Positions 1-64,000 of a stretch of DNA of 64,000 nucleotides are shown piece by piece. Positions within the stretch are counted from its first letter, which is position 1. Each line of letters opens with the position of its first letter. A program made the position numbers and the translations under genes. A model generated the notes under the pieces. The model worked only from the letters and a program-made list of their open reading frames with translations, was not told the DNA's origin and searched no databases. The DNA is from Methanothrix sp. Its GTDB lineage: Archaea > Halobacteriota > Methanosarcinia > Methanotrichales > Methanotrichaceae. The stretch spans positions 1 through 64,000 of the forward strand of contig NZ_JASFYM010000008.1 of NCBI RefSeq assembly GCF_030055635.1. Reading direction: 5' to 3'.

Positions 1-152
<152 letters not shown>

Positions 153-349
153 TACCATCGGCCGGAATTGGCTGGGTCGCCACTTGACCAACGTCAGACA
201 GGGAGATCAAACTCCCGTCTCCACCCCAACAAAATGTACCGCAGAGCGGAACCAGTGCACTCATCCAAGCCTCCACGGCCCGTCTGCACCCGCGCCTATC
301 TCCGCGATCTCTTCGCCACATCTTGGCCCTCATATGTAGGGTTTACTAG

Positions 350-357
350 TATATAAA
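350..357 (-). promoter_or_regulatory. TATA box, proximal rRNA promoter
   Basis: On the minus strand this reads TTTATATA preceded by GTAATG, a good archaeal TATA element. It lies about 200 nt upstream of the mature 16S end, which leaves room for a pre-rRNA leader. Expected start of transcription is near position 325. Confidence 0.7.
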
Positions 358-474
358 CATTACGGTGCGATCTCCCGTTGAGATCGCATGATCGCCCTAC
401 CACAATATTCCTGTGTGTTTTGCGTTCGTCAGCTGCAGAGCACATCAGGAACGTGCTCTTCCTTGTGCAGTCCG

Positions 475-482
475 TATATAAA
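475..482 (-). promoter_or_regulatory. TATA box, distal rRNA promoter (possibly bidirectional)
   Basis: Minus-strand TTTATATA is preceded by the purine-rich BRE-like GAAACA. It lies 125 bp upstream of the proximal rRNA TATA box, which suggests tandem rRNA promoters. The same bases read TATATAAA on the plus strand and could also serve the helicase gene at 683. Confidence 0.6.
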
Positions 483-682
483 TGTTTCTGATCACGAATG
501 ATCGCGATGTATTTGGCAGGTCGTGTACTCGTATCATTTAACCCGCAGCTCGCAATCAGCCCATGCTCATGGAAACATCTCCGCTGCGGCACTTGGTTCG
601 GTGAAATCGCTCAGCGATTCGAGGAAACAGCTCTTCAAAGCTCAGCCGACCACAAGATCTATCTCCGCGCCCAAGAGAACTC

Positions 683-3301
683 ATGGAGATGGATCGCTCA
701 GACGAGGATATACTATCACTCTTCGATGATACGGTTAGGGAATGGTGGATCAGAAGCTTTGGTGGAAGAGAGAAGCTGTTCACCCCACCCCAGAGGCTCG
801 CAGTGCCACTGATCCACGCGGGGAAGAACGTGCTCATAAGCTCACCAACCGGATCGGGAAAGACACTGTCCGCCTTCATCTCCATAATAAACAGCCTCTT
901 CATACTCTCCAGAACAGACGGCCTCGAGAACAGCGTGTACTGCCTATACATATCGCCGCTGAGATCGCTGGCCAACGATATACACAGAAACTTGGAGCGA
1001 CCGCTGGCTGAGATACAGGAGATCGCTGCAGAGCATGGTATAGAGAGTGTGGAGATCAGGCACGCCATCAGGCATGGGGATGTATCATCATCAGAAAGGG
1101 CGAAGATGCTCAGAAAGACCCCGCACATACTGAACACTACGCCTGAGAGCCTGGCGCTGCTCCTGAACTCCCCGCGCTTCAGGGAGAAGCTCAGGACCGT
1201 CAGGTGGGTCATAGTTGATGAGATACACTCGCTTGCCGGATCAAAAAGAGGCGTTCACCTCTCGCTCAGCCTGGAGCGTCTGGAGGAGCTTAAAAGAGAG
1301 ACGGGTGGGGAGAGCTTTGTGAGGATCGGCTGCTCCGCGACCATCGAGCCGCTCCAGGAGGTCGCCGCATTTCTCGGCGGCGCTGACAGGGAGGTTGAGA
1401 TCATCGACACCCGGTTCTCCAGAAGGTTCGATCTGAGGCTGATATGCCCGGTGCCCGATCTCATCTCCACGACCCCGGGAGAGCTCAGCCGCGCGCTCTA
1501 CGAGACCCTGGATGAGCTGATACAGGAGCACAAAAACACGCTCATATTCACAAACACCAGGAACGGGGCAGAGAGGATCCTCTACAACCTCAGGGCGAGG
1601 TATCCGAATCGCTACAACGAGAGCAACTCCGGATGCCATCACGGCTCTATGGGGAAGACGAGCAGGCTGGATGTTGAGGAGAGGCTTAAGTCAGGGGATC
1701 TGAAGGTCGTGACATCCTCCACATCGCTGGAGCTCGGGATAGACATGCCCCATCTCGATCTCGTCCTCCAGATAGGATCTCCAAAGTCTGTGGCTGCTCT
1801 GCTCCAGAGGATAGGAAGGGCAGGACACAGCCTGGATCAGGTTGTCAAGGGAAGGGTCGTTGTTCTCGACAGGGACGAGCTCATAGAGTGCGCAGTGATG
1901 CTCGGATGCGCAAGGGAGGGGTTCGTCGACAGGATACACATACCCAGAAACTGCCTTGATGTTCTGTGCCAGCACATCCTGGGGATGGCGCTGGAGCGGA
2001 GATGGCGGATCGATGATGCGCTGAGGATCGTAAGAAGATCGTACTGCTACAAGGACCTCAGCGAGGACGATCTGAGGTCTGTCATGCGCTATCTCTCGGG
2101 CGCCTATGCCGATCTGGAGGAGAGGAACATCTATGCGAAGATCTGGTACGATCCCGAGACGGGAGAGTTCGGCAAACGCGGCAGGAACTCCAGGATGATA
2201 TACATGCTCAACCTCGGGACGATACCGGACGAGTTCTCCTGCGATGTCGTCACAAGGGATGGGAGATGGGTCGGGAATCTTGATGAGAAGTACCTGGAGC
2301 GGCTGTCGAAGGGCGACGTCTTCGTCCTCGGCGGCAGATCGTATGCATTCAGATACCGGCGCGGCGGAAAGATCTATGTCGATCCCACAGGAGAGCGCCC
2401 TACGATACCGAGCTGGTTCTCGGAGAAGCTACCTCTTTCATTCGATCTCGGCCTGAGGGTGCTTCAGTTCAAGGCGCACATGCTGGAGCTCATGAGGAGA
2501 GCTGATGAGGATGCGGTCGTTCAGCATCTCCTCGAGACGCTCCCGATAGACGAGAACAGCGCCAGGAGCATCTACCAGATATTCGAGCAGCAGATCAGAT
2601 ACCTCGGGGAGGACTCGGTCTCAACAGACAAACGCATCGTTGTGGAGGAGACACGGGACACCAAGGGGAGAAGGGTGTACTACTTCATGACCAACTACGG
2701 GCTCAGGTTCAACGACGGGTTCAGCAGGATGGTTGCGTACATCCTTTCAAGGGATGGGAGAAGCAATGTTCTGGTCTCGATCGCGGACACAGGCTTCATG
2801 CTATCCATCCCTGAGAGATCGAGGGCTGATCCCATTGCAGCTCTAAAATCAATCAGGCCAGAGATGTGTGAGGATCTCCTCAGGAGGGCGGTCGAGAACA
2901 CGAACCTCCTGAAGAGGGTCTTCAGGATAAATGCCACCAGGTTCTTCATGATCCTGAGGAACTACATGGGGCACAGGAAGAGCGCGAGGAGACAGCAGGT
3001 ATCCGCAGATATGCTCATAGGTCTCGCAAAGCAGCTCGAGGACTTTGCAGTTCTGAGGGAGAGCTACCGCGAGATAATCGAGGACAAGTTCGAGCTCGAC
3101 AACATAAAGAGCGTTTTTGGAGCGATAAGCACCGGAAAGACAGAGATCGTGAGAAAGACAAGCCCGTCGCCTGGGCCGATGGCATTCGGAATAGCATCCA
3201 TTGGCGCTCCCGATGTCGTTCTGGCGCAGGACAGGCTCGCGCTCCTGAAGGAGTTCCAGAGAAGGGTTATGGAGAGGATTGCTGGAGAGAGTGCAGCGTG
3301 A
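683..3301 (+). CDS. lhr: Lhr-family superfamily 2 ATP-dependent helicase
   Basis: Archaeal large helicase-related protein of 872 residues, the usual size for the family. Walker A SPTGSGKT is at residues 54-61, the DEIH box is at about 179-182, the SAT motif (CSATIE) is near 217, and motif VI QRIGRAGHS is near 374. The C-terminal half is the Lhr winged-helix and DUF4145/C-terminal region. Lhr proteins are 3'-5' DNA translocases and helicases tied to repair and replication stress. ATG at 683 is chosen; ATG at 689 is also possible, and no strong ribosome site separates them. The stop overlaps the next gene's GTG, so the helicase and the phosphoesterase are almost certainly one operon. Confidence 0.94.
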   Translation: MEMDRSDEDILSLFDDTVREWWIRSFGGREKLFTPPQRLAVPLIHAGKNVLISSPTGSGKTLSAFISIINSLFILSRTDGLENSVYCLYISPLRSLANDIHRNLERPLAEIQEIAAEHGIESVEIRHAIRHGDVSSSERAKMLRKTPHILNTTPESLALLLNSPRFREKLRTVRWVIVDEIHSLAGSKRGVHLSLSLERLEELKRETGGESFVRIGCSATIEPLQEVAAFLGGADREVEIIDTRFSRRFDLRLICPVPDLISTTPGELSRALYETLDELIQEHKNTLIFTNTRNGAERILYNLRARYPNRYNESNSGCHHGSMGKTSRLDVEERLKSGDLKVVTSSTSLELGIDMPHLDLVLQIGSPKSVAALLQRIGRAGHSLDQVVKGRVVVLDRDELIECAVMLGCAREGFVDRIHIPRNCLDVLCQHILGMALERRWRIDDALRIVRRSYCYKDLSEDDLRSVMRYLSGAYADLEERNIYAKIWYDPETGEFGKRGRNSRMIYMLNLGTIPDEFSCDVVTRDGRWVGNLDEKYLERLSKGDVFVLGGRSYAFRYRRGGKIYVDPTGERPTIPSWFSEKLPLSFDLGLRVLQFKAHMLELMRRADEDAVVQHLLETLPIDENSARSIYQIFEQQIRYLGEDSVSTDKRIVVEETRDTKGRRVYYFMTNYGLRFNDGFSRMVAYILSRDGRSNVLVSIADTGFMLSIPERSRADPIAALKSIRPEMCEDLLRRAVENTNLLKRVFRINATRFFMILRNYMGHRKSARRQQVSADMLIGLAKQLEDFAVLRESYREIIEDKFELDNIKSVFGAISTGKTEIVRKTSPSPGPMAFGIASIGAPDVVLAQDRLALLKEFQRRVMERIAGESAA

Positions 3302-4005
3302 GCATCGAGGATCTGCAAGAGCATCTGATTAAAAGGTTCGATTTTCTTCTCGGATCGATCTATATTAAAGAGACGAAGACCTGTGTGCTCTCTGATATTC
3401 ACATAGGTCTGGAGGATGAGCTCTTCGCCCAGGGTCTCGTCTTCCCGCTGAGGGAGCGCGAGGAGCTTCTGCGAAGGATTGATGCAGTGCTAGAGAGATT
3501 CAATCCCAGGAAGTTCATTCTCGCCGGCGATGTGGTGCACTCATTCGGACGGGCTGATCAGAGGATACGAAAGAAACTTGAGCTCATATTAAATAGAATT
3601 CGTTCGTCATGTGAGCTGATTCTCGTTTCAGGCACACATGACGGGATGCTGCCATACATGGGATACAGAGCTCAGAGCAGATATGATGATGGCGGGTACA
3701 CGGTATCTCATGGTGATGAGGACCTGATGGAGCACGGCCATCTGATAATTGGCCACGAGCATCCGGTGCTGGATGTGGAGATGATGCGCATACCGTGCTA
3801 CCTCTTCGGCAGGGGTATCATGGACGGCATGGACATCATGGTGCTGCCTGCTTTCAACCTGCTATGCCAGGGTGTGGCTGTGAACCATATCGAGAGCTCC
3901 GATCTGCTCTCACCCCTGCTCAGGAGGATTGACACCGGGGAGCTCCATCCTGTGGTCGAGATGGAGGGGGAGGTGATGGTCTTCCCGGAGATCAGGCGCA
4001 TGTAG
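3298..4005 (+). CDS. Lhr-linked calcineurin-like metallophosphoesterase
   Basis: A 235-residue protein starting at GTG in a GTGA overlap with the helicase stop. Metal-binding motifs of the calcineurin-like fold are clear: LSDIHIG near residue 32, LAGDVVH near 77, and GHEHP near 157. The usual GNHD motif is GTHD here, a change seen in the archaeal Lhr-linked branch as I recall it. Translational coupling suggests a nuclease or phosphoesterase working with the helicase in DNA processing. The substrate cannot be told from sequence. The protein is cytoplasmic, with no signal peptide. Confidence 0.88.
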   Translation: MSIEDLQEHLIKRFDFLLGSIYIKETKTCVLSDIHIGLEDELFAQGLVFPLREREELLRRIDAVLERFNPRKFILAGDVVHSFGRADQRIRKKLELILNRIRSSCELILVSGTHDGMLPYMGYRAQSRYDDGGYTVSHGDEDLMEHGHLIIGHEHPVLDVEMMRIPCYLFGRGIMDGMDIMVLPAFNLLCQGVAVNHIESSDLLSPLLRRIDTGELHPVVEMEGEVMVFPEIRRM

Positions 4006-4026
4006 TGGGGGCGTTCCCCCTTCCGT

Positions 4027-5253
4027 TCATGATCCTCCATGCAGCTCCTGGAGCTGCGTTATCCTCCTCAGCTCCTCCCTGAGGGACTCCGGCAGGCCCT
4101 TTATCTCCACGTCCAGGAAACCTCTGACTATGACGCCGGTCGCCTGATCCTTCGTCAGGCCCCTCGCCATGAGGTACTCAAGCTCCTGCTCTGAGATCTT
4201 GCCGACAGCAGCCTCATGAGACATGTCGAGGCCGCCGCATCTGCCGTCAAGCTCCGGTATGGAGTCGATCCTCCCCTTCTCGGAGAGTATCAGCCCGACG
4301 CATTCGAGATGCGCCTTGACATCAGGCACCTCTCCGATCATCTTCCCGCGGGTTATTATCTCACCGCCGACCGAGACCGCTCTTGTTATGGAGTCGGCGC
4401 TGCATCTGGGCGCCCTGAGCACGACCTCACTGCCTGTGTCGAGGTGCCCCTCCTTCGCATAGAGGACGGTGTTGAAGCTTGCTACCGCTCCTGGCCCATC
4501 CAGTACTGCCTTCGGGTATGTCTGCAGGGTCTTCGCAGGCGTCAGGCAGATGTAGTTGTTCGAGAGGGTGGCGCCCTCCTCCATGTATATTGCTGTCCTG
4601 GGCCTGACCTCGACCTCACGCCCCCAGTTGTGGATCATTGTGAAGCTGACGTGCGCGCCCTTCTTTATGAAGAACTCAGACACGCCGATGTGCAGACCCC
4701 TCTGCACATGGCTGGGCGTCGTGCATCCTGTTATTACATGAAGCTCGCTGCCCTCCTCCGCTATAATTATGTTATGCACTCTCTGATTCAGGTTCGTCTG
4801 CCCGAGATAGAGACAGCTCTTCAGCGGGAATATCGTCTTCGCGCCCCTCTTCGCCCTCAGGAAGTACCCTGCAGGGGGGTGAAGCGCAACATCTGCTGTG
4901 TACTTGTCCTGGTCCACAGGCACAAGCTTCCACCAGTAATCCTTCAGCCCATCATACTTCTTCAGGGCAGTGGCTATATCCAGCACCTCGATCCCCTCTG
5001 TGGAGGATCTCGCGACCACAGGCGTCTGATCCATCTGGATGTATGCGCCGCCGACCTCTTTCTCCAGACTCACGCCAACGCCCAGCGCTGCCTTTTTGAC
5101 ATCCTCCGGTACCTCCTCGAGGCTCTGAACCTCTTCATGCGGCTTCGCCTCGACATCGTACTTCTCGAGATCCACGTCCGGGCCGTAGGTCGCCTTCTTG
5201 CCCAGAGCCTTCCTCGCCCTCTCAGCTATGTCGGACATAGGCACCTGGCACAC
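4027..5253 (-). CDS. sufB: SufB/SufD-family Fe-S cluster scaffold protein
   Basis: A 408-residue protein of the SufBD family. It has the beta-helix core typical of the C-terminal half (TRAISVGGEIITRGK-type segment and the GRCGGLDMSHEAAVG region). Archaea usually carry a minimal SufB-SufC pair for Fe-S cluster assembly, and sufC lies directly upstream. The reading frame overlaps the end of sufC by 28 nt from the first ATG, or by 13 nt if the ATG at 5238 (MSDIAER) is used; the second is the more conventional N-terminus. Methanogens rely heavily on Fe-S enzymes, so this is probably an essential housekeeping operon. Confidence 0.93.
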   Translation of the reverse strand: MCQVPMSDIAERARKALGKKATYGPDVDLEKYDVEAKPHEEVQSLEEVPEDVKKAALGVGVSLEKEVGGAYIQMDQTPVVARSSTEGIEVLDIATALKKYDGLKDYWWKLVPVDQDKYTADVALHPPAGYFLRAKRGAKTIFPLKSCLYLGQTNLNQRVHNIIIAEEGSELHVITGCTTPSHVQRGLHIGVSEFFIKKGAHVSFTMIHNWGREVEVRPRTAIYMEEGATLSNNYICLTPAKTLQTYPKAVLDGPGAVASFNTVLYAKEGHLDTGSEVVLRAPRCSADSITRAVSVGGEIITRGKMIGEVPDVKAHLECVGLILSEKGRIDSIPELDGRCGGLDMSHEAAVGKISEQELEYLMARGLTKDQATGVIVRGFLDVEIKGLPESLREELRRITQLQELHGGS

Positions 5254-5963
5254 CCCTCGTATCCTCTTGTCTTGATCTGCTCCAGTATCTCCCTCGGGCT
5301 GCCTGTGCAGACGATCGTGCCCTCAAGCATCACATGTGCTTTGTCTACCGAGATGTAATCGAGTATATGGCCGAAGTGTGTTATTATTATCCCAGACCGG
5401 ATCCTCTTGCTGGGCTTCGTGTCCTTCTCGGTGAGCTTGTTTATCGCCCTCCCGATGAGCTTTATGTTCTCCAGATCCACTCCCGAATCAGGCTCATCCA
5501 GCATCACAAGCTCCGGCCTCTGCGCAAGCAGCTGGGCCATCTCGGATCTCTTGATCTCCCCTCCGGAGAACCCGCGGTTGACCTCGCGATCCGCGAACTC
5601 CAGGAAGTTCATCTCCCTCAGCACCTTCTCCGGGTTTGCCTGGGGGTTGCACAGCTTTATGAGATCCTTCAGCTTCAGCCCCCTTATCGCAGGCGGGCTC
5701 TGAAACGCGATCCCTATCCCCATCCTGGCCCGTTCATCCATCGGCAAATAGGTGATATCCTTCCCTTTGAACAGTATCCTCCCGCTCTCCACGACATATC
5801 TGGGCACGCCTGCTATTGTATTGAGCAGCGTGGTCTTGCCGCAGCCGTTCGGCCCGAAGAGGGCATGATTCTCTCCACGATCGATCTTGAGGTTTATGCC
5901 CTTCAGAACCATACGGCCGCCGATGCTGACATGCAGATCCTCTATCTCAAGCAGCCCGAACAC
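5226..5963 (-). CDS. sufC: SufC ABC-type ATPase for Fe-S cluster assembly
   Basis: A 245-residue ABC ATPase. Walker A GPNGCGKT is at residues 37-44, the Q-loop is near 88, signature FSGGE is at 132-136, Walker B LVMLDEPDSG is near 152, and the H-loop is ITHFGH. The GEIKRSEMAQLL motif after the signature is typical of SufC rather than of transport ATPases. There are no membrane partners; the gene is first in a sufC-sufB operon with overlapping frames. The protein is cytosolic and powers the SufB scaffold. Confidence 0.95.
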   Translation of the reverse strand: MFGLLEIEDLHVSIGGRMVLKGINLKIDRGENHALFGPNGCGKTTLLNTIAGVPRYVVESGRILFKGKDITYLPMDERARMGIGIAFQSPPAIRGLKLKDLIKLCNPQANPEKVLREMNFLEFADREVNRGFSGGEIKRSEMAQLLAQRPELVMLDEPDSGVDLENIKLIGRAINKLTEKDTKPSKRIRSGIIITHFGHILDYISVDKAHVMLEGTIVCTGSPREILEQIKTRGYEGCARCLCPT

Positions 5964-6082
5964 CTCCAGGGGTTGGTAGAGTTCTGTTGAGATCTCAGTT
6001 TATTTACACTTTCGCATCAGACCGCGAAGCCCAATGAAGGGAATTAGAGCCGTATACAGCAGGGACCTGAGAACGCGGAGCT

Positions 6083-6436
6083 CTAGACCACATCCACGAT
6101 GACGCTCCCCTGAACATCTCTCCCCATGGAGTCACGTACCTTCACGACTATGAGATGCTCGCCCTTCTTCAGCCTGCTCGAGTCGACCTTTATTCTGCTC
6201 CCCGACCCCAGGTACCGGTCCATGCTCGACCACCATTCGTAAGTGTACGGGCCTCTTCCGCCGCTCGCAGCTGCCTCCATGACCACAGGGCCTCCAGACA
6301 GAACAGCTCCCGCCTTCGGGGAGATGATCTTCGCGGTCAGCTCAGGAGAGAGCGAGGCTGTTCGGGAACCATCCCGCTCGAGACAGCCGGATGCGAGAAT
6401 GAGAACCAGTACAGAGATGACCACTATCGACCTCAT
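6083..6436 (-). CDS. Small lipoprotein with an Ig-like beta domain
   Basis: Unrecognised protein of 117 residues. I chose ATG at 6436 because GGAGGTC sits 5 nt upstream and because it opens a clean signal peptide (VVISVLVLILASGC) ending in a lipobox with Cys near residue 16. A longer in-frame start at 6640 would bury this signal peptide and is unlikely. After the lipid-anchor Cys, the segment ISPKAGAVLSGGPVVMEAAA with later YTYEWWS looks like an Ig/PKD-type beta-sandwich. The protein probably sits on the outer face of the membrane. Its function is unknown. Confidence 0.72.
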   Translation of the reverse strand: MRSIVVISVLVLILASGCLERDGSRTASLSPELTAKIISPKAGAVLSGGPVVMEAAASGGRGPYTYEWWSSMDRYLGSGSRIKVDSSRLKKGEHLIVVKVRDSMGRDVQGSVIVDVV

Positions 6437-6690
6437 TTTGACCTCCAAAGAGAAGCTTTTGTACTGCCAAAGCGAGTCTTCGAAGCTGCCTGAAGATACC
6501 TCTGGCAGGATATCAAACTGTTGCTTTACCTGTGCTTCCTCTCGGGCCTGATGGATCTTGCGCCATACTGCCATCAGACCTGGATCGCGGATCTGAACCA
6601 CTGATCGTGCTGAAACGCAACCTATGACATGAGGCTCCATTAAGCCTGCAGGTCAGCAATGAACCCATGGTGCATCAGATCGTTCAGATC

Positions 6691-7707
6691 CTAAATCCCA
6701 GGAGGCATGAGCGGTGGCCTGAACACTCCCTTCTCAGTTACTATCGCACTGACGAGCTCAAGCGGTGTGGCGTCGAACGCAGGATTGTAAACCTTAACGC
6801 CATCCGGCGCAAGCCTTGAGTCTCCTAGACGTCTGAGCTCATCTCCGCTTCTCTCCTCGATCACTATCTCGCTCTCATCGTGTGATGCATCGAAGGTTGA
6901 AAGCGGCGCTGCCACATAGAATGGAACTCCGTGTGCTTTAGCGAGAACAGCGTGCGTGTATGTTCCTATCTTGTTGAAGACCGCATCCCTCGTGATCCTG
7001 TCAGCTCCCACTATCACACTGTCGATCATGCCCCTGCGCATTAGGATGCCGGATGCGCTGTCGCACACCAGGGTCACATCTATGCCGTCCTCCATCAGCT
7101 CCCAGGCGGTGAGCCTCGATCCCTGGTTCAGGGGTCTGGTCTCACAGGCGTAAACATGAATCTCCTTCCCATCCAGCACGGCCTGGCGTATCACTCCGAG
7201 CGCGGTACCCCAGCCGACGCAGGCAAGCCTGCCGGCGTTGCAGTGCGTCAGAACCCTGTCGCCATCGCTCAGGAGCCTTGCGCCATGTTTGCCGATCATT
7301 TTATTGATGACCAGATCCTCCTCGGCGATCCTCTCAGCCTCGCGAAGCGCGATCTCGCGAACCTCATCAGCGACCTCTCCCGACCGGGCAGCTCTCAGAA
7401 CCCTCTCGACTCCCCATGAGAGGTTGATCGCTGTGGGCCTGGAGCCTTTAATCATCTCCGCAGCGATCTCCATCTCGTGCAGCACACCATCCCTGTCAGG
7501 AAATCTGGACCTCATCGCTGCAAGGGCGACGCCGTACCCACCGGCAGCGCCGAGCGCGGGCGCGCCGCGTATCTTTAGGGAGGTGATCGCGTTTACGAGC
7601 TCCTTCACGCTTCTGATCGTGATCACGACAAGCTCCGCAGGAAGCCTGGTCTGGTCGATGGTTTTTATACCATCATCCCACCAGATGGTCCTGGACTCAG
7701 AGATCAT
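6691..7707 (-). CDS. mtnA: Methylthioribose-1-phosphate isomerase (MtnA/eIF2B-like)
   Basis: A 338-residue member of the eIF2B-related sugar isomerases. The diagnostic motifs are [13 protein letters not shown] near residue 47, THCNAG with the catalytic Cys near 155, [16 protein letters not shown] near 191, and GADRI with the catalytic Asp near 238. These match MtnA, which converts methylthioribose-1-phosphate to methylthioribulose-1-phosphate in methionine salvage. A ribose-1,5-bisphosphate isomerase is the main alternative but lacks this motif pattern. The gene overlaps the end of rpiA by 11 nt and ends a long minus-strand run. Confidence 0.9.
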
Positions 7708-8317
7708 CTCTCCTGATCACCTCCACCCTCCCGTGACGCGCGAGGTGAAGCTCATCTATCTTCGTGAATATCCCGTGCTCGACAACCCCCGGTATCTGCG
7801 ATATCTCCTGAGATAGAGAGACAGGATCCCTGATCTCTCCGAATGATACGTCCATCACAAAGTTCCCGTTGTCAGTGATCACCGGCCCATCTTTCATACG
7901 GGCCTGACGGATCACAGGGGACCCGCCGATCCTCATGAGCTCCCGCTCGACGACCCTTGCCGCGAAGGGCAGCACCTCTACAGGAACTGGTCTGCTCAGC
8001 ACCTCCACATACTTCGATCCATCTGCCACAACCACGAAACGCCTGGCGGCGATCGATACCACCTTCTCTCTGGTGTGCGCCGCACCTCCGCCCTTGATGG
8101 CGTTCATTCTTGTATCGATCTGATCGACGCCGTCTATGGCCAGGTCCAGCACCGGATTTTGTGACAGTGTTGTCAGCGGAATCCCGCACTCTATCGCCAG
8201 CGCCTCTGACTGATAGGATGTTGGAACGCCAAGAACATCGAGGCCATCATCCACCATCCTCCCGATCGCTCTGATCGTCCATGCGACCGTGGAGCCTGTG
8301 CCGAGGCCCACGACCAT
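7697..8317 (-). CDS. rpiA: Ribose-5-phosphate isomerase A (N-terminus offset by one base)
   Basis: Interconverts ribose-5-phosphate and ribulose-5-phosphate. GLGTGSTV at the start, DGVDQID in the middle and [11 protein letters not shown] are RpiA signatures. The frame from ATG 8317 gives 206 residues, about 20 short of the family. The same frame continues upstream with a good RpiA N-terminus ([16 protein letters not shown]) but has no ATG, GTG or TTG. An ATG lies at 8376 and is one base out of frame. Between them is a run of seven A residues (T at 8348-8354 on the plus strand); eight would join ATG AAA AAA AAG to this N-terminus. This is either a sequence error, a non-standard start or slippage. 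Ribulose-5-phosphate also feeds the phosphoribulokinase at 63009. Confidence 0.92.
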
Positions 8318-8378
8318 GCCATCCCTGACGAGCGATGCAGCAGACTCGCCGGCGAGCTTTTTTTCATCGATGTTGCTC

Positions 8379-10016
8379 TCAGGCCTTCTCTCCGTATTGA
8401 TCCCCCTGCAGCAGCTTTGAGCGCACGGTCGTGAACACCGGCCCGCGGATGTCTATCCGTTTCTTGTAGCTGGTGATGTACCTCTCCAGCGCCGGATCGA
8501 TTCTGACATTTATCTCGCCCGCGGTCCTCACAATCCTCACCCTGGTCTCGGAATCCCTGCCCTCAATGGTCGCGATCTCGATCTCATGTGCTGCCAGCTC
8601 AGCGAACGCATCTATGAATCTTATGCCGGTCTGGACGCCCTCCTCGAAGGCTGCCTCCCACTTCGGCGTTCTCGGTATTCCGAGAATCTCATTCCTGTAC
8701 ACCACGATCTCATTCAGGTAAGCTGGACCGCAGAGCTTCGTGTTCTCCTCCGGCTCGACCACAGAGACCCTGACCTTCCGGCCGAAGAGCTCCCCCTCCC
8801 ACGCGTCGAACTCACACGGCGACGGGGTATTTCCGTACCTCACACACGTCTCCACGATCGATCTCGCGATCTCTTTCCCTGTAGGTGTCATTGGGCTCTT
8901 ATCCACATGTATCATCCTGGCTATCTCGATAGGCTTCAGGCTCCAGTCGGGCTGCAGCTGCGGATAGGAGAGCGCGCGCACGTCCTTCGATCCGTAGAGT
9001 ATCATCGCCAGGCGCTCAACGCCGAGCCCCAGGTTAAGAACAGGATATGGAATATCGTACTGGGCAAGCGCAGTCGGTGAGTACACCCCGAATGTTGCTA
9101 TCTCGACCCAGCCGCTCCCGTACTTTGTCTCAGATCCCACAAGGCCTGGATGGTAGGCATAGACCTCTATCTGCGTGCCAGGGACATAGTACTTGGAGCG
9201 TTTCTCGTCCGGCCTGAACCTGAAGTTCTCGAAGCCGAACTGGCTCAGGAGACCCTCCGAGATCGCCTTTCCCTCATCAACCGACATCTCCTCGTCCATC
9301 ACGACGCAGCTCGCTGAGTGGTAGGACATGAGGCGGGCTGCGTCCTCCGACTGCTCCCTTCTGAAGCATCTGTCCACAGAGAATAGACGTACAGGCAGGG
9401 GCGACCTGTACCAGAGGTTCGAGAGCGATATGAACCACCCAGAGGTCATGTGGCTTCTGAGTGTCCTGCTTGTGGGCTCCGGTTTGAGCTCTCTGAACTC
9501 CGGAAATACGCTCTCGAGCATCATCGAGACCTGGGAGTCCGATGCGTTGATAGCTTTAGATATCTCTGGAACCAGGTCGTCCCCCTCCACAGCTCCCTTC
9601 TTGTAGCTGTGCAGGACCTCTCTGAGAGCCTCTATCTCCTCAGCGGTGATATCCCTTCCCAGTATCGACCTGATCATCGAGAGCCTGCTCTCTGAGATGC
9701 CAACATCCGGCCTGGGGAGGCCTGCAAGGTAAAAGCATCTGTCAAGAACAGCAAGCGCCTCGGATCCGAACTGCCTGTAGACTTCCTGCGCATCCACTAT
9801 AACAGGGTTCATCATCTCCGTGAACCCCATGCGCAGGTACGCCTCTCTCAGCCTCTGGATTGTCTCGAAGACGGGATGAGGTCTTCCGTGCAAATAGCTC
9901 CTCCTCGGATAGATCCGCTCCAGCGAGGGTCTCTCGAGATAGTCAACGCCACGCTTCCAGGCGCTATCAAAGTCCTTTTCAGCAGCCTCTCTGATCTCGG
10001 CCGGGTCGAACTTCAT
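8379..10016 (-). CDS. sepS: O-phosphoseryl-tRNA(Cys) synthetase
   Basis: A class II aminoacyl-tRNA synthetase of 545 residues related to PheRS alpha. The N-terminus ([14 protein letters not shown], then [21 protein letters not shown]) and the class II motif 2 region ([14 protein letters not shown]) are typical of SepRS. It charges tRNA-Cys with phosphoserine, which SepCysS then converts to Cys. This is the indirect cysteine route found almost only in methanogens and close relatives, so the gene is a strong lineage marker. It sits 3 nt after the translin-like gene and just before rpiA. Confidence 0.95.
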
Positions 10017-10019
10017 GCT

Positions 10020-10691
10020 CTACAGATCTGAGTACGAGCCTTTAAGCTTATCCTCCAGGAGGGAGAGGTGCCTCTCCAGGGCCTGTATCTGGAGGGCGTT
10101 TGTTATATCACCGCGCGTCCTCTCTATCATCGACCTCGCCAGATCCGTCTTCCGGCGGAGCCCGCGCATTATCGCCTCAGGGTAATCGAACCTCATGAGC
10201 ATGTGGTAGATCTCCTCCATTATCTCGAGGAGAACCTCACCATCCTCAGGTCTGCCGTTTCTTATGAATTCCAGTATGCTCCGCCTGAGCTCGCCCGTCA
10301 GATCGCCAAGGCCGCCGAGATAGCTTACCGGATCGACATCGAGATCCTCATGCGTTGGCATCCTCCCCTCGAATATCAGGGAGAAGAGAGCGCTCGCCTC
10401 AACGAACTCCTGCTCAGCATCGTCCACAAATCCTGAGTACCTCACGTCATGATGCGTGGCCAAGAGGTCCTTTATAGCGCTGAGGTGCTCACGCGCCTCT
10501 CTGAGGAGACGCTCCGCCTCGCTCCGCTCTCTTCTGTGAACGGCGCGTATGGCTGTTGATGACAATCTGATCACGATTCTGGAGAGCCTCAGCGACTCTT
10601 CCCTGGCAGCATCCTTCTCATCGAAGTGTTTGAGAAGCGTATCTATGAGATCATCCAGATCGTTTCCGGGTGATTCATTTTCTGGCTTCAT
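10020..10691 (-). CDS. Translin/TRAX-family RNA-processing protein
   Basis: An all-helical protein of 223 residues that matches the archaeal translin family. Supporting features are a RREAREHLSAIK-like helix, QEFVEASALFSLI, and the DYLGGLGDLTGELRR-type segment (here SYLGGLGDLTGELRR). Translin/TRAX proteins bind and cut single-stranded RNA; archaeal homologues form TRAX-like nucleases. ATG at 10691 is chosen; an in-frame GTG at 10721 adds ten residues with no better ribosome site. It lies 3 nt ahead of sepS, which suggests co-transcription with tRNA charging. The link may be functional (tRNA or RNA quality control) but that is inference. Confidence 0.82.
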   Translation of the reverse strand: MKPENESPGNDLDDLIDTLLKHFDEKDAAREESLRLSRIVIRLSSTAIRAVHRRERSEAERLLREAREHLSAIKDLLATHHDVRYSGFVDDAEQEFVEASALFSLIFEGRMPTHEDLDVDPVSYLGGLGDLTGELRRSILEFIRNGRPEDGEVLLEIMEEIYHMLMRFDYPEAIMRGLRRKTDLARSMIERTRGDITNALQIQALERHLSLLEDKLKGSYSDL

Positions 10692-10734
10692 ATTGTGGAT
10701 CTGCGGGCTGGATCCAAGCACTTGGAACCGCGCG

Positions 10735-11496
10735 TTACATGAACCTTCTTATCCTGCTCAGGCTCGTCTGACCCTGTACGAGGGATCTGGCCTCTGTGAC
10801 GTACCTGCCTCTGTATCCGTTTAGCGAGGAGAATACCATCTGCCAATCAACGGTCCCTGAGCCGACAGGAAGGTGCTCATCCCTCTCCCCGTGGTTGTCA
10901 TGTATGTGGATGTGTGATATCCTGTCTTTGAGCTGCAGAAACTCCTTCAGGTTCCCGTTTGTGTTTGCGTGGCCCACATCGAGCGTGAACCCGAGGTTCT
11001 CCCTGTCGACTGTGTCAATGATTCCGACGATCTCGAACGGCGCCCTTCCCAGGAGTGTGGGTATGTTGACCATGTTCTCGACAGCAATTGTGATTCCCAG
11101 ATCCTCTGCATGATCGCATATGCTCCTTATCCCGAGAATGTTCTGCTCCCACGCGCGGTCCGGCACCTGCGTCCCGAGAGGGGAGAGATGTCCCGGGTGA
11201 ACGACTGCAAGCTCTGCGAAATCCGCTGCCAGTGTCAGGCAGCTCTTCATCTGCCTGACGCTCTCCTCCCATATCGGCTGGTTCACCGATGCGAGGTTCA
11301 GATCAGAGTAGGGCAGATGCAGTGTTATAACCAGATCCGTGGTCTCCGCTATCTTCCTCGCCTCATCCACATTCTCTTCGGTGAGCCGCTGCATTCCCTC
11401 GCAGACGATCTCCCAGCCCGTGTATCCTAAATCCTCAAGCTGGTACGCCCAGTCGAACGGCCTGTCCACCAGCGCGCTTGAGGAGAAACTTATCAT
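10735..11496 (-). CDS. Sugar phosphate isomerase/epimerase-like TIM barrel
   Basis: A 253-residue member of the xylose isomerase-like/AP endonuclease 2 superfamily. Metal-ligand motifs can be seen: AVENM (Glu), TLDVGHAN (Asp, His), HIHIHDNHG (His cluster) and VTEARS (Glu). The family covers sugar isomerases, epimerases and endonuclease IV-like enzymes; this sequence is closer to the isomerase/epimerase branch and lacks the longer endonuclease IV signature. Its start overlaps the UPF0201 gene by 4 nt, so the two are translationally coupled. The substrate is unknown. Confidence 0.85.
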   Translation of the reverse strand: MISFSSSALVDRPFDWAYQLEDLGYTGWEIVCEGMQRLTEENVDEARKIAETTDLVITLHLPYSDLNLASVNQPIWEESVRQMKSCLTLAADFAELAVVHPGHLSPLGTQVPDRAWEQNILGIRSICDHAEDLGITIAVENMVNIPTLLGRAPFEIVGIIDTVDRENLGFTLDVGHANTNGNLKEFLQLKDRISHIHIHDNHGERDEHLPVGSGTVDWQMVFSSLNGYRGRYVTEARSLVQGQTSLSRIRRFM

Positions 11497-11918
11497 GCCT
11501 CCACCTCATCAAGCTCTATCTCCATTACAGGCTTCCCATCGACGGTCCGGGGCGCGAGCCAGTCGATGACCCTCTCACTGCCGGAGATCTCGACGTGAAT
11601 CGATCCGAGCGGCTCCTCATCTGGCGGGAAGCCCACACGCCCCATATACGCCCCAGGCTTGCTTATCCTGAACTGATAGGAATCTCCGATCCTTCCAGCA
11701 AGCATCACAGACCTCGCTGTATCAAGTATCCTCTCATCTCTCAGTATCTTGCGGAAAACCCCGAGAGAGGATATCCCTCCGTAGCCCTGCACCATATCAT
11801 CCCTTATGTCGAGCGTCAGGCCTGGAAATATGCGCTCTATGGCCATCACAACCCTTTCCACCCTCTCGGTGGGCTTCACCAATACGCGGACTGTGACCTC
11901 GATCATGCTCATATCCAT
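11493..11918 (-). CDS. UPF0201 family protein (predicted RNA-binding)
   Basis: A 141-residue protein matching the archaeal UPF0201 family, which is related to RNA-binding folds seen near ribosomal and exosome genes. There are three closely spaced in-frame ATGs (11918, 11912, 11906); MIEVTVRV from 11906 is the common family start. No Shine-Dalgarno is evident, and a TATA-like TGTAAATC about 25 nt upstream would fit a nearly leaderless mRNA. Gene order, between prf1 and an isomerase, gives no direct clue to the role. Confidence 0.82.
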   Translation of the reverse strand: MDMSMIEVTVRVLVKPTERVERVVMAIERIFPGLTLDIRDDMVQGYGGISSLGVFRKILRDERILDTARSVMLAGRIGDSYQFRISKPGAYMGRVGFPPDEEPLGSIHVEISGSERVIDWLAPRTVDGKPVMEIELDEVEA

Positions 11919-11981
11919 TTGTTTACATACAAATACAAGATTTACATGCTCAGTTCCTTAGACCCAGCAGCATGAAGACAT

Positions 11982-13223
11982 TCAGCGGTGCGATGTCTTG
12001 TACCTCAGCACAGCCGCGATCCCGCCGAAGGCATGCAGGAGCTGCGCGCCCTCCTCGAAGTCTGTGGATATGATCCTCACAGCTGCTCCGCTCTGTTCCG
12101 CCAGCTGGGAGAGCTCTGTTATCAGATCCACCTCCTCCGTTATCGTGAGGGGCGAGCCGCACTTGGGGCATGTCCCTATCGCCGGGGACGATGGTGTTCT
12201 TGTTCTCTCATCAGAGTAATCACAGCTCTGGTTCTGGCATCTGACCTTGACCCTGGTCTTTCTGAGCTCCTCAGAGAGGAGAAGGAGATCCACCGCGCCC
12301 AGTGCGAGGTTCTGACGCACCTCTTTCTCTCCGTATGATGCGAGACCTTTATCGCTTACGAGCTCTTTCATGAAGCGTCGCATGGCCAGCTTCTCCTGGG
12401 TGAGCTCAAGGTCCAGAAGCCTGTCCTGCGCAGCCTCGACGAGCTCCGAGAGGCCTGCCTCATCTGTGTAGGATACATCGAACGCATCCAGTATCTTCTT
12501 CTGGAGCTCGTGATGCAGGAAGTTCCCGGCGACGAACTCCTCCTTCGTCGGGGATGGACCGCCTATGAGTATGCCCTGCAGCTCCTTAGGATCTATGCTA
12601 AGAAACGCATCGTTCGCCGCCTCCCCGATCCTCTTGTAGAAGTCGTGGATCGCTATGAGCCTCAGCTGCTGGAACCTGTGAGAAGACTGACCCCCCTTCC
12701 TCTGCTTTCCAGGAACTGTGGATGTGAGATGCTTCAGAGGCTCGATCCTCTTTCCCTTGAGTATGCCTATGGTCGCCTCTCTCCTGTCGAGAACTATCAG
12801 ACCGAATGTCTTCTTCTCAGATAGCATGTCCTCAAGCGGCGTGAGGAGAAACGATGAATCGCAGTGGTAGCGGTATGTGGTGATCGGCTCCGGCGGCTCT
12901 ATGACCTTTGTGTACATGTCTGTCCTGTTGCCACCGATGTCCACAGCGCCTATGAAGAGCACGACGCCGTTCTCGGGGGCTCTCGGGATGAGCCTGAGCC
13001 TGGCCATCGCTGACTCCAGTGCGCTCTGGACATTGGTCCTCGTGAGCTTCGACTTTATGTTGGCAGCCTGGCCGTGCTCCTCCCTGAGCTGGGCCATCAC
13101 ATCCGATATCTGCTTGTCGGGGGGTATGTACAGGGAGATGAGCTCTGTGCCCCTTCCCGATTTTGATCTGAGCTCATCCAGCAGACGCTTGAACTCGTAC
13201 TTTTCCTGTGCAGAGATCTCCAT
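11982..13223 (-). CDS. prf1: Peptide chain release factor aRF1
   Basis: A 413-residue archaeal/eukaryotic-type class I release factor. The stop-codon recognition motif NIKS is at residues 55-58, the catalytic GGQ lies near 177-179, and the C-terminal domain carries two CxxC-type pairs (CQNQSCDYSD and CPKCGSP) that form a mini zinc domain. It terminates translation at all three stop codons. It has its own promoter (TATA at 13267-13274), and GAGGAGAG lies 6 nt before the ATG. It heads a long minus-strand run toward mtnA. Confidence 0.97.
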   Translation of the reverse strand: MEISAQEKYEFKRLLDELRSKSGRGTELISLYIPPDKQISDVMAQLREEHGQAANIKSKLTRTNVQSALESAMARLRLIPRAPENGVVLFIGAVDIGGNRTDMYTKVIEPPEPITTYRYHCDSSFLLTPLEDMLSEKKTFGLIVLDRREATIGILKGKRIEPLKHLTSTVPGKQRKGGQSSHRFQQLRLIAIHDFYKRIGEAANDAFLSIDPKELQGILIGGPSPTKEEFVAGNFLHHELQKKILDAFDVSYTDEAGLSELVEAAQDRLLDLELTQEKLAMRRFMKELVSDKGLASYGEKEVRQNLALGAVDLLLLSEELRKTRVKVRCQNQSCDYSDERTRTPSSPAIGTCPKCGSPLTITEEVDLITELSQLAEQSGAAVRIISTDFEEGAQLLHAFGGIAAVLRYKTSHR

Positions 13224-13266
13224 CTTCTCTCCTCAGATTGATACTGGCTGAAGTAGCCACAGACCT

Positions 13267-13274
13267 AGATAAAA
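13267..13274 (-). promoter_or_regulatory. TATA box for prf1
   Basis: Minus-strand TTTTATCT preceded by CAAAGGA. It lies about 45 nt before the prf1 ATG, giving a short leader with the GAGGAGAG ribosome site. Confidence 0.6.
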
Positions 13275-13555
13275 TCCTTTGCGTAGCTCGATGCAGGGAT
13301 ACCCAACAAATGCTAGCGTCGGGCAGCTCAGTCTCCTTGAGTCGATATGCGGTTGTGTACTCCTATAACTGAATCCAGAGGCATGCGACCTAATAGGTTA
13401 ATGTAGCATTATGCCGGTGCATGCTGGTTCATGAAGGCCCCTTCAGCTATTCGAGTACACGGCCCGATATGCGTGTATCATGTAAATCAACATTTATGGA
13501 TTTGTATTTTTCTATTCAGTTTTCCAAAATTGTCGAATTTGCCTCGGATAATGTT
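13275..13555. other. Intergenic DNA, no gene found
   Basis: AT-rich toward the right end. Words such as TGTACTC (near 13358) and CAGCTATTCGAGTACAC (near 13445) recur in intergenic DNA at 43328 and 43857, so part may be decayed dispersed repeat. I found no tRNA or convincing coding frame. Confidence 0.5.
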
Positions 13556-13563
13556 TATATATC
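13556..13563 (+). promoter_or_regulatory. TATA box for the 13.6 kb permease operon
   Basis: Perfect TTTATATA in an AT-rich stretch. The expected start of transcription is near 13586, a few bases before the TTG at 13594. Confidence 0.65.
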
Positions 13564-13593
13564 AATTAAGATCGATACGTTCTGGGTGGTAGC

Positions 13594-13872
13594 TTGCTGG
13601 ACAAGGTCTTTGGAAGGATGAGTGGTGGCTGCTGCGGGCGTGTTGTCAGCCTTCAGCAGATAAACGTCGGAGGGCGCATCATAGGCATCATGGGGATGAA
13701 CGAGGTCTTCCAGGAATACTTCAAAAAGGGAAAGACGCCTGACGACTCGACCGGCGATGAGCTTGTAAAGGACCTCAGAAAATTCAACTACATCGCTGAG
13801 GGAGCGGAACAGATTTACAAAGAGGCATTCTTGAGGGAGTACAGGCGGTATTACGAGGCCAGAACGAAGTAG
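13594..13872 (+). CDS. Small Cys-Cys protein linked to a permease
   Basis: A 92-residue protein I cannot assign to a named family with certainty. It begins near a MSGGCCG segment and ends in a charged, helical region (DELVKDLRKFNYIAEGAEQIY). TTG at 13594 has GGGTGGT at the right spacing; ATG at 13618 (MSGGCC) is the alternative but its ribosome site would touch the start codon. The Cys pair and the permease 70 bp downstream suggest a small metal- or thiol-handling partner. That role is inference. Confidence 0.65.
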   Translation: MLDKVFGRMSGGCCGRVVSLQQINVGGRIIGIMGMNEVFQEYFKKGKTPDDSTGDELVKDLRKFNYIAEGAEQIYKEAFLREYRRYYEARTK

Positions 13873-13944
13873 AGCGGAGCATCATCCGCTCATCTTCATA
13901 TTTTTCGATGCCAGATACCTGATGCGTTACCTGCATCATAGCTC

Positions 13945-14850
13945 TTGGTATTCGGGGTGGTTGGGGTGTTTTATGACAATTTGGCGGTGGCCATAAATTT
14001 CTTTATGAAGATCGCATTGGAATTGACCGTTTTGTTCATAGGCGTGACATTTCTCGTAGGACTCCTTCACGAGTACGTACCTGAGGAGAGTGTAAAGAGA
14101 GCTCTTGGGGGCAGGAATGTTGTTGCAGGAAGCGTTTTAGGCGCGGGTTTTGGAGCACTCACGCCGTTCTGTTCCTGCTCAACAATACCGCTGCTTCTTG
14201 GTATGCTCAATGCCGGCGTGCCCTTTGCAGCTTGTATGTCATTCTTGTTCTCTTCACCGCTGCTAAATCCCGTGATACTATCGCTCTTCGTTGTGCTGCT
14301 TGGATGGAGGGTTGCTCTGCTGTACCTCACAATAACCTTCGTGGTTGCTGTTTCAGCCGGCCTGCTACTGGATGCCCTTGGCTTCGAGTCGCAGGTGAGA
14401 TCTGTGGCTTTCGTGAGGGATGATCAGCATGCACGGGATGCAGGATCGAGGATACGCAGATCGGCGGATTTCGCCCTAACGCTCTTCCGCCAGCTCATGC
14501 CGTATCTTCTGCTTGGTGCGGGCATTGGTGCGTTCATCTACGGTTTTGTGCCGTCAGATCTCGTAGTTAAGGTTGCTGGGCGGGATAACCCTCTTGCGAT
14601 CCCCGCGGCTGCCCTCATCGGCATTCCTCTCTATATCAGGGCAGAGACGATCCTTCCAATCGGCCTGGCTCTCATCGAGAAGGGCATGAGCGTCGGGGCT
14701 GTGCTCGCGCTCGTCATAGGTGGTGCTGGAGCAAGCATTCCGGAGCTCTCCTTGCTGTCAGCTATGTTCGAGAAGAGGTTGCTTGCGGCATTTGTGCTCA
14801 CCATCCTCACCACAGCAGTGAGTGCAGGTTACCTGACAAACCTGCTGTAG
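13945..14850 (+). CDS. UPF0718/DUF318-type permease
   Basis: A polytopic membrane protein of 301 residues with about eight hydrophobic helices in two halves. The first half holds GAGFGALTPFCSCSTIPLL, with the CSCS motif characteristic of this permease family; the second half repeats the pattern less exactly (GIPLYIRAETILPIGLAL). Family members are linked to metal, arsenic or sulfur-compound efflux, but the substrate here is unknown. The start is uncertain: TTG 13945, or GTG in the following GGGTGGTTGGG stretch. It is likely co-transcribed with the small Cys protein upstream. Confidence 0.85.
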   Translation: MVFGVVGVFYDNLAVAINFFMKIALELTVLFIGVTFLVGLLHEYVPEESVKRALGGRNVVAGSVLGAGFGALTPFCSCSTIPLLLGMLNAGVPFAACMSFLFSSPLLNPVILSLFVVLLGWRVALLYLTITFVVAVSAGLLLDALGFESQVRSVAFVRDDQHARDAGSRIRRSADFALTLFRQLMPYLLLGAGIGAFIYGFVPSDLVVKVAGRDNPLAIPAAALIGIPLYIRAETILPIGLALIEKGMSVGAVLALVIGGAGASIPELSLLSAMFEKRLLAAFVLTILTTAVSAGYLTNLL

Positions 14851-15112
14851 GTCATGTTTTTAACTCGCAGGAGCGAAGAAGGACGTTTCCGTCTTCATGC
14901 AGTGAAGCTGAGCATGCAACGCGAACGGTCAGATATTGTTTAGGTGGTGAACTTCTTTCTGATGGAGCTGCCGCCCGGAGCCTGCATCGTTGTGATGAGG
15001 TTCCAGCAATGAATCTCAGCTCCTTCACACCACGATGGTTCGCACATCATAAGAGTGCAGCTGCGCGCATCGTTCTCTTAAGCTCCCCATGCATCGAGCT
15101 CAGCTTCCGAGC
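14851..15112. other. Intergenic DNA between convergent genes
   Basis: 260 bp between the permease and the TIR gene, which point at each other. I see no gene, clear hairpin terminator or repeat. Confidence 0.5.
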
Positions 15113-15676
15113 TCAATCCGCAATGGGCGAGAACGTCCTCGGGTCGAGTGAGATCGAAGCCTCACAGAAAGAGCATGCTGTCTCAAGGTACCTGTTCTCG
15201 CTTATTGCGCGGTCCACATTCTCCTGAGGCGTGAGGTACTGAGTCATCTCCTCTCCGCATATCGGGCACCTGACCCTGAGCCACTCCAGCCTGGTGAGGG
15301 ATCTGACGATTCTTATCAGATCCGCCACAGCGTTCGCGAATGTGCCTGATGAGAACGTGATGGGTACAATATCCTCTATGAAGAATGGCATCTCCACTCC
15401 GTTCTCTGCGATCGGAATTATGAGATGATCTATCGCCCTGGCAAACCCGATCTCCATGTTGACCGTTCTGGAGAATATCGAGTTTGATGTCACTATGGGC
15501 ACAAAGCATTCCGATGATCTTATGCCGAAGGATGCCCGCTCTCCCCTGGAGATGCCGCGATGGTATCTGAACTGAGATGTGAGCGTATCGATAAAGATGC
15601 GATACAGCGCAGAGCTGAGATCCCCCGCAAGATCAGCGTCAGACTGGCTGTGAGATATGTATATCTTGGAGATCAT
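15113..15676 (-). CDS. TIR-domain protein with a C-terminal zinc ribbon
   Basis: A 187-residue protein. Residues 1-125 look like a TIR fold: opening KIYISHSQSDADLA (the beta-A/alpha-A box), SECFVPIVTSNS (box 2-like), and NMEIGFARAI, whose Glu matches the catalytic Glu of TIR NADases. Residues 135-180 hold two Cys pairs, CPICGEE and CSFCEAS, as in a zinc ribbon. TIR domains act in prokaryotic immunity by consuming or converting NAD. There is no neighbouring effector or Thoeris-like partner; the gene stands alone with its 3' end facing the permease. The function is therefore open. Confidence 0.78.
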   Translation of the reverse strand: MISKIYISHSQSDADLAGDLSSALYRIFIDTLTSQFRYHRGISRGERASFGIRSSECFVPIVTSNSIFSRTVNMEIGFARAIDHLIIPIAENGVEMPFFIEDIVPITFSSGTFANAVADLIRIVRSLTRLEWLRVRCPICGEEMTQYLTPQENVDRAISENRYLETACSFCEASISLDPRTFSPIAD

Positions 15677-16135
15677 GCTTTATCCAGGCCTCGAACAAGG
15701 GCGCATAACTGGATACGGTCCACCCATCAAACAGGCCCCCTCTCCCCAATCATGCTGGCACATGAACATCTTTCTGGCGTCCGCAGAGATCAGGACGCTT
15801 CAGACTTCCATGCGTATGTACATCACGAAACATTATAAGCCTTGTGAAATCTGAGAAAGTGTGACCCTCGTCGCTTTTAATGCTTTATTTTGGACCTCCT
15901 CTCCGGCCTTGATGACCGAGCTTGCGCCCAGCTGCTCTCTCTGTCAGGGCTCTCAACAAGATCAAAGTGATCAGAGGGCTGTACCGAAAGCTGTCGAGAG
16001 CCCGAAAGATATGCTAGCCCATTCAGTCCGAGGGTTAATATAGAGGTATGTGTCTTAGTAGCATACCAGCATCACTGAGGCCTCATGCCAGTCTAGCTGG
16101 AAGTCCAAAGTCCATCCCTGAGCAGGGGAGGTATT
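15677..16135. other. Intergenic DNA and leader of the shikimate operon
   Basis: 460 bp without a gene. It contains the TATA box at 16035-16042 and a leader of about 70 nt. CCCTGAGCAGGG near 16116 forms a small hairpin that partly covers the GGGGAGGT ribosome site at 16125-16132. A longer inverted pair (CTCTCAAC and GAGAGCCC around 15945-16005) could form another stem. Otherwise nothing is evident. Confidence 0.5.
16035..16042 (+). promoter_or_regulatory. TATA box for dehydroquinate synthase II
   Basis: TTAATATA with upstream CCGAGGG. It is placed about 100 bp before the ATG at 16136. Confidence 0.55.
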
Positions 16136-17224
16136 ATGAAAGAGAAATGGCTCATGGCGCTTGCACCTGAATGGGATGATGTAAAGCCGCTCATAACCAC
16201 AGCACTCGAGTCCGGCTTCGACTTTGTGGTTGTGAACAGAGATCACATAGACCTTGTGAGGGAGCTCGGCAGCATAAAGATCGCTTGCTTTGGACGCGAG
16301 CGTGGCTCCGAGGATCTTCTTATACTTGATCCATCCGTGCCCAGGGTGAGTCAGATCGAGACCGTCGAGAAGATGGGCAGGCCCATTGGGGGGTATGTCG
16401 AGATACGCTCCAAGGATGATGAGATATTCGCCACAGAGCTCGGCAAACATGTTGATCATCTCCTCATTGTCGGAACCGACTGGAAGGTCATACCCCTGGA
16501 GAACATGATCGCAGCACTCCAGGGATACGAGTGCAGGATAATCAGCTGTGTCCGCTCCTCAGAGGAGGCCGAGGTAGCCCTCTCCACGCTTGAGCATGGC
16601 GCTGATGGCGTGCTTCTCGATACCAGGGACCCCTCTGAGATCAAGCGTGTGCAGGCGGCTGCAGAGCGCCTGGGGATGAGCAGGATAGATCTGAAGGCCG
16701 CAACCGTGGTCGCTGTCAAACCGGTCGGCATGGGCGACAGGGTGTGCGTAGATACCTGCAGCCTAATGCGGAGAGGCGAGGGGATGCTTGTGGGATCACA
16801 GTCGAGAGCGTTCTTCCTGGTCCAGAGCGAGGCTGAGGAGAGTCCATATGTTGCAGCCAGGCCGTTCCGCGTGAACGCCGGAGCTGTTCATGCATACATA
16901 CGGGTTGGGGAAAAAACCAGGTACCTCTCCGAGCTCAAGAGCGGCGATGAGGTCACGATCGTGGATAAGGACGGGATGACGAGAAGCGCAGTCGTCGGCA
17001 GGGTCAAGATCGAACGGAGGCCGATGATACTTGTCGAGGCTGAGGTCGATGGCGACAGGGTGAGCACGCTTCTCCAGAATGCGGAGACGATAAAGCTCGT
17101 ATCCCATGACGGAACTCCGATATCGGTGGCTGAGCTGAAGCCTGGCGACAAGGTTCTGGTGCATATGGAGAGCAGCGCGCGGCACTTCGGCATGAGCATC
17201 GAGGAGACGATAATCGAGAGATGA
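16136..17224 (+). CDS. aroB': 3-dehydroquinate synthase II (archaeal AroB')
   Basis: A 362-residue protein of the archaeal dehydroquinate synthase II family, unrelated to bacterial AroB. It makes 3-dehydroquinate from 2-amino-3,7-dideoxy-threo-hept-6-ulosonate, the methanogen entry into aromatic amino acids. Family features include VGMGDRVCVDTCSLMRRGEG, LVGSQSRAFFLVQSE, RPFRVNAGAVHAY, and the closing MSIEETI segment. A strong GGGGAGGT ribosome site sits just before the ATG. aroD follows 42 nt downstream, so the two pathway steps are made together. Confidence 0.95.
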   Translation: MKEKWLMALAPEWDDVKPLITTALESGFDFVVVNRDHIDLVRELGSIKIACFGRERGSEDLLILDPSVPRVSQIETVEKMGRPIGGYVEIRSKDDEIFATELGKHVDHLLIVGTDWKVIPLENMIAALQGYECRIISCVRSSEEAEVALSTLEHGADGVLLDTRDPSEIKRVQAAAERLGMSRIDLKAATVVAVKPVGMGDRVCVDTCSLMRRGEGMLVGSQSRAFFLVQSEAEESPYVAARPFRVNAGAVHAYIRVGEKTRYLSELKSGDEVTIVDKDGMTRSAVVGRVKIERRPMILVEAEVDGDRVSTLLQNAETIKLVSHDGTPISVAELKPGDKVLVHMESSARHFGMSIEETIIER

Positions 17225-17266
17225 GCATTCACCGCTGATGTCCAACACTGGAGACGTGCGTGGGAG

Positions 17267-17947
17267 ATGTGCTTCAGAACGCTTGATCTTAACGGGTTTA
17301 GAATCAAAACCCCTGCGATCGTTGCATCGCTCGGGTCGGATGCTGAGCGCTCCGCGAAGATCGCCGAGGCGCAGGGGGCGGACATCATAGAGGTGCGTCT
17401 CGATCTTCTCGAGGATCCCGGTGTGATAAGAGACATAAGGTCCACAGTATCGCTGCCGCTGATGGCAACGAACCGCATCTCGTCAGAGGGCGGCTCCTTC
17501 AGGGGGTCGGAGGAGCTGAGGATAGGCATTCTCATGGAAGCTTCGCGCTTCTCCGATATCATCGACATCGAGCTGATGGCGCCAGGCAGGAACAGGCTGA
17601 TGGAGGAGATCTCATGCCCTGCTCTGGTATCTTATCACGACTTCAATGGCGTGCCAGACAACATGCGATCCATAATAGAGGACGCCAGGCGCGCGGGCGC
17701 CGATGTGGTGAAGATAGCCGTCACCCCACACACCATGCGGGAGACGCTGGATCTACTGAGGATTCTTCTGGACGAATCACATCCCCTGTGCGTGATCGGC
17801 ATGGGCGCTGTTGGGAGGCATCTGAGGGCTGTGGCCCCACTCTACGGATCTGTGCTGACCTACGGCTACGTGACAGAGCCCACCGCTCCAGGTCAGATGA
17901 GCGTCAGGGAGCTGGATATCGCTCTCAGGTGCCTTGGCGCAAGATGA
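17267..17947 (+). CDS. aroD: Type I 3-dehydroquinate dehydratase
   Basis: A 226-residue class I enzyme. EVRLDLL near residue 43, SYHDFNG with the catalytic His near 120, VVKIAVTP with the Schiff-base Lys near 146, and the GAVGRHLRA-type region are all present. It converts 3-dehydroquinate to 3-dehydroshikimate, the step after the upstream gene's product. ATG at 17267 gives a normal length. A predicted small RNA ends toward its 3' side on the other strand. Confidence 0.95.
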   Translation: MCFRTLDLNGFRIKTPAIVASLGSDAERSAKIAEAQGADIIEVRLDLLEDPGVIRDIRSTVSLPLMATNRISSEGGSFRGSEELRIGILMEASRFSDIIDIELMAPGRNRLMEEISCPALVSYHDFNGVPDNMRSIIEDARRAGADVVKIAVTPHTMRETLDLLRILLDESHPLCVIGMGAVGRHLRAVAPLYGSVLTYGYVTEPTAPGQMSVRELDIALRCLGAR

Positions 17948-17973
17948 GGCTTAAGCGCCTAAAAGAATAAGGC

Positions 17974-18040
17974 GAAAATGAAAGGAGGGAGCAAAAGTCG
18001 TTTGGGATGTAGGAGGGAGGAAAATGGTACGACTTTTGCC
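17974..18040 (-). ncRNA. Predicted small RNA, copy 1, with anti-SD loop
   Basis: The minus strand has a TATA box at 18064-18071 (TTTATATT), and 24 nt downstream begins GGCAAAAGTCG. This pairs with CGACTTTTGC further on, giving a perfect 11-bp stem with a 27-nt loop that contains CCTCCCTCC and ACATCC. A T-rich tail follows (TTTCATTTT). A homologous unit lies at 28248 on the other strand, with the same promoter spacing, stem and loop words. The loop mimics the anti-Shine-Dalgarno sequence. Expression is inferred, not shown. Confidence 0.55.
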
Positions 18041-18063
18041 ACATCCGCCTACGTCTATAGTCG

Positions 18064-18071
18064 AATATAAA
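18064..18071 (-). promoter_or_regulatory. TATA box of small RNA copy 1
   Basis: Minus-strand TTTATATT with purine-rich CGAAAGA before it. The same box, its upstream CCG and its downstream CGAC are conserved in copy 2 at 28216. Confidence 0.5.
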
Positions 18072-18216
18072 TCTTTCGGTTGCAGTGAGGGCTGTGTGGA
18101 TTTAGGATGCTCGCCTCGGGACTGAACCTCCTGGAGGCGGCGTGAACTCCCTCAGGGAGGAGTGGCTGGCCATTACCATGCATGCGTCATCGGTTCAGGA
18201 TGTGTTTAAAGTGTCT

Positions 18217-18317
18217 GAGGATTCCTAAAAACCCAGTATTTTGGTATAAAAACTCCTTTAATAAAAGCATGCTGCGACATGCCCAGATCATTGAACAAGA
18301 GGTTAATAGGAATCCTC
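18217..18317 (+). mobile_element. Family A miniature element, copy 1
   Basis: A 101-bp non-coding element with perfect terminal inverted repeats GAGGATTCCTA and TAGGAATCCTC. It is flanked on both sides by GTCT, a 4-bp target-site duplication. The interior word TTTTGGTATAAAAACTCC is shared with all other A copies. No coding capacity, so it would have to be moved in trans. Confidence 0.88.
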
Positions 18318-18501
18318 GTCTGGCTCATGCTGTTGAATCGCCGGAGAGGCTCTGTAACCCCACAGCGGCATTCAGCTTCGCCTCTTTCGGATCACCGATC
18401 TGCCGAATCATGGGGATGAGATTGCTAACTTCGCAGGAATCAAGAGCTCTGGACGCGATCGACAGGTACAGGTTGTGCGCTGCGGATTTCTTGACACAAG
18501 C

Positions 18502-18600
18502 GAGGATTCCTAAAAACCAAGCATTTTGGTATAAAGCTCCTTTGATAAAAGCAGGCAGCGACATGCCCAGATCTTGAAAAGGAGGCTGATAGGAATCCTC
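18502..18600 (+). mobile_element. Family A miniature element, copy 2
   Basis: 99 bp with the same terminal repeats (GAGGATTCCTA and AGGAATCCTC) and a 4-bp duplication AAGC on both sides. More diverged inside than copies 1, 4 and 5. Confidence 0.87.
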
Positions 18601-18700
18601 AAGCACATGGCGCACAAAGACCACAATGGAAAGGCCTTAAATATCGGCGAATACGTATTGTGGTTTCGTCAAATCGCAAAATTTCGACGGATGTGTCCCC

Positions 18701-19657
18701 TTGACATCGAACCAGGTTGTGCTTTGGATCGGCTTTGGCGTTCTCGTCGTACTGCTTCTCGCAGTCGATCTGGGTGTATTCCACAGAAGATCGAGCGTTA
18801 TATCGGTTAGAGAATCGCTGATCTGGAGCGGGATCTGGACTGCAATCGCGCTCATATTCAACATAATAATATTCTTCTGGCACGGCCAGGACAGGGCCCT
18901 GGAGTTCCTGGCGGGCTATCTCATAGAGAGGTCGCTGAGCGTCGACAACCTTTTTGTATTCCTGATGATATTCAGCTACTTCCAGGTACCCGAGACGCAT
19001 CAGTACAAGGTCCTCTTCTGGGGCATCGTCGTTGCGCTCCTCATGAGAGCATTATTCATAGCGACCGGTCTGACGCTCATAGAGCACTTCGACTGGATCA
19101 TCTATCTGTTCGGGGCTTTTCTCATAGTGACAGGGATCAAGATGGCCCTCCAGAGGGAATCCAACGTAAAGCCGGACAGGAACCCGGTTGTTAGGATGTT
19201 CAGAAGCGTGATACCGGCGACAGACCAATACGACGGCGGGAGGTTCATCACCAGAGCCTACGGCAGAACAATGGCCACTCCGCTTCTGATCGTCCTGATC
19301 GCGGTTGAGGTGACCGATCTGGTATTTGCTGTGGATTCGATTCCGGCGGTCTTTGCTGTTACTGTCGATCCGTTCGTGGTTTACACATCCAACGTCTTTG
19401 CGGTGCTCGGGCTGAGAGCGCTCTACTTCGCCCTGGCCGCCTGCGCACACATGTTCCACTACCTCAATCACGGTGTGATACTGATACTGATATTCGTTGG
19501 CGTCAAGATGCTTCTCTCAGATCTGTACGAGATACCGGTCACCTTTGCCCTTGGAGTTGTCGCACTGGTTCTGCTGGTCTCGATACTGGCATCTCTGGCG
19601 AGGCCCTCTGACAGAGAGCAGGTCCTTAGCTGCCTGAAGAGCATCTCAGGCAAGTGA
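18701..19657 (+). CDS. TerC-family integral membrane protein
   Basis: A 318-residue membrane protein with seven to eight hydrophobic helices. The TerC signatures ERSLSVDNLFVF (near residue 76) and TDLVFAVDSIPA (near 206) carry the conserved acidic metal-binding residues. TerC/Alx proteins are linked to manganese or calcium export and to metal loading of exported enzymes. TTG at 18701 is the start; no in-frame ATG exists upstream. A hairpin (CGTCAAAT with ATTTCGACG) lies in the leader. The stop overlaps the start of a P-type ATPase, so the two are one operon. Confidence 0.92.
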   Translation: MTSNQVVLWIGFGVLVVLLLAVDLGVFHRRSSVISVRESLIWSGIWTAIALIFNIIIFFWHGQDRALEFLAGYLIERSLSVDNLFVFLMIFSYFQVPETHQYKVLFWGIVVALLMRALFIATGLTLIEHFDWIIYLFGAFLIVTGIKMALQRESNVKPDRNPVVRMFRSVIPATDQYDGGRFITRAYGRTMATPLLIVLIAVEVTDLVFAVDSIPAVFAVTVDPFVVYTSNVFAVLGLRALYFALAACAHMFHYLNHGVILILIFVGVKMLLSDLYEIPVTFALGVVALVLLVSILASLARPSDREQVLSCLKSISGK

Positions 19658-22185
19658 TTGTCATGGAGATAACAGCCGCAGGTCTATCAAGCGCGGAGGC
19701 AGAGAGGAGGCTCAGGGAGGAGGGCTACAACGAGCTCCCCTCCGAGAGGGGTCGCGGGCTTCTATCCATCGCCATGGAGGTTCTGAAGGAGCCGATGATA
19801 TCCCTCCTAATAGCATGCGGAGGCATCTACCTTCTCCTGGGAGACCGCAGAGAGGCGCTGATTCTGATATTCTTCGTGCTTGTGGTGATCTCCATAACAC
19901 TCTACCAGGAGAGGAGGGCAGAGGGCGCCCTTGATGCTCTTAGGGCCCTGTCGAGCCCAAGGGCTCTCGTGATCAGAGATGGAGTGCCGGTGCGAATCCC
20001 CGGACGGGAGGTCGTCCGTGGAGATCTCATAGTCCTCGAGGAGGGGGACAGGGTGCCGGCGGATGCTGCAGTTATCTCCTGCACCAGCCTCATGGTGGAT
20101 GAATCGATACTGACTGGAGAATCGATGCCTGTCAGGAAGGTATCCTGCGAGGATCAGGAATATCCAGAGGTCATGCCACCAGGTGGAGACGGGCTGCCAT
20201 TCATCTACTCCGGCACGCTTGTCGTTCAGGGAAGGGGGCTGGCAAGGGTGGTCGCCACCGGCTCCAGGACGCTGATGGGTAGGATAGGGGCCTCTCTCAA
20301 AAGCATAGAGCTGGAGGAGAGCAGGCTCAAGATTGAGACGCGATCAATTGTTCGCAGGCTCACAATTTTCGGGCTTGCGCTGAGCACAGTCCTGCTGATA
20401 GCATATGCGCTCGAGACCGGCGATCTTCTCGGCGGTCTTCTGGCAGGGATAACGCTGACAATGGCGATACTTCCGGAGGAGTTCCCTGTCGTCCTCACGA
20501 TCTTTCTCGCCCTCGGCGCCTGGAGGCTCTCCAGGATAAATGTGCTCACCAGAAACCTCTCTGCAATAGAGACCCTGGGATCTGTAACCGTTCTGTGCAC
20601 CGACAAGACAGGCACCGTGACCCTGAACAGGATGCGTGTCAGGAAGATATTCGCCAGGGGCAGGATCCACGATGTGGATGGGGTGCTTCCCGAGGAGGTT
20701 CACGATGTCGTAGAGTTCGGGATCCTCGCTGGGAGAAGAGACCCGTTCAATCCGATGGAGATCGCGCTCCAGGAGCTGGGGAGGAGGGAGCTCAACAGGA
20801 CAGAGCACATCCACGACGACTGGACCTTCGTACAGGAGTATCCGCTCACCGATGACATACTCGCGATGTCGATGGTCTGGATGCGCGGGGGTGAGTATGT
20901 CATAGCCGCGAAGGGCGCACCCGAATCGATATTCGATCTCTGCCATCTTGAGAGGGAAGAAGCTGAGGAGCTCAGCAAAGTCGTGGAGAGGATGGCAGAG
21001 GACGGGCTGCGCGTTCTGGGGGTTGCCAGGGCCGCGATCTCAGAATCAGAGCTGCCGGATGGGCAGCACGGGTTCGACTTTCAGTTTCTTGGATTGCTCG
21101 GCTTCTCAGATACCATCAGGCCAGGCGTGCCTGATGCAGTAAATGAATGCCAGAGAGCTGGCGTGAGGGTGATGCTGATCACAGGCGATCACCCGATCAC
21201 TGCAGCCTCAGTCGCGTCTGCGATAAATCTTCATCCCGGCTCTGTGCTGACAGGACCTGAGATCGAGTCGATGAGCGATGAAGAGCTCTCAGAACGCCTG
21301 AAAGATGCGAACGTCTTCGCCAGGATGGTTCCCGAGCAGAAGCTCAGGCTCGTAGAGCTCCTGAAGAGAGATGGAGAGGTAGTTGCGATGACCGGAGACG
21401 GTGTCAATGACGCTCCCGCCCTTAAATCAGCTCACATAGGCATCGCCATGGGATCGAGGGGCACAGATGTCGCTCGAGAGTCCGCGGACATCGTGCTCCT
21501 GGACGATGACTTCTCTTCAATAGTCAGGGCGGTACGTCTGGGGCGGAGGATCTTCGACAACATCAGAAAGGCGACTGCGTACATACTGGCGATCCACGTT
21601 CCGATCGCGGGCATGTCCATCCTGCCTGTTGCTCTCGGCCAGCCGCTGCTGCTCCTGCCTGTGCACATCGCCTTCCTGGAGCTCATAATAGATCCTGCGT
21701 GCTCAATAGCATTCGAGGCCGAGGCTGAGGAGCGCGATGTGATGTCCAGGCCTCCGATGGATCCAAAGGCTTCGCTCTTCAGCAGCAGCGTGATCGGTCT
21801 GGGCGCTCTTCAGGGGACAAGCATTCTTGCAGTGCTCTCAGCTCTTTACCTCACAAGCATTGAGAGGAGCATGAACGAGGCCAGAGCCCTGATCTTCACC
21901 ACGCTTGTTCTGGCAAACCTGTTCCTGATACTCACAAACAGATCCTGGTCCCAGACGATACTCCAGAGCATGAGGGTCAGAAACTCAGCGCTATGGATGA
22001 TCTTCGGGGGGACACTGATTCTCCTCTCGATGATACTATACATACCATCACTCAGGTGGATGTTCCACTTCGGATTCCTGCACCCAAACGACATAGCAAT
22101 GTGCATCGCCCTGGCCTCCGCGAGCGTGCTGTGGTTTGAGGCGTGGAAGCTGATATTCAGAAGAGGTCGGGCCTGCCTGGCATGA
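19654..22185 (+). CDS. Cation-transporting P-type ATPase (Ca2+/Mn2+-like)
   Basis: An 843-residue P-type ATPase. Key motifs are TGES (near residue 148), PEEFPVVL in the ion-binding helix M4 (near 271), the phosphorylated DKTGT (near 316), and TGDGVNDAPAL (near 580). PEEFP and the domain order place it with P2-type calcium/manganese pumps rather than heavy-metal CPx pumps; no N-terminal CxxC domain is present. It starts with GTG overlapping the terC stop. TerC and the pump probably act together in export of a divalent cation. Confidence 0.92.
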   Translation: MIVMEITAAGLSSAEAERRLREEGYNELPSERGRGLLSIAMEVLKEPMISLLIACGGIYLLLGDRREALILIFFVLVVISITLYQERRAEGALDALRALSSPRALVIRDGVPVRIPGREVVRGDLIVLEEGDRVPADAAVISCTSLMVDESILTGESMPVRKVSCEDQEYPEVMPPGGDGLPFIYSGTLVVQGRGLARVVATGSRTLMGRIGASLKSIELEESRLKIETRSIVRRLTIFGLALSTVLLIAYALETGDLLGGLLAGITLTMAILPEEFPVVLTIFLALGAWRLSRINVLTRNLSAIETLGSVTVLCTDKTGTVTLNRMRVRKIFARGRIHDVDGVLPEEVHDVVEFGILAGRRDPFNPMEIALQELGRRELNRTEHIHDDWTFVQEYPLTDDILAMSMVWMRGGEYVIAAKGAPESIFDLCHLEREEAEELSKVVERMAEDGLRVLGVARAAISESELPDGQHGFDFQFLGLLGFSDTIRPGVPDAVNECQRAGVRVMLITGDHPITAASVASAINLHPGSVLTGPEIESMSDEELSERLKDANVFARMVPEQKLRLVELLKRDGEVVAMTGDGVNDAPALKSAHIGIAMGSRGTDVARESADIVLLDDDFSSIVRAVRLGRRIFDNIRKATAYILAIHVPIAGMSILPVALGQPLLLLPVHIAFLELIIDPACSIAFEAEAEERDVMSRPPMDPKASLFSSSVIGLGALQGTSILAVLSALYLTSIERSMNEARALIFTTLVLANLFLILTNRSWSQTILQSMRVRNSALWMIFGGTLILLSMILYIPSLRWMFHFGFLHPNDIAMCIALASASVLWFEAWKLIFRRGRACLA

Positions 22186-22246
22186 AGGAGCGATGCTCAA
22201 AGCCCAGCACCGGAACGCTGCGTTCAACGATGTGCTTGGAGCTTGA

Positions 22247-22978
22247 TCAGAGCATGCGATCGATCAGATCCTCTATGTGGCACATCTCGGAGATATCCGT
22301 GAGCCCGGATATTGACTCTGTCTCGATATCAAGCCCGAGCTCCACCGCGGCCGCGGCAGGGTTTGTGCCCCCGACGAGCGCAATCCCAAGATGGTCACGT
22401 TCCACCGGCATTCCAAGAACCTCCATGTTCGGCTCGCCGAGCTCCACAACCCCCATGATCCCCGCATCCCGCAGCTCATCGAGCAGATCCTCTATTGCAT
22501 CGCGGGAGATCATCGGGGCCTCATGCAGATTTCCGAGTATTCTTCCGGTCCCGGTGCGCATCATATCGCATATGCCGGTCAGCTCCTGAGCTATGAGAAG
22601 ATCCAGGGGATCTATGGTCGTGGCCCAGTACATTATCATGTCCGTGAAGCGCACAGTCTCCCTGTCGATCACCTCTATGAGCCCGCCGCCCTTGGGGCGA
22701 ACAGGTATCCCGTGCTTTATGAGATACCCGTCAATGGTCATGCTGCAGACCGTGTAAATCCTGAACCTATCCCCCGCATCCTCCAGCCTGACCAGGGGAG
22801 ATACCGCGAGATCGCTGTCTATCGCATCTTTGAATACCTCAAGCGTCTCCTGAAGGTCCTTCCTGGCCACGAGGGATCTGTTTGTTACAACCCTCCCAGC
22901 CCCTCTATCCGGGTCGAGGCTGACCTGATGGATCAGATTCTCTATCCTGCCCAGGGCAAAGACCAGCGGTTCCTTCAT
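22247..22978 (-). CDS. DUF128 (NrpR regulatory-domain) protein without HTH
   Basis: A 243-residue protein with a DUF128 domain, best known as the effector-binding part of the nitrogen regulator NrpR. The clearest motifs are KGGGLIEVIDRETVRF, which starts a second half-like segment, and VGGTNPAAAAVELG near residue 200. NrpR proper has an N-terminal winged helix, and I see none here. ATG at 22978 (MKEPLVFALG) is preferred over an upstream start that would add an unrelated Cys-rich stretch. It may be a free sensor domain. Whether it reads 2-oxoglutarate is unknown. Confidence 0.82.
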   Translation of the reverse strand: MKEPLVFALGRIENLIHQVSLDPDRGAGRVVTNRSLVARKDLQETLEVFKDAIDSDLAVSPLVRLEDAGDRFRIYTVCSMTIDGYLIKHGIPVRPKGGGLIEVIDRETVRFTDMIMYWATTIDPLDLLIAQELTGICDMMRTGTGRILGNLHEAPMISRDAIEDLLDELRDAGIMGVVELGEPNMEVLGMPVERDHLGIALVGGTNPAAAAVELGLDIETESISGLTDISEMCHIEDLIDRML

Positions 22979-23130
22979 TACAGCAGGGATATGCAATGAG
23001 TGATAAATACATGAGCATCCGCCTGAGGATCCAGCGAGAAATGTGCACAACCCTTCGTCGTTCTTGACGCGAAAAATGCCCTGGATGGTGCTGATTTTTC
23101 ATCCACATGGTGCTCTCGTATCATGAGCGC

Positions 23131-24309
23131 CTAATGCCGCTCAGATCCTGAAGATCTGGATCCGCATGGTAGTGTGAATGCATTTGGCAGCAGTTCGCTT
23201 GCCCTCACCATCAGCGCATCGCCATCTAACCCAACCATCACAACATCCATATCCCCAAACTCAAGCATCATCTGCCTGCATATGCCACATGGCGTTATTG
23301 GCCTGGGCAGATCTCCGGCAACAGCAAGCGCTACGAGCTCCCTCTCACCCGCAGCCACTGCGCCTGCAATCGCAACCCTCTCAGCGCATATTCCGGCGCC
23401 AGATGACGCATTCTCCACATTTGCGCCTCTGTATATCTTGCCGCTTCTGCAGAGAACAGCAGCTCCGACCCTGAACTTCGAGTACGGAGCATATGCCTGG
23501 TCTCTGGCATCGATGGCTGATCTGACGAGATCATCGTACTCGCCTGTGTACGGACGTGGTATCGATCTCAGGACGCCGATGTACATGCACTCGTGCGGCG
23601 GTATGTTCGGTATCGCAACAGGTCCCGAATCTGATAGCTCGACCGGCGCTCCACGTATCACAACCGCAGGAATCCCCTCATCCCCCTCGCCCATGACGAG
23701 CTGCGCAGCAGATACGAGGTTGTCGGCCACAGCCTTAACCGTTATTTTCAGGGGTCTGCCGTAGAGATCCCTTCTTCCGCGGGCGTCCTCCACAGGGAGT
23801 ATGCCATCGCATGCGAGCGCAACGCCGACGCATCCGAGCCGGAGAGGATGCGTTCTGCTGTCTCCTATGATCACACCAATCCTGGCGCCGTTCGATAGCG
23901 CGCTCCTTATTCTCGAGGCTGCTTCCTTCGGGTCTGAGGGAAGGAGAACCACATGCCCTGGAGGGGCATTCGAGTGATCCACTCCCGCGTTCGGGTAGAG
24001 AAAACCGTCCTTGAGGGCGAGAACAACACCCGGGATTCCCCCAAGTATCTCATCAGACTCCCTGAGGATCAGCTCCATCTCTGCTGGATCTTTTTCATAT
24101 CTGGAGGCGAGGGAGATCGCGCGTGAGCTTGGTGTGATATCAGCGAGAGATACCACGCGCCCCTCTCCGGTTGCGACGAAGCTCTCAGAGACGACGATCA
24201 CATCTCCGTCCCTGAGAGATATGCCTGCCTCATCAATTCCCCTCCTGAGAGCTTCTATGATATCCTCGCCGGGCCTCAGAAGACCTGTTTTTATACCGAA
24301 GATCTCCAA
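23131..24309 (-). CDS. cofE: F420-0:gamma-glutamyl ligase fused to cytidine deaminase
   Basis: One 392-residue frame holding two enzymes. Residues 1 to about 245 are CofE (EIFGIKTGLLRPGEDI, then GDVIVVSES, DSRTHPLRLGCVGVALA and GRPLKITVKAVADN), which adds glutamates to coenzyme F420-0. Residues from about 255 on are a cytidine deaminase, with AYAPYSKFRVGAAVL, the zinc motif GAGICAERVAI and PCGICRQ. TTG at 24309 is the preferred start: GGGGTGAG lies just upstream and the CofE family begins there. It lies 4 nt after the pterin gene. Fusion of F420 glutamylation with pyrimidine salvage is unexpected. Confidence 0.9.
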   Translation of the reverse strand: MEIFGIKTGLLRPGEDIIEALRRGIDEAGISLRDGDVIVVSESFVATGEGRVVSLADITPSSRAISLASRYEKDPAEMELILRESDEILGGIPGVVLALKDGFLYPNAGVDHSNAPPGHVVLLPSDPKEAASRIRSALSNGARIGVIIGDSRTHPLRLGCVGVALACDGILPVEDARGRRDLYGRPLKITVKAVADNLVSAAQLVMGEGDEGIPAVVIRGAPVELSDSGPVAIPNIPPHECMYIGVLRSIPRPYTGEYDDLVRSAIDARDQAYAPYSKFRVGAAVLCRSGKIYRGANVENASSGAGICAERVAIAGAVAAGERELVALAVAGDLPRPITPCGICRQMMLEFGDMDVVMVGLDGDALMVRASELLPNAFTLPCGSRSSGSERH

Positions 24310-24313
24310 AATC

Positions 24314-25558
24314 TCACCCCTTACGCTGCTGACCGGAGGCCGTATTACCAGCAAGCCTGTACCTGCTAGCATCTGTGTGGAGGACGCTCTCTATCTCGCT
24401 CGCTATCGATGGCAGACAGAACGGCTGAAGCCTGAGCTTTCCCAAAAGCCTCTCGATCTGGGCCAGCGTCCCGAATATCACAGCTCTGTCTGCTGAGGGA
24501 TCGCACCTCAGGGCGCCTCTTGGCACCGCAGCGTCTCCGCCAGCTGCCAGCATCTCCTGCTTTATCACCAGCGCCTCCATAGGGGTTATCCCATCAACTG
24601 CAATTGCCAGAAACGAGCCCTTCTTCCAGAGTATATCATGAGCTCCCGGATCAACCCCGACCCAGTCAAGGATACACCTCAGCTCCTCGGCCGAGCCTGT
24701 TGTGCTGAGAAGCTCCACCCTGCCGGAGCGCCTGAGACCTCCGCGGGCAGCCTGGGCGATTCTGATCGCGTCCCTGCATACAGCTACATCGTGGGTTCTC
24801 ACCACATGTGCTCCGTTGTAAACAGCGATGGCTGTTGCAGCAATCGATCCCGTCAGCCTCTCAGCAGGATCCTTCAGATCCAGAACAGCGCCGATGAACG
24901 ACTTCCTGGAGACCGCTGCGACTACAGGTTTCCTCAGCGAGCGGAGGCTTCTCATCCCATCAAGAATCGCAAGATCGTACTCGTATGTCTTTTCAGGGAT
25001 CCAACGGCCGATTCCCGGATCGATGAGAATCTTCTTCTGATCGACCCCGCTCTCCACAGCGGTGCTGACAGCAGCTGCAAGCCTGGGGACTATATCCTTC
25101 AGCTCCAGAAGATCGCCGGGCCGCTCCCTTGAGGCCATGAGGAGCAGCGATGCGTCGTGCTCTGCTACCACCCTTGCCATCGAGGGATCATTCAGACATG
25201 AGACATCGTTGATGCAGCTTGCGCCCCTCGACAAAGCAAGATCTGCTATCGATGCCCGCTGGGTGTCCACCGAGACCTCGACATCGACATTATCCATGAT
25301 GTTCTCCAGAGCAGGGAAAAGCCTCTCCCGCTCCACATCCTCTGAGATGAAAGGAGAGCCGGGCGCTGTGGAGACTGCTCCGACATCTATCACCTCGGCA
25401 CCCTCGTCCACCATCCTCATGGCGAAGGATGCCGCGCTCTCAGGTGTGGAGACCGATCCCCTGTAGAACGACTCAGCACTCAGGTTGATTATCCCCATGA
25501 GCCTGACGGGATGGATGTCTCCAACCCTCAACCTGCCCAGCTCGCCCTCTATGGTCAA
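24314..25558 (-). CDS. Dihydropteroate synthase-like methanopterin-pathway enzyme
   Basis: A 414-residue protein. Residues 1 to about 270 form a DHPS-like TIM barrel: LMGIINLSAESFY near the start, EVIDVGAVSTAPG, VSVDTQRASIA, and DPGIGRW. In methanogens this branch joins the pterin to ribosylaminobenzene phosphate in tetrahydromethanopterin synthesis. The last 140 residues form an extra domain not found in bacterial DHPS. A TATA-like element lies near 25600. The next gene downstream, 4 nt away, makes F420, so two C1/hydride cofactors are co-expressed. Confidence 0.87.
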   Translation of the reverse strand: MTIEGELGRLRVGDIHPVRLMGIINLSAESFYRGSVSTPESAASFAMRMVDEGAEVIDVGAVSTAPGSPFISEDVERERLFPALENIMDNVDVEVSVDTQRASIADLALSRGASCINDVSCLNDPSMARVVAEHDASLLLMASRERPGDLLELKDIVPRLAAAVSTAVESGVDQKKILIDPGIGRWIPEKTYEYDLAILDGMRSLRSLRKPVVAAVSRKSFIGAVLDLKDPAERLTGSIAATAIAVYNGAHVVRTHDVAVCRDAIRIAQAARGGLRRSGRVELLSTTGSAEELRCILDWVGVDPGAHDILWKKGSFLAIAVDGITPMEALVIKQEMLAAGGDAAVPRGALRCDPSADRAVIFGTLAQIERLLGKLRLQPFCLPSIASEIESVLHTDASRYRLAGNTASGQQRKG

Positions 25559-25875
25559 TCGGAACGCCCCTTGATTACAGAGGCGTCTTTTGTATTACCT
25601 ACTATATGGCATATTCTGTTGTTTAGGGAGATCATGCGCGGTAGGTCCGGACATCGTGCTGTGCAGCCCGGGAGCCAATGCATCCGGAAGAAATGACGGC
25701 TCGTGGAACGATGGCTAATGGGCTCGAACAGATGAATGATCCTGCTGGGAGTGGTTGTCCTGGCCGATATATTTCACGGGTCTGGGCGGATTGTACGCTG
25801 GGGATTTCGATGGTGTGGGTACACGACCAAATGCTGATACACCCCTGGAATGCAGTATCTCCTGGAGATGGTCGA
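25559..25875. other. Divergent promoter region
   Basis: 317 bp between the minus-strand pterin gene and the plus-strand Nudix gene. GACGCCTC and GGGGCG near 25562-25586 form an imperfect inverted repeat next to the pterin start and could be an operator. CCGATATATTT near 25764 may be the Nudix TATA box. An in-frame extension of the Nudix gene through here (to 25678) looks non-coding. Confidence 0.45.
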
Positions 25876-26289
25876 ATGGGCGATATCCGTTCACGAATAC
25901 AGACGCCGCTGCTCGCAGTTGATGTTGTGTTGAGGATGAATGATGGGATAGTCCTCATCCGCCGCAGGAACCCTCCGTTTATGGGGTTTTATGCGCTTCC
26001 CGGAGGATTTGTTGAGATCGGCGAGACTGTTGAGGATGCAGCACGGAGAGAGGTCATGGAGGAGACAGGAGTGAGCGCATCTCTTGTGAGGCTCGTGGGC
26101 GTTTACTCCGATCCGGACCGCGATCCGAGGGGGCATGTCGTCTCAGTATGCTATCTTGCGGATGGGCATGGCGAGCTCAGATCCGGCTCTGATGCATCTG
26201 ATGTGCAACTCTTCCGCCCTGATGAGCTGCCTGATCTGGCATTCGATCACGCCAGGATGATACGCGATGCGCTGAAGGCGATGGTCTAA
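25876..26289 (+). CDS. Nudix hydrolase (ADP-ribose pyrophosphatase-like)
   Basis: A 137-residue Nudix protein, normal for the family. The Nudix box is complete, running from GGFVEIGE through TVEDAARREVMEETGV (residues 40-62), with all catalytic Glu residues. FYALPGG ahead of the box is typical of ADP-ribose or NDP-sugar hydrolases. ATG at 25876 is chosen because it gives the usual N-terminus and has TGGAGATGG upstream; a longer frame adds 66 unlike residues. gltX begins 5 nt after the stop, so they are likely co-transcribed. Confidence 0.9.
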   Translation: MGDIRSRIQTPLLAVDVVLRMNDGIVLIRRRNPPFMGFYALPGGFVEIGETVEDAARREVMEETGVSASLVRLVGVYSDPDRDPRGHVVSVCYLADGHGELRSGSDASDVQLFRPDELPDLAFDHARMIRDALKAMV

Positions 26290-26294
26290 AGTAC

Positions 26295-28034
26295 ATGGCC
26301 ATATCTAGCGGAGGCGAGGGCAAAGCCAGGAGGAGTCCGGTGACGGAAGATATCAGGGAATTGATCGAGAAGTTCGCGCTGCAGAACGCTGTAAAGTACA
26401 GATCTGCGCCCAATCACGGCGCTGTCATGGGCAAGCTCATGGGAGAGCGCCCGGATCTCAGGCCGAGGGCTAGGGAGATAGCCCCGCTCATAACCAGCGT
26501 GCTAAAGGATATAGAGCAGATGGGCCCTGAGCAGTGGGAGGCCCGGCTCAGGGAGATCGCACCAGAGCTCATCGAGGAGATAAGCGCCAGAAAAGAGCCC
26601 GCGAAGGGGCTGCAGCCTTTGGAGGGCGCAGAGGGGGGAGTCGTCATGCGTTTCGCGCCGAATCCAAATGGCCCCCCTACACTCGGAAGCGCACGCGGGA
26701 TAATAATCAACTCAGAGTACGTGAAGATGTACGGCGGGAAGTTCATCCTCCGCTTCGATGATACCGATCCTGTCAACAAAAGACCGATGATAGAGGCGTA
26801 CGACTGGTACATAGAGGACTGCAGGTGGCTAGGGGCAGAGCCTCATGAGATCGTCGCTGCAAGCCAGAGGGTTGAAAAGTACTATGAGGTCGCTGAGGAG
26901 CTGATCCGCAGGGGCGGTGCATATGTGTGCATGTGCGAGCAGGCCGCCTTCAAATCGCTGAAGGATGCGGCCATGCCATGCCCGCACAGGGATCACACCG
27001 TCGATGAGAATCTGGATCTCTGGAATAAAATGCTTGATGGCAGCTTCAAAGAGGGCGAAGCTGTGCTGCGTGTCAAGACAGACATAAAGCATAAAGATCC
27101 GGCCATACGGGACTGGGCTGGATTCAGAATAGTGACAAAGAGCCACCCGCTTGTGGGCGACAGGTACCGCGTCTGGCCGCTGCTGGACTTCGAATCCGCT
27201 GTGGAGGATCATCTGCTGGGAGTGACACACATCCTGAGGGGCAAGGACCTGATAGACAGCGAGCGGCGGCAGAGGTATCTCTACGATCACATGGGCTGGG
27301 TATATCCAAGGGTCCTCCACTGGGGGAGGGTGAAGATATTCCAGTTCGGGGCATTCAGCACCAGCAAGCTGAGGAAAGCGATAGAGGCAGGTGAGTACAG
27401 CGGCTGGGACGACCCGCGGCTTCCGACTGTAAGGGCCGTAAGGCGCAGGGGCATCACCGCGGAGGCTCTCAGGAAGTTCATGATAGACCTAGGCGTCGGG
27501 GAGACGGACATCAGCATCAGCATGGATTCGATATACGCGGAGAACAGGCGGATTGTTGACCCGATCGCAAACAGGAGGTTCTTCGTATGGGACCCGGTTG
27601 AGATCGAGATCGAAGGCGATGTTCCTGAGGTCGCGGAGGCGCCGCTCCATCCCACGATAGATCGCGGCATGAGAAAGATCAGGGCCGGAAACAGGGTTCT
27701 CCTCTGCAGAGATGATGCGAATGGGCTCGAGGCCGGAAGCAGGATCAGGCTCAAGGATCTGTGCAACATAGAGATAAAGGAGGTATCTCCGCTCAGGGCT
27801 GAGTTCATCGATCTGAGCCCGGAGACCGCGAAACGCCTCAGGCTCAGGATAATCCACTGGGCTCCGGTCGACGGCATTCCTGTCCGGGTCCTCGGTCCCG
27901 AGAGGATCGATAGCGGCATTGGGGAGAATGGCATCTCGGATGAGCTAGACAGAATCGTCCAGTTCGAGAGGTACGGTTTCGTCAGAATAGATTCTGTTGG
28001 AGAGGAGGTAGTCGCGTACTTTGCGCACAGGTGA
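26295..28034 (+). CDS. gltX: Glutamyl-tRNA synthetase, archaeal type
   Basis: A 579-residue class I synthetase of the archaeal/eukaryotic GlnRS-like type, with a beta-barrel anticodon-binding domain at the C-terminus. The ATP-binding HIGH motif is replaced by PPTLGSAR (near residue 129), a variant I recall from Methanosarcinales. The KMSKS counterpart is FSTSKLRK near 355. FILRFDDTDP is the glutamate-site strand. The enzyme charges tRNA-Glu, and tRNA-Gln for later amidation. It is the second gene after Nudix. Confidence 0.96.
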   Translation: MAISSGGEGKARRSPVTEDIRELIEKFALQNAVKYRSAPNHGAVMGKLMGERPDLRPRAREIAPLITSVLKDIEQMGPEQWEARLREIAPELIEEISARKEPAKGLQPLEGAEGGVVMRFAPNPNGPPTLGSARGIIINSEYVKMYGGKFILRFDDTDPVNKRPMIEAYDWYIEDCRWLGAEPHEIVAASQRVEKYYEVAEELIRRGGAYVCMCEQAAFKSLKDAAMPCPHRDHTVDENLDLWNKMLDGSFKEGEAVLRVKTDIKHKDPAIRDWAGFRIVTKSHPLVGDRYRVWPLLDFESAVEDHLLGVTHILRGKDLIDSERRQRYLYDHMGWVYPRVLHWGRVKIFQFGAFSTSKLRKAIEAGEYSGWDDPRLPTVRAVRRRGITAEALRKFMIDLGVGETDISISMDSIYAENRRIVDPIANRRFFVWDPVEIEIEGDVPEVAEAPLHPTIDRGMRKIRAGNRVLLCRDDANGLEAGSRIRLKDLCNIEIKEVSPLRAEFIDLSPETAKRLRLRIIHWAPVDGIPVRVLGPERIDSGIGENGISDELDRIVQFERYGFVRIDSVGEEVVAYFAHR

Positions 28035-28215
28035 TCGCTGCGTGCGCTCACTAGACATATGCGACTGCCAGATGTCCGGAACGCAGGAGGCGCAGAACAG
28101 GAGCAGCACCACGATCCCATCACCGGACCCGGGATCTGCGCGGCATCCGCCTCCGGACCCCCCGCATGCCGTTAGATAGCTTTAAATAAGATGATGTGAT
28201 GGTGTAACCGGAAGG
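28035..28215. other. Downstream of gltX, no gene
   Basis: 180 bp of ordinary intergenic DNA leading into the promoter of small RNA copy 2. A possible TATA word, CTTTAAAT near 28179, is present but has no obvious gene. Confidence 0.4.
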
Positions 28216-28223
28216 TTTATATT
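28216..28223 (+). promoter_or_regulatory. TATA box of small RNA copy 2
   Basis: TTTATATT preceded by CCGGAAGG. The palindrome CGACGAAAGTCG at 28224-28235 lies between the TATA box and the start site and could be an operator. Copy 1 has the related CGACTATAGACG at the same place. Confidence 0.5.
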
Positions 28224-28247
28224 CGACGAAAGTCGGATATAGACCTC

Positions 28248-28317
28248 GGCAAAAGTCGATTATCATTACAATCTCCCTCCTTTACCCTACATCCAATCGA
28301 CTTTTGCTCTCTTCTCA
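28248..28317 (+). ncRNA. Predicted small RNA, copy 2, with anti-SD loop
   Basis: Begins 25 nt after the TATA box with GGCAAAAGTCGATT, which pairs perfectly over 13 bp with AATCGACTTTTGC ending at 28307. The 33-nt loop holds CTCCCTCC and CCTACATCC. A pyrimidine tail (TCTCTTCTC) follows. Copy 1 differs at the loop-proximal stem pairs, yet the pairing is kept in both. The loop could pair with GGAGG ribosome sites. No protein frame fits. Expression is inferred. Confidence 0.58.
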
Positions 28318-28929
28318 ATCACCTTGCTTTCATATGTGCAGCGGACTGCGGCCAAGATCGTCGAACACCATCTCTAGTTGGGTGCGGACTCCTTATCATT
28401 GAGACGGATGCTCTTATCCATATGATGACCTGCCAGATTATGCAGTGGTCCTGCTATGCGTTATTGGAAAATGAATGTGCGATTCCAGCGACCTGCTTGC
28501 TTGACCTCTAAGTTGCTGAACACACAAGAGCGGAGACTGAAAATGCTCACCCGTTCAGATCCTCAGAGTATCTGTTTGTGGGTGTCGATCCCACCAGAAT
28601 CATTCGGTAATCTGAGCCCATGACCAGATTTCTGACGGACTGTTCTAACAGACCCAATCTTTCAGAGCCGAGACTGTTCCCCTGAAGACATAGACGCCCG
28701 TAAACAGACAGGAGCGTTTACAGCAGAATCTGAACACTGTGTGCTTTCATTCATACCTGACGCATCTGACATAGATGACATCTACATGAGATATAGATGA
28801 AACATAAAGATATAAGGAGAACCAACACACGCTTCACTGGCGCGGGTAAGAGAGTGGGATTATCCAAGCGTCCTCCATACCTCCTGTAGGATGCGGGGGA
28901 GGCACCCTCCCCTCCCTCGCGACATCTCC
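28318..28929. other. Gene-free stretch with one C element
   Basis: Over 600 bp without a gene; it holds the C element at 28409-28532. Near 28890-28920 GGGGGAGG and CCTCCCC form a GC hairpin at the 3' end of the minus-strand gene, a possible transcript end. The rest shows nothing I can support. Confidence 0.5.
28409..28532 (+). mobile_element. Family C miniature element, copy 1
   Basis: 124 bp bounded by TGCTCTTATCC and ACAAGAGCG, the C-family inverted ends. The flanks GAGACGGA and GAGACTGA match at 7 of 8 bases, an aged 8-bp target duplication. The interior is nearly the same as the copies at 48357 and 55639. Confidence 0.82.
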
Positions 28930-30381
28930 CTATCGGCTTTTCTTCTGCACAACTCCCTTAGAGCTGATCGTGAAGCTCCCGTAAAGCCTTGTCCCGACCT
29001 CAGATCCTCTGCTCATGTATCTTAGATCTGCAATGCCCTCAATGCTTCCTCTGCTCTCAAATGTGGATCGCGTGCTTCTCATGATCCCTGTGCTGCTGAG
29101 ATTTATAAAATCTCCGTAATACCTCTCCCGCATGTAGCTCGCCAGCTTCTGGTTCTCACAGCTCCAGCTCAGCCCCCATGTGCTGTTGTAGTCTATGCTC
29201 CTCATGCTCAGGTTGAGGGTGACTGGCGAGCGGTTAGCCAGCGATTCGCCCTGAAAGACTATCGATGTCGTCGAATAATCCGTTTCCTCGGATGATGCAT
29301 AGCTCCCAGATCCATGCTCTGCGAACTCAAAAACAAATCCTGCCTGCGATCTGACCTTTGTTGTGGCCGATGCACTCCGGTTGATACCTCCACCATCGAT
29401 TCGGACGCTGTTTGTCACATAGTATGCTTCCCGCTCGGTAGACATCCTGCGGTACACCGATGCATACCCGAAGCCTGTCACCCTTCCATCGATCCCAGCG
29501 GTTGCTGATCCCCTCAGCGTCTTCACCTTCACTGTTATCTGGCCGTGCTCACCCGGCCTCAACCCCCTTATGGTCCACACATTCGTTGTCCCCGGATCCG
29601 GCGGGGGGTACGCCTCGAGAAAGAGCGTTCTCGGGTCGTAGAACTCCCGCACTACAACATCAGTGGGGACCTCAAGGTTGTTCCCGTATGTTATGGTGTA
29701 GGTGATCGTGCTTCCTGGACTGACACTGCTCTGCTTCGCCTTCTTTATGGAGTTCCTCTCCAGAGGCTCGAAGCTTATCACCTCCCCTGCTATTCTGACG
29801 TAGTCCACGTAGCAGGAGACGCCCTCATACTTCGTGGCGCCTTTGAGGCGTATGTAGACCTTTACAACATCCATCCCCCGGAGGATCTCCTGAGCATCTT
29901 CCCAGAAAACCTCCTTCCTGCTCTTCTCAGGATCCTTGCTCCTTATGCTCAGCCTCGATTCTGATGCATCGAACTCGCGCCAGCCGTTGGAATTCCCACC
30001 TGTGTCAAGCCACCTGCCATCGCTCCAGGAGGCCAGGCTGATCAGAATGCTCGCGTCGTCTGGATCGCTGCTGCTCGATTTTCCATCGTTATTTCCGTCG
30101 AGCATGACCTCCAGCTCGATGGATCCCCTGTTCGATGCCGGGTGAAGCCAGAGGTTGAGATTATCGAGAGAATCTATTCGCGTGGGGCTGATGGTTATCG
30201 GCACGCTCTTGGACGATCCTCCCGGATACACGCTTAGACGCGCGGAGTGGGTTCCATGGTAACCCATGCCTGATATCTCTGCGGCGCTTTTCTTCGATCT
30301 GGTAATGCTGTAGTCAGCGTCGGTGATCGCGCCGGCTGCGCTGACCAGCAAGAGCAACATGATTATGGATATTACTCGCAT
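28930..30381 (-). CDS. Secreted surface protein with DUF11-like domain
   Basis: A protein of about 483 residues, exported by a Sec signal peptide (VISIIMLLLLVSAAGA). ATG at 30381 is preferred; a TTG at 30396 adds five residues. Residues about 50-210 look like a lectin-like or beta-sandwich module with a calcium-type DGNNDGKSSSSDPDD loop. Residues about 220-300 resemble the DUF11/CARDB repeat (SVSPGSTITYTITYGN, then LRPGEHGQITVKVKT). There is no C-terminal membrane anchor. It is divergent from the curlin-like gene across 248 bp, and both are likely envelope proteins. Confidence 0.78.
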   Translation of the reverse strand: MRVISIIMLLLLVSAAGAITDADYSITRSKKSAAEISGMGYHGTHSARLSVYPGGSSKSVPITISPTRIDSLDNLNLWLHPASNRGSIELEVMLDGNNDGKSSSSDPDDASILISLASWSDGRWLDTGGNSNGWREFDASESRLSIRSKDPEKSRKEVFWEDAQEILRGMDVVKVYIRLKGATKYEGVSCYVDYVRIAGEVISFEPLERNSIKKAKQSSVSPGSTITYTITYGNNLEVPTDVVVREFYDPRTLFLEAYPPPDPGTTNVWTIRGLRPGEHGQITVKVKTLRGSATAGIDGRVTGFGYASVYRRMSTEREAYYVTNSVRIDGGGINRSASATTKVRSQAGFVFEFAEHGSGSYASSEETDYSTTSIVFQGESLANRSPVTLNLSMRSIDYNSTWGLSWSCENQKLASYMRERYYGDFINLSSTGIMRSTRSTFESRGSIEGIADLRYMSRGSEVGTRLYGSFTISSKGVVQKKSR

Positions 30382-30527
30382 GATTACTACTATCAACAGG
30401 AGGTACTAAAATAATTCGATTTAATTTATTAATTTATTTCCAAATATTCCGTCTGGATCTATATCAGCACCACTAACCGCATCGGGGTATACATTGAGCT
30501 GATATTGAACCTATATGAAAAATAGGA

Positions 30528-30535
30528 ATTTAAAT
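30528..30535 (+). promoter_or_regulatory. TATA box of the curlin-like gene
   Basis: ATTTAAAT after AATAGGA. The expected start of transcription, about 26 nt on, falls at 30556-30560, exactly where the structured leader begins. Confidence 0.6.
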
Positions 30536-30557
30536 CCGCCACAGATACGTTTTTCTT

Positions 30558-30619
30558 GCGGGTTGGGGCGTGGGGGAAACTCGCCGGGCGGGGCCCCTTC
30601 CTGGGGCCCCGTAACCCGC
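30558..30619 (+). promoter_or_regulatory. Three-way-junction 5' leader of the curlin-like mRNA
   Basis: GCGGGTT at 30558 pairs with AACCCGC ending at 30619. Inside it, GGCG pairs with CGCC around a loop of about 11 nt, and GGGGCCCC pairs with a second GGGGCCCC across TTCCT. The result is a compact 62-nt three-way junction starting at the predicted first base of the transcript and ending one base before the AGGTGA ribosome site. It may control translation or protect the mRNA end. It is not a tRNA: no anticodon or T arm fits. Confidence 0.6.
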
Positions 30620-30629
30620 AGGTGATGGT

Positions 30630-31358
30630 ATGAGATACATTGCATTGATGTTGATGTTTATGATACCGCTTGCCTCCGCATATCATGGGGGCAATACCGT
30701 GTCGCAGTCCATAGACATGTCCGCATCCGGTGGCTATGTGAGCCAGAGCGCCTCGAATGCCGCGGTGGTGGTTGGCGATAACAACAATGTAAACCAGAAG
30801 ATAAGCCAGAGCGCCTCCGGGAACTACGTAACGCAGAGCGCCGCGAATGCAGCCGTTGTCATCGGCAACAGCAATACGGTCGGCCAGAGCACATCCCAGA
30901 GCGCAAATGGCAACACCATATCACAGAGCGCGGCCAATGCTGTCGCTGTGGTCGGAGACCTGAACACGGTCAACCAGCTCGTCTCACAGACCGCCAGCGG
31001 CAATGAGATATACCAGAGCGGATGGAATACGGCCACTTTAGTGGGCAACGGCAATGCACTGACCCAGCAGGTGGTCCAGACGATAAACATGCTGCCTGCA
31101 CATGTCGATCCGAGCCAGACGATGAGCAACTCCGCATACATCATGGGCAGCTACAACACCGTCGATCAGGGGCTGTACGGCACAATCCTCGCCGGCACGA
31201 ACAACGCCCCGATGTATCAGTCTGGAAGAAACTACATACAGACAAACGATCCGAGCGGCAACAGCTACAGCCAGAGGATCAGGTTCTCCGTCAGAGCAGG
31301 GCCAAGAGCTCCGGTCTCGCAGTCAGGCCAGAACGAGATACGCATCGGACCTCTCTGA
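30630..31358 (+). CDS. Secreted curlin-like repeat protein, candidate amyloid
   Basis: A 242-residue protein with a short signal peptide ending near ASAYHG. Residues about 22-150 contain imperfect repeats of 33-36 residues built on SQSAS-G-YVSQSA-NAAVVVGDNNNVNQ. They are rich in Gln, Asn, Ser and Gly, with regularly spaced Q and N as in curlin strands. Later parts are looser (MYQSGRNYIQTN, VSQSGQNEIRIG). Such repeats form stacked beta-strands that fibrillise outside the cell. The sheath of Methanothrix is a published amyloid (MspA); whether this is that protein or a relative I cannot tell. It has its own promoter and a structured leader. Confidence 0.8.
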   Translation: MRYIALMLMFMIPLASAYHGGNTVSQSIDMSASGGYVSQSASNAAVVVGDNNNVNQKISQSASGNYVTQSAANAAVVIGNSNTVGQSTSQSANGNTISQSAANAVAVVGDLNTVNQLVSQTASGNEIYQSGWNTATLVGNGNALTQQVVQTINMLPAHVDPSQTMSNSAYIMGSYNTVDQGLYGTILAGTNNAPMYQSGRNYIQTNDPSGNSYSQRIRFSVRAGPRAPVSQSGQNEIRIGPL

Positions 31359-31413
31359 GGTCCATTTTTTAACTGGATAGAGAGCCCGAATAGTCGATGG
31401 AGATTTCCCGAAG

Positions 31414-31633
31414 CGCTCTTATCCATCTGATAACTTGCCCGGAGAGATGGTGGTGCTATGCATTCATGTCGGTTGAGGATTCCTAAAAACATTTTGGTAT
31501 AAAACTACTTTGATAAAAGCATGCTGCGACATATCCCGATCATTGAATAGGAGGTTAATAGGAATCCTCGACTGAATAAGTGCCTCAAGCAACCGCCCTG
31601 CATGACCTCCAAGTTGCTGGGTGCATAAGAGCG
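31414..31633 (+). mobile_element. Family C element, copy 2, split by an A element
   Basis: CGCTCTTATCC at the left and ATAAGAGCG at the right, flanked by the perfect 8-bp duplication TCCCGAAG. The 220-bp span includes a 95-bp family A element; without it the length is about 125 bp, as in other C copies. The A element is therefore the younger insertion. Confidence 0.9.
31475..31569 (+). mobile_element. Family A miniature element, copy 3 (nested)
   Basis: 95 bp with the usual GAGGATTCCTA and TAGGAATCCTC ends and a 5-bp internal loss after TAAAAAC. It lies inside C copy 2. The flanking 4-mers GGTT and GACT no longer match, unlike the other four A copies. Confidence 0.82.
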
Positions 31634-31811
31634 TCCCGAAGACGCCAGGGTTTGACATTGTGAATCTCAGTGATCCGAGTGCGAGTTAACTGGAAGAGAG
31701 ACCAGAGGGAGATCTCGAGTATGCTCTAGCCCATGAATTATCGGAGAGAGGGGATATCAGGATCTGTAATTCTGTGCTGATCCGCTGATTCAGCGGGATG
31801 ATCCTGCTTTT

Positions 31812-32951
31812 TTATGCAGTTCTCACAATCTCCTCGTACTCGCTCGTGCTCAGATAAACAGGGGCATACTTGATGCCCCTATCCCTCAGATCCCCCACAT
31901 ACGATCGCAGATGCTTCTTCGAGCCCGCGAGAAGCCCGCTGTAGACATCGATTACCTCCTTATTACCGGTCTCAGCTATCGCTCTCTCCAGATCGATGAT
32001 GCTGATCTCCTCGAACCTCGCGGCTGCCATGAGAGCATCATGATCTGAGGATGCTTTGGAGAGCAATTCATCATGAACCCTCTGCAGAGTCTGATTATCA
32101 AAAATGCCTATTTCCAGAACAGGCGTCTCCACTCCGTATCTATCCATGAGAGCTCCGATCTGATCTATGTGGCTCTGCTCAGACCTGACAAGATCCAGGA
32201 AGACCGTCAGGCCTGTCCTCTCATAAAGCGATCCGTAGAGATCACGGGCTGCCTTCTCCTCCTTCCAGATGAAGAGCATCCACTCGATATCGTTCTCGGT
32301 CAGGTTCTGTGAGATCTGATGTGCAGGGCTCTGGGGCCTTCCCAGATATATCATGCCCTCGCCGTATGCGATGTTGTGCTTTACACCTGGATCCATGCTA
32401 TCGGACATCGCCCAGATTATCGATACGCTCTGCTCAGGTCTCAGTACTTTGTCGAAGCGATCTCCGGTCTCGAGCTTTCTCCTGAACTCCACAACGGTGT
32501 GTGCGCCGTAGCTCCTGCCGCCATGCTCAAGTATGTCGTATGTGCCACCGAGCATTGTATCATCGATATGCGGGCCGTAGTTGCCTGTAGAATATTCATC
32601 AAGCACTCTCACGCTCCCGTTGACAAACGCCATCACCATATCCGCGTCCTTCATCCACTCAGAGGGCTCAAAGCCGATGGCGAGCCATCCTCGAGTGCTT
32701 CCATTTAAGGCCATGTAGAGATGCTCATCATCTATCTTCCATGATACCGTCATCACTCCACCGGTGTAACCCTGCCTGGGAGTGCTGTAGAGCTTTAGAT
32801 GGTGCGAGTACTCATTCACACCCACAACGCCGTCGGGCCGCCATTCCTCCGAGACGGCGCTTTCTGCAACAACCTGAGGCTCCTCTGGCTGTATGCATCC
32901 TGAAAAGAGGAGCAGCGCCAAGACCAGAAGCACAATCTCATCGCGTATCAT
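31812..32951 (-). CDS. Lipoprotein with DOMON and DUF2202 ferritin-like domains
   Basis: A 379-residue protein. Lipoprotein signal with LLFSGC lipobox (Cys near 19). Residues about 40-200 form a DOMON-type domain (WKIDDEHLYMALNGSTRGWLAIGF and later SIIWAMSDSMDP), a fold that binds heme or sugar. Residues about 220-370 match DUF2202, a ferritin-like four-helix bundle: WKEEKAARDLY, SEQSHIDQI, ARFEEISIIDLE and SKKHLRSY supply Glu/His ligands for a di-iron site. A surface-anchored protein joining a possible heme module with a di-iron module suggests redox work outside the cell. The partner is unknown. Confidence 0.85.
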   Translation of the reverse strand: MIRDEIVLLVLALLLFSGCIQPEEPQVVAESAVSEEWRPDGVVGVNEYSHHLKLYSTPRQGYTGGVMTVSWKIDDEHLYMALNGSTRGWLAIGFEPSEWMKDADMVMAFVNGSVRVLDEYSTGNYGPHIDDTMLGGTYDILEHGGRSYGAHTVVEFRRKLETGDRFDKVLRPEQSVSIIWAMSDSMDPGVKHNIAYGEGMIYLGRPQSPAHQISQNLTENDIEWMLFIWKEEKAARDLYGSLYERTGLTVFLDLVRSEQSHIDQIGALMDRYGVETPVLEIGIFDNQTLQRVHDELLSKASSDHDALMAAARFEEISIIDLERAIAETGNKEVIDVYSGLLAGSKKHLRSYVGDLRDRGIKYAPVYLSTSEYEEIVRTA

Positions 32952-33240
32952 TCATGATGATAGATGCTGGCTTTATACAAATTTATTGTCATCGTCCTGC
33001 AGCCAGGTCAATCATGATCTAGGCGTATGGAACTGCAATACCAAGTATCTACGAGTATTTACATATTTATATTATTATAAAACACAGGCTCATCCCGCCG
33101 ATCCGGCAGATCGTTATCTTGGAGAGGTAGACAGAGCCCATTGCAATTGATCAAAGCTACCAGAGTTTGCCTATCGAAGATTCTACCGGCTGGGACGAAC
33201 ACAGATCGTCACACGTTCTGTCTCGCTTTGCATAAAGGTG
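32952..33240. other. Intergenic DNA before the D element
   Basis: Contains the minus-strand promoter of the lipoprotein gene (TTTGTATA near 32970 on that strand, which would give a nearly leaderless mRNA) and repeat G copy 1. No gene is seen. Confidence 0.45.
33085..33195 (+). repeat. Dispersed repeat G, copy 1
   Basis: About 110 bp that aligns loosely with intergenic stretches at 39832, 43395 and 46398. Shared words are GGCGGATCG-like, GATTGAAGTTACCAGA-like (here GATCAAAGCTACCAGA) and TTCGAC-like. Boundaries are approximate. No inverted ends are seen. Confidence 0.45.
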
Positions 33241-33357
33241 TGCTGTGTTGGATAAGTCATGAAAATCCGCGAGCAGAAGACGATTTCAGGAATGCACGGA
33301 GAATAGATTGGAATCGACATCTGGAGACGTCATCACGAGAGGTTATCCAACACAGCA
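33241..33357 (-). mobile_element. Family D miniature element, copy 1
   Basis: 117 bp with 15-bp inverted ends, TGCTGTGTTGGATAA and TTATCCAACACAGCA. It is flanked by the perfect 8-bp duplication TAAAGGTG. Its reverse complement aligns along its length with copies at 42725 and 48517, so its orientation is opposite to theirs. Confidence 0.93.
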
Positions 33358-33391
33358 TAAAGGTGCAGAGCTCATGATGCAACGCCCTGCA

Positions 33392-34627
33392 TCATGCCTG
33401 AAGTTCCTCAGATCTCCACAGCATAGCCTCCCCGAGGATCATGCCACATGAAGCCGCTGCGGCCAGCAGAGCGCCGAAGAGGAAAGTCGCCTCCGGTCCG
33501 TATACCTGCCAGATCGAGCCTGCGATCAGGCCAGATGCTATCGATGCAATCCCGACCATTCCATGATAAGCCCCCAGTGCTGTGCATCTGATCTCATCAC
33601 AGCTCAGATCCGAGACGTAAGCACTCTGCGCCCCATCGACCACCGCGAAGACGAGACCGTACATGATGAAGAGCAGCACGAGCCACTCAGAAGATGACAC
33701 AAAGACAAACCCAAGGGCGACCAGCGAGAACAACGCATAGCCGATCGCAAGCGTCCATCTTCTCCCTATGAGATCTGATGCCATCCCGCTTGGTATGGAC
33801 ATTCCAGAATAAACCACGTTGAATAGCACGTAAAGCAGGAGGGGGGCTCCGACTGCGAGAGCTCCCGTGAAGAGCTCCTGTGCCCTGAGCATGAAGAACA
33901 TGTAGCTGAAGTTCGCAAGCGAGAATAGGGATGCCACCAGGATGAACCACCTGAGCCTTGGTGACAACGAGGAGATTCCAGGCCTAAGGATCCTCACCGG
34001 AGATCTCCGTATGTCCCTGACATAAATGAGAGGTATAAATGCCATCAATGAGAGAACAGCTGCGACCGCCAGGATCTCCCTGAATCCAAGCCCCGCGCTC
34101 CACAGGGCGTATGCCATTCCAGATCCAAGCACCGCCCCAAAGGTATCAAGCGCTCTCACCGTGCCGAAGCCCCTTCCGATATGCGAGGGCTCGACAGATC
34201 CGGAGATTATCGCATCCTTCGGCGCTGCCCTCACACCCTTGCCGCAGCGCTCGAGGCTTTTAAGCAGGACAACATGCTGCCATGATCCTGATAGTGGTAA
34301 AATCGTCTTGGCCAATGCAGAGAGCCCGTAGCCTGCTACGACTAAGGTCTTCCTTTTCCCTGTAATATCGCCCACATATCCTGAGAGTATCTTCAGGATG
34401 CTCGGAATGCCCTCGCTGAGGCCTCCCACCAGCCCCACAGCAAACGCACCACCTCCCAGTGATGTGATGAAGAGAGGCATGATCGGCTGTATGATCTCGC
34501 TGCTGGTGTCGTTCAATAAGCTCACGATCCCGATGAACAGGATATTTCTGCCGCCGTCCTCAGCCCTCTGATCTTCTGCCATCCTGCAGATCTTTACAAC
34601 AGCGAATATATCATCCCAGCGAAACAT
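33392..34627 (-). CDS. Major facilitator superfamily transporter
   Basis: A 411-residue protein with twelve hydrophobic segments in two six-helix halves. The loop between helices 2 and 3 carries GYVGDITGKRKT, the MFS A-motif, repeated as GMASDLIGRRWT in the second half. NDTSSEIIQPIMPLFI at helix 1 resembles a prokaryotic MFS subgroup found near metal and drug genes. The substrate is unknown. It is divergent from the glycan operon, 57 bp away, so the two may share a regulatory region. Confidence 0.9.
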   Translation of the reverse strand: MFRWDDIFAVVKICRMAEDQRAEDGGRNILFIGIVSLLNDTSSEIIQPIMPLFITSLGGGAFAVGLVGGLSEGIPSILKILSGYVGDITGKRKTLVVAGYGLSALAKTILPLSGSWQHVVLLKSLERCGKGVRAAPKDAIISGSVEPSHIGRGFGTVRALDTFGAVLGSGMAYALWSAGLGFREILAVAAVLSLMAFIPLIYVRDIRRSPVRILRPGISSLSPRLRWFILVASLFSLANFSYMFFMLRAQELFTGALAVGAPLLLYVLFNVVYSGMSIPSGMASDLIGRRWTLAIGYALFSLVALGFVFVSSSEWLVLLFIMYGLVFAVVDGAQSAYVSDLSCDEIRCTALGAYHGMVGIASIASGLIAGSIWQVYGPEATFLFGALLAAAASCGMILGEAMLWRSEELQA

Positions 34628-34684
34628 TCATACTCCAGGCTTTCTGTGGAAGATTCAAACAAAGGTGAAGAGGAGAGCTGCATA

Positions 34685-35776
34685 ATGGATTTCATCCCGA
34701 TTGCCAGGCCGCTCCTGGGTGATGAGGAGATAGAGGCCGTATCCCAGGTGATCAGGTCCGGCATGCTTGTTCAGGGAGAGATGGTCAGGCGATTTGAGGA
34801 GGGTTTCTCCACATACATTGGAGTGAAAAACTCGGTAGCTGTGAGCAACGGAACCGTGGCGCTGGATCTCGCGCTCAGGGCTTTTGGTTTTAAACCCGGA
34901 GACGAGATCATATGCCCGGCGTTCACGTTCATCGCAACATCAAACGCAGTTCTTTATCAGGGGCTCCGGCCTGTCTTTGCAGATGTCGACCCCAGGACGT
35001 TCAACATCGATCCTGAAGATGTTCTTGAGAGGGTGAACAGCAAGACAAAGGCAATCCTGGGAGTGCACCTATACGGCCAGCCTTTCGATTTAAAGGCCAT
35101 CAGCGAGATCTGCGAGGATCACGATCTCATCCTCATAGAGGACTGCGCCCAGGCGCATGGCGCTGAGTACGAGGGGAGAAAAGTGGGGAGCTTCGGCACA
35201 GGATGCTTCTCATTCTACCCGACGAAGAACATGACCACAGGAGAGGGGGGGATGATAACAGCAGACGACGATGCGCTTGCAGAGAGGCTGAGACTTCTGA
35301 GGAACCATGGGGACCTCGGGAAGTACAATCACGTGATGCTCGGCTACAACTACAGAATGACGAACATCCAGGGCGCGATAGGCCTTGTGCAACTCAGAAA
35401 ACTGGATGGATTCATAAATGCCAGGATAAGGAATGCAGAGTACCTCAGCTCGCACATAAGCAGAGATGGCATAACAACGCCCTGGAGGGATCCCAGATGC
35501 AAGCATGTCTACAATCAGTACGTTCTCCGAGTCGAGGACGATTTTCCAATGAGCCGTGATGCTCTCGCCAGCTACCTCCAGTCGAGAGGCGTCGGAACAG
35601 GCATACATTACCCGATGCCTGTTTATGAGCAGCCTCTTTACAGACAGCTAGGAATCAGATCGAGCTGCCCCGCTGCCGAGGACGTATCGAGGAGGGTGAT
35701 AAGCGTTCCGGTGCATCCAGGGCTCAGCGATGAGAATCTGAAGAGGATCGCGGATGCGGTGAACAGCGCAGGGTGA
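34685..35776 (+). CDS. WbpE-like DegT/DnrJ/EryC1 sugar aminotransferase
   Basis: A 363-residue PLP enzyme of the sugar aminotransferase family. FYPTKNMTTGEGG holds the PLP Lys (near residue 178), EDCAQAHGA has the Asp that contacts the cofactor ring, and SNGTVALDLAL the phosphate site. ATG at 34685 follows GAGGAGA; a GTG at 34646 adds 13 poor residues. With the next three genes it matches the WbpA-B-D-E set that makes UDP-2,3-diacetamido-2,3-dideoxy-glucuronic acid; this step adds the 3-amino group. The sugar is known from archaeal and bacterial surface glycans. Confidence 0.92.
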   Translation: MDFIPIARPLLGDEEIEAVSQVIRSGMLVQGEMVRRFEEGFSTYIGVKNSVAVSNGTVALDLALRAFGFKPGDEIICPAFTFIATSNAVLYQGLRPVFADVDPRTFNIDPEDVLERVNSKTKAILGVHLYGQPFDLKAISEICEDHDLILIEDCAQAHGAEYEGRKVGSFGTGCFSFYPTKNMTTGEGGMITADDDALAERLRLLRNHGDLGKYNHVMLGYNYRMTNIQGAIGLVQLRKLDGFINARIRNAEYLSSHISRDGITTPWRDPRCKHVYNQYVLRVEDDFPMSRDALASYLQSRGVGTGIHYPMPVYEQPLYRQLGIRSSCPAAEDVSRRVISVPVHPGLSDENLKRIADAVNSAG

Positions 35777-35780
35777 TTCG

Positions 35781-36692
35781 ATGAATGTTGGAGTTATAGG
35801 CGTCGGCTCGATGGGTCGCAACCACGTGCGCGTCTACTCCGAGCTGAAGGGCGTGGAGAACCTCTACGTCTACGATTCTGTGGAGAAAAATGCAGAGGCT
35901 GCGAGGGAGTTTGCAACGATATGCCACAGCATCGATGAGCTTCTAGATGCATCAGAGGCTGTCTCCATCTGTGTCCCCACCAGGTATCATTACGATGTCG
36001 CCATGCGTGTGATCGAGGCCGGAGTACACTGTCTAATAGAGAAGCCGATGACCCTCACGCTGGATGAGGCTGAGAGGCTCCTGAGCGCAATCCGTGGGAG
36101 GGATCTGGTGGTTGGGGTCGGGCACATCGAGCGCTTCAATCCCATAGTGACAGAGATAAAGAGGATAATCAAGTCGCCCGCATATGTTGAGATAAAGAGG
36201 CACAATCCTGGATCCTCGAGGATAACAGATTCATCAGTCGTCGAGGACCTGATGATCCACGATATCGATATAGTCTTCAACGTGCTCTTTCCGGGAAGAG
36301 AGGATTACACGATAAGCAGCGCCGGCACGAGGAACGTCTGCGAAGCTCTGATAAGATTCGACTCATCGATCGTCTCCCTATCAGCGAGCCGCCTGTCATC
36401 CAAGAAGTTCAGGACTTTCTATGTAGAGGAGGAAGGAGTCACCACAGAAGGCGACTTCATGACCCAGGAGGTGTACATCTACAGAAAGCCTGATAAGTAC
36501 CTCAAGGAGGGTGAGAGGTACCTACAGGAGAACATAATCGAGAAGGTGCTCGTCAGCAAGGTGGAGCCGCTTAAGGTCGAGCTCCGGGCGTTTCTGGACG
36601 CGGTCAGGGGCAGGCAGGAGTTCCCTGTAACGCCTGAGCAGGCATTCAGAAACATGAAGGTATGCGCTGAGATATCGAGGGGGCTTGTATGA
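35781..36692 (+). CDS. WbpB-like Gfo/Idh/MocA oxidoreductase
   Basis: A 303-residue NAD-dependent sugar oxidoreductase. GVIGVGSMGRNHVRVY is the Rossmann loop, EKPMTLT carries the catalytic Lys (near residue 91), and HIERFNP and DLMIHDIDI match the family core with its HD pair. In the WbpB role it oxidises the 3-position of UDP-GlcNAc-uronate before transamination. It starts 5 nt after the aminotransferase and ends in an ATGA overlap with the acetyltransferase. Confidence 0.92.
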   Translation: MNVGVIGVGSMGRNHVRVYSELKGVENLYVYDSVEKNAEAAREFATICHSIDELLDASEAVSICVPTRYHYDVAMRVIEAGVHCLIEKPMTLTLDEAERLLSAIRGRDLVVGVGHIERFNPIVTEIKRIIKSPAYVEIKRHNPGSSRITDSSVVEDLMIHDIDIVFNVLFPGREDYTISSAGTRNVCEALIRFDSSIVSLSASRLSSKKFRTFYVEEEGVTTEGDFMTQEVYIYRKPDKYLKEGERYLQENIIEKVLVSKVEPLKVELRAFLDAVRGRQEFPVTPEQAFRNMKVCAEISRGLV

Positions 36693-37258
36693 GCTACAGG
36701 AAGCACCCGACTGCGGTGGTCGAGAGCGCTGATATCGGAGATGGCACGAGCATATGGCACTTCGCCCACATCAGGGAGGGCGCCAGGATCGGGAGGAACT
36801 GCAACATCGGGAAGAGCGTTTACATAGACAGGGATGTCAGGATCGGAGATAACGTGAAGATCCAGAACTTCGTCTCTGTCTATCACGGAGTCGATATTGG
36901 GGATGATGTCTTCATAGGCCCCTCAGCAGTTTTCACGAACGATCTGTATCCAAGAGCGTTCATCTGGTCAGAGGACAGGGTCGTGCCCACGAAGGTCTGC
37001 AGGGGTGCGAGCATAGGCGCGAATGCGACGATAGTCTGCGGCATAACCATAGGGGAGTACGCCATGGTCGGGGCGGGCAGCGTCGTCACAGATGATGTCC
37101 CCCCGCACGGTCTTGTATACGGCAACCCTGCCGTGCTGCGGGGATACGTCTGCAGATGCGGCAGACCTCTGAAGAGGCTGTTGAGGGATGATGGGGTGAA
37201 AGAGTACCTGTGCGAATGCGGGGAGACCGTCTGCATCAAAACGGAGGGATCACCCTGA
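36689..37258 (+). CDS. WbpD-like hexapeptide acetyltransferase with zinc ribbon tail
   Basis: A 189-residue left-handed beta-helix acyltransferase: imperfect hexapeptides from about residue 10 to 130 (IGDGTSIW, IGRNCNIG, IGDNVKIQ, IGEYAMVGAGSVV). It would acetylate the 3-amino group. The last 45 residues hold CRCGRPLK and CECGETVC, a zinc-ribbon tail that many bacterial WbpD proteins lack. It starts in an ATGA overlap; its TGA overlaps the next gene's proposed CTG start. Confidence 0.91.
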   Translation: MSYRKHPTAVVESADIGDGTSIWHFAHIREGARIGRNCNIGKSVYIDRDVRIGDNVKIQNFVSVYHGVDIGDDVFIGPSAVFTNDLYPRAFIWSEDRVVPTKVCRGASIGANATIVCGITIGEYAMVGAGSVVTDDVPPHGLVYGNPAVLRGYVCRCGRPLKRLLRDDGVKEYLCECGETVCIKTEGSP

Positions 37259-38442
37259 AGATAGCTGTTGTGGGCCTTGGTAACGCAGGGCTTCCTCTTG
37301 CAGCAGTGATCGCAGACCATGGAATTCAGGTCGTGGGCGTGGATATAGACAGAAGGAGATGCGATCTCATCAACAGCGGGAAGAATCCCATACCACACGA
37401 GTCCGGACTGGACGAGCTCATATCGAGACACGGTGGAAAGGAACTCGTCGCAACGACAAAATACAGAGATGCATCTTCATGCAGCGTGTTCATAGTAATA
37501 GTCCCGCTCTTCATCGACGAGAACCACAATCCGGACTTCAGGACGCTTGAGAGCTCATTCAGGAGTTTGGGAGGTGTATTGAAGCGTGGGGATCTGGTGG
37601 TCCTGGAGACCACAGTGCCTCCCGGGACGACAGAAGGTATAGCGCTGAAATGGCTGGAGGAGAGCAGCGGTCTCAGGCTCGGCCAGTTCTATCTCGCTCA
37701 CTCCCCGGAGAGGATAATGACAGGATGCAGCATATCCAGGCTCAGGGAGTTCCCGAAGGTCATTGGGGGAGTTGATGAGAGGAGCGGCATCGTCGCCTAC
37801 GACGTTTACAGGAGGTTCATACCGAACCTGAGGCTTGTATCATCTGCAAGGGTCGCAGAGATGATAAAGGTCATGGAGGGGTGCTACAGGGATGTCAACA
37901 TCGCGCTGGCGAACGAGCTCTTCAGGATATCAGAGGAGCTGGGCATCGATTTCTACGAGGCCCGGGAGCACGCGAACCACGAGTACTGTCACATACACAT
38001 GCCATCGACTGGCGTAGGCGGGCACTGCATCCCTGTCTATCCATGGTTTCTGATCAATGAGATGGTGAGGAGAGAGCGTGCAGAGAATGCGGTCATGCTC
38101 AGAACTGCCAGGGAGCTGAACGACCGCATGATACACTACTGGATGGATCGTATAATCGACGCGTGCATGCATATCGATAAACCACTGGCGGAGATCAGGA
38201 TATGCATCCACGGCATCACGTACCGTCAGGGCGCAAAGGAGCTCCACCACAGCAGGAACCTGGCGCTTGCGAAGCTCCTGAAGAGCAGAGGTCTGAAGGT
38301 GGGCGCGCACGATGAGATGCTCTCAAGAGAGGAGATCTCAAAAGCAGGCCTGGAGTGGATGGATCCACAGGACGCGGATCTGGTCTTCAATTCCTTCGAG
38401 CTCAGCGTGAAGCTCAGGCGCCACCGAGAAGCTCCGGGATGA
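37255..38442 (+). CDS. WbpA/WecC-like UDP-sugar 6-dehydrogenase, CTG start proposed
   Basis: A UDP-GlcNAc or UDP-ManNAc dehydrogenase of about 395 residues. KIAVVGLGNAGLPLA is the NAD site, HSPERIMTG and STGVGGHCIPVYPWF (catalytic Cys) are diagnostic. In-frame starts exist at GTG 37210 and ATG 37216, but they add 15 residues that copy the other frame of the upstream gene. CTG at 37255 gives the family start (L/M-KIAVVGLG), has GGAGG 7 nt upstream, and overlaps the previous stop as CTGA. CTG initiation is therefore proposed. It supplies the uronic acid for this operon. Confidence 0.88.
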   Translation: MKIAVVGLGNAGLPLAAVIADHGIQVVGVDIDRRRCDLINSGKNPIPHESGLDELISRHGGKELVATTKYRDASSCSVFIVIVPLFIDENHNPDFRTLESSFRSLGGVLKRGDLVVLETTVPPGTTEGIALKWLEESSGLRLGQFYLAHSPERIMTGCSISRLREFPKVIGGVDERSGIVAYDVYRRFIPNLRLVSSARVAEMIKVMEGCYRDVNIALANELFRISEELGIDFYEAREHANHEYCHIHMPSTGVGGHCIPVYPWFLINEMVRRERAENAVMLRTARELNDRMIHYWMDRIIDACMHIDKPLAEIRICIHGITYRQGAKELHHSRNLALAKLLKSRGLKVGAHDEMLSREEISKAGLEWMDPQDADLVFNSFELSVKLRRHREAPG

Positions 38443-38768
38443 AAGCCGGAGTCTCAACCGTCCCGATGCCATCGCGGCTTGTGAAATGCTCAGATCGAAC
38501 CAGACCTGGGAGCACAGATCGCCCATCCCGTGCCATGCGGCTTTGTTAGAGTTCTCACGCAATATAGAGCCCTGCATGAGGAAAACGCGAAGTCTCGTCC
38601 AGCTGAATCGGCGGATTGGAGGAGAATGGAATCCAGCTATCCCCGAAAGTTCAGATCGATCCGGATGTTCAATAATTCGCAGAGACGAGGCAATGCGATG
38701 TCCCCAGCCGTTCGAAGCTGACGTAGTTGGGCCCCGAGTTTCCCGATATGAGCTTGCAGCCTGTCAGC
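38443..38768. other. Intergenic DNA, no clear gene
   Basis: About 325 bp. AATCGGCGGATTGGAGG near 38608 resembles the start of repeat G but the rest does not follow. No hairpin terminator or gene is evident. Confidence 0.4.
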
Positions 38769-38776
38769 TATAACCA
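38769..38776 (+). promoter_or_regulatory. TATA-like box of the ABC ATPase gene
   Basis: CTATAACC about 25 nt before the ATG at 38796, which would make the mRNA almost leaderless. Confidence 0.4.
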
Positions 38777-38795
38777 AGCCGGCTGAGAGTGTGAT

Positions 38796-39572
38796 ATGAT
38801 CATGGATCCGGTTATAGATAGACATGGAAACAGAAACATCATAGAGATAAGAGATCTGACCAAGATATACAGGGATGGGGTTGAGGTGGTGGCTCTCGAT
38901 CACATAAATCTCACGATAAAGGAGGGAGAGTTCCTGGCGATAGTCGGGCCGAGCGGATCCGGAAAGTCGACGCTGCTGAACATGATCGGCCTCCTAGACA
39001 CTCCCACAAGCGGAACAATACTGCTGAAAGATATCGACGTCACAAAGATCAGCGCGAACGAGCGCGCGAGGCTGAGAAACAAGGAGCTTGGATTCGTCTT
39101 CCAGTACCATCATCTCCTCCCCGAGTTCACGGCAGTCGAGAACGTGATGATGCCAATGCTCATAGCAGGGGTTGGGAGAAAAGAGGCGCGTGAGCGCGCG
39201 ACCGCTCTTCTCAGGGAGGTCGGCCTTGGAGACCGGCTGGACCACAAGCCCAGCCAGCTCAGCGGCGGTCAGAACCAGCGGGTTGCGGTCGCGAGGGCCC
39301 TGGCCAACAGGCCATCTATCGTAATAGGAGATGAGCTCACCGGAAACCTGGATACAAAAACATCGAGGATGATCTACGATATGCTCAGGGACCTGAACAA
39401 GAGAATCAACCAAACATTCATACTCGTGACGCACGACATGGATATGGCGGAGAAGACGGATCGCATACTGAGGCTTGTTGATGGAAAAATCGTCTGCGAG
39501 CTCAGGCGGGTCGGCGACGAGTTCGTGAGCGTGGAGATGTGCTCGGCAGAAACGGGACAGGATCAGGAATAA
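38796..39572 (+). CDS. LolD/MacB-type ABC transporter ATP-binding protein, orphan
   Basis: A 258-residue ABC ATPase. Walker A GPSGSGKST near residue 50, signature LSGGQNQRVAVARAL near 150, and an H-loop VTHDMDMAE. The pattern LLNMIGLLDTPTSG and ENVMMPMLIAG is typical of LolD/MacB exporters. Walker B reads IVIGDELTGNLD, with Leu where Pro is usual. No FtsX/MacB-like permease is nearby, so its partner must be elsewhere. The role may be export of lipoproteins or peptides, by homology only. Confidence 0.9.
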   Translation: MIMDPVIDRHGNRNIIEIRDLTKIYRDGVEVVALDHINLTIKEGEFLAIVGPSGSGKSTLLNMIGLLDTPTSGTILLKDIDVTKISANERARLRNKELGFVFQYHHLLPEFTAVENVMMPMLIAGVGRKEARERATALLREVGLGDRLDHKPSQLSGGQNQRVAVARALANRPSIVIGDELTGNLDTKTSRMIYDMLRDLNKRINQTFILVTHDMDMAEKTDRILRLVDGKIVCELRRVGDEFVSVEMCSAETGQDQE

Positions 39573-39615
39573 AGCGAGAGGCTCATCCAGGTGATTCAGC
39601 GGATCTGTATCTCTC

Positions 39616-39811
39616 GGTAGTCTACCTATACGACGTGTGGATAAGTGCAAAAGCAATAGCTTCAGGCGATTCGTAGCCTTCAACCACGCTGCAGGGCGCC
39701 GGACAATTATTGACAGGTCTCATGATATCGATTTCCATGCCGACGTTGCTCAAAATAAACACATCTGAGGGAGCCGGCCCATCAAGATCAACTCAATGAA
39801 GGTAGACTACC
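39616..39811 (+). mobile_element. Family B miniature element, copy 1
   Basis: 196 bp bounded by GGTAGTCTACCT and AGGTAGACTACC (12-bp perfect inverted ends). The flanks TATCTCTC and TATCTTTC match at 7 of 8 bases. The interior is shared almost base for base with copies at 43636 and 46563. No coding capacity. Confidence 0.92.
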
Positions 39812-39831
39812 TATCTTTCAGAAGGGAACAA

Positions 39832-39893
39832 AGTCGATTGCTGCTGGTTAGGTTAACCAGACTTCGCCTCTCCGATGGTTCGACCTCATGAGC
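39832..39893 (+). repeat. Dispersed repeat G, copy 2 (partial)
   Basis: Only the right half of repeat G: GATTGCTGCTGGTTAGG, then ACCAGACTTCGCCTC and GGTTCGACCTCATGAGCC. It starts just right of the B element. Confidence 0.45.
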
Positions 39894-40025
39894 CAAGAGA
39901 GATCCTAATACCCCGAACTCTCCGCCGTCCCGCATAACACAAGAGCAGCCGCATCCCAGCCATGCCTCCAGGCATGCGCAGTGACATGTGACTTCTCCAC
40001 TGAAGGGGTATTCTGCCTGCGTTCC

Positions 40026-40090
40026 TATAAACCACCCCGAGATGTTTTTAATGCACCAGTCAGCTCAAAGCTGGTGCAGGGGTTCATGCG
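40026..40090 (+). ncRNA. Possible small RNA with TGCACCAG hairpin
   Basis: TATAAA at 40026-40031 lies about 26 nt before TGCACCAG (40052-40059), which pairs with CTGGTGCA (40071-40078) around an 11-nt loop. The spacing fits transcription beginning at the stem, as in the small-RNA pair above. There is no second copy, and the surrounding 400 bp hold no gene. Evidence is thin. Confidence 0.3.
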
Positions 40091-40334
40091 CCTCAGAACT
40101 CATAGGGCTCATCACACTTCAGAGACCTGGTGTCATCATCGGCGCATGTGGCGGATTTCTCAAGCGACGGTACATGAGATTTCCCCCGACCGTATCAAAT
40201 CAAACCCCCATCGCAACCGAAGCGATGATCCCTATCTTGCCTGACAGGTACAGTGAGCTTCCTGATACGAAAATGCAGTGGATACGAATCATGTTATCCA
40301 CACGGTGGCCCTGCGTCATGAGCTTTTTCCATGA

Positions 40335-40360
40335 GAAGCCAGAGCTCAAACTCTGGCTTC
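40335..40360 (-). terminator. Hairpin at the 3' end of the Ada-like lipoprotein gene
   Basis: Perfect 10-bp stem, 6-nt loop, 4 bp past the stop codon on the minus strand. No long T run follows, so it may protect or process the 3' end rather than terminate directly. Confidence 0.45.
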
Positions 40361-40363
40361 GCG

Positions 40364-41122
40364 TCAGGGATTGCACACCCTGCACGGCTCATACCCTCTC
40401 GATTCCGCCTCCTCCTTGCTTGAGAAGATCACAACGTGCTCAGGCTTTATCTTCTTGGCGTACCGGCATTCGGGGAGGTGGTACTTCCTGGAGGTGGTGC
40501 TCCCTACATACTGCTTTGTCCCATCCCGCTCAGGCTTTGCAGATCCGCCTGTAACATTGAGGCCCGCCCCAGTGTCTTCTGTATCCTTTTCCCTGACATC
40601 TGATTGCTCATCCCCACCTTCCGTGCTGACACCCTCATTTCCTCCTGATGCACCAGCAGGCTCGCTGAGTGAAAGCGATGGGGGATATATCGAGCGTTCC
40701 TGGGTGCTCTCTAGGATCTGAACTGCACGCTCAGCGCTCAGAATCGTGCCATCCGCGCCGGAAACCACGAGGCGACATGTGTAGCCCCTGCCAGGATGCA
40801 GCCTGGCGATTTTTGAGAACTCGAACGCGGTCTGGCCCGGGGCGACGTCGATCAGGAGGTATCTAGACCGGAGGACCTCCTGGCCTTCTCTGAGAAGATG
40901 AGCCTCGAGCAGCAGGTAGGGCTCGGAAATGTTGGAGACGAGTTCCAGAGTTCCCCTGACAAGGAAGAGCTCTCTGGAGACCCCGGGCTCGAACTCCAGC
41001 TCAAGATTTCTCTCCGCATGGACCTCCACAAGGCTGTTCTGATCCACAGCTTTCTGCTCAATGCAGCCCTGAACAAACATCAGAACCAACAAAGCACAGA
41101 TAAGAGAGACGAACCTGAACAC
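40364..41122 (-). CDS. Lipoprotein with C-terminal Ada-type metal-binding motif
   Basis: A 252-residue protein starting at GTG with GAGGGGGT just upstream. Signal peptide with lipobox FVQGC (Cys near 20). Residues about 25-145 form a beta-rich domain. Residues 150-200 are a low-complexity acidic linker. The last 45 residues, KYHLPECRYAKKI through GYEPCRVCNP, match the Ada-like zinc module (C-x-Y then PC-x-x-C) that is often attached to secreted nucleases. Here it is displayed on the cell surface with no nuclease. It probably binds a metal; the role is unknown. Its ribosome site overlaps an origin-box-like sequence. Confidence 0.78.
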   Translation of the reverse strand: MFRFVSLICALLVLMFVQGCIEQKAVDQNSLVEVHAERNLELEFEPGVSRELFLVRGTLELVSNISEPYLLLEAHLLREGQEVLRSRYLLIDVAPGQTAFEFSKIARLHPGRGYTCRLVVSGADGTILSAERAVQILESTQERSIYPPSLSLSEPAGASGGNEGVSTEGGDEQSDVREKDTEDTGAGLNVTGGSAKPERDGTKQYVGSTTSRKYHLPECRYAKKIKPEHVVIFSSKEEAESRGYEPCRVCNP

Positions 41123-41128
41123 AGGGAC

Positions 41129-41148
41129 CCCCTCATTTCCAATGGAAA
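41129..41148 (-). promoter_or_regulatory. Origin-recognition-box-like site, inverted
   Basis: On the minus strand it reads TTTCCATTGGAAATGAGGGG, which differs at about three positions from the two boxes at 44039 and 44068. It points toward them from 2.9 kb away. It lies at the promoter and ribosome site of the lipoprotein gene, so chance similarity cannot be ruled out. Confidence 0.5.
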
Positions 41149-41277
41149 TATGGGATGAGCATCATGCCATAATGCCCCACATACCGCCGCAGTCCGTGCC
41201 ATTACCATGACATGGAAAGTCAGCCTCCCGTGCCGCCTCGTTTTGGCGAGACTGACTGGCATCTCGAGCGCTTTAAC

Positions 41278-41356
41278 ATAAAAGCACGACATGGAGGGTA
41301 GACCTTCCTTGTCGTGTTGTTTGGACGAGACCAAACCGCATCTCAAACGCTTTCAT
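41278..41356 (+). repeat. Palindromic repeat E, copy 1
   Basis: About 79 bp from ATAAAAGCACGACATGG to AACGCTTTCAT. Ends form an inverted pair (AAAGC and GCTTT). Similar units lie at 41990 and, reversed, at 47422. A more diverged tandem unit precedes it at 41207-41272. Confidence 0.55.
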
Positions 41357-41411
41357 CCTTTCGGCACGCCTCTGATGTCGCATGCAGCGTTTCATAGAGA
41401 CTCCTGGGGTG

Positions 41412-41466
41412 CAGGGGTAGCGGAAACCCCGCTCTTCGGGGCTGGGAGGAGCATACCCCAGCCGAA
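41412..41466 (+). repeat. IS200/IS605-like right-end hairpin, remnant 1
   Basis: GTAGCGGAAACCCCGCTCTT then CGGGGCTGGGAGGAGC resembles the hairpin at the 3' end of IS1341/IS605 tnpB elements, where the omega RNA lies. No tnpB frame is attached. Related hairpins are at 46293 and 54709. Confidence 0.4.
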
Positions 41467-41524
41467 CGTCAGAACATGCTCATCTCTGACAGCATATCCA
41501 GCTATCTGAGCTCAAAGCCCGGAA

Positions 41525-41944
41525 TCAAATCTGCTTAAGCGCTCTGATCGTTATCTCGATGCATTCAAGCATCGACTTCAGCCTTGACAGATCCCGCTCA
41601 TCGGCTATCTCCGCACACAGCTCTCTCAGCTTCGCCTGAAGCGAGGTTCTCACAGATGCAAGAGCATCTTTTTCATCAACCGTGCCCGGAGATGCTGTGG
41701 CAGATACTGAGCCGCGCTGAGCAGCGCTTTCTGAGATATGCCCTTCTGAAACATGCAGATTTTTCTCTTCTGGCAGCCCAGCAGAAGCGCCATGCTCACC
41801 CTCTCCAGAAGCAGAGCAGACCGGACACATAATCTCCCCCTTGTAGCGGAAGAGGGGAGCTCCACAATCATGGTGCTCCGCCAGCATGGTTCCACCGATC
41901 TCCATCATCCTCGTGATGCGCCTGATCATCTCCTCTTCATCCAT
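41525..41944 (-). CDS. SSSCA1/autoantigen p27-family zinc-ribbon protein
   Basis: A 139-residue protein. Residues 1-45 are the diagnostic part: ITRMMEIGGTMLAEHHDCGAPLFRYKGEIMCPVC, given here as the motif HxDCGxPLF then CPVC, a zinc ribbon seen in archaea and in the eukaryotic p27/ZNRD2 protein. The middle is low-complexity, and residues 90-139 form helices. Function in archaea is unknown. GAGGTGA lies 7 nt before the ATG, and CTAAATAT near 41980 on this strand is the likely TATA box, beside an E repeat. Confidence 0.85.
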   Translation of the reverse strand: MDEEEMIRRITRMMEIGGTMLAEHHDCGAPLFRYKGEIMCPVCSASGEGEHGASAGLPEEKNLHVSEGHISESAAQRGSVSATASPGTVDEKDALASVRTSLQAKLRELCAEIADERDLSRLKSMLECIEITIRALKQI

Positions 41945-41989
41945 TTTTCAGTCACCTCTGATGATGGAATCAACATTCAGATATTTAGC

Positions 41990-42072
41990 ATGAAAGCATG
42001 ACATGGGGTGTTTAGCCTCCTACGTCGGCGGCCGCTTCTGGACAGAAACTAACAGTGCATCAACGCTTTCAT
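41990..42072 (+). repeat. Palindromic repeat E, copy 2
   Basis: 83 bp from ATGAAAGCATGACATGG to CAACGCTTTCAT; ends ATGAAAGC and GCTTTCAT form a perfect 8-bp inverted pair. Followed, like the other copies, by CC-TTGG-A-GCCTC. Confidence 0.6.
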
Positions 42073-42302
42073 CCTGTTGGTATGCCTCCACTACCGGGTC
42101 TCGTGCCCGAATCGCTGAATGGAATTTCAGGAATCCGCACTCTCTAGCATGGCAGGTTACAAATCCTGCAATGTCACATGTCGCTGGGTTCAATGATCAG
42201 AGCACACAACTCACTACTGCACGCAGGGTTTTGAGGTTGTACATTCAGAGGCTGTGCACTTGGAGTTCAGATGCACGATCCTGTGGTGTTCATGTAGCAT
42301 TA

Positions 42303-42426
42303 CGCTCTTGTCCACTTAATAACCTGCCCATAGAACCATTGGTCCTCCAAGCACTGCTGGAAGATGGATGAGTGCTTAAGGCAACTTAACCTGCATGACC
42401 TCCAAGCTGCTAAGCGGATAAGAGCG
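42303..42426 (+). mobile_element. Family C miniature element, copy 3
   Basis: 124 bp from CGCTCTTGTCC to GATAAGAGCG with interior words AACCTGCCC and CATGACCTCCAAG shared with C copy 2. Flanking 8-mers no longer match, so this is an old copy. Confidence 0.75.
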
Positions 42427-42590
42427 TAGGCTCTGCCTCTCTGCTAGATTACTGATTCACCGAACTACGTGGAGAGTTCGGTTCCATTACGAACACTCAT
42501 CCAGCTTGTCCTGTCTGCGGAAGAACTCAATCTGGGTTCTTGTCTCCAAGGATGCCTGAGCCTGCAGAATTCACTGCAGATATCCCATAA

Positions 42591-42709
42591 CGCTCTTATC
42601 TATCTGATAACCTGCTCGGAGAGATAGCGGTGCTGCTATGCGTTTGTGGCGATTGAATGAGAGCATCCAGCAACCTCGATGCATGAAAGTTGCTGGATAC
42701 ATAAGAGCA
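42591..42709 (+). mobile_element. Family C miniature element, copy 4
   Basis: 119 bp from CGCTCTTATC to CATAAGAGCA. The flanks TCCCATAA and TCTCATTG match at 5 of 8 bases. A family D element begins only 15 bp to the right. Confidence 0.75.
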
Positions 42710-42724
42710 TCTCATTGCACTCAG

Positions 42725-42841
42725 TGCTGTGTTGAATAACTTCTTGAGATAACGTCTCTGTATATCGATTCCAATCTATTCTCCACACATTCCTGGAATC
42801 GTCTTATGCTTGCGGATTTTAATGACCCATCCAACACAGCA
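42725..42841 (+). mobile_element. Family D miniature element, copy 2
   Basis: 117 bp with ends TGCTGTGTTGAATAA and CCATCCAACACAGCA. The flanks GCACTCAG and GCACTCAA match at 7 of 8 bases. It lies 49 bp downstream of the UPF0147 stop. Confidence 0.9.
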
Positions 42842-42890
42842 GCACTCAATGCTAAAGCGTATTCTGGAAATCACATGTGTTTTACGTGCT

Positions 42891-43148
42891 TCATCCGACA
42901 GGTATGGTCTCAAGCTGGCTTGCGACGTTCCATATAAGTGTTCTTGTATGGAGAGGGATATTCGGATCATTGCTGATTTCGTCAAGTATGGATATCGCTG
43001 AAGCTGCCCTTACTGCTTCGGCGAGCCCTTCCTGAAGAAGTATACCTTTGACGTTCTCTGCAGAGCGCCTTATGTTCCTGGGCACGGTATCGTCGCTCAT
43101 TATTCGCTCCAAAATCTCGACACATTGCTTTATCACTTTCTCAGACAT
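42891..43148 (-). CDS. UPF0147 family protein
   Basis: An 85-residue helical protein that matches the archaeal UPF0147 family along its length ([41 protein letters not shown]). ATG at 43148 has GGTGGTGA upstream; the frame extends further but without family similarity. TATA box at 43241-43250 gives a leader of about 70 nt. Function is unknown; it is often found near translation or replication genes. It lies within the presumed origin region. Confidence 0.9.
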
Positions 43149-43240
43149 AATAAAAATCACCACCGTTGCGCTTTCTGGGGCTACAAAAGGGTTGAGGATC
43201 AGTTCCCGCCTCAGCTCTTGCACTCTGCATGTATATCGTT

Positions 43241-43250
43241 GTATTTAAAA
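43241..43250 (-). promoter_or_regulatory. TATA box of the UPF0147 gene
   Basis: Minus-strand TTTTAAATAC, a good archaeal TATA element about 95 bp before the ATG. Confidence 0.55.
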
Positions 43251-43394
43251 GTATGGTTGAGGATCCCCAAAAGCTCATGTGGTCAAATCCCCGGAGAGGC
43301 AAACTCTGATCTCTTTTGTCCATCTGGGCTCATCTCTGGTTGTGTACTCGCATCATTGAAATCCGCAGCATCCAGTCCAGCCGGACTCGTGGGA

Positions 43395-43610
43395 TGCTCA
43401 TCTTGGTGATTTGGCGGATCGGTAACCCCGCAGAAAGAGACAGAGTGTATTGTACCTGATTGAAGTTACCAGAGGATTCCTAAAAACCCAGTATTCTGGT
43501 ATAAAACTCCTTTGATAAAAGCATGCAGCGACATGCCCAGATCATTGAACAGTAGGTTAATAGGAATCCTCACCAGATCGCCACTCCGACGGTTCGACTA
43601 CATGAGCCCG
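43395..43610 (+). repeat. Dispersed repeat G, copy 3, split by an A element
   Basis: TTTGGCGGATCGGTAACCCC at the left, GATTGAAGTTACCAGA across the A insertion, and GGTTCGACTACATGAGCC at the right. Removing the 100-bp A element and one ACCA restores a G unit of about 110 bp. Confidence 0.55.
43472..43571 (+). mobile_element. Family A miniature element, copy 4
   Basis: 100 bp with ends GAGGATTCCTA and TAGGAATCCTC and perfect 4-bp duplication ACCA. Almost the same as copy 5 at 61728. Confidence 0.92.
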
Positions 43611-43635
43611 TGGGATATCTCGCCCATGGCTCTCT

Positions 43636-43829
43636 GGTAGTCTACCTACGACGTGTGGATAAGCGTAAAAGCAATAGCTTCAGGCAGTTCGTAGCTCATC
43701 AACCAAGCTGCAGGGCGCCGGATAAATATTGACATATCACATGATGCCGATTTCCATGCCGACATTGCTCAAAATAAACACATCTGAGGGAGCCGGCCCA
43801 TTGAGATCAACTCAACGAAGGCGACTACT
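43636..43829 (+). mobile_element. Family B miniature element, copy 2
   Basis: 194 bp starting GGTAGTCTACCTACGACG. The right end is damaged (AAGGCGACTACT instead of AGGTAGACTACC). The flanks GGCTCTCT and GGCTCTCG match at 7 of 8 bases. Confidence 0.88.
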
Positions 43830-44038
43830 GGCTCTCGAATACGGCAGAATCGTTCAGCTATTCGGGTACACATCCGATAATTCCACTGCTGAATCGCAGG
43901 GATGAGCCCCGCTGATACAAGCACGTGACCTGGGATCAGAGGCGTGTGAGCTTGCGTGGCTCATGTGCCACCTGACATCAGTTCCCGAGAGGCTCTTCAG
44001 TGGTTTGGGTCCACCCTCCCGCTAAATCCCGTGTCCAT
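43830..44038. other. Origin-proximal DNA left of the boxes
   Basis: About 210 bp with no gene. CAGCTATTCGGGTACAC near 43857 recurs near 13445. Sequence just left of the boxes (CTTCAGTGGTTTGGG near 43994) is only faintly box-like. Confidence 0.4.
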
Positions 44039-44058
44039 CTCCACTGGAAATGAAGGGG
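44039..44058 (+). promoter_or_regulatory. Origin recognition box 1
   Basis: CTCCACTGGAAATGAAGGGG closely follows the archaeal ORB pattern (TCCA-TGGAAA-GA-GGGG). A second box lies 29 bp on, and orc1/cdc6 begins 90 bp downstream; this arrangement is typical of archaeal origins. Confidence 0.8.
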
Positions 44059-44067
44059 TTGGTCCCC

Positions 44068-44087
44068 TTCCACTGGAAATAAAGGGG
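44068..44087 (+). promoter_or_regulatory. Origin recognition box 2
   Basis: TTCCACTGGAAATAAAGGGG, same orientation as box 1, differing at two positions. It lies directly upstream of the orc1/cdc6 TATA box, so Orc1 binding could also repress its own gene. Confidence 0.8.
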
Positions 44088-44101
44088 AGATCACCATAAC
44101 T

Positions 44102-44109
44102 CTTAATAC
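44102..44109 (+). promoter_or_regulatory. TATA box of orc1/cdc6
   Basis: CTTAATAC about 26 nt before a start site near 44132, giving a short leader with GAGGGAG. Confidence 0.5.
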
Positions 44110-44146
44110 CCTCCATGCCAAGAGTGAATTGTTCGAGGGAGTTCTC

Positions 44147-45373
44147 GTGACCACTTCTAGCGGGTTATTTGCCAGCTTTGTTGGACAGGGAGGCATATTC
44201 AGATCGCGGGACGTCTTGCGTCCCACATACACTCCGAAGGAGCTGCCCCACCGAGAGGAGCAGATCCAGGAGCTGGCGTCTGTCCTGGCTCCGGCCCTTC
44301 ATGGCGAGACACCCTCAAATGTCCTGATCTACGGAAAGACCGGCACAGGTAAGACGGCCGTCGCGAAATACGTGGGAAAGGAGCTGGAGGAGGCGGATGC
44401 AGGGTCTGCATGCTCTGTCATATACCTCAACTGCGAGGTGGTAGATACACAGTACAGGGTCCTGGCACACCTCGCGAGGCACTTCGACAAGGATATCCCA
44501 ATGACAGGCTGGCCCACAGATCAGGTCTACTCCGAGTTCAGGAACGCGCTTGATGAGAAGAAGCGTGTGGTCGTCATAATGCTCGATGAGGTCGACAAGC
44601 TTGTCAGAAAGGGCGATGATGTCCTTTATAACCTCTCCAGGATAAACTCAGATCTGGTTCAGGCGAGGGTGAGCCTCATAGGCATATCGAACGACCTGAA
44701 GTTCACAGAGTTTCTGGATCCCAGGGTCAAATCCTCGCTTGGCGAGGACGAGATCATATTCCCGCCTTACAACGCAGAGCAGATACAGGACATACTGGAG
44801 CAGCGGGCCGAGTTGGCGTTCAGGCCAGGTGTGCTCGCGGATGACGTGATTCCCCTCTGCGCGGCCTTCGCGGCGCGGGAGCATGGTGATGCGCGGCGCG
44901 CGCTTGACCTTCTCAGGATTGCTGGCGAGATCGCGGAGAGGGCGAGGAGCCAGATGATCACCGAGGAGCATGTGAAGGCCGCAAGGGACAAGATCGAGCA
45001 GGACAGGGTGGAGGAGGTCATAAAGACGCTTCCCACGCAGTCGAAGCTTGTTCTTTACAGCATACTCCTCCTGGAGGAGCAGGCAGCCAGGAACATAACA
45101 ACGAGCGCCGTCTACGGCATGTACAAGCAGCTCTGCCCACTCGTTGAGGCTGACTCGCTCACACACAGAAGGATCACGGATCTCATAGCCGAGCTCGATA
45201 TGCTCGGCATTCTCCATACTGTTGTGATAAGCAAGGGAAGGTACGGAAGAACGAAGGAGATCTCTCTGAGCGTTCATCCGCCAAAGCTTAAGAGCATACT
45301 GCTCCAGGACTACAGGCTCAAGGACCTCGCGAGCTTCAGCGTGCCGACTCAGGCCCGGTTCGGTCCACTCTGA
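44147..45373 (+). CDS. cdc6: Orc1/Cdc6 origin-binding replication initiator
   Basis: A 408-residue AAA+ initiator. Walker A GKTGTGKT near residue 63, Walker B IMLDEVDKL near 150, sensor 1 GISNDL, sensor 2 GDARRALDLL, and a C-terminal winged helix. It binds origin boxes and loads MCM. GTG at 44147 is chosen: GAGGGAG lies 5 nt upstream, and the predicted transcript begins too near the TTG at 44129 for that codon to be the main start. Boxes 1 and 2 lie just upstream. Confidence 0.95.
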   Translation: MTTSSGLFASFVGQGGIFRSRDVLRPTYTPKELPHREEQIQELASVLAPALHGETPSNVLIYGKTGTGKTAVAKYVGKELEEADAGSACSVIYLNCEVVDTQYRVLAHLARHFDKDIPMTGWPTDQVYSEFRNALDEKKRVVVIMLDEVDKLVRKGDDVLYNLSRINSDLVQARVSLIGISNDLKFTEFLDPRVKSSLGEDEIIFPPYNAEQIQDILEQRAELAFRPGVLADDVIPLCAAFAAREHGDARRALDLLRIAGEIAERARSQMITEEHVKAARDKIEQDRVEEVIKTLPTQSKLVLYSILLLEEQAARNITTSAVYGMYKQLCPLVEADSLTHRRITDLIAELDMLGILHTVVISKGRYGRTKEISLSVHPPKLKSILLQDYRLKDLASFSVPTQARFGPL

Positions 45374-45407
45374 GATGGGCAGAGAGATGCAGCGATGAAG
45401 GGTTTGA

Positions 45408-46289
45408 GTGTCTGAGAAGCTCCGAACCCGCAGCGTTCTGCAAGATGGCTCCTGGCTCTCAGGGGCTGCTCTAATCCAGGTGAGTCAAACACTCATCTGC
45501 GCATCGCCGATGCGTATTTGTATCTCAACTTTAGAGATTGAAGATGGTGTTGTTTTGAGCGAGAAGTCAGGCAGGAAGGATGAAGAGGATTATGAAAGCG
45601 CATTTGCAGTTTCAGCGCCGGACATGCCCTGCGACCAGAGTTTCTTTGAGACCGATCTGATGAATGCGGATCTGTGGGCAGCACGTGGCAGGTACCTCAT
45701 GAGGGCTCTTGGGAGGTACTCAGATGCGCTGGATGCGTTTGAACGGGCGATTGAGCTCGATCCCTTGCATGCAAGGGCCTGGAGGGGGAAGGCTGCAGCT
45801 CTGAACAACCTCGATCGCTACTCTGAGGCGCTTGAGGCTTGCAAGCGCGCTCTGGAGCTCGACCCGTTCAACCCAAGAAGCTGGATCGTCAAGGGGTTCG
45901 CTCACCACAGCCTGGGTGAGTATGAGGAAGCGGTCAGGAGCTACGACAGGGCGATCGAGCTCGATCCGATGGGGCAGGATGCGAGAAGGGCCTGGAACAA
46001 CCGTGGCGCTGCTCTCGATAACCTCGGGCAGCACGAGGAAGCCCTCAGATCTTACGATGAGGCGATCATGCTGGAGCCATTTGATGCATATGCATGGAAC
46101 AACAAGGGCGTCTCGCTTGTCGCTCTCAAGAGATATGATGAGGCGCTGCTCTGCTTCGAGAAGGCCATAAAGATCTACCCCGGATACTGGACCGCCTGGA
46201 TGAACAGGGGCGGGTGCCTGAGGGCCCTCGGCAGACACGAGGAGGCTGAGGAGTCGCTGGAGATGGCGAGAAGGATAGAATCGTCATGA
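45408..46289 (+). CDS. Tetratricopeptide-repeat protein
   Basis: A protein of up to 293 residues. Residues about 85-290 contain six TPR units of 34 residues (ALGRYSDALDAFERAIELDP, then NNLDRYSEALEACKRALELD, and so on). TPR arrays mediate protein-protein contact. The first 80 residues are poorly conserved-looking, and the true start is uncertain: GTG 45408 or a later ATG near 45508. No signal peptide is convincing. It follows orc1/cdc6 by 34 bp but need not be functionally linked. Confidence 0.85.
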   Translation: MSEKLRTRSVLQDGSWLSGAALIQVSQTLICASPMRICISTLEIEDGVVLSEKSGRKDEEDYESAFAVSAPDMPCDQSFFETDLMNADLWAARGRYLMRALGRYSDALDAFERAIELDPLHARAWRGKAAALNNLDRYSEALEACKRALELDPFNPRSWIVKGFAHHSLGEYEEAVRSYDRAIELDPMGQDARRAWNNRGAALDNLGQHEEALRSYDEAIMLEPFDAYAWNNKGVSLVALKRYDEALLCFEKAIKIYPGYWTAWMNRGGCLRALGRHEEAEESLEMARRIESS

Positions 46290-46292
46290 TAG

Positions 46293-46340
46293 AGTAGCGG
46301 GGCGCAAACTCCGGTCTTCGGGCCGGAGAGAAAGCCTGGT
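46293..46340 (+). repeat. IS200/IS605-like right-end hairpin, remnant 2
   Basis: GTAGCGGGGCGCAAACTCC then GGTCTTCGGGCCGGAGAG forms a strong hairpin like that at 54709. It lies 3 bp after the TPR stop, so it could also work as that gene's transcript end. Confidence 0.4.
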
Positions 46341-46397
46341 ATGCACTCATCACCATCTGCAGCGCGTATCCTGTGGCTCATGAAATGAAGCCTGCCG

Positions 46398-46495
46398 ATG
46401 ATTCGGCGGATCGATGACCTCGCGAGAGATGGGAAGTCATTGCAGCCGGTTGGGCTCACCAGAGCTCGCCTCTCAGGATTCGACCACATGCGTCC
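46398..46495 (+). repeat. Dispersed repeat G, copy 4
   Basis: ATTCGGCGGATCGATGACCTCG, quoted here as GGCGGATCGATGACC, then GGGCTCACCAGAGCTCGCCT and GGATTCGACCACATG. About 100 bp, uninterrupted. Confidence 0.5.
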
Positions 46496-46562
46496 AGGAA
46501 AACGCTCATGACGCAGTGTCACCCGTGTGGATGAAAAATGGTATGCATTCAATGACCATTTT

Positions 46563-46768
46563 GGTAGTCTACCTACGACGTGCGGATAAGTGCAAAAGCA
46601 ATAGCTTCAGGCGATTCGCAGCCTTCAACCACGCTGTACGGCGCCGGACAATTATTGACAGGTCTCATGATGTCGATTTCCATGCCGACGTTGCTCCAAA
46701 TAAACCTCAAAATAAACACATCTGAGGGAGCCGGCCCATCAAGATCAACTCGATGAAGGTAGACTACC
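46563..46768 (+). mobile_element. Family B miniature element, copy 3
   Basis: 206 bp with perfect 12-bp ends (GGTAGTCTACCT, AGGTAGACTACC) and a perfect 8-bp duplication ACCATTTT. It has a short internal duplication around AAATAAACCTCAAAATAAAC, which explains the extra length. Confidence 0.95.
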
Positions 46769-46792
46769 ACCATTTTCGTACCAATAAAACAC

Positions 46793-47353
46793 TCAGTCTT
46801 TGGGTGAGCCCCTCCCCCATACAACCAGATACCTTATTTTGGAGCTGTGCTCGGCCATCGAGGCTGTGATGTACGCGTCCCTCAGATCGTCCCCTCTGGC
46901 GAAGACTCCATGGCCGCGTGAAATGCATGCCCTGTGATTCATCAGGGCCTCCGATACCGCGGAGGCGAGCTTCTCGCTGCCGAAGGGACCGTCGACCACA
47001 GGCATCTCGCCTAGAAACGCAATCCCCTCGCTGTCAATCGGCACCACCACATCCTCCAGGAGCGATAGCGCCACAGCATAGGGAGAATGCGTATGTATCA
47101 CCGCTCTGGCATCCGTCCTGCGGTATATGGCTCTGTGGACCGGGGTCTCACAGCTCGCTATGCTGTCATCTGCACATCCTCTGTCTCTCTCGACGAGAAC
47201 CACCATCTCTTCGTCAATCTCATCGAGCATGGAGCCTGTGCGTGTTATCGCTATTCCATCTTCTGTCAGCACCGAGATGTTGCCGAAGCGCGATCCAGTC
47301 AGACCCTGCTCGACGAGCTTCTTCCCGAACCTGGCAATCTCAATCCAGATCAT
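46793..47353 (-). CDS. Class II aldolase (fuculose-1-phosphate aldolase-like)
   Basis: A 186-residue class II aldolase/adducin-family enzyme. TGSRFGNISVL, the zinc-binding HTHSPYA (near residue 89) and RGHGVFARG with a third His are present. In methanogens an enzyme of this type makes lactaldehyde, a precursor of the lactyl part of F420. That makes a link with cofE at 23131 plausible. A B element inserted 25 bp past its stop. Confidence 0.88.
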   Translation of the reverse strand: MIWIEIARFGKKLVEQGLTGSRFGNISVLTEDGIAITRTGSMLDEIDEEMVVLVERDRGCADDSIASCETPVHRAIYRRTDARAVIHTHSPYAVALSLLEDVVVPIDSEGIAFLGEMPVVDGPFGSEKLASAVSEALMNHRACISRGHGVFARGDDLRDAYITASMAEHSSKIRYLVVWGRGSPKD

Positions 47354-47421
47354 GATACCTCCTATGCATGACCATCAGGCTATGGAAACGCTGCATGCAA
47401 CATTAGAGGCGTGCCAAAGGG

Positions 47422-47497
47422 ATGAAAAGCGTTTAGGGCGCGGGTTGGTTTCATCCAGACAAATCAACACAGGTTGACCTCTGTGCCGTGCTTTCAT
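47422..47497 (-). repeat. Palindromic repeat E, copy 3
   Basis: On the minus strand it runs from ATGAAAGCACGGCAC to AAACGCTTTTCAT, then CCCTTTGGCACGCCTC as in copy 1. It lies between the aldolase and a small membrane-protein gene. Confidence 0.55.
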
Positions 47498-47547
47498 CCC
47501 AAAGTGGGCCAGCACATTTTAATACGATCCTTCATATGTACTGACCG

Positions 47548-47847
47548 ATGAGCGCGCTGGTGAGAATCAACAGGATCTGCGCATGGATCCTTCTGGTGCT
47601 GATGGTGATATTCATAGTGACCGGCTACTCCTGGCAGAATCACATGAACATAATCATCAACCCCCGCCAGGCGGCGCAGATACATACGACCATGGATCCC
47701 GTACTTGTGCTGTTCTTTCTCATACATACCATGATAAGCGCCCGCTTTACGCTGATGAGGCATGGCCTGCGGGGCAGGACGGTTGATCTCCTGCTTCTCT
47801 GCATCGGTCTCCTGTCATATATTGCAGTGCTCAGGGTGGCGCTGTAA
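47548..47847 (+). CDS. Small three-helix membrane protein with conserved-looking His
   Basis: A 99-residue protein with hydrophobic stretches at about 10-27, 50-65 and 77-97. His residues at the second helix (QIHTTMDP and FLIHTMIS) are spaced as in small cytochrome b-type or DUF4405-like proteins, so heme binding is possible but unproven. TTTTAATAC near 47515 is the likely TATA box, giving a nearly leaderless mRNA. No clear partner is nearby. Confidence 0.68.
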   Translation: MSALVRINRICAWILLVLMVIFIVTGYSWQNHMNIIINPRQAAQIHTTMDPVLVLFFLIHTMISARFTLMRHGLRGRTVDLLLLCIGLLSYIAVLRVAL

Positions 47848-47946
47848 TGTGCCGAATTTGCTGTAAGCTTCTATCAAGCTGTCGTGATGCACGCCGATAT
47901 CTTTTTTGGATTACAGCAAATCTGATGTGTGCCGGGTGGCGCTGTA
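47834..47946. repeat. Palindrome flanked by 13-bp direct repeats
   Basis: GGGTGGCGCTGTA occurs at 47834-47846, ending the membrane-protein gene, and again exactly 100 bp on at 47934-47946. Between them is an 11-bp inverted pair, ATTTGCTGTAA (47856) and TTACAGCAAAT (47911). The layout resembles an insertion with target duplication, or a duplicated gene end. Confidence 0.55.
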
Positions 47947-48005
47947 GCGCATGAGCTGCGTGTGGCTTTCTCTCAGGCCTGTGGAGTTCGCACCATGCTG
48001 TTACA

Positions 48006-48287
48006 TCAGCTGCTAGCCGCGCTCAGCTGCTCTAGCTGTTCAGATAAGCGCCTGGCCCTTGTGAGGTGCACCTCCATCCGCCTCAGGAGAACATGTGGCG
48101 ATTCAGAGGTTGTGGTACACAGCGCGGACCAGTACGATAACTCGCTCATGATTCCACGAACGTACTCCTCGAGATGCGGTGAGAGCCTGTCCTTCTCGCG
48201 GAGCCTCTCGATGCTCTCCCATATTTTATCCTCTAGGCTGGCGATCTCGAGGAGGATCAGATTGAGCTGTCTCTCGACATCCTCCAT
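48006..48287 (-). CDS. Small helical protein, unknown
   Basis: A 93-residue protein, predicted to be almost all helix (EDVERQLNLILLEIASLEDK, then LRRMEVHLTRARRLSEQLEQ). ATG at 48287 is preferred because GAGGTG lies 6 nt upstream; earlier in-frame starts at 48293 and 48332 exist. I do not recognise the family. Its neighbours are repeats and the rad50 operon's far end. Confidence 0.55.
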   Translation of the reverse strand: MEDVERQLNLILLEIASLEDKIWESIERLREKDRLSPHLEEYVRGIMSELSYWSALCTTTSESPHVLLRRMEVHLTRARRLSEQLEQLSAASS

Positions 48288-48356
48288 CTGCATCACCTCA
48301 GACGCACCTTTGTTAGCTTGGTTTTTGTTCACCGGCCACGGAAACGATTCGATGAA

Positions 48357-48480
48357 CGCTCTTGTGTGCTCAGCAACTTAGAGGTCTAGCAAGCAGGTTT
48401 CTGGAATCACACATTCATTTTCCAAGAACGCATAGCAGGACCGATGCCTCTTCTGGCAAGTCATCATATGGATAAGAGCG
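48357..48480 (-). mobile_element. Family C miniature element, copy 5 (reverse)
   Basis: 124 bp with ends CGCTCTTGTG and GGATAAGAGCG, flanked by the perfect 8-bp duplication TCGATGAA. It is the reverse complement of the copies at 28409 and 55639. Confidence 0.94.
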
Positions 48481-48516
48481 TCGATGAATTCCATCTCAGA
48501 AATAAATGCCTCAGAG

Positions 48517-48634
48517 CTGCTTTGTTGGATAACCTCTCGAGATAATGTCCCTAGATATCGATTCTGATCTATCATCCACGCATTCCTGGAATCGCCTTCT
48601 GGTTGTGGATTTTCATTACCTATCCAACACAGCA
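48517..48634 (+). mobile_element. Family D miniature element, copy 3
   Basis: 118 bp from CTGCTTTGTTGGATAACC to TATCCAACACAGCA, flanked by the perfect 8-bp duplication CCTCAGAG. It lies 36 bp from a C element, and about 100 bp past the rad50 stop. Confidence 0.93.
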
Positions 48635-48731
48635 CCTCAGAGCGCAAAGCCACACGGATCCCGCGGACCTCATGTTAATGATACGAGGCACGAGATGCGC
48701 TCCAGAAGGTTCTGTGAGCCTTTTGGCGGTT
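48635..48731. other. DNA past the 3' end of rad50
   Basis: About 100 bp after the D element. No gene or terminator hairpin is evident. Confidence 0.35.
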
Positions 48732-51700
48732 TCACTGATAAACCACGCTGTTTCCCATGCCATCCTCGCTAACCACTATCGTGCTGTCGAACTGGCCCTG
48801 TACATCGCTGATGTGGCTTATTGCAAACAGCTGGGGGAACCTAACTCCTAGGCTCCTTAGCATGTTGATCATCCTCTCCCTGTGCTCGATATCCTGCGAT
48901 CCGAAGACCTCGTCGAGTATCATGAATGAGTAGCCGCTCTCCTCTCCAGAGGATCTCATGAGGTACTCGCTTATCGCTATCCTCACAGAGAGTGCGATCA
49001 TATCTATCTCTCCGCCTGAGAACCTCCATATCGGATAATCCGTGCCCCTGTCATCGATGAGTATGTTGAAGTTCTCGTCTATCTTGAGGATGCTGTACTT
49101 GCCTGTGACCTCCTCCATTATCCTGGCCGCATTCTGGGCGATCTCATCCCTCACCCTCACCAGGAGCGCATCCATGAATCTCACAAGCATGTCCCTGACT
49201 GTGGATATCACCTGAGCTCTCCTGTTGAACTCATCTAGCTCCCTCTCCAGATCCCTCTTTCTCTTCAGATCCTCATTCAGCTTTGAGAGGTTCCACTCCA
49301 ACATCCTCAGTTCATCGCGCATCCTGACGTATTCCTCGTTTGTGAGTCTCAGTCTCTCTTCTGCATCCGTGAGTCTCTTCGTAGCGTTCTCGTAATCTGC
49401 ATCGCTGTAGCCCAGATCTGCAAGTTGCCTGCTGAGCTCATCTCTCTGTGCGTGCAGCCTCTTCAGATCAGCCTCTGCCTCGAGCATTCTGGATCTTGAT
49501 AAATCCTCACCTGCGATCTCGATCCTCAGGCTGTTCGCGATCGATTCGATCTCAGCAAGCCTTGCAGCCTCAGCTCTGAGCCTCTCGTATTCATCCGGAT
49601 TGAATCCAAGATCTGATAGATCTTTTTCAACCTTCAGGAGATCTCCATCCAGCCTCCGGACTCTCGCTCTCAGGGTCTCCAGATGCTCCTCGAGGCCCTT
49701 AATCTCGCCTGCTCGCTGAAGCAGAAGCCTGTATCTCTCATGGAGGCTCTGGAGATCCGACAGGGTCGATTTCAAACGAAGGTACGAACGCTCGTCATAA
49801 TCTAGAATGGAGATGCCCCTCGAGAGTTCGAGGATCCTCTCATCCAGCGCAGACACCCTCTCTCTGGTTTTCCTGAGATCGCTCTCCAGTCCTGGGAGGG
49901 TTTCGAGGCGTGCAAGGAGCTTCGCCCTCTCATCGATGATCTCATCATAATCTGTAAGAGAGCGCTTTACCTCTTCGTATCTCTCCGGATCATAATCGAC
50001 CAGCCCCATGGCATTGATCTCGCCATCCAGCTCTGAGATTCTTTCCTCGATCTCTGAGAGCTGGAGCCTGACCTCTCTCTGCTCAGCCTCAAGCGATGCG
50101 AGAGCGCTTCTTCTCCGGCTCAGCGATTCTGCGGATGCCCTGAGGCTCTCCTTGAGATGCTGCGCGTGTTTGATGCGCGCGTTCAAATCCAGAAGCTCAG
50201 CCGCAGCCCTCTCACAGTCCCTCCTGTATCTGGAGATCTCATCTCTGTACTTCTCCGTGAGTCGGGTGTACTGATCGCCCAGAGGGCGCTCGCATGTCGG
50301 GCAGGGGCTATCCTCACCAAGGTTTTCGATCCGCCTGAGGCTGTTCCGAGACTCAAGCATCCTGGACTCTGCGAGATTGCGGATGCTCTCGATCTCTGTC
50401 CTCTTTCGATTCAGGGTGTCTGTGAGATCCTCTAACTGGATCTCCTTATCCCTGAGCTCTTCCTCCTCCCGGGCGAGATCGCCGATCTCGGAGATCTTTT
50501 TTTGAATCTGATTAAATCGCTTCAGGAGCTGGGCATGCCTTTCGATGTGCGTCTTTTTCTCAGACAGCAGCTCATCAAGCCTGCGGCGCCTCTCTTTTGC
50601 TCTTTCAAGCTTCTCCAGCTCCCCCTTCAGCGAATCCAGGAGAGATAGCCTGCGCTCAAGACCTGGGAGCGATCTTCTGGCATCGCGCAGCTCTCTGACG
50701 ATGCCTGCTTTCTCACTGTAGCCTCTCAAAAGCGCGGATCTCTCAGCATCCATGCCCGCGATGGAGGAGGCGTGCGACATGAATTTCTCTCTCTTCCTCT
50801 CGAGCTCCTCCAGCTCCCTCACCGTGCTCACATAGAGATCCTCCTTCTCTCTGAGGCTCTCCATCTCAGTGCGGTATCTGTAGAGCTCATCGAGCCTGGC
50901 TTCAAGCTCCTTCAGCGAGCGTAGCGTCTCTCTTCTCTCCACCTGAATTCTCATCAGGCTCGAGCTCAGCCGCTCGTAGTCTCTCCGAGCTGCCTCCAGC
51001 TCATTGAGTCTCTCCCTCATCTCATTCAGACGCCTCAGATCGGAGGCGAGCTCCTCCAGCTTTCTCTTCTTCCTCTCAATCCCCTCGAGCCTGGCGCGCT
51101 CCTCTCTGACCGTTCTCTCTCTGTCCGCGATGTAGCCCTGAATGTGCTCGATCTCTCTCCTCAGATGCTCATGCTCCCGTCTCTTCTGCTCGAGGAGCTG
51201 GAGATCCCTGCCGGCCGTCTCCCTTTCCCTTTCAGCATCTCTGAGCGACATCTCCCTTCTGCTCAGCTCTGCTCTGGCCGATGCCTCCTGCGCCCTGATC
51301 TCCTCGATCCTCCTCTCCACATCGCCCAGCTCCGAGAGCGCTCCGGAGGCCAGGTTGACCTCTGTCTCGATCTCCCTCAGATCCTCCTTCGTGATCTCGA
51401 GCCCGATCTCGCGTATGTCCTCAAGGCCGAGGAGCTTCAGCAGGTAATCCCTCTTTCCGGCTCCCCCCTCTCTTATCAGATTATCAAGATCCTTCTGTTT
51501 CGCGTAGAAGGTCCTCATGAAGTCCTGGAAGCTTATCCTTATCAGCCTGGAGAGGTGAGCATCAACCTCGCGCACGCCCTTGGCGACCTGCTGGCCGTTT
51601 ATGCAGAGGGATGCATCGGGCAGCATGCCCTTCCCCTTCATGATTCTCGATATGAGGATCTCCTTTTTTCCAATGGATAGTGTTAGATGAACCTCCACCG

Positions 51701-51908
51701 GTTCCTCCGGCCTCGCATTGACATTCTTTATGAACTTCCTCTCCACAGTTGATGCCCTGTTGCCGTAGAGCGCCCAGGCTATCGCCTCGACGATCGTGCT
51801 CTTGCCGGCTCCATTCCCTCCGATGATGCCCGTGAGCCCGTCCTGGAAAGTTATGTCCGCCTGCCTGTACTTCTTGAAGTTTCGCAGCACCAGCCTATTG
51901 AGATGCAT
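48732..51908 (-). CDS. rad50: Rad50 SMC-like repair ATPase
   Basis: A 1058-residue protein, large for archaeal Rad50 (usually near 880-900), with longer coiled coils. Walker A GGNGAGKST is at residues 30-38. Two long heptad-repeat arms flank the zinc hook CPTC near 536-539. The C-terminal lobe has the signature FSGGEIDMIALS and Walker B MILDEVFGSQD. With Mre11 it tethers and processes double-strand breaks. It overlaps the mre11 end by 14 nt and is last in a herA-mre11-rad50 operon. Confidence 0.97.
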   Translation of the reverse strand: MHLNRLVLRNFKKYRQADITFQDGLTGIIGGNGAGKSTIVEAIAWALYGNRASTVERKFIKNVNARPEEPVEVHLTLSIGKKEILISRIMKGKGMLPDASLCINGQQVAKGVREVDAHLSRLIRISFQDFMRTFYAKQKDLDNLIREGGAGKRDYLLKLLGLEDIREIGLEITKEDLREIETEVNLASGALSELGDVERRIEEIRAQEASARAELSRREMSLRDAERERETAGRDLQLLEQKRREHEHLRREIEHIQGYIADRERTVREERARLEGIERKKRKLEELASDLRRLNEMRERLNELEAARRDYERLSSSLMRIQVERRETLRSLKELEARLDELYRYRTEMESLREKEDLYVSTVRELEELERKREKFMSHASSIAGMDAERSALLRGYSEKAGIVRELRDARRSLPGLERRLSLLDSLKGELEKLERAKERRRRLDELLSEKKTHIERHAQLLKRFNQIQKKISEIGDLAREEEELRDKEIQLEDLTDTLNRKRTEIESIRNLAESRMLESRNSLRRIENLGEDSPCPTCERPLGDQYTRLTEKYRDEISRYRRDCERAAAELLDLNARIKHAQHLKESLRASAESLSRRRSALASLEAEQREVRLQLSEIEERISELDGEINAMGLVDYDPERYEEVKRSLTDYDEIIDERAKLLARLETLPGLESDLRKTRERVSALDERILELSRGISILDYDERSYLRLKSTLSDLQSLHERYRLLLQRAGEIKGLEEHLETLRARVRRLDGDLLKVEKDLSDLGFNPDEYERLRAEAARLAEIESIANSLRIEIAGEDLSRSRMLEAEADLKRLHAQRDELSRQLADLGYSDADYENATKRLTDAEERLRLTNEEYVRMRDELRMLEWNLSKLNEDLKRKRDLERELDEFNRRAQVISTVRDMLVRFMDALLVRVRDEIAQNAARIMEEVTGKYSILKIDENFNILIDDRGTDYPIWRFSGGEIDMIALSVRIAISEYLMRSSGEESGYSFMILDEVFGSQDIEHRERMINMLRSLGVRFPQLFAISHISDVQGQFDSTIVVSEDGMGNSVVYQ

Positions 51909-53022
51909 CCATACCCTCTGTGCCTCTCCTATCTATCACCTTTCTGATCAGCTCGGTACCGTAGCTCATGACATCCTGCCTGATTGCATTCGGTATCTTT
52001 TCCATCTCGGCCTCCAGGAAGCGCATAAACTCAAGATCGAGGCGCTCCGGAGGTTTTATATCCTCAGCTCTTCCGACCTCATCGTACTCAGGTTTTATCT
52101 TGAGGCAAAACATCGAGGACGCAAGCCTGCTCAGCCTTCTCTGGTCCATCCTTCTGTACGCGGCTCTGTTTACCCTCCTGAGGTCGACGCGGACGATTTT
52201 ATTTTTATCCTCTCCACACTTCTCCTCGATGAGATCCAGTATCTCCTCAGCGGTCTTTCCAGAGCAGTCCAGCTCCACGACCCTCATCCCGACGTTCGGC
52301 ACCCCGATGCTCTCCACCTCTCCAGTGCTCAGATCCACCATCAGAGCTCCCTTTCTCTGGGGAGCCTCGTTGAAGTTGAAGTACTCGATCGAGCCGCTGT
52401 ACCAGGTGTTTTGAGCAATCCTCCTCTGATCGTGATAGTGTCCGAGCGCGATGTAGCTGAAATCGCTCTTCAGGAAGCTGTCGCTGACGATGTGCTCTCC
52501 CACCGTGTTCATGCTCTGATCACGCAGCGCCTCCACGAGTCCATGCATCACCAGCACATCCGAACCACACATATCGATCTTTCTGAACTCCTCCAGGTAG
52601 TCCTCCTGGGTGAAGCAGAATGGTATGCAGTGGAAGACATGATCTCCGACCTCGAATCGCTCGTATCTGTATCTGTGGGCGATATAAACGTCCTCCATTC
52701 CATCGTATAGGTAGAACGGGCTCAGCGCCGAGTAGCTCTTGGGGGCATCATGATTCCCGCTTATCACAATCACAGGGATGCCGGCGTTGCTTAGGCTCTC
52801 AAGAGACTGCTTGAATACACAGAGCGGTCTTATCCTGGGACGGACGTGGTGGAATACATCGCCAGCATGCACCACCGCATCAGGCTTGAGCTCTATTATC
52901 CTCTCGATGGCTCGCCTGAAGTCCCTGTATATGCACTCCTCCATGAGGTTCCTGCCCTTCTCGTCCATCCTGCTGAAGCTCTGGAAGCCGAGATGGGTGT
53001 CTGCGATGTGGACAACTCTCAA
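51895..53022 (-). CDS. mre11: Mre11 double-strand break nuclease
   Basis: A 375-residue phosphoesterase nuclease. Metal motifs: IADTHLG (Asp8, His10), HAGDVFHH (near residue 53), SGNHDAP (near 97), and LGHYHD with the final His. The C-terminal capping and Rad50-binding regions follow. It resects ends with Rad50. It begins 9 nt after herA and overlaps rad50, so the three are co-translated. Confidence 0.97.
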   Translation of the reverse strand: MRVVHIADTHLGFQSFSRMDEKGRNLMEECIYRDFRRAIERIIELKPDAVVHAGDVFHHVRPRIRPLCVFKQSLESLSNAGIPVIVISGNHDAPKSYSALSPFYLYDGMEDVYIAHRYRYERFEVGDHVFHCIPFCFTQEDYLEEFRKIDMCGSDVLVMHGLVEALRDQSMNTVGEHIVSDSFLKSDFSYIALGHYHDQRRIAQNTWYSGSIEYFNFNEAPQRKGALMVDLSTGEVESIGVPNVGMRVVELDCSGKTAEEILDLIEEKCGEDKNKIVRVDLRRVNRAAYRRMDQRRLSRLASSMFCLKIKPEYDEVGRAEDIKPPERLDLEFMRFLEAEMEKIPNAIRQDVMSYGTELIRKVIDRRGTEGMDASQ

Positions 53023-53031
53023 ACTATCCCC

Positions 53032-54579
53032 TCAGTCCGGTGTCGGTCTGAATGATCTTCTTACTGGGGCGCTCGGCCGGAGCCGCTCTATGTAATCCTC
53101 GTACCTGTGGATCCTCGCAGGTATCGGGAAGGGCACGTTCAGCGTGCTTATGATCGCCTCCCCCTTCTCCAGAGTCTGGATCTCAACATCCAGCGACGAA
53201 AGATCCTGCTTCGCAGACTCCTCCACGCGCATCCTGTCGTTCCTGTCTGCGAGCCCCATCACGACCATCGTGTTGAACTGCGATAGAAGCTCCCTGTCTA
53301 TCAGCTTTGGCTGCTGGGTTATCGCGCAAAGGCCCACGCCGAACTTCCGGCCCTCTCTGGCGATCTCCTCGAAGCGCGCTATCCTGCTGTCACTCCCAAG
53401 AACCCTCTGCGCCTCCTCGATGACGATCATGCACTTCTTTCTGCCCTCCTCCTCGTTTCTGTACTCCTCCATTATCCGTCTGGATATCAATGACAGAAGG
53501 AAGAGCTCGCTGCTCTCGCTCAGGTTGGGGATGTCGATAAGCACGACCCTCCCGCTCTTTATCCCCTCGATTATCCCCGGGATGCTGGAGTCTTCAGAGG
53601 ATTTTATATATTTATTTCTTGAAAGTATGTTCTCCAGCTTCCTGATAAGAACGCCGACCGTCTTCTCTGATAACTTCGCCTTTTCTGTCAGCACCTCTCT
53701 GCCCTTCTCATCGAGGATCTCATCTATCCACGAATCCCCCTCGAAGATCCGCTCAAGGCTGTCCAGGGCGTCCATCTGCGCACCGGTCCAGTCGTGCAGC
53801 ACCTTGATGTCCTCCGGCAGTATATCCTTTCTGGAGATCCTGAGCTCGCTGACCTCCGGGAGGCTGCAATTCCTCGGCTCGGTGGAGTAGCATTTCAGGC
53901 TTGATAAGTACGGGGTGAGGTGAAGAAGCCCCTTGGCGTTCTTGCTGCCTCTCAGGTACTCTCCATGGGGATCGACTATGAGGAGGCCGAACTCGGATCT
54001 GTTCTCGGAGGCCAGCTTCATGCATGAGGCTGCGAAGACCTTCATGAAGTTGGACTTGCCCATTCCAGTGGTCGCGAATATGCCCATGTGATGGTCCATC
54101 ACGCTGCTGTGAAGCGCCACGGCCACATCTGTATCCCTGCTGCCGTTTCTCAGGACGCCGACCTCGATATCGCCCATGGTCTCCTTTAAAAAATCGAACT
54201 CTTTCGCCTCTGTCCTCTTCACCCTGGAGAATTTGGTGGGTATGGTCTTCGCCTTTCTGAATGCGCCCTTTCTTTTAGTTTGATCGCGGGGTATGCATCC
54301 GAGCGGCTCTGCGATGACCCTGTTGAAGATCTGCTCCTCATCATAGAGCTCCGTGCCCCTGATACTCGTATCCCATCTCCCATCGTAGTTCGAGTCGTGC
54401 TGCACATTGACTACACGGGCGAGAAAGAGCATATCCCTGTCCTCCACAGTGAAGATCTCCCCCACATCTGCCTTCTCATCATATGGTATTACAAACTCGT
54501 ATGAGCGCACGTCCTTTGCGAGTATTCTGTACGCATTTCCTGGCATGCTCTTCAGCACCATCCTCTCCGTGGAACTCAA
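53032..54579 (-). CDS. herA: HerA bipolar DNA translocase
   Basis: A 515-residue HerA/FtsK-like ATPase. N-terminal HAS-barrel domain, Walker A TTGMGKSN near residue 172, Walker B MIVIEEAQRVL near 395, and an arginine-finger region near GLADRND. HerA with NurA pumps DNA during end resection beside Mre11-Rad50. NurA, often in the same operon, is not next to it here. TTG at 54579 is the start, with GGAAGGGG at 6 nt; an ATG at 54561 is possible. Confidence 0.95.
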   Translation of the reverse strand: MSSTERMVLKSMPGNAYRILAKDVRSYEFVIPYDEKADVGEIFTVEDRDMLFLARVVNVQHDSNYDGRWDTSIRGTELYDEEQIFNRVIAEPLGCIPRDQTKRKGAFRKAKTIPTKFSRVKRTEAKEFDFLKETMGDIEVGVLRNGSRDTDVAVALHSSVMDHHMGIFATTGMGKSNFMKVFAASCMKLASENRSEFGLLIVDPHGEYLRGSKNAKGLLHLTPYLSSLKCYSTEPRNCSLPEVSELRISRKDILPEDIKVLHDWTGAQMDALDSLERIFEGDSWIDEILDEKGREVLTEKAKLSEKTVGVLIRKLENILSRNKYIKSSEDSSIPGIIEGIKSGRVVLIDIPNLSESSELFLLSLISRRIMEEYRNEEEGRKKCMIVIEEAQRVLGSDSRIARFEEIAREGRKFGVGLCAITQQPKLIDRELLSQFNTMVVMGLADRNDRMRVEESAKQDLSSLDVEIQTLEKGEAIISTLNVPFPIPARIHRYEDYIERLRPSAPVRRSFRPTPD

Positions 54580-54884
54580 GGCGATCCCCTTCCTTTCTGA
54601 ACGTCATTCATCTTTGAACTTTGTGATGCCTGGAATGGGTTGTAGGCGCGGACCGCTGGAGAGGCTGCACGCAGGGCCTCTGACACAGACCCTCATGCTA
54701 TGTGGGGGACGGCAGGGCGCAAACTCCGGCCTTCGGGCCGAACAGAAAACCATCTCGGCTCACCTCCGCAGACTATCGGAGATCTGGATTGGGCAGAGTT
54801 TCTGGGATTCATTGGGGTTCTTTTCTCTCTATCAATCCACTAATTCAACTGGATGAGCCACTGCCTCATCAGTATCGAGAGCCT
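54580..54884. other. Intergenic DNA between herA and the CCC1-like gene
   Basis: 305 bp that hold the herA promoter side and the hairpin remnant at 54709. No protein gene seen. Confidence 0.45.
54709..54752 (+). repeat. IS200/IS605-like right-end hairpin, remnant 3
   Basis: GACGGCAGGGCGCAAACTCC then GGCCTTCGGGCCGAACAG. Nearly the same core as remnant 2 (GGCGCAAACTCCGG, CTTCGGGCC). No tnpA or tnpB frame nearby. Confidence 0.4.
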
Positions 54885-55478
54885 TTACAGCGAATCCGGA
54901 GATACGGCAAGGCTCACGATTATTATGGTCAGAACGCCGACAAGCAGCATCTTCAGACCGCTTATCAGCGCCACCTCCTCGCTTATTCTGGCCAGGAAGA
55001 GCCCGAGGAGAAATAGCACGACCAGCCCCAGGGCGAGCGACATCATTGCTGCAGCGCTCATGCTTATCAGCGGGACCATGAAGAACGGTGAGATCAGGAG
55101 GAGGGCTGCGATCGCCGGGCTCAGGCCGTCGACGAGCGCGACCGCGATGCTCGCAGTTCTGAATGCCCTGACGACGTGCGTGCCATCGAGATCTCTGAGC
55201 ATTGCGGATTCGAGCTTCCGGATGTCCCTCATCCTTTCAGCCCTCTCGGCCATGTAAGCGCCGCTCATTCCAGATATGCCCATCGCTATGCTTCCTCCCA
55301 CTCCGGCGGTTATCACAAATCCGGAATCCTGGACGCCTGAGAGGTACGCTCCGAGAACCACGCCCATGATCGTGAGAACGCCATCAAATGCGTTCATCAC
55401 GAAAAGACGCCTGGCTATCTCCAGAGCGCCGCTGGCTTTGAGGTACCTCCTGTAAAGCTCTATGCGCGAGGTCACCAC
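54885..55478 (-). CDS. VIT1/CCC1-family iron or manganese transporter
   Basis: A 197-residue membrane protein with five hydrophobic segments. FVMNAFDGVLTIMGVVLGAY matches the first helix of the CCC1/VIT family, SGMSGAYMAERAERMRD the cytoplasmic metal-binding loop, and an FFMVPLISMSAAAMMS helix follows. Family members move Fe2+ or Mn2+ out of the cytosol. It is a single gene. It and the TerC/P-type pump may both protect against divalent metals. Confidence 0.87.
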   Translation of the reverse strand: MVTSRIELYRRYLKASGALEIARRLFVMNAFDGVLTIMGVVLGAYLSGVQDSGFVITAGVGGSIAMGISGMSGAYMAERAERMRDIRKLESAMLRDLDGTHVVRAFRTASIAVALVDGLSPAIAALLLISPFFMVPLISMSAAAMMSLALGLVVLFLLGLFLARISEEVALISGLKMLLVGVLTIIIVSLAVSPDSL

Positions 55479-55875
55479 GATCTACCACACAGGAGATGAT
55501 TCACAGGATCTTTAACGTTTTGAATCCGGGATACGCGCGACCTCAGGATGGGCTCACGGATTTTCTGGCGAGCTCGAACTATTGAAAGTCCAGTCAGAAA
55601 TCAACACCTACTGACACAGTACCTCACGAAATCACCAACGCTCTCATACATATGATGACTTCCAGAGGAGGTGCTGGTCCTGCTATGCGCTTTTGGAAAA
55701 TGAATGTGCGATTCCAGCAACCTGCTTGACCTCTAAGTTGCTGAAAACGCAAAAGCGATCACCAGGGAGACATGTCCCAGTGGATGAATGGCTTACAGGC
55801 ACGCTCATCCAGAAGGACGGATGCATTCTCGCAGAAGGCTTAAAAGTTGTGTGATTTATCTCCTGAAGGGGGTCG
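55479..55875. other. Gene-free stretch around C copy 6
   Basis: Contains C copy 6 and the promoter area of the DHH gene; GCTTAAAAGTTG near 55838 could be its TATA box. No other gene seen. Confidence 0.45.
55639..55757 (+). mobile_element. Family C miniature element, copy 6
   Basis: 119 bp from CGCTCTCATACATATGATGAC to AAAAGCG, quoted shorter as CGCTCTCATAC. The flanks ATCACCAA and ATCACCAG match at 7 of 8 bases. The interior is nearly identical to copies 1 and 5. Confidence 0.85.
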
Positions 55876-57288
55876 GTGAACATAGAGAACCTCTGCGCAT
55901 CTCTGAGGAAGCTGGCTGAGGATGGTGCGGATGCGATCTCCAGGGCGGGGGATGTCCTGGTTGTATCGCATATCGATGCTGATGGTCTGACCGCAGCTGG
56001 AGTGATATGCACAGCCCTCTCGAGAAAGGGCATGGATTACACACCTCTCTTCTTCAAGCAGCTTACTAAAAACGAGCTCGAGAGCATCGCAGATGTGGGA
56101 TCAGATCTGGTGATCTTCACAGATCTTGGAAGCGGCATCATCCAGGAGATCTCGGCTCTTGATATCAAAGCTGTTATCGCTGACCACCACCGTCCTGGAA
56201 GCACTGAGCGGTACAGGGGAATAGTGCACATCAATCCACATCTTCTTGGCGGGGATGGCGCGACCCAGATAAGCGGCAGCGGGGCCGCATTCCTTCTCGC
56301 GAATGCTCTGGGGAAGAACGAGGATCTATCTGCGCTCGCTGTGGTTGGCGCAGTCGGCGATCTCCAGGATCTCTCGTCTGGCAGGCTCGTCGGTCTCAAC
56401 CGCAGGATAATCGATACAGGCTCGAGAGCAGGCGTTCTGTCCTTCGGCCCGGATCTCAGGCTCTTCGGCAAGCAGACGCGTCCTGTATTCAAGATGCTCG
56501 AGTACTCCACAGATCCTTACATTCCCGGATTATCGGGGGATGAGGAGGCGTGCATCTCCTTCCTGAAGGAGATAGGGATACGGCTCGGCGGGGAGCGGTG
56601 GAGGAGGTGGATAGATCTCGACCGGGATGAGCGCGCGAGGGTTGTCTCCGCGCTGATCCGTCATGGTTTGCGTTCTGGCATTCCTGGATTCAGGCTTGAG
56701 CGTCTCGTCGGGGAGGTATACACGCTCACGCGTGAGAGGGAGGGCACGGAGCTCAGGGATGCGAGCGAATTCTCCACCCTGCTGAACGCCACGGCTAGGT
56801 ACGGCCACTCCAAGATCGGCTTGGATGTATGCCTCGGCGACAGGGATGGGGCGCTTGAGGAGGCGAGGCTTCTTCTGAGCCAGCACAGGCAGAACCTTCT
56901 CAATGGCATCAAGCTTGTGAAGGAGCGCGGTCTGATACAGCTGTCGAACATACAGTACTTCGATGCGGGTGAGGATATACTCGATACCATAGTGGGCATC
57001 GTGGCGGGGATGGTATTTCAGATAGCAGACAGATCGAAGCCCATTCTGGCATTCGCATCCACTCCGGATGGCATGCTCAAGGTCTCGGCGCGGGGAACAC
57101 AGGACCTTGTGAGAGCAGGCCTGGATCTTTCGCGTGCGGTCTCTGCATCAGCCGGTGATGTCGGCGGCGTCGGAGGAGGCCACAGCATCGCAGCCGGTGC
57201 CACAATACCCCCACAGAGCAGGGATGAGTTCCTCTCGATCATTGACAGAATCGTCGGGGAGCAGCTGAGGAGAAACCAGAGCGCTTGA
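55876..57288 (+). CDS. RecJ-like DHH-family single-strand exonuclease
   Basis: A 470-residue DHH/DHHA1 phosphoesterase. VVSHIDADGLTAAG near residue 30, the DHH core ADHHRPG near 112, VVGAVGDLQD near 157, and a C-terminal GVGGGHSIAAGA DHHA1 motif. Archaeal RecJ-like proteins work with GINS at forks (GAN) or in repair. Start GTG at 55876 has a GGGGGT site upstream. It lies in a replication/repair district with RPA and Mre11-Rad50. It could alternatively be an oligoribonuclease, but length and motifs favour RecJ-like. Confidence 0.9.
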   Translation: MNIENLCASLRKLAEDGADAISRAGDVLVVSHIDADGLTAAGVICTALSRKGMDYTPLFFKQLTKNELESIADVGSDLVIFTDLGSGIIQEISALDIKAVIADHHRPGSTERYRGIVHINPHLLGGDGATQISGSGAAFLLANALGKNEDLSALAVVGAVGDLQDLSSGRLVGLNRRIIDTGSRAGVLSFGPDLRLFGKQTRPVFKMLEYSTDPYIPGLSGDEEACISFLKEIGIRLGGERWRRWIDLDRDERARVVSALIRHGLRSGIPGFRLERLVGEVYTLTREREGTELRDASEFSTLLNATARYGHSKIGLDVCLGDRDGALEEARLLLSQHRQNLLNGIKLVKERGLIQLSNIQYFDAGEDILDTIVGIVAGMVFQIADRSKPILAFASTPDGMLKVSARGTQDLVRAGLDLSRAVSASAGDVGGVGGGHSIAAGATIPPQSRDEFLSIIDRIVGEQLRRNQSA

Positions 57289-57326
57289 ATGCGGGGATCC
57301 TCGCCAGGCGCCGTTAGGACTCGGAT

Positions 57327-57770
57327 CTACACAGGAGGCAGGTAGCCGGACTCCACAGCATGGTTCTTGGCAACCAGCAACCTTTCGTCCATGCTGAAGT
57401 TTCCTATGAACATGTGTGTGATCGTCGACTGCTCCTCCCTTGGCTGCTCGCGCTCCTCATCGTACACAACATAGCCCATCCTGCCCATACCGCTGAAGTT
57501 CGCGTTTATGACCAGCTCGGTCCAGCTCGGGAACATCCTGAGATCCATGCGCGATGAAAGCCTGCTGCAGTCCTCGAACTCCTTCTCACCGACCATGCTC
57601 AGATTGTAGTTCATGAAGCGCGTGCTCTCCCTGAACTTCTGGTCGTAGGTGAAGAGATGAGCCTCAGGGTCTGTCTTCGATCCCAGACGAATAATCGGCT
57701 GCGACTGGGCGATGCCGAGAACCATCAGTATCAAAGCTATCGCCACTAGCCTCCTACATCTTGGCATCAC
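57327..57770 (-). CDS. Small secreted protein, unknown
   Basis: A 147-residue protein with a Sec signal peptide (RRLVAIALILMVLGIAQSQP). The mature part is beta-rich (RMDLRMFPSWTELVINANFSG) with a possible N-glycosylation site, NFS. I do not recognise the family. GATTATAAC near 57793 on this strand may be the TATA box, giving a nearly leaderless mRNA. Convergent with the RecJ-like gene. Confidence 0.65.
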   Translation of the reverse strand: MMPRCRRLVAIALILMVLGIAQSQPIIRLGSKTDPEAHLFTYDQKFRESTRFMNYNLSMVGEKEFEDCSRLSSRMDLRMFPSWTELVINANFSGMGRMGYVVYDEEREQPREEQSTITHMFIGNFSMDERLLVAKNHAVESGYLPPV

Positions 57771-58093
57771 AGTGAGAGTCGCGGTATGATGTTATAATCT
57801 TTCCGCATTGCTTTATGGTTCGTGTAATCAGATCATCGCGCCCAGCAAGCATCTGACATCGCAGGATTTATGATCTGTTGTGCCTGTGAATGCCGATTCC
57901 CGATTTTTCATTCAGTGATTCAAGTACACTACCTCAAGATCAACTCAAGAAAGGTAGACTACCCACTTTTTGGTCATCGCATAACGCTTTACGCAACAGG
58001 TCCGGATATTACTTTCGCCGTGGATGGCATGAGTTTATCTATGATGCGGTCTCACTTCATATCACCTCTCAAAGAAAACTAGAGGCTGGTTGA
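57771..58093. other. Intergenic DNA before the RPA gene
   Basis: 323 bp with a divergent promoter zone and the B remnant. No gene. The RPA ribosome site GAGGCTGG is at the right edge. Confidence 0.45.
57927..57963 (+). repeat. Family B remnant
   Basis: ATCAACTCAAGAAAGGTAGACTACC, quoted shorter as AAGGTAGACTACC, is the right end of a B element. A degraded left end (GTACACTACC) lies directly before it, so the centre has been lost. Confidence 0.7.
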
Positions 58094-59311
58094 ATGAAAG
58101 ATATTGAGCAGATCATATCCAGGCTCAGAGAGCTTGGGATCGATGTCAGCACCGGGGATGTGGAGAATAGATACCGCCTTCTTGTCGACAGGTTTCAGGT
58201 CCCTCCCCGGGAGGCGCAGAGAAGCGTTCTTAACTACTACCTGAAGGAGAAGGGCATCGCGCTTCCCGCCAGAAAGAGCGAGCAGGTGAAGATAAACCAG
58301 ATCCGCGAGCCTGGAAGGTGGGTGGACCTGGAGGCGAAGGTTCTGAGCCTCTTTGATTCCCCCAGTCCTGCGATATCCCAGGCTGGGATTTTAGGAGATG
58401 AGACAGGCAACATACGGTTCGTCAAGTGGGCGAAGTCCGGGCAGCCTGACCTTGTTGAGGGGAGGAGCTACCTTCTCAGGAACCTCGTGACGGACGAGTT
58501 CCAGGGTAGGTTCAGCGTCAAGATAAACAGAAGCACTGAGATCTCAGAGCTCGGGAGAGATATCGAGTCTGTTATGCTTCCACAGAGCTCCGCAGATTAC
58601 AGGGTCTCGGACATCAGAGGGCCTGGGCAGTGGATCAACCTCAGGGCCAAGGTCGTCCAGCTCTGGGAGCCCTCGAGCGAGTCGATCCAGCAGCAGGGCC
58701 TGCTCGGTGATGAGACAGGAGTCGTGAGGTTCGTCAAGTGGGCGAAGTCCGGGCAGCCTGACCTTGTTGAGGGGAGGAGCTACCTTCTCAGGAACCTCGT
58801 GACGGACGAGTTCCAGGGTAGGTTCAGCGTCAAGATAAACAGAAGCACTGTCATAGAGGAGACCGAAGAGCCGATCGAGGTATCTCTGAACAGAAGGATC
58901 TCAGGCGCCATAGTCGATATACAGAAGGGCTCCGGACTGATCAAGAGATGCCCGACATGCAGGAGACCCCTGTCAAAGGGTATATGCGCAGAGCACGGGA
59001 AGGTTGAGGGTGTTTACGATCTCAGGGTGAAGGCTGCGATAGATGATGGTCTCATCGTTCAGGACATACTGATAAACCGCGAGCGCGTTGAGGAGCTCAT
59101 AGGCCTCACAATGGATCAGGCTAAGGAGATGGCCATGGAGGCGCTGGATCATGAGGTCGTCCTCGCGCTCATCGAGGAGAAGCTGATAGGCAGGTACTTC
59201 GAGGTCACCGGGCCGGTGAGGGACAGGTACCTTCTTGTGGACAGCATAAAGGAGATGGCTTTCAGCGAGGATGATCTGTCTCTGCTTGTGAGCAGGGCGG
59301 AGGGGCTATGA
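58094..59311 (+). CDS. rpa: Replication protein A with two near-identical OB folds
   Basis: A 405-residue single-strand DNA-binding protein. OB fold 1 spans about residues 65-155, OB fold 2 about 170-255. The second half has a zinc finger, CPTCRRPLSKGICAEHG (near 293), then a further OB-like region. A 123-nt stretch is identical in both OB folds (58416-58538 and 58728-58850), coding for RFVKWAKSGQPDLVEG and the following 25 residues. Recent gene conversion or duplication is likely. It is followed in overlap by its associated protein. Confidence 0.95.
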   Translation: MKDIEQIISRLRELGIDVSTGDVENRYRLLVDRFQVPPREAQRSVLNYYLKEKGIALPARKSEQVKINQIREPGRWVDLEAKVLSLFDSPSPAISQAGILGDETGNIRFVKWAKSGQPDLVEGRSYLLRNLVTDEFQGRFSVKINRSTEISELGRDIESVMLPQSSADYRVSDIRGPGQWINLRAKVVQLWEPSSESIQQQGLLGDETGVVRFVKWAKSGQPDLVEGRSYLLRNLVTDEFQGRFSVKINRSTVIEETEEPIEVSLNRRISGAIVDIQKGSGLIKRCPTCRRPLSKGICAEHGKVEGVYDLRVKAAIDDGLIVQDILINRERVEELIGLTMDQAKEMAMEALDHEVVLALIEEKLIGRYFEVTGPVRDRYLLVDSIKEMAFSEDDLSLLVSRAEGL

Positions 59312-60273
59312 TGTACTCCAGAGAGGTTGCCAGGAGGGTGTTTTTGGAGGAGCTCAGGAGATCGGATCTCTCCTTCCGGGAGGGGGACGACTCGCAGTAC
59401 GCGCCACAGTACCTCCTGACGCCAACAGGCGCCAGGTGCAACCGGGTTTTTGTTGTAGGGACGCTGATAGAGAGAGACGATATCGGCGAGGAGGTTGAGT
59501 ACTGGCGCGGAAGGCTCGCGGACCCGACAGGCAGCATCCTGATATACGCGGGACAGTACCAGCCCGAGGCATCCAGAGCGCTTGCGGAGATCGAGATCCC
59601 GGCCTTCGTTGCGGTCGTCGGCAAGCCATCTGTCTATGAGACTGAGGACGGGAAGAAGATAACATCGATAAGGGCAGAGGCCATACAGAAGGTCGATCTC
59701 GATACCCGCAACAAGTGGATCATCGAGGCTGCGCGCAGGACGCTCGAGAGGCTGGAGCTCATGCGCAGCATAGATGTACCTACGAGCACAGACTTCCAGC
59801 CAGGAACTGTGTACCACCCTGAGGCAACGACTGTCGAGGACTGCAGAAGGGCCAGGGTTCATTACTCCACGAACATCGAGGAGTACAGGCAGATGGTTCT
59901 CACAGCCCTGAATGCCATCAGAAATGAGCAGGCGATCGAGGAGGTCGTACCTGATGAGGCACATGTGGCGCCTGAGGTGCGTGAGACAAGTGAGCCCAGC
60001 GCCGGGGAGGAGATGCTGGGCTCTCGACTGCGTCGAGAGGATTCGGCGGCTCTCGATACAATCGAGAGGCTTCGACAAAGTCGAAGCGAGCCGAAGCATC
60101 TCCCAGTTCGCGAAAAGGTGCCTGTAGATTATGAAGTGGGTACAGGGACCGAATCGCGCGAGCCTGATCAATACACCAGACCACAGCCAGTCAGGAGGAA
60201 ACAGACGGGATCGAAGCGCATAAGCAGCCTCATCGATCTTGAGGATGATGATATAGAGGAGATAGATATATAA
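59308..60273 (+). CDS. RPA-associated protein (COG3390-like)
   Basis: A 321-residue protein that starts in an ATGA overlap with rpa. Residues about 1-190 form an OB-fold-like domain (RVFVVGTLIERDDIGEEVEYW, quoted shorter as GTLIERDDIGEEVEYW, then WRGRLADPTG). Residues 190-321 are a charged linker ending in an acidic tail (DLEDDDIEEIDI). Archaeal RPA operons often carry such a partner. Part of the linker DNA (60021-60095) folds into stacked hairpins (listed separately). Confidence 0.87.
   Translation: MMYSREVARRVFLEELRRSDLSFREGDDSQYAPQYLLTPTGARCNRVFVVGTLIERDDIGEEVEYWRGRLADPTGSILIYAGQYQPEASRALAEIEIPAFVAVVGKPSVYETEDGKKITSIRAEAIQKVDLDTRNKWIIEAARRTLERLELMRSIDVPTSTDFQPGTVYHPEATTVEDCRRARVHYSTNIEEYRQMVLTALNAIRNEQAIEEVVPDEAHVAPEVRETSEPSAGEEMLGSRLRREDSAALDTIERLRQSRSEPKHLPVREKVPVDYEVGTGTESREPDQYTRPQPVRRKQTGSKRISSLIDLEDDDIEEIDI
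60021..60095 (+). repeat. Hairpin cluster inside the RPA-associated gene
   Basis: Three consecutive palindromes: CTCTCGA-TCGAGAG (60021-60039), CTCTCGA-TCGAGAG (60050-60068), and GCTTCGAC-GTCGAAGC (60069-60087). TTCGGC (60042) and GCCGAA (60090) enclose the last two. It keeps the reading frame through the linker, like an in-frame palindromic insertion. Confidence 0.7.
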
Positions 60274-60410
60274 GACCCGCACTCCTGATGGTTCAATCGC
60301 ATCTTCTTCAAGCAGGGCTGTTTGAGGGCCTCAGGCCCTCCTCTCGCCGTTTTGGGATTGTGTGGCCAGGGCACACCCTCATGTGCCCGAGCCCCCACTC
60401 TCAGCTCTAT
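60274..60410. terminator. Shared 3' hairpins between convergent genes
   Basis: GAGGGCCTCAGGCCCTC (60329-60345) and GGGCACACCCTCATGTGCCC (60376-60395) are strong hairpins between the RPA-associated gene (+) and argG (-). Either or both could end or protect transcripts from both sides. Confidence 0.6.
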
Positions 60411-61589
60411 TTATTTCTTTCTGAGCAGTCTGGCCTGGAAGCCGTGGTACTTTGCGAAGCCCTCGGCATCCCGCTGGCTCAGCGTCTGGGAGTCGAACGA
60501 CACCATCTCCCGGGAGTAGAGCGCGTCAGGTGACCTCCTGCCAACAGGCATCGCACTGCCGCAGAAGAGCTTCATGCGAACTACGCCGTTGACCCTTGAG
60601 TTGGCCTGGTCGATGAAGGCGTTCAGGTCTGCGAAAAGCGGATCGTCCACCAGTCCCATGTATGCCATCTCTGCCCATGCCTCATCGACGCCAGCCTTGA
60701 ACCTTAGCTCTGCTCTGGAGAGGACGAGCTGCTCGAGGTCCCTGTGGGCCGTCAGAAGAACAGTCGCTGCAGGATGCTCGTAGTTCTCCCTTGCCTTGAG
60801 CCCAAGAACGCGATCCTCTATCATATCGGTCCGTCCGATTCCATGCCTGCCTGCAATGAGGTTCAGCCGCCTGATCAGCTCGACCCCGCCGAGCCGCTCG
60901 CCGTTGAGCGCCACAGGCACGCCGCGCTCGAACTCGATCTCGACTGTCTCCGGAGGCACACTCCCATCAGGGGTTCTGGTCCAGGCGTATATCTCCTCAG
61001 GCGGCTCGAAGAACGGGTCCTCGAGCATCCCCCCCTCAATAGATCTCGACCACAGGTTCTCGTCTATAGACCACGGACGCTCTTTCGATGCCTGTACTTC
61101 TATGCCGTGCTCCCTCGCGTAGTCGATCTCCCACTCCCTTGAGAGGTCCAGATCCCTCATGGGCGCGATGACCCTCATTCCTGTGGCCCTGAAGACCGCC
61201 TCGAACCTGAGCTGGTCGTTGCCCCTTCCTGTGCATCCGTGTGCGAGCGCGTTTATCCCCAATCTTCTCGCAACATCAACGACCTTCCTCGCTATCAAAG
61301 GCCTCGCTATGGCGGTTCCCAGTACATAGCCCTCGTAGGAGCCGTTGGCCTTTATGAGCGGGAATATGTAGTCCCTGACGAACTCATCCTTCGCATCTAT
61401 TACATAGTGCTCATCGCTGAGCTTCTCAGCCCGCCTGTTTCCGCGCTCGATGTCCTCAGGCGGCTGGCCCACATCGACAAGCACGGTGACGACGCGCCTC
61501 ATGCCGTAGCGCTCCCGCAGGAGCGGAATGCATACAGATGTGTCAAGCCCGCCGGAATAAGCAAGAGCAACCTCAGCTTTGTCTGTCAT
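60411..61589 (-). CDS. argG: Argininosuccinate synthase
   Basis: A 392-residue enzyme of the arginine pathway that joins citrulline and aspartate using ATP. N-terminal PP-loop [12 protein letters not shown] near residue 9, then [13 protein letters not shown] and the MSREMV-type C-terminal motif (here [10 protein letters not shown]). Normal length. ATG at 61589. Upstream GTTATTTC and CATAAAATTG near 61620 on this strand are possible promoter elements. Confidence 0.97.
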
Positions 61590-61985
61590 GCTGGTAACCG
61601 GAAGGAAACAAGTTATTTCAATTTTATGAGTGGCCGGTTTTGAGCGGCTCAGACTTCAGGTAAATCACGGATGCGGTTGGTCGGGAACCCGATTCATCAA
61701 GTCCCGTCACATTCAGCCCATGCAAGAGAGGATTCCTAAAGACCCAGTATTTTGGTATAAAACTCCTTTGATAAAAGCATGCAGCGACACGCCCAGATCA
61801 TTGAACAGGAGGTTAATAGGAATCCTCAAGATTATAAAACATCTCGCCGGAAGCTGTTAGTGCAACCCTCTCGTTCAGGTTTTGGGCTCGAATAGCTGAA
61901 CGAGAGACTGGAAATCAAAGGCGCCAGGCTGGAGCACTCCGAATGCAAAACCGTAGCTGCATTGCGATGGAGCGTTCGGCTCAAG
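61590..61985. other. Gene-free stretch around A copy 5
   Basis: The argG promoter at the left, the A element in the middle and about 150 bp of ordinary DNA before the next promoter. No further gene. Confidence 0.45.
61728..61827 (+). mobile_element. Family A miniature element, copy 5
   Basis: 100 bp with ends GAGGATTCCTA and TAGGAATCCTC and perfect 4-bp duplication AAGA. Nearly identical to copy 4 at 43472, so both are recent. Confidence 0.92.
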
Positions 61986-61993
61986 ATTTAAAT
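61986..61993 (+). promoter_or_regulatory. TATA box of the HTH regulator
   Basis: ATTTAAAT, about 30 nt before the ATG at 62020, so the mRNA is probably nearly leaderless. Confidence 0.55.
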
Positions 61994-62019
61994 AGCTGCT
62001 CTTCAGATTTAATACATCG

Positions 62020-62955
62020 ATGGAGAAGGAGCTTCTGACCCGCGGCGTGATCAACGTGCTGAGAGAGGCGGGCTTCCTGGTCTCGTCCATGTGTGACATC
62101 AGGCCGAGGAGCTTTGATCTTGCAGCCAGGCGAGAGGAGCTGCTCCTGCTGCTCAAGATTCTCTCTAACATAGACGGCCTGAACGAGCGCACAGCCCGCG
62201 AGATCACCAGACTTGCAGGCCATCTGCTCGGGCAGCCGCTGATAGTGGGCGAGAAGACCAGGGATCAGATGCTCGAGAGGGGCGCGGTCTACTTCAGATA
62301 TGGGGTTCCGACGGTGAGCCTGCCGACGCTTGCTGATTACCTGCTGGGAGGCATACCCCCGCTGGTCTACGCAGCACATGGCGGTCTTTATGTTAAAATC
62401 GATGGGGGGATGCTCCGGAAGCTGAGGATAGAGCGTGGGATATCGATCGGCGAGCTGGCAGCGGAGCTGGGCGTTTCGAGGCGCACCGTGAGCAAGTACG
62501 AGAGCGAGTCGATGGACACATCGATAGATATAGCGCTGAAGCTCGAGGAGATCTTCGACGAGGAGCTGATCCAGGCCGTGGATATATTCAGGCAGCGTTT
62601 CATGGAGGAGACCACCGCAGAGGTCAAGGACAGCATTCTGCGCAGGCTCGTGGAGATCGGGCTCCGCGTATTCCCGATATCCCAGGCGCCATTCAACGCA
62701 ATAACGAGAGATGATGAGATGGTGGTACTCACAGGCGTGAGCAGGCTCACAACAAGCATGATCAAGCGTGCAAGGCTCATGAGCAGCCTCTCATCTGTGA
62801 CACTCACGCACTCTGCGCTCATAGTCGATGGCGAGACGAGGATAGACAGAATAGAAAGGACCGCGGTCATAGGCCGGAAGGAGATAGAGAAGATCGATAG
62901 CAGAAAGGACTTCGCAGATCTCCTGATGATGAAGCGCGAGAGCTCCGCCTATTAG
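62020..62955 (+). CDS. Archaeal HTH-type transcriptional regulator (COG1395-like)
   Basis: A 311-residue protein. Residues 1-130 form an archaeal N-terminal domain (RPRSFDLAARREELLLLLKI, quoted shorter as RPRSFDLAARREE). Residues about 130-190 are an XRE-type helix-turn-helix (LRKLRIERGISIGELAAELG, then VSRRTVSKYESES). A C-terminal part, LTGVSRL and the rest, resembles a ligand or dimer domain of the same family. Targets are unknown. The phosphoribulokinase gene follows 54 bp downstream with its own promoter. Confidence 0.88.
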   Translation: MEKELLTRGVINVLREAGFLVSSMCDIRPRSFDLAARREELLLLLKILSNIDGLNERTAREITRLAGHLLGQPLIVGEKTRDQMLERGAVYFRYGVPTVSLPTLADYLLGGIPPLVYAAHGGLYVKIDGGMLRKLRIERGISIGELAAELGVSRRTVSKYESESMDTSIDIALKLEEIFDEELIQAVDIFRQRFMEETTAEVKDSILRRLVEIGLRVFPISQAPFNAITRDDEMVVLTGVSRLTTSMIKRARLMSSLSSVTLTHSALIVDGETRIDRIERTAVIGRKEIEKIDSRKDFADLLMMKRESSAY

Positions 62956-63008
62956 GATCAGAGCTTACTGGGCGCTATTTTATTGTATATCTGGACGTAC
63001 CAAAAGCC

Positions 63009-63980
63009 ATGAGACTTCTTGATAAGATCCGCGAGTCTGGGAATGTGTTTGTTGTTGCGGTCGCCGGGGATAGTGGATCCGGCAAGACTACATTCACGAG
63101 GGGCATCCGCCGGCTGCTTGGCGAGGATGTGGTCAGCACATTCTCCATGGACGACTATCACAGTCTCGATCGCAGGCAGCGAAAGGCTCTGGGGATAACG
63201 CCGCTGAGGCCGGAAGCGAACAGGCTGGACCTGCTGGCTGAGCATCTGGAGATGCTCCGGAGGGGGCTTCCCATAGAAAAGCCCGTCTACGATCACGCAA
63301 CCGGAGAGATCAGGGGGCCGGTCATCTTCGAGCCATCCCCTGTAATCATCGTCGAAGGTCTTCATCCGTTCTACACACAGGAGCTCAGAGAGCTCTCTGA
63401 CTTCAAGATCTTCGTCGATCCGAGCAGAGCTGTGAAGAGGAGATGGAAGCTCAGGAGGGATGTGGGGGAGCGGGGCTATGCTCCGGAGGATGTGATGAGG
63501 GAGATCCTGGAGAGGGAGCCGGACTACAAGCTCTACGTGGATGTGCAGAAGGTCTACGCTGAGATGGTGATAAAGATCCAGGACTCGAGGATCCCGCCGG
63601 AGTGGACTGAGATCGCGAGGGGCCTGAGCGGGGAGAAATACTCGGTGCGGATCATACAGCAGATTCTCGATCAGCCCCTGGACGAGGTCGATCTGACGAT
63701 AGACCTGAGCAGGATAATGAGGCTAACAGAGCGCGAGTTCTCGATAGAGTTCCAGAGGGACGACTACTACGGGAAGAGGGTGGGGGTCATGACCCTCGAT
63801 GGCGAGTTCCCCATCACCATGATAAAGGACCTGGAGAGGAAGCTCTGCAGGTTCCTGGGAAGGGATCTGCCCTCAGTCTCAGAGGGGCAGGATCATGCAT
63901 CCTACGTCAATGCGACCGGGATGGCACAGCTCATCCTGATCTGGAGGTTCCTGGAGAAGATCGCGAAGCTCGCCGGATGA
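63009..63980 (+). CDS. prk: Phosphoribulokinase, archaeal type
   Basis: A 323-residue kinase. P-loop GDSGSGKT at residues 20-27, then FSMDDYHSLDR (catalytic Asp region), EKPVYDHATGE, and IIVEGLHPFY. These match the archaeal PRK that, with type III RuBisCO, runs the reductive hexulose-phosphate pathway described for Methanospirillum. It converts ribulose-5-phosphate to ribulose-1,5-bisphosphate. RpiA at 7697 can supply its substrate. RuBisCO is not in the window. TTTTATTG near 62977 is the likely TATA box. Confidence 0.92.
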   Translation: MRLLDKIRESGNVFVVAVAGDSGSGKTTFTRGIRRLLGEDVVSTFSMDDYHSLDRRQRKALGITPLRPEANRLDLLAEHLEMLRRGLPIEKPVYDHATGEIRGPVIFEPSPVIIVEGLHPFYTQELRELSDFKIFVDPSRAVKRRWKLRRDVGERGYAPEDVMREILEREPDYKLYVDVQKVYAEMVIKIQDSRIPPEWTEIARGLSGEKYSVRIIQQILDQPLDEVDLTIDLSRIMRLTEREFSIEFQRDDYYGKRVGVMTLDGEFPITMIKDLERKLCRFLGRDLPSVSEGQDHASYVNATGMAQLILIWRFLEKIAKLAG

Positions 63981-64000
63981 TCAGCACCACCTCTCGTAGC

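Follow-up and report, generated by a model that had tools for sequence, protein, structure and literature searches.

A conserved structured 5' leader of Methanothrix as a candidate docking site for a small RNA of Methanosarcinia

Methanosarcinia are a large group of methane-cycling archaea, and to our knowledge few archaeal small RNAs (sRNAs) have known targets. Pairing between hairpins is familiar from the plasmids ColE1 (RNAI/RNAII) and R1 (CopA/CopT), whose cis-encoded, overlapping antisense RNAs form kissing hairpins with complementary loops and with arms that can be extended to a duplex. Bacterial stabiliser leaders of the ompA type place a strong stem at the 5' end of the mRNA and leave the ribosome site free. 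In Methanosarcina mazei, sRNA162 acts both in trans and in cis, pairs with mRNA 5' regions and masks the ribosome site; it is 191 nt long, pairs through a single-stranded linker and has homologs only in two close Methanosarcina relatives (PMC3510493). M. mazei sRNA154 has an NrpR operator in its promoter and is under nitrogen control (PMC3177094); of its two loops one is anti-ribosome-site, and it stabilises some mRNAs and represses another (PMC3177094, PMC5867862). A third sRNA of M. mazei, sRNA41, represses its targets by masking ribosome binding sites (reviewed in PMC5867862).

The leader described here would, in our best reading of the sequence, work like the trans-acting control exerted by these three archaeal sRNAs. 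It lies in a 64-kb stretch of a Methanothrix genome of the M. thermoacetophila clade (the window; the named relatives are Methanothrix). Methanotrichaceae relatives carry the arbitrary genus labels g1 to g11, g1 being the window's own genus. The gene behind the leader (30630-31358, + strand, ATG at 30630) encodes a secreted repeat protein of 242 amino acids, is present in a single copy in its genome, and is about 95 % identical in five congeners and 46-61 % identical in other Methanotrichaceae genera. The first-pass annotation called the protein curlin-like, a name based solely on the appearance of its repeats; Pfam gave no match in support of it, and PDB gave no convincing one. The sheath protein MspA was ruled out as its identity, being a different protein (Mthe_1069, 60.9 kDa; PMC10470525, PMC6242892). 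The gene downstream (31812-32951, - strand) combines DOMON and DUF2202 in an unusual pairing and may encode a surface redox or metal-binding protein.

The leader (30558-30619, + strand) is structured. In its three-way-junction form, GCGGGTT (30558-30564) and AACCCGC (30613-30619) make a closing stem around inner hairpins, with an energy of -41.9 kcal/mol. No 62-mer of the window is more stable on either strand, and none of 42,626 segments of this length (step 3, both strands; mean -14.5, sd 4.7) reached that value; two of 200 dinucleotide shuffles were equally low (z -2.6). The fold is present in six Methanothrix genomes, and its first 36 nt, which take in the unpaired loop, are identical in all six. 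The ribosome site AGGTGAT (30620-30626), upstream of the ATG, and the start codon are likewise conserved in these genomes. The fold ends at 30619, directly before the ribosome site, as had been claimed, and since AGGTGAT is outside the fold, an RNA thermometer or another sequestration of the ribosome site was rejected. A repeat or insertion element was rejected because the leader is single copy in the genome.

The stem, the hairpins and their coordinates stood as first proposed; a unique three-way topology did not. The 5' strand GCGGGUU can pair either with AACCCGC in the closing stem or with AACUCGC (30578-30584) in a hairpin A (30558-30584), a form found in other genera, and the two pairings are mutually exclusive. 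Alternative folds are close in energy: at 37 °C a different arrangement is the minimum-energy fold in two congeners (G001 and G002), and at 55 °C all congeners prefer a fold other than the three-way junction. Hairpin B (CGGGGCCCC/GGGGCCCCG, 30589-30611) varies among the six genomes yet mostly stays paired, alignment pair 37-50 being C-G, U-G or U-A in congeners and one closing pair changing from U-A to U-G. Among five distinct congener sequences 98.3 % of the cells were paired, and no covariation in excess of shuffles was found; as 19 of the 23 pairs never vary, covariation neither supports nor refutes the three-way junction. Pairing was thus kept in relatives within the genus, by invariance, while the exact architecture was largely not kept in other genera. 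The closing stem was also tried as a conserved core and discarded: similar stems can be made out by eye in G011 and G014, though not as the minimum-energy folds at 37 °C, and G015 showed no such stem. The view that the 5' leader is conserved and structured and probably exerts control over the mRNA is supported; the view that the three-way junction is the part conserved between genera is not. What sequence comparison indicates as conserved between genera is the promoter, the 5'-terminal strand and the complementarity of this strand to a nearly class-wide putative small RNA, described below as P.

With a TATA box (AATTTAAAT, 30527-30535) some 27 nt ahead of G30558, the predicted transcription start at about the first base of the fold appears reasonable. 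No transcription-start map for Methanothrix was found in literature searches. Upstream of the TATA box, a promoter element (CTATATGAAAAATA, 30511-30524) is kept across Methanotrichaceae genera, both before curlin-like genes and before stand-alone RNAs. The promoter (CTACRTGAAAAATA and TATA) and a GGCGGG-like start are retained upstream of distant curlin-like orthologs, and the spacing from TATA to GGCGGG is maintained in relatives.

When the regions downstream of this promoter motif were read across Methanotrichaceae, one element recurred: GGCGGGAUAGGAGAGUGGGA, then an arm (UCGCC or a different one) that closes a hairpin, often followed by AGACCUCCU, and last a GC-rich hairpin that often has a UCCCUCC loop. 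Its 5' motif is GGCGGGRWRGRGAGUGGG behind the same promoter. Most copies have no ORF of their own, and the next gene is convergent, ending 140-250 nt past the promoter. By position the copies fall into two groups on either side of a DUF11 gene: RNA-a lies between this gene and guaA, whereas RNA-b is divergent from DUF11 and upstream of it. From this synteny in other genera an RNA-a on the + strand just past the 3' end of the window's DUF11 gene (28930-30396, - strand, ORF as listed, later ATG starts possible) was predicted and then found. This putative stand-alone RNA gene (28839-28935, + strand), unannotated and 1.7 kb upstream of the leader, is conserved in all five congeners. It has a TATA box at about 28808-28816, a P-complementary stretch at 28842-28859, a hairpin loop GAGAGUGGGA, the sequence ACCUCCU (28879-28885), which resembles the tail of 16S rRNA, and a GC-rich hairpin. 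Further upstream, at about 28247-28309 (+ strand), there is another possible small RNA with a TATA box before it, a 13-bp stem (GCAAAAGTCGATT/AATCGACTTTTGC) and a C-rich loop (CTCCCTCC); this stretch is 92 % identical in the congener G002, and a search of the same place in the other four congeners did not find it.

The leader itself appears, from its sequence, to belong to this family of mostly stand-alone non-coding RNAs. It has the promoter of the RNA-a/RNA-b type, occupies the usual place of RNA-b beside the DUF11 gene, and shares the family layout of a GC-rich hairpin B after hairpin A. Against the motif GCGGGNNRGRGAGUGGG it reads GCGGGUUGGGGCGUGGG, with one departure (A to C). As a full-length MAFFT alignment of the family misaligned hairpin B, a sequence-only model of the 5' part was made from 19 copies from other genera. 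Over both strands of the 64 kb it ranked RNA-a first (E 0.0011) and the leader second (E 0.15), a score which is weak alone, the remaining support coming from position, promoter and structure. The ACCUCCU linker is absent from the leader, and an ORF follows it, unlike in the stand-alone genes; RNA-b copies likewise have no such linker, and some copies of the element in g2 precede other genes. In some g2 genomes (L062, L122, L120) RNA-a points at same-strand genes (DUF39-like, or for a secreted MKYC... protein), so the use of the element as a leader may have arisen more than once. Neither the leader nor the RNA-a/RNA-b and P loci matched Rfam at or above the gathering score, in agreement with the initial remark that no known riboswitch is recognisable in the leader.

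The family model also matched one or two extra loci in most family genomes. These recurrent matches of about 15 bits were considered as more RNA-a/RNA-b copies and rejected as such on account of TATA boxes located on the opposite strand, and are taken as genes of the putative sRNA P. Its predicted transcript, 5'-GAGCGGGUA...CCCCCACUCYCCUACCCGCUC-3', forms a hairpin whose 3' half is complementary to the RNA-a/RNA-b motif, and occurs as the variants P1 (CUCUCC) and P2 (CUCCCC). P, which is unannotated, has its own strong TATA box on the strand opposite to the motif in all genomes read. Among Methanosarcinia, 192 of 238 genomes have the P pattern, against very few matches of the control; the 310 other genomes searched from the phylum have none. 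The window's own genome (G000) has two P loci, P2 on contig C11 (L205) and P1 on contig C16 (L206). In many other genera a gene for an M50-type protease follows P1 at a distance of 65-210 nt, and P2 comes after a larB-like gene. Methanosarcina-like P has the form GUGAGCGGGAAACUUUUUUCACAUACCAUACCCCCCACUCCCCAUAUGACCCCCCACUCCCCAACCCGCUCACA, again behind a strong TATA box, and Methanosarcina P (GUGAGCGGG...CCCCCACUCCCCAACCCGCUCAC) is near a proton-pyrophosphatase-like gene. Literature searches did not find the P sequence.

The first 19 nt of the leader (GCGGGUUGGGGCGUGGGGG, 30558-30576), starting where the promoter would place the transcription start, are part of the family motif and a near-complement of the 3' half of P. 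Of these positions 17 are complementary to P2 of the same genome, and the leader carries two mismatches to the P RNAs of its own genome; between RNA-b (e.g. in G068) and P1 in some g2 genomes there are 18 nt of perfect complementarity. With up to three mismatches the pattern GCGGGTAGGRGAGTGGGG matched only the two P genes, RNA-a, the leader and a leader on contig C19 in the own genome; as its reversed control matched 12 times in the genome, the number of matches proves nothing by itself. In the window the leader is the best pairing site for the cores of both P RNAs. Co-folding of leader and P gave a net gain of -17 to -18 kcal/mol beyond the partners' own structures, which none of 200 shuffles reached and which persisted at 58 °C. 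In a duplex-energy control with a short piece of the leader, 6 of 300 (P2) and 18 of 300 (P1) shuffles paired equally well.

A 5' P site is also present in the curlin-like leaders of G011, G014 and G015. The leaders in G024 and G030 (g9) and in G017 and G009 (g5) have no good 5' site; they have a perfect P2 complement directly before the curlin-like start codon, of 13-14 nt in g9 and 11 nt in g5. Among 91 ORF starts in g5/g9 loci, two curlin-like starts ranked first and second in P2 complementarity (11 and 14 nt perfect). The predicted pairing is off the ribosome site in the window's genus and on it in the g5 and g9 orthologs. The partner motif has GGGGAG or GGGGUG, the form that P2 would require, in the genera in which P2 alone was found (g5, g9, g10), and mostly GGAGAG in the genera with P1. 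By our own count (three of three against two of seven genera, p ~0.08) this trans-covariation is suggestive only.

We regard it as somewhat probable that the leader is an sRNA-responsive 5' UTR on which P docks. In this reading P and RNA-a would be transcribed. P would pair with positions +1 to +19 of the mRNA and then extend into the stem, over about 17 bp; the first contact would probably be loop to loop, as each RNA forms a hairpin whose loop complements that of the other and both carry the arm GCGGGUW. The closing strand AACCCGC (30613-30619), which shares its sequence type with the 3' arm of P (WACCCGC), most likely competes with P for the 5' strand of the leader. Pairing would displace the closing stem and hairpin A and set AACCCGC free beside the ribosome site. 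Without P a stable fold would enclose the 5' end and leave the ribosome site open, favouring a stable, translated mRNA. We incline to the view that P reduces expression of the surface protein, as the P2 site covers the start region in g5 and g9, although the direction is the least certain step. The negative control to which the site in g5 and g9 points is extended to the window's genus with less confidence. Here the P site is at the 5' end and off the ribosome site, and it is not obvious how P would block translation directly. RNA-a and RNA-b would titrate P as decoys. A three-part RNA network, in which P1/P2 are a hitherto undescribed hairpin sRNA of most Methanosarcinia, RNA-a/RNA-b its dedicated decoys that evolved in Methanotrichaceae, one of them captured as the leader of a surface repeat protein, and in which RNA-a carries a copy of the 16S anti-Shine-Dalgarno tail (ACCUCCU), is as a whole a more tentative proposal, to which we give rather less than even weight.

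Like ColE1 RNAI/RNAII and R1 CopA/CopT, P and its partners are pairs of hairpins with complementary loops and arms, but they are encoded at separate chromosomal places and not in cis on a plasmid. With sRNA162 P shares pairing at the 5' region of an mRNA, predicted from sequence in the case of P; P, a short hairpin that most of the class carries, differs too much in size and range to be sRNA162 itself (PMC3510493). The nitrogen-controlled sRNA154 has an NrpR operator (PMC3177094), whereas no GGTA-N6-TACC operator was seen before Methanosarcina P. With its C-rich loops P could be sRNA41.

The strongest rival to docking of P is a plain 5'-terminal stabiliser without a partner RNA, in which the stem at +1 shields an abundant mRNA from 5'-end-dependent decay. 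The most stable fold of the window starts from the predicted +1 and keeps clear of the ribosome site, as in leaders of the ompA type, and the curlin-like ortholog leaders of other genera also begin with strong hairpins, though of different design. Unlike the ompA type, the Methanothrix leader belongs to a non-coding RNA family and has a conserved loop complementary to a putative sRNA. A pure stabiliser needs neither an invariant loop nor one that is shared with stand-alone RNAs and complementary to P, and we consider this explanation unlikely, though one to be taken seriously. That the leader is still a small RNA gene of the RNA-b type, with the mRNA arising by read-through or the small RNA being processed from the mRNA 5' end, would account for its position in the place of stand-alone RNA-b and for the shared promoter. 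The ribosome site and start conserved in six genomes, the 11 nt from the fold to the start codon and the lack of a terminator between leader and ATG make this improbable.

A metabolite-binding riboswitch is less probable still: the conserved purine-rich loop and the strand with two exclusive pairings would suit one, but neither pairing covers the ribosome site, Rfam gave no match, and the relatives are mostly free-standing RNAs without a gene. We think it equally implausible that a G/C-rich leader simply folds strongly and pairs with any C-rich RNA by chance. The leader is indeed 79 % GC with 28 G, and its shuffled versions, too, reach about -30 kcal/mol in pairing with P; against this stand the invariance in six genomes, the position at +1, the shared promoter class and the fact that two independent queries placed the leader first or second in the window.

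If docking of P holds true, P, nearly class-wide in Methanosarcinia, would together with its complementary RNA family and the mRNA leader make up a testable archaeal system of sRNA, decoy and target, open to experiment in Methanosarcina, which is tractable. The cell surface of a major methane producer would then be tied to post-transcriptional control. A possible second target of P is on contig C19 of the same genome (L058, about 36433-36560): the gene of a further secreted repeat protein there shares the promoter type of the curlin-like gene, and its leader (GAGCGGGCAGGAGAGUGACGG) is complementary to P, as is also seen in congeners.
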